Shown piece by piece: positions 1 through 8,289 of a stretch of 8,289 bases of DNA; position 1 is the stretch's first letter, and each line of letters begins with the position of its first letter. A model generated the notes under the pieces. That model made no database searches. It was given only the letters and a program-made list of their open reading frames with translations, and was not told the DNA's origin. The position numbers and the translations under genes are program-made. The stretch lies in the NCBI GenBank assembly GCA_002482405.1, contig DLFX01000199.1, positions 4,425-12,713 on the forward strand. Reading direction: 5' to 3'. The stretch comes from Firmicutes bacterium UBA7709. GTDB lineage: Bacteria; Bacillota_A; Clostridia; Peptostreptococcales; Anaerovoracaceae.

Positions 1-1
1 G

Positions 2-220
2 TTGCCAGCAAGCCGATTACCCATTGATATCAAGGGGCTTACGCCGGAAATGAAAGCAGAGCTTGAATCAAGAATCCTGGAATTTGAAAAGGATTATGAA
101 CCGGCTACGTCCAAAGGCGGTGGGGGATATGTTCCCAAAATCCAAAAAAGGGATTATTTGATCGCAGGTATTGTCAACGGAATAATCGTAATTTACTTCA
201 TAATCGCTATGGCACTGTAG
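2..220 (+). CDS. Small single-pass membrane protein, possibly partial at its 5' end
   Basis: I do not recognise a named family. The visible 72 residues start at a TTG next to the window edge, so the true start may lie upstream and no ribosome site can be judged. Residues 1-33 are charged and look helical (IKGLTPEMKAELESRILEFE). Residues 36-50 are a flexible, glycine-rich and basic linker with GGGG at 39-42. Residues 52-72 form one hydrophobic helix ending at the C terminus, so the protein would be tail-anchored. The stop lies 16 nt before the permease start, and that gap holds the permease ribosome site, so the two are very probably co-transcribed. By analogy with other transporters that have a tiny hydrophobic partner it could be an accessory subunit of the NCS1 permease. 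That role is inference. The alternative is the C-terminal end of a larger protein. Confidence 0.7.
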   Translation: MPASRLPIDIKGLTPEMKAELESRILEFEKDYEPATSKGGGGYVPKIQKRDYLIAGIVNGIIVIYFIIAMAL

Positions 221-236
221 AGGAAGAGGTGAAAAA

Positions 237-1694
237 ATGGCAAGTTCAAACGCCAAGATTCAGAACGAAGTTTATTTCAGTCTTTTGCCCGTTAAAAAAA
301 GGGAGCGCACCTATGGGATGTGGGATCTTATGGCCGTTCAAATCTGTTTCGGCATAGCGGCCTGGTTCTTTTTGACGGGAGCCCAGACGGGCATGCTTTT
401 GCCGGCAAGAGAAGCCATCCCGACGATTTTGTTCGGAAACTGTATTCCTATCTGCCTGATTGCATTCATTGGAATCGCCTCGTCGCGTTACGGGGTAGAA
501 CAGCTGACGGTTTCTTCCGGCATTTTCGGTCAAAAAGGCTCTGTCCTGATGCTCATATTCTATATGGTGGCCTGTTATCCCGCACTGGCTGTCGCAACTC
601 TGATGTTTGGCCAGAGTGCGACGAAGTTTATCAAACAGTTAAACGGGCCGGCAGTTTTAAGCTCTGAAACATCGGGTGTCGTGATTTTAGCCGTGGCGGC
701 TTTAATTATCGGTGTCTATATCGCGTTTCTTGGGCCAAATGCTCTGAGATGGTTTACAAGATTGTCCGCGATTTTTATGATGCTGATCATTGCGGCGCTG
801 ATCGTTTATATCTTCAAATATTATGGAATTTCAAACATATGGAATGCGGAACCCGCGGAGCCCTATGTCTTTGAAGGAAATCCGGAGTTGGGTACGGCAT
901 GGAGCCGGGCGACAGCTTTGGAGGTAAATGTCGGGCTCGGATTGTCCTGGGGGTTCTTCTTCGGACAATGGACCAGGCTTGCCAGAACGGAAGGAAACGG
1001 CTATCACGGCTGCATGTGGGGATGGGGCGTGCTGGCGGCCGTAGCAGGCGTATTTGCCGCCTTTACCGCACTGGCCATCGGCGTTTATGATCCTACCCTC
1101 TGGATCGTTCAGGTGAGCAATGAGGTAGGGAACAACGTGCTTTCCATAATCGGGTTGCTGCTGATGGCAGTGGCAAATGTAACCTCTGTCGCAACGCTTG
1201 TATATCCTGAAGCGATCAGCATCCGGGCCAGGTTTCCCAAGATTGGATGGGTTGCGGCGTTGGCTCTTGGCTCAATCCCGACGCTGTTCCTGCTGTTCCC
1301 GTCGGTTTATTACATGATCAGCAAGGTGTACGCGATCATCGGGCTATTGACCGGCATCTATTCCGCTATCGTCGTTTCGGATTTCCTGTTCATCAGCAAG
1401 GGAAAGTTCAGAATCAGGGAATTCTTCAGCACGAAAAACGGATATCAGTATGCGAATGGCTGGAATCCGGCGGCCCTGATCGCAATTGCGGCAGGATTTA
1501 TTACATACCTCTCCATTCTGAATCCGCTGACATGGACCAGCGCAACGGGGTTGTTCCCTTACATCAGCGCAGGTCTGCCAACGTTTTTTATCACTGCAAT
1601 CGTATACACGGTTCTGATGAAAGCCTGGATTGTCAAAAAGTATAAAATCCCGTTTGTCAACGACATGGAGATCGAAGGGGAGCAGAAGCTCTGA
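237..1694 (+). CDS. NCS1-family permease (cytosine/purine/hydantoin/allantoin transporter type)
   Basis: The 485-residue protein is a polytopic membrane protein with about twelve hydrophobic segments, the usual size and topology for the NCS1 (nucleobase:cation symporter-1, CodB/Mhp1/PucI) family. The N terminus carries the family-like lead-in: a polar stretch, LLPVKKRERTYGMWD at about residues 16-30, then a first helix with aromatic and glycine residues and FLTGAQTG at about 45-52. Known members import cytosine, uracil, hydantoins, allantoin, thiamine precursors or pyridoxine with H+ or Na+. The exact ligand cannot be read here. The ATG at 237 has AGAGGTG at 225-231 just upstream. It follows a small membrane protein by 16 nt and precedes a GRE activase, which suggests it supplies the GRE substrate. 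A less likely alternative is a housekeeping nucleobase transporter that happens to lie beside the GRE genes. Confidence 0.9.
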   Translation: MASSNAKIQNEVYFSLLPVKKRERTYGMWDLMAVQICFGIAAWFFLTGAQTGMLLPAREAIPTILFGNCIPICLIAFIGIASSRYGVEQLTVSSGIFGQKGSVLMLIFYMVACYPALAVATLMFGQSATKFIKQLNGPAVLSSETSGVVILAVAALIIGVYIAFLGPNALRWFTRLSAIFMMLIIAALIVYIFKYYGISNIWNAEPAEPYVFEGNPELGTAWSRATALEVNVGLGLSWGFFFGQWTRLARTEGNGYHGCMWGWGVLAAVAGVFAAFTALAIGVYDPTLWIVQVSNEVGNNVLSIIGLLLMAVANVTSVATLVYPEAISIRARFPKIGWVAALALGSIPTLFLLFPSVYYMISKVYAIIGLLTGIYSAIVVSDFLFISKGKFRIREFFSTKNGYQYANGWNPAALIAIAAGFITYLSILNPLTWTSATGLFPYISAGLPTFFITAIVYTVLMKAWIVKKYKIPFVNDMEIEGEQKL

Positions 1695-1708
1695 GAATAT
1701 AAATCACG

Positions 1709-1741
1709 CTGAGGCCTTAATTGCACATATTAAGGCCTCAG
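1709..1741 (+). terminator. Perfect 13-bp hairpin between permease and activase genes
   Basis: CTGAGGCCTTAAT (1709-1721) pairs perfectly with ATTAAGGCCTCAG (1729-1741) around the 7-nt loop TGCACAT. It lies 14 nt after the permease stop and ends a few bases before the activase ribosome site. Only TTAT follows the stem, not a proper U-run. It may therefore be a partial terminator or attenuator, an mRNA processing or stability stem that sets permease and activase levels apart, or a protein-binding dyad. The pairing is seen directly; the function is inferred. Confidence 0.5.
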
Positions 1742-1764
1742 TTATCCGAAGGGAATAAAAGCGC

Positions 1765-2685
1765 ATGGCGGAAAAGAAAAAGGATGAGTTGACGGGTGTG
1801 ATTTTCGACATCCAAAGGTATTCGCTGCATGACGGCGAAGGGATCAGAACCCTCGTATTTATGAAGGGCTGCCCGCTGAAATGCCTGTGGTGCAGCAATC
1901 CGGAATCACAGGACGTCAGAATTGAAATCGGCTCTGTTTCAAAGGAATGCGTCGGGTGTGGAAAGTGTTTCGAAGTCTGTCCACAGAAAGCGGTCCTGCT
2001 GCCGGATTATTCCATAGACAGGGGCAGGTGCAGCGATTGCATGGAGTGCGCGAAAGTATGCGCGGTGAAATCCAAGAGGATCATAGGGCGCGCCGTTACG
2101 GTTGACCAGCTGCTTGAAACGGTTGAAAAGGACCGCATATTCTTTAAAAATTCCATGGGCGGGGTTACGGTCGGCGGCGGCGAGCCTGCCTTTCAAAGCA
2201 AATTTGTGTCCGCGTTTTTAATAGCCTGCAAAGGGGTCAACCTGAATACCAGCGTTGAAACCTGCGGCTGCGCGCCCTGGGATATCTTCGCCGAAACGGT
2301 TCGATACGCGGATGTGATACACTTTGACGTCAAACATATGGATCCAGACAGGCACTTGGAGCTGACGGGGGCAAGGAATGAGATCATATTGGAAAATCTG
2401 AGAAAAATCAGCGAACTCCAGGAAGTCATCGTTCGAATTCCGGTGATTCCGGGCATGAATGACGACGATGAAAACCTGCGTCACACCATAAGCTTTGCTT
2501 CCGGGCTGAAGAGGGTGAGCCGGATCGAATTGCTGCCATTCCACACCTTGGGATATGGGAAATATGACCTGGTGGGAAAGGAAAACAGCCTGGGGGAAAT
2601 GAAACCCTATACAAAGGAGCAGAAAGCCCAATTGGCTGAACGTGTCGGAAAAATGCCGGCAAATGTTGAAATCAGGCTTATGTAA
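1765..2685 (+). CDS. Glycyl radical enzyme activating enzyme (radical SAM, with two ferredoxin-type 4Fe-4S sites)
   Basis: The 306-residue protein is a GRE activase. It uses S-adenosylmethionine and a 4Fe-4S cluster to abstract hydrogen from the conserved glycine of its partner enzyme, here most likely Gly781 of the GRE downstream. The radical-SAM motif CPLKCLWC places cysteines at 36, 40 and 43 (CX3CX2C). It is preceded by SLHDGEGIRT (20-29), typical of the family, and followed by SNPES. A ferredoxin-like insert gives Cys62-65-68-72 and Cys89-92-95-99, two further 4Fe-4S sites as in the activases of dehydratase- and lyase-type GREs and unlike the short PflA. VGGGEP at 136-141 is the SAM-binding strand motif. 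The ATG at 1765 follows a modest GAAGGG site at 1748-1753. Length and motifs are complete, with no frameshift. It lies 70 nt after the permease and is separated from the GRE by the regulator gene. Confidence 0.96.
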   Translation: MAEKKKDELTGVIFDIQRYSLHDGEGIRTLVFMKGCPLKCLWCSNPESQDVRIEIGSVSKECVGCGKCFEVCPQKAVLLPDYSIDRGRCSDCMECAKVCAVKSKRIIGRAVTVDQLLETVEKDRIFFKNSMGGVTVGGGEPAFQSKFVSAFLIACKGVNLNTSVETCGCAPWDIFAETVRYADVIHFDVKHMDPDRHLELTGARNEIILENLRKISELQEVIVRIPVIPGMNDDDENLRHTISFASGLKRVSRIELLPFHTLGYGKYDLVGKENSLGEMKPYTKEQKAQLAERVGKMPANVEIRLM

Positions 2686-2694
2686 ATATTACAT

Positions 2695-2740
2695 TTGATG
2701 CAATTTGTTCGAAATCATGTATAATATCAGTATATTGATT
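2695..2740 (+). promoter_or_regulatory. Promoter of the luxR-type gene with overlapping imperfect dyad
   Basis: A consensus -10 hexamer TATAAT lies at 2720-2725. The best -35 candidate is TTGATG at 2695-2700, with a 19-bp spacer that is longer than ideal. The -10 sits inside an imperfect inverted repeat: AATCATGTATA (2713-2723) against TATATTGATT (2731-2740), spaced by 7 nt. A protein bound there would cover the -10, so autorepression by the downstream LuxR protein is a reasonable guess. The regulator start lies about 40 nt from the -10, with AGGAGG at 2752-2757. Confidence 0.5.
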
Positions 2741-2765
2741 ATGCGTGAAGCAGGAGGCTGCATGA

Positions 2766-3869
2766 ATGGATAGCAACAGTTTCATCAATCAGGATGAGTT
2801 ATATTACCTAAATCAGATGATTGCCGATTTATATGCAGAGGATAACAAGGAAAACGCTTTCAGAGGTTTTTTGGTGAATCTGAAAAAGCTGGTATTCTTT
2901 GAAAAGGGGGACGTCTACTTCTATCACCTCGGCAAAGAAAACTTCAAATTCAACACGTTTATTCATGTGGACTGGAATGAAAATGATTTAAACAGCTACC
3001 TGTACACATACGGATCCATGGATGACGTTCTGCCCCTGATTGCGACAAAACAGCCCATCATGTTTCGAAGCTCGGATGTATTCATCAAAGCCGAACGCGA
3101 AAAGACGCAATATTACAATGAACTGATCAACACCGCCGGAATGCAGCATTCCATCGAAGGCAACATATACGTGGGGGATGAGGGCTATGTAGGCGGGATT
3201 GGGATCCACCGGTCCGACGCCTATTCCGATTTCGATCAGAAGGAGCTTGAAGTTTTAAGATTTGTCCGGCCGCACCTCGCAAACATCGCCAAAGAATTTT
3301 GCGAAGCCCAGGATGAAAAGAGCGATTACTTCAGCGGGATTCCGCTTTTGAAAAACATACAGGACATTGGAATCTGCATTTTGGACTATGATCTGAACAT
3401 CGTCGAATCGAATTTTGAGCAGAATTCGTTTTTATCGGCACAGAATAAGGAGGAGCTGTTCAAGAGCCTGCTGATACTCTGTGAAAGCCTCAAAGATAAG
3501 CTGATCAGAGGTGAAAACAGCAAAAGCGGTGGGAACGAACGGGTGAAAAGCAAGGTGGGCGTCGGCGAAAATTCCTATTTCGTGGACATCACCTTTTCCG
3601 ACAGCGATAGAAAAGAGGCCGTGAAGTTTGTGGCTGTCATCTATGATTACGGCACGATCATATCGAACATGATGATGGAAATAAACGGCCAATATAATCT
3701 GACATCCCGTGAAAGCGAGATCCTGCAATATGTCATGAATGGTTACAGCAATCAGGAAATATCCCGCATGCTATACATTAGTATACCTACCGTGAAAAAG
3801 CATCTGACGAGTATATATAATAAAATGGGCATCACCGGAAAAAGCCAGATCTTAAATACAATACTGTAG
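2766..3869 (+). CDS. LuxR-type transcriptional regulator with GAF/PAS-like sensor region
   Basis: The 367-residue protein ends in a complete LuxR/FixJ-type helix-turn-helix at 312-367. It begins LTSRESEILQYV, has SNQEIS at 328-333, and its recognition helix lies around TVKKHL (342-347). The first ~180 residues resemble a GAF-like ligand or signal sensor by pattern (alternating strands, YVGGIGIHRSDAYSDFDQKE, then a linker helix). Residues ~190-298 look like a divergent PAS-like unit (IGICILDYDLNIVESN). Both domain calls are from pattern only, since the sequences are divergent. There is no aspartate receiver domain and no signal peptide, so it is a cytoplasmic one-component regulator. The ATG at 2766 is fixed by AGGAGG 8 nt upstream; the ATG at 2762 reaches a stop after three codons. 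It has its own promoter and lies between activase and GRE, so control of the GRE locus is its likely job. Confidence 0.92.
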   Translation: MDSNSFINQDELYYLNQMIADLYAEDNKENAFRGFLVNLKKLVFFEKGDVYFYHLGKENFKFNTFIHVDWNENDLNSYLYTYGSMDDVLPLIATKQPIMFRSSDVFIKAEREKTQYYNELINTAGMQHSIEGNIYVGDEGYVGGIGIHRSDAYSDFDQKELEVLRFVRPHLANIAKEFCEAQDEKSDYFSGIPLLKNIQDIGICILDYDLNIVESNFEQNSFLSAQNKEELFKSLLILCESLKDKLIRGENSKSGGNERVKSKVGVGENSYFVDITFSDSDRKEAVKFVAVIYDYGTIISNMMMEINGQYNLTSRESEILQYVMNGYSNQEISRMLYISIPTVKKHLTSIYNKMGITGKSQILNTIL

Positions 3870-3874
3870 AGATA

Positions 3875-3884
3875 GGTATACCTT
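3875..3884. repeat. 10-bp perfect palindrome AGGTATACCT downstream of luxR
   Basis: AGGTATACCT is self-complementary and lies 5 nt after the regulator stop, about 160 nt upstream of the GRE start. A related half-copy, AGTATACCTA, occurs at 3780-3789 inside the regulator's 3' end. It could be a protein-binding site in the GRE leader. It could also be chance, because short AT-rich palindromes are common. Confidence 0.25.
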
Positions 3885-3894
3885 TGAAGGGGGG

Positions 3895-3917
3895 CCGGCC
3901 ACTCCCGCCGGGGCCGG
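3895..3917 (+). other. GC-rich hairpin between luxR and GRE genes
   Basis: CCGGCC (3895-3900) can pair with GGCCGG (3912-3917) over an 11-nt loop. The stretch from 3889 to 3928 is strikingly G+C-rich against the AT-rich DNA around it. No T-run follows (ATAAAACAAAC comes next), so it is not a standard intrinsic terminator. It may still reduce read-through from luxR into the GRE, or it may be a remnant of an inserted repeat. Confidence 0.35.
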
Positions 3918-3967
3918 AACCGCCGACGGATAAAACAAACTATACTTTCAGTCAATATCTTTTCCCT

Positions 3968-3986
3968 GAAAATCAGAGTACAATAA
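3968..3986 (+). promoter_or_regulatory. Candidate promoter core for the GRE gene
   Basis: TACAAT at 3979-3984 is a good -10 candidate, preceded by GAAAATCA at 3968-3975. The luxR promoter has GAAATCA at 2711-2717 directly before its own TATAAT. At the usual 16-18 bp upstream there is only T-rich sequence without a recognisable -35. A weak -35 fits a promoter that needs an activator, plausibly the adjacent LuxR protein. The transcript would have a leader of roughly 55-60 nt before the GRE start. Confidence 0.35.
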
Positions 3987-4046
3987 TTTAAACTTAATAT
4001 CATTGACAGAGAGCAAGAAATACCTGCTCGGATTGGAGGGTTATAA

Positions 4047-6464
4047 ATGGAGGAGAAACTGTGCTGCGGCGGAGAGATCACACAGGATTCAAAATCGAGA
4101 TATCCGCGTATCAACCATCTGCTGGATCGATTCTTTGATATACGTCCTCAGTTATGCATCGAAAGAGCTGAGATCTACACGAAATCATTTAAAGAAACCG
4201 AGGGAGAACATGAAATAATCCGCCGGGCAAAGGCGTTTAAGAAAACATGCGAGGAGAAGAGCATCGTCATTTACGACGAAGAGCTGATCGTCGGGGGAGC
4301 CGCGACCGTTCCAAGGGCGGCGGTTTTTTGCCCGGAACATTCCGCCAGCTGGCTGAAGGACGAACTGGATGAACTGCCCACGAGAAAACAGGATCCATAC
4401 GATGTCAGCGAGGAGCAGAAGGAAACCCTCAGGGCGGAGATTTTTCCGTACTGGCTGGATAAGGATATCAGCAACCGCTGGCTGCATCAAATCCCGGAGG
4501 AAGTCAGGGAAATCGCGGTAAAGACCGGAATCATCGACATCGAGATCAAAACTCAAAGCGGTCCCGGTGAAATTTCCCCAGGGGTAAAAAAGGTTTTGAC
4601 AAAAGGTTTTAAGGGGATCAAGCAGGACGCGGCAGCGGAGCTTTCAAAGCTGGATCCGGTGGACCCGGAAAGCTATGCCAAAATCAATTTCTATAAAGCG
4701 GTGATCCTCTGTATGGACGGAATCATGGCTCTGGCGGGAAGGTATTCCGCCCTGGCCAAAGAGATGGCGGCGATGGAGGAAAACGCCCAGAGAAAAGACG
4801 AGCTGACGACGATATCGGAAAACCTGAGCTGGGCGCCGGCCAATCCCGCGAGAAATTTCTGGGAAGCGCTGCAGGCGATGTATATTCTTCAAATAGGCTG
4901 TTATCTTGAGGCAAACGGCCCTTCCTATTCTCCCGGCAGGGTGGATCAGCTGTTTTTCCCCTATTACCGCAAGGACGTTCAGGACGGCCGGTTGACCGAG
5001 GATCAGGCGCTGGAGCTGATAGAGTGCCTCTACCTGAAATTTGCGGAAAACACGTGGTTCCTGAGCACGAACGCATCGATGTATTTCGCCGGATATCAGC
5101 CTTATGAAAACGTCTGCGTCGGCGGGGTGACCAGAGACGGAAAGGATGCGACAAATGAATTGTCCTATCTGTTCCTGACTGCAAAGATGGAGGTAAGGCT
5201 TCACGCTCCCTCTCTGTCCGTAAGGGTGCACAATCAGTCTCCCGAAAGGTTTTTGTCCGCGGTGGCCGAACTCGCCCAGGTCGGCACAGGTTTTCCCGCG
5301 CTCCACAACGACGAGGTCACGATCAAAATGATGCTGATCAACGGTGCGAGCATTGAAGACGCGAGGGATTATTGCCTTGTGGGATGCGTCGAACCCTATA
5401 TTCCGGGCAAAATGTCGAAATGGACCGACGGCGGCCACTACAATTACGGATCTGCGGTTGAAATGGTGCTGACAAACGGACACAGCATCATGAATGGCAA
5501 TAGGCTGCTGGGAGTTCAGGCCGGAGATCCCTCCGAGATGGATTTTAACGAATTCAAGGAGGCGGTGAAGAAGCAGCTGGCGTTCTTTATCAAGAATATC
5601 GCAACGGCGTGCCATATCTGCGAAGGTTTGCACGAGCAGTTCACCCAGTATCCCTTTATGTCGGCTACCATTGACGGCTGCATTGAAAGCGGCAGGGATA
5701 TCACTTCAGGAGGAGCCGAATTGACGATAGGGCCGGCGTTTATCGGCACCGGCATCGCCGACCTGGCAAACTCCCTGTCGGTCATCAAGGAATTTGTATA
5801 CGATAAGAAAGCGATCAAGATGGAAGAGCTGGTTGAAGCCATCCGCAACAACTTCAGCGGATTTGAAAATATGAAGTCCATGATCGAATCCAACGGAAGG
5901 TTCTACGGCAACGACGATGACTTTGTGGACGACTTTGTAAGAGAGATGACGGATTACGCATACCGGCAGATCATTCAATACAAATCGTTCAGAGGGCCGA
6001 ACTATATCTCCGGATTGTATCCTGTGGCCTCCCACGTTCCGCACGGACTGGTGGTTTCCGCGCTGCCCTATGGCCGGCTGGAGGGAACGCCTCTCGCCGA
6101 CGGATGCTCGCCGAAGAGCGGCACAGATGTCAACGGACCCACTGCGGTGCTTAAATCCGTATCGAAGATCAATCACGAATCCCACGTCGCGGGAACGCTT
6201 TTGAATGTGAGATTGGACCCCGTCACGTCCAAGGGAAGCGAAGGAAACGCGAGGATCGTGTCCCTGATCAAATCCTTTATCGATTTGGATATCTACCATA
6301 TTCAATTCAATATTATTTCAAGCGACACCCTCAAGAGGGCGCAAAAAAATCCGAAGCAGTATAAATCATTAATCGTTCGCGTTGCGGGCTACAGCGCGTT
6401 CTTTGTAGAGCTGTGCGAAGAGATGCAGAATGATATCATCCAGAGAACGGTTCATACCGCATAG
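4047..6464 (+). CDS. Glycyl radical enzyme, dehydratase/lyase-type (GCVEP class), substrate unknown
   Basis: The 805-residue protein has the full GRE layout: a pyruvate-formate-lyase-like barrel and a C-terminal glycyl-radical domain. The radical loop RVAGYSAFF sits at 778-786, with Gly781 the radical site. The catalytic thiyl cysteine is Cys447 in GCVEP (446-450), and Glu449 is the acid/base position seen in eliminating and decarboxylating GREs. Other family blocks are VGG at 358-360, HNDEV at 420-424, DGCSP at 685-689 and NGPTA at 696-700. Length and GCVEP exclude pyruvate formate-lyase and class III ribonucleotide reductase. Residues after GCVEP (YIPGKMSKWTDGGHYNYG) and NGPSYSPGRVDQ at 290-301 do not let me assign it to the choline, glycerol, propanediol, hydroxyproline, isethionate or arylacetate enzymes. 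There is no N-terminal microcompartment-type extension, so it is probably cytosolic. The ATG at 4047 has GGAGGG 6 nt upstream. Confidence 0.96.
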   Translation: MEEKLCCGGEITQDSKSRYPRINHLLDRFFDIRPQLCIERAEIYTKSFKETEGEHEIIRRAKAFKKTCEEKSIVIYDEELIVGGAATVPRAAVFCPEHSASWLKDELDELPTRKQDPYDVSEEQKETLRAEIFPYWLDKDISNRWLHQIPEEVREIAVKTGIIDIEIKTQSGPGEISPGVKKVLTKGFKGIKQDAAAELSKLDPVDPESYAKINFYKAVILCMDGIMALAGRYSALAKEMAAMEENAQRKDELTTISENLSWAPANPARNFWEALQAMYILQIGCYLEANGPSYSPGRVDQLFFPYYRKDVQDGRLTEDQALELIECLYLKFAENTWFLSTNASMYFAGYQPYENVCVGGVTRDGKDATNELSYLFLTAKMEVRLHAPSLSVRVHNQSPERFLSAVAELAQVGTGFPALHNDEVTIKMMLINGASIEDARDYCLVGCVEPYIPGKMSKWTDGGHYNYGSAVEMVLTNGHSIMNGNRLLGVQAGDPSEMDFNEFKEAVKKQLAFFIKNIATACHICEGLHEQFTQYPFMSATIDGCIESGRDITSGGAELTIGPAFIGTGIADLANSLSVIKEFVYDKKAIKMEELVEAIRNNFSGFENMKSMIESNGRFYGNDDDFVDDFVREMTDYAYRQIIQYKSFRGPNYISGLYPVASHVPHGLVVSALPYGRLEGTPLADGCSPKSGTDVNGPTAVLKSVSKINHESHVAGTLLNVRLDPVTSKGSEGNARIVSLIKSFIDLDIYHIQFNIISSDTLKRAQKNPKQYKSLIVRVAGYSAFFVELCEEMQNDIIQRTVHTA

Positions 6465-6493
6465 CGGAAAAAGGCATATTTCCTTTTATCCGC
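6464..6493. terminator. Hairpin at convergent junction, likely bidirectional terminator
   Basis: GCGGAAAAAGG (6464-6474) pairs with CCTTTTATCCGC (6482-6493) with one bulged A at 6488 and loop CATATTT. It fills the 30-nt gap between the GRE stop and the stop of the minus-strand YwaF-like gene. The 3' arm supplies T residues for the + strand reading, and the A-rich 5' arm does so for the minus strand. Pairing is seen; use as a shared terminator is inferred from position. Confidence 0.55.
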
Positions 6494-6494
6494 C

Positions 6495-7226
6495 CTATAC
6501 GCTGCTTTCCTCCTTGGGCTTTTTGACGGCGTAGGGAAGATAGAGGATCAGGCAGGTGACCAGGAGAATTCCTTCCAGGGACAGGATATACCAGGGCCAC
6601 GGCCCGAGAAAATCGATGAGGGACGGATCCTCCGGCTTTGCGCACAGGAACAGGTAATTTCCACCTGTCACAGCGTTTACGGCCGCCACAAACACGGCGT
6701 AGAGATTCGTGTAGAGAAAGACCTTCCCGATGGATTTCAAAGCGGGCCTGTATCCCCTGGCCGCGGTCATATAAAAGACGGCGATGACAATGCAGCCGTG
6801 ACCGGCGAAAAAGTTAAAAAACATGAAGTGGGGAAACGGATAGTAGAGGTCCGGCGTGAGAAGCGCCTGCAGACTTCCGCCCAGTCCCAGGAAGTAAACC
6901 AGCTCAAAGACGGTTTTGTTTCCGCCGATCAGCATGGCAAAGGACAGAAACGCCACAATATCGCACAGTTGAAGCGGAAGGGCATAGTCCAGTGTGAACA
7001 TGCCGGTGGCCAGGCACCAGAAGAGAGGCGCGATTTCATTCAGCAGCAGAAAGACTGCGAAGAACCAGCGAAAGTAATGGTCGACGGACCGCTTTTCCTT
7101 GCATTTTGAAAACCAGATGGTAAGGCCTGCAGTTAAAACTGTCAGAATTGCCAATGCGGCGATATGACTTGCGGAAAACTCCTGAAAAGGCGGCACGTTA
7201 ATGCTGGCGCTGAAATAATCGCTCAT
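6495..7226 (-). CDS. YwaF/TIGR02206-family integral membrane protein
   Basis: The 243-residue protein has about seven hydrophobic segments and no signal peptide. It matches the pattern of the YwaF-like family of Firmicutes membrane proteins. LPLQLCDIVAF lies near the middle helices, and GGNYLFLC...DPSLIDFLGPWPWYILSLE occurs near the C-terminal third, a hallmark block I recognise for the family. The tail after the last helix is short and charged (KKPKEESSV). The cellular role of the family is not known to me, so none is assigned. The ATG at 7224-7226 is fixed by an in-frame stop just upstream. Its GGAG site lies about 13 nt away, farther than usual. No clear promoter was seen upstream. It is convergent with the GRE and not part of that locus. 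Confidence 0.85.
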   Translation of the reverse strand: MSDYFSASINVPPFQEFSASHIAALAILTVLTAGLTIWFSKCKEKRSVDHYFRWFFAVFLLLNEIAPLFWCLATGMFTLDYALPLQLCDIVAFLSFAMLIGGNKTVFELVYFLGLGGSLQALLTPDLYYPFPHFMFFNFFAGHGCIVIAVFYMTAARGYRPALKSIGKVFLYTNLYAVFVAAVNAVTGGNYLFLCAKPEDPSLIDFLGPWPWYILSLEGILLVTCLILYLPYAVKKPKEESSV

Positions 7227-7318
7227 ATGATATCAATCGCTCCAATATAAAAATAATTCTTACCATACTATTAAATACCTTTTCCGAAGATAATTCCAGA
7301 TAATATTAAAAAACCTGA

Positions 7319-7357
7319 CCAAAAAAGCAACTCCTTTGAAGGGGGTTGCTTTTTTGG
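7319..7357 (-). terminator. Strong A/T-flanked hairpin, intrinsic terminator
   Basis: CCAAAAAAGCAACTCC (7319-7334) pairs with GGGGTTGCTTTTTTGG (7342-7357) as a 16-bp stem with a single G-T wobble and a 7-nt loop TTTGAAG. Read on the minus strand, the GC core is followed by TTTTTT within the arm, a typical intrinsic terminator for the binding-protein gene upstream. Read on the plus strand it has the same form, but no plus-strand gene precedes it closely. Confidence 0.75.
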
Positions 7358-7397
7358 ATTGATATTGAGGAGGAGAAAGAAAAAAGATCAGCGGAAA

Positions 7398-7424
7398 GGC
7401 TGCATCCTCATGAGAGGCGCAGCC
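7398..7424 (-). terminator. Second hairpin just after the binding-protein gene
   Basis: GGCTGC (7398-7403) pairs with GCAGCC (7419-7424), and CCTC (7406-7409) with GAGG (7414-7417), around an ATGA loop and a small internal bulge. On the minus strand it begins 21 nt after the stop and is followed by TTT, then after a few bases by a longer T-rich run. It is either the first of two tandem terminators or an mRNA 3'-end stabilising stem. Confidence 0.5.
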
Positions 7425-7444
7425 CTGACCCTTATTGCGCTGGA

Positions 7445-8289
7445 TTATTTAACGTCGTCCTTGGTGATTACGCTTACTCCGGTATCCACATTCTTATTTT
7501 CGATCGCTTCGCCTTTCAGGAGCTTGATGGCGGCTTCCATTCCGTCTTTACCCATCACGTCGGGGTTCTGAGCCATGGTGCAGAGGAGTGCGCCGTCGGA
7601 GATCAGGCCGAGGATCGTGTCGGATTTGTCGAAGCCGACGCCTACCACTGGTTTTTCGGAGGCCTTGATGGCGTTGCCGACTCCTACGGTGCCGCCTTCA
7701 TTCGTGCCGAAGATGCCGACACAGCCCTGTGAAATAAAGTTAGCGGCGGCATCCTGGGATTTGGCGGCGTCACCTTCACAGAACTGGGTTGTGAGAATGT
7801 TGAAGCCGGAGCCCTCAAAGGCCGCGCGGAATCCCTCTTCCCGCAGCACGCAGGAGGTGGTGTCCGGTTTCACGTTGATGATGCCGATATCGCCGCCCGT
7901 GACGCCCTGAGTCTTGAGTTCCGCCAGCATCTGCTCGCCGGCGGTGGTTCCGGCCGCTTTGTTATCGGTTGCGAAAGTGGCTTCGCCGGGGAAGTTCGCG
8001 GGAGAGTCAACGTATACGATCTTCACTCCCTTTGAGGCCGCTTCTTCCAAAGCGGAAGAGATGGCGTCGGGACCGTTGGCCGCCAGCAGGATCACCTTTG
8101 CTCCGTCGGATACCGCGTTGTTTACCTTGTCGATCTGCTGGGCGTCATCCTTTTTGTCCGGAGCGCTCCACTTGTAATCTACGTAGTCGCTGTTGGCCGC
8201 GGCCACTTCCTGGGCGCCCTTGTTCACGTTCTGCCAGTGCTGATCCATCTGGTCCATTGTGATCAGGTAGACCTTTGCTTTTTCCGTTG
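7445..8289 (-). CDS. Sugar ABC transporter substrate-binding protein (RbsB-like), 5' end missing
   Basis: About 280 residues of a type-I periplasmic binding protein are visible. The reading frame stays open to the window edge, adding KVYLITMDQ before the first in-window ATG at 8257. That segment is the first core beta strand of the fold, so 8257 is an internal Met and the start, with its export signal, lies outside. Family blocks occur in order: VDSPA and ATDNKAAGTTAGEQ mid-way, then GTNEGGTVGVGNAIK, VGVGFDKSD at the second-lobe strand, and AQNPDVMGKDGMEAAIKLLKGE near the end. These match the ribose/galactose/xylose-type (Peripla_BP_4) group. The product would be an exported, probably lipid-anchored protein delivering a sugar or related ligand to an ABC importer. 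The ligand is not determined. The permease and ATPase genes are not in the window. It is followed by two hairpins, so it is probably the last gene of its transcript or a single-gene unit. Confidence 0.93.
   Translation of the reverse strand, partial: TEKAKVYLITMDQMDQHWQNVNKGAQEVAAANSDYVDYKWSAPDKKDDAQQIDKVNNAVSDGAKVILLAANGPDAISSALEEAASKGVKIVYVDSPANFPGEATFATDNKAAGTTAGEQMLAELKTQGVTGGDIGIINVKPDTTSCVLREEGFRAAFEGSGFNILTTQFCEGDAAKSQDAAANFISQGCVGIFGTNEGGTVGVGNAIKASEKPVVGVGFDKSDTILGLISDGALLCTMAQNPDVMGKDGMEAAIKLLKGEAIENKNVDTGVSVITKDDVK

Follow-up and report, generated by a model that had tools for sequence, protein, structure and literature searches.

A compact gene set present in a few bacterial lineages encodes a glycyl radical enzyme (GRE) together with an NCS1-family permease. 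In the window, by which we mean the whole stretch of 8,289 nucleotides that was analysed, ORF calling finds five + strand genes in the order small membrane protein, NCS1 permease, activase, LuxR regulator and GRE. This is the arrangement given by an earlier reading of the letters alone (hereafter the sequence-only reading). That reading also described the usual companion and downstream enzymes as absent, and the gene run indeed holds no companion enzyme. Within the window no catabolic enzyme gene lies 3' of the GRE, where TMEM164-like and Peripla_BP_4 genes come next on the other strand. Neither a tRNA nor an RNA family at gathering score was found in the window. The features are as follows.

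2 to 220, + strand: small protein containing a single hydrophobic stretch, proposed NCS1 partner (ORF, homologues); truncated 5' at the window edge
237 to 1694, + strand: divergent NCS1-family permease, 485 aa (PF02133)
1709 to 1741, no strand: 13-bp inverted repeat between the permease and activase genes
1765 to 2685, + strand: GRE-activating radical SAM enzyme with a ferredoxin-type stretch (TIGR02494)
2766 to 3869, + strand: LuxR-type regulator (GerE)
3874 to 3883, no strand: palindrome AGGTATACCT, candidate operator, directly after the luxR stop
4047 to 6464, + strand: GRE, 805 aa, CXE eliminase type (PFL-like, Gly_radical)
6495 to 7226, opposite strand: TMEM164-like gene, 3' of the GRE
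7445 to 8287, opposite strand: Peripla_BP_4 gene, cut by the window end

The GRE is a full member of its superfamily, with PFL-like (683.9 bits) and Gly_radical (105.1 bits) domains by Pfam, the RVAGY glycine, the catalytic cysteine and an activase gene nearby. Its catalytic set is C447, E449 and G781; the CXE motif reads C447-V448-E449, and its C and E are present in 21/21 clade rows. The activase matches Radical_SAM (70.5 bits, Pfam) and TIGR02494 (334.1 bits against a cut-off of 174.35), falls below the NCBIfam equivalog cut-offs and shows CxxxCxxC in its translation. An AlphaFold model of the GRE, made from 21 sequences, has a clear fold (mean pLDDT 77.4, pTM 0.83), with residues 452-460, 682-708 and 766-805 below 50 and active-site loops of low confidence. 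Its nearest solved folds are CutC, the propanediol and glycerol dehydratases, and HypD; IslA matched by sequence (524.7 bits) and by fold. A search of viral contigs with the GRE query gave three stretches that fit the pattern, none of them a relative.

The GRE is distinct from the named GREs. It scores below all NCBIfam function-level (equivalog) cut-offs: CutC (738.2 vs 1050), HypD (612 vs 1100), two sulfopropanediol dehydratase models (694.6 vs 1000 and 588.1 vs 1000), indoleacetate decarboxylase (431.8 vs 1100), hydroxyphenylacetate decarboxylase (375.9 vs 1150) and pyruvate formate-lyase (126.5 vs 994.2). Furthermore, the tree places it in a 21-row clade with support of 98/98 that contains none of the four reference enzymes. 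The description of this GRE as uncharacterised therefore stands. Its active-site signature, I167, K168, E175, P292, D461 and H464, is kept among relatives down to about 48% identity.

Among solved chains, the best single-domain scores belong to 8id1 (645 bits), CutC 5fay (639), 8iof (613) and glycerol dehydratase (588); the structure titles name N-methyl-cis-4-hydroxyproline dehydratases for 8id1 (the L-proline enzyme) and 8iof (the D-proline enzyme), and choline TMA-lyase for CutC. CutC identity is ruled out by cut-off, residues and tree. The columns of CutC Y208, D216 and Y506, which we take to be choline-site residues, hold I167, E175 and H464 here; CutC falls in a separate clade, and the window has no microcompartment gene. 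The D216 column carries an acid in 21/21 clade rows; it is D in CutC, E in 8id1, and H in glycerol dehydratase and HplG. Glu also occupies it in 10/17 rows outside the clade, including L009, an HplG relative, and is therefore no marker of amine enzymes. A. odorimutans also encodes a GRE 83% identical to 5fay (L007). The residue column map used here agrees with the Phe333/Phe389 pairing printed in PMC7077986.

The permease is a divergent NCS1 protein. It scores 60.4 bits against Transp_cyt_pur (PF02133, cut-off 23.5), which places it in the NCS1 family, and 65.6 bits against the NCS1 nucleobase:cation symporter subfamily TIGR00800, for which the cut-off is 353.1. The expectation that an NCS1 carrier imports nucleobases, hydantoins or allantoin is thus not well supported here. 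Mhp1 belongs to the same family by profile (E 1.4e-25), but all four of its hydantoin contacts mapped by hand from the profile alignment are replaced: W117, Q121, W220 and N318 correspond to A116, A120, N231 and L321. This weakens a hydantoin reading drawn from the NCS1 name alone, which stays a rival because hydrolase genes lie nearby.

Distant relatives of the permease (25-33% identity) adjoin N-demethylase, agmatinase-type and metformin genes, which also speaks against the nucleobase and hydantoin expectation. In B. badius, genes around the permease (33%) encode a DmmA-like reductase (34.1 bits, cut-off 33), an aldehyde dehydrogenase and an N-demethylase of the haem-dependent type (PF11927). 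At the W43 and W117 columns this permease carries I and Y, respectively. Permeases of Thioclava, Gemmobacter and Pseudomonas KHPS1 (25-26%) neighbour agmatinase-family genes. In A. odorimutans, genes for a carbamoyltransferase and for PAD_porph (agmatine-deiminase family) are found 4-5 kb away from a 27% permease paralogue. MetT is an NCS1 protein that imports metformin and, like the window permease, falls outside the characterised nucleobase clusters; PMC13390362 reports remaining activities of 2.2% for W43A, 9.0% for W117A and 11.2% for W231A. With MetT positions transferred through the KHPS1 permease as its stand-in (26% identical to the window permease), the window permease has W at the W43 and W231 columns (its W43 and W238) and Ala at the W117 column. 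The W43 column is W in 34/36 NCS1 rows and the W231 column in 36/36.

The small protein may be a partner of the permease. Its homologues directly precede NCS1 in A. odorimutans (61%), G062 and G998 (41%), and eight more distant loci likewise have small ORFs upstream of NCS1; unlike in the window, no small partner is recognised beside the KHPS1 permease. The small protein has no Pfam or NCBIfam match. Base 1 of the window is G, after which the frame reads LPASRLPIDI. Because this resembles the MLPIEKLPIDI start of the G062 homologue, the ATG probably lies just outside the window.

The link between permease and GRE is real but not universal. The same gene order occurs in Anaerovorax odorimutans (genome G003, locus L003; GRE 76%, NCS1 68%), and G062 has the variant small protein, NCS1, LuxR, GRE, activase (GRE 56%, NCS1 63%). 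The A. odorimutans and G062 genomes belong to one genus. In addition, 10 of 97 NCS1 clusters share their longest contig (matched by equal size) with GREs, taken as the best 120 of 2446, where 0.275 would be expected. Since the order recurs and shared contigs are in such excess, the association is more than chance. The sequence-only reading had treated a permease missing beside the GRE in related genomes as grounds for rejecting its proposal, and the outcome is divided: NCS1 adjoins the GRE in 3/7 GRE-clade loci read, and is absent in the other four (G001, a mere 7.4 kb contig, G002, G013 and G1014). The clade spans Anaerovorax relatives and Desulfobacterota MAGs. At the start of locus L001 stands a truncated ORF with a weak likeness to aldehyde ferredoxin oxidoreductase (76 bits against a cut-off of 868). 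Among the titles and abstract openings listed by a search of mostly openly available literature, no report joined a GRE to an NCS1 permease; PMC5874438 deals with glycyl radical enzymes and cytosine permease of C. difficile apart.

We tentatively propose, at somewhat under an even chance, that the locus is a self-contained LuxR-controlled module in which a small, hydroxylated, probably cationic amine is taken up through NCS1 and undergoes radical elimination. The permease and its small partner would import the amine, and the activase would generate the radical on G781. C447 would then abstract a hydrogen atom next to the hydroxyl, whose proton would pass to the CXE glutamate E449, and the adjoining C-N (or C-O) bond would be eliminated. 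The product would be an aldehyde, accompanied by an amine if C-N is the bond that breaks. Enzymes encoded elsewhere would process these products. We infer that E175, D461 and H464 hold the protonated nitrogen and that C-N rather than C-O cleavage occurs, in which case the GRE would perhaps be a C-N lyase acting on an amino alcohol in its protonated form. C-O cleavage keeps some weight because D461 matches D447 of glycerol dehydratase.

An amine is a more likely substrate than a nucleobase-like compound because several lines of evidence point to it. The solved GREs with the highest scores, N-methyl-hydroxyproline dehydratases and choline lyase, have N-methylated amines as substrates, and the clade has its acid, here E175, at the CutC D216 column. 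Relatives of the permease neighbour N-demethylase, agmatinase-type and PAD_porph genes, MetT carries metformin (PMC13390362) with its W43 and W231 columns widely W, and an aldehyde dehydrogenase gene sits downstream in G998 (NCS1 49%). Against this, the permeases with amine-gene neighbours share only 25-33% identity with that of the window, the best of them, B. badius, lacks W at the W43 and W117 columns, and the window permease has Ala at the latter. The GRE-clade loci without NCS1 and the Glu that marks no amine enzyme also count against an amine, and hydrolase genes near the G002 GRE and the A. odorimutans permease fit an amide or N-heterocycle.

The alternative with most in its favour, although unlikely, follows the sequence-only reading: an N-heterocycle or amide (hydantoin, lactam or ureide) enters through NCS1, the GRE cleaves it, and hydrolases are encoded elsewhere. 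The NCS1 family includes hydantoin and nucleobase carriers, and in G002 (Desulfobacterales, L029) hydantoinase A/B, C-N hydrolase and amidohydrolase genes lie one operon from the GRE; the best named models for this hydantoinase A/B are caprolactamase subunits, below cut-off. In A. odorimutans an amidohydrolase gene is divergent beside NCS1, and at four loci relatives of this amidohydrolase are encoded no more than about 1.5 kb from more distantly related NCS1 genes. However, a regulator-like opposite-strand gene, judged by eye, separates the G002 hydrolase operon from the GRE, the Mhp1 contacts are replaced, and known GRE eliminases work at a hydroxyl- or amine-bearing carbon next to the leaving group.

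Less probable again is a HypD-like dehydration of a cyclic hydroxylated amine to an imine or enamine, as in the N-methyl-hydroxyproline dehydratases. 8id1 is the top single-domain match, 40% identical and with Glu at the D216 column, and a related GRE group (43-44%) in G275 neighbours diaminopentanoate-dehydrogenase-like genes (122.8 bits, cut-off 400). No such gene occurs in the window or in the G003 and G062 runs, the HypD score is far below its cut-off, and 8id1, the one of the two N-methyl-hydroxyproline dehydratases that was aligned, differs at the P292, F347, D461 and H464 columns. In the tree, 8id1 forms a long separate branch at a weak fork (83/76). The NCBIfam matches of the GRE include no curated model for N-methyl-hydroxyproline dehydratases.

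A diol (C-O) dehydratase paired with an unusual transporter is improbable. Glycerol dehydratase (1r8w) shares the CXE motif with the GRE, and its D447, S282 and Y339 equal D461, S293 and Y353, the last being Y in 9/21 clade rows. Yet it falls in a separate clade, and its H164 and H281 are E175 and P292 here; of H164, H281, S282 and D447, which we take to be its residue set, 2/4 are kept. That permease and GRE are mere neighbours without a common substrate is very improbable: NCS1 is absent beside the GRE in four loci, and ABC transporter genes lie directly upstream of the GRE in G002 and an ABC-type binding protein about 7 kb from it in G1014, but the three joined loci and the excess of shared contigs argue otherwise. 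Neither protein is consistently the better conserved: identity to G062 is 63% for the permease and 56% for the GRE, and to G003 68% and 76%.

The proposed amine module may be given a more specific form. The locus could serve the anaerobic breakdown of an amino alcohol that is protonated rather than quaternary, e.g., an N-methylated ethanolamine, with the GRE as a C-N lyase without B12, a counterpart of ethanolamine ammonia-lyase. The transporter would be a two-component NCS1 organic-cation importer, its specificity shifted with loss of the W117-column tryptophan. We consider this picture unlikely and rank it between the amide and the cyclic-amine alternatives. GREs produce medically interesting metabolites, e.g., trimethylamine, and some GRE groups are without a known substrate. 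A fixed signature with a dedicated permease in part of the clade makes the substrate directly testable, and the permease side would extend the new view that some NCS1 proteins transport organic cations, possibly aided by a small partner protein.

The regulator matches GerE (59 bits, Pfam), and no Pfam family matched its N-terminal part. LuxR relatives adjoin the GRE in L003 (51%), G062 (48%) and, weakly, G013 (31%). The AGGTATACCT palindrome is a candidate site for this regulator. Counting both strands, AGGTATAC has three matches, two in the palindrome and one at 3781-3788, with 0.03 expected. Both L003 and L022 carry a GTATAC-type site at the same relative position as the palindrome.

The locus is placed by sequence comparison in an uncharacterized clade of glycyl radical enzyme (GRE) eliminases with a regulator, part of which would use a dedicated NCS1-type importer. 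The gene order proposed in the sequence-only reading, from small protein to GRE, was recovered by ORF calls and Pfam/NCBIfam scans, with all five genes on the + strand:

2-220, + strand: small protein, cut by the window edge (ORF call)
237-1694, + strand: NCS1 permease (ORF call, Pfam/NCBIfam scan)
1765-2685, + strand: activase (ORF call, Pfam/NCBIfam scan)
2766-3869, + strand: LuxR regulator (ORF call, Pfam/NCBIfam scan)
4047-6464, + strand: GRE (ORF call, Pfam/NCBIfam scan)
6495-7226, - strand: TMEM164-like membrane protein (TIGR02206), adjoining the GRE locus downstream
7445-8287, - strand: Peripla_BP_4 protein, cut, downstream of the GRE and opposite in strand to the locus

The same reading had remarked on missing catabolic companions, and no shell, dehydrogenase or other catabolic genes were detected among the seven window proteins scanned. 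A 13-bp inverted repeat between the permease and activase genes (1709-1741) may be a terminator, an attenuator or another element. An 18-pair hairpin with a terminator-like score separates the TMEM164-like and binding-protein genes (7319-7357).

The window GRE groups apart from the four reference enzymes compared. In a maximum-likelihood tree of 38 rows (four typed references and 34 hand-picked proteins), it belongs to a 21-row clade (support 98/98) that holds none of the references and whose farthest members are 48-49% identical to it. All 21 rows share K168, E175, P292, Y346, F347, E449, W459, H464, Y465, and N466; D461 is present in 20, and I167 and H386 in 19 each. Among the 17 rows outside the clade, H464 occurs once (protein P0119), as does P292. 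Glu occupies the E175 column in 10 of these 17, so an acid there is not diagnostic by itself. By column, residues C489/E491/T502/S503/Y506/D216/Y208/F389/F395 of choline lyase CutC (5fay) correspond to window C447/E449/T460/D461/H464/E175/I167/F347/Y353, while H164/H281/S282/Y339/D447 of glycerol dehydratase correspond to E175/P292/S293/Y353/D461. This mixture of residues is absent from all four references. Anaerovorax odorimutans has a further GRE (L007) that is 83% identical to CutC 5fay; thus, choline is probably served there by an enzyme other than the clade GRE.

Of 7996 scored candidates, 2446 matched the GRE at E <= 0.001. The 120 top-ranking ones, reaching down to 51% identity, were listed, and three close loci were taken from genome contigs. 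Within samples of larger groups, matches were found in 7/296 genomes of the A. odorimutans family (E <= 1e-200), three of which (A. odorimutans, G062, and G013) belong to the window clade by identity and tree. At E <= 1e-240, they were found in 1/391 genomes of its class, A. odorimutans itself, and in 3/389 genomes of another order (G001, G002, and G1014).

Recurrence of the permease beside the GRE holds for part of the clade: among seven loci read, it is adjacent in three, two of them from a single genus, and in none of the other four. The window and A. odorimutans share the order small protein-NCS1-activase-LuxR-GRE, and G062 has small protein-NCS1-LuxR-GRE-activase. G013 has a LuxR relative (31%), GRE, and activase, and G001 (a 7.4 kb contig), G002, and G1014 have GRE and activase. 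No relative of the window permease was found anywhere in the G013 genome at E <= 1e-30, a threshold at which 15/296 family genomes matched, only A. odorimutans and G062 above 30% identity. Among the 389 genomes of the G002 order, only G998 has a relative at E <= 1e-60. The G002 GRE is immediately preceded by genes for ABC transport of the urea/branched-chain type, and a second such operon comes after it. In G1014, the GRE-activase pair is followed by FAD oxidoreductase and ETF genes, and a binding protein of this ABC type is encoded at a distance of ~7 kb. Ten of 97 listed NCS1 proteins match the exact longest-contig size of a GRE among the best 120 of 2446 (0.275 expected from local density), a proxy for linkage since a single size is shown per cluster. 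An Ihubacter NCS1 (P0129, 67%) has no such match to any of the 120 listed GREs, so NCS1 without GRE may exist.

A candidate LuxR operator is suggested by AGGTATAC sites at and just after the luxR end, with related sites in two relatives. Over both window strands, AGGTATAC has three matches, all within 3781-3883 (0.03 expected), two of which are one palindrome counted twice (AGGTATACCT, 3874-3883, just after the luxR stop). In A. odorimutans and G062, GTATAC-N(3-5)-AGTAT directly follows the luxR stop and occurs once per 22 kb and 19 kb locus, respectively (0.02 and 0.01 expected). These chance figures are optimistic, as the patterns were picked after viewing the sequences.

The nucleobase- or hydantoin-type substrate proposed from the NCS1 family finds little backing. 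The permease scores 65.6 bits against the named NCS1 subfamily (cut-off 353.1), and the contacts W117, Q121, W220, and N318 of the hydantoin permease Mhp1 are replaced by A116, A120, N231, and L321 (hand mapping). Mhp1 is matched at E 0.0064 by the single sequence and at 1.4e-25 by a 36-row profile, which matches cytosine permease 7qoa at 1.8e-8. In PMC13390362, knockout and labelled-uptake experiments show MetT, an NCS1 protein, to be a metformin carrier; its W43A, W117A, and W231A variants retain 2.2%, 9.0%, and 11.2% activity. W43 is conserved in 34/36 rows (absent from Bacillus badius and P0217), the W231 column (window W238) in 36/36, and W117 in 16/36. The window permease has Ala in the W117 column, as do the five GRE-tied clusters aligned (P0122, P0127, P0130, P0132, and P0141); six further such clusters fall outside this alignment. 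The pattern is compatible with a cation carrier whose pocket has been reshaped, but the amine-linked permeases share only 25-33% identity with this one.

Just 5' of NCS1, the window, A. odorimutans, G062, and G998 each have a small ORF in which a single hydrophobic stretch was recognised by eye, and these proteins are alike. Small ORFs of this kind also precede NCS1 in G297, at one paralogue each in A. odorimutans and G062, and in G215, G275, B. badius, Thioclava, and Gemmobacter; common descent of the whole set is uncertain, because these ORFs align poorly (G275 was compared by position only). None was recognised adjacent to the Pseudomonas KHPS1 permease gene, whose neighbours are agmatinase-family and HypA/HypB genes, resembling a set described in PMC9800807 as common to the metformin degraders compared there. 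NCS1 neighbours elsewhere comprise an HODM-type haem N-demethylase, glutamyl-tRNA reductase, DmmA-like reductase, and aldehyde dehydrogenase (B. badius); speB and aldehyde dehydrogenase (Thioclava); and speB 2.6 kb upstream with betA next (Gemmobacter). The second A. odorimutans NCS1 (27%, with small ORF; L062 9301-17765) is followed 4-7 kb on by carbamoyltransferase and PAD_porph genes, and also by genes that, judged by eye alone, are carbamate-kinase-like, C-N-hydrolase-like, and alcohol-dehydrogenase-like. In G998 (L060 11905-13349), an aldehyde dehydrogenase 3' of NCS1 (49%) reads as two overlapping ORFs, an apparent frameshift.

Our best guess is that the substrate is a small hydroxylated amine, which the GRE would split at a C-N bond more likely than at a C-O bond. 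The substrate may also be an amide or cyclic ureide: an amidohydrolase gene divergently adjoins NCS1 in A. odorimutans, its relatives lie within ~1.5 kb of distant NCS1 genes at four loci, and G002 carries an operon for hydantoinase A/B and a C-N hydrolase close to its GRE. D461 of the window GRE is consistent with a dehydratase, which the enzyme may be.

G275 has an array of four successive GRE genes (39-43% to the window GRE; L025 2288-14523), interspersed with a single activase gene and one that is diaminopentanoate-dehydrogenase-like. In G013 (L023 11647-20000 and L024), two different GREs (54% and 43%) point opposite ways, and a LuxR relative separates them.
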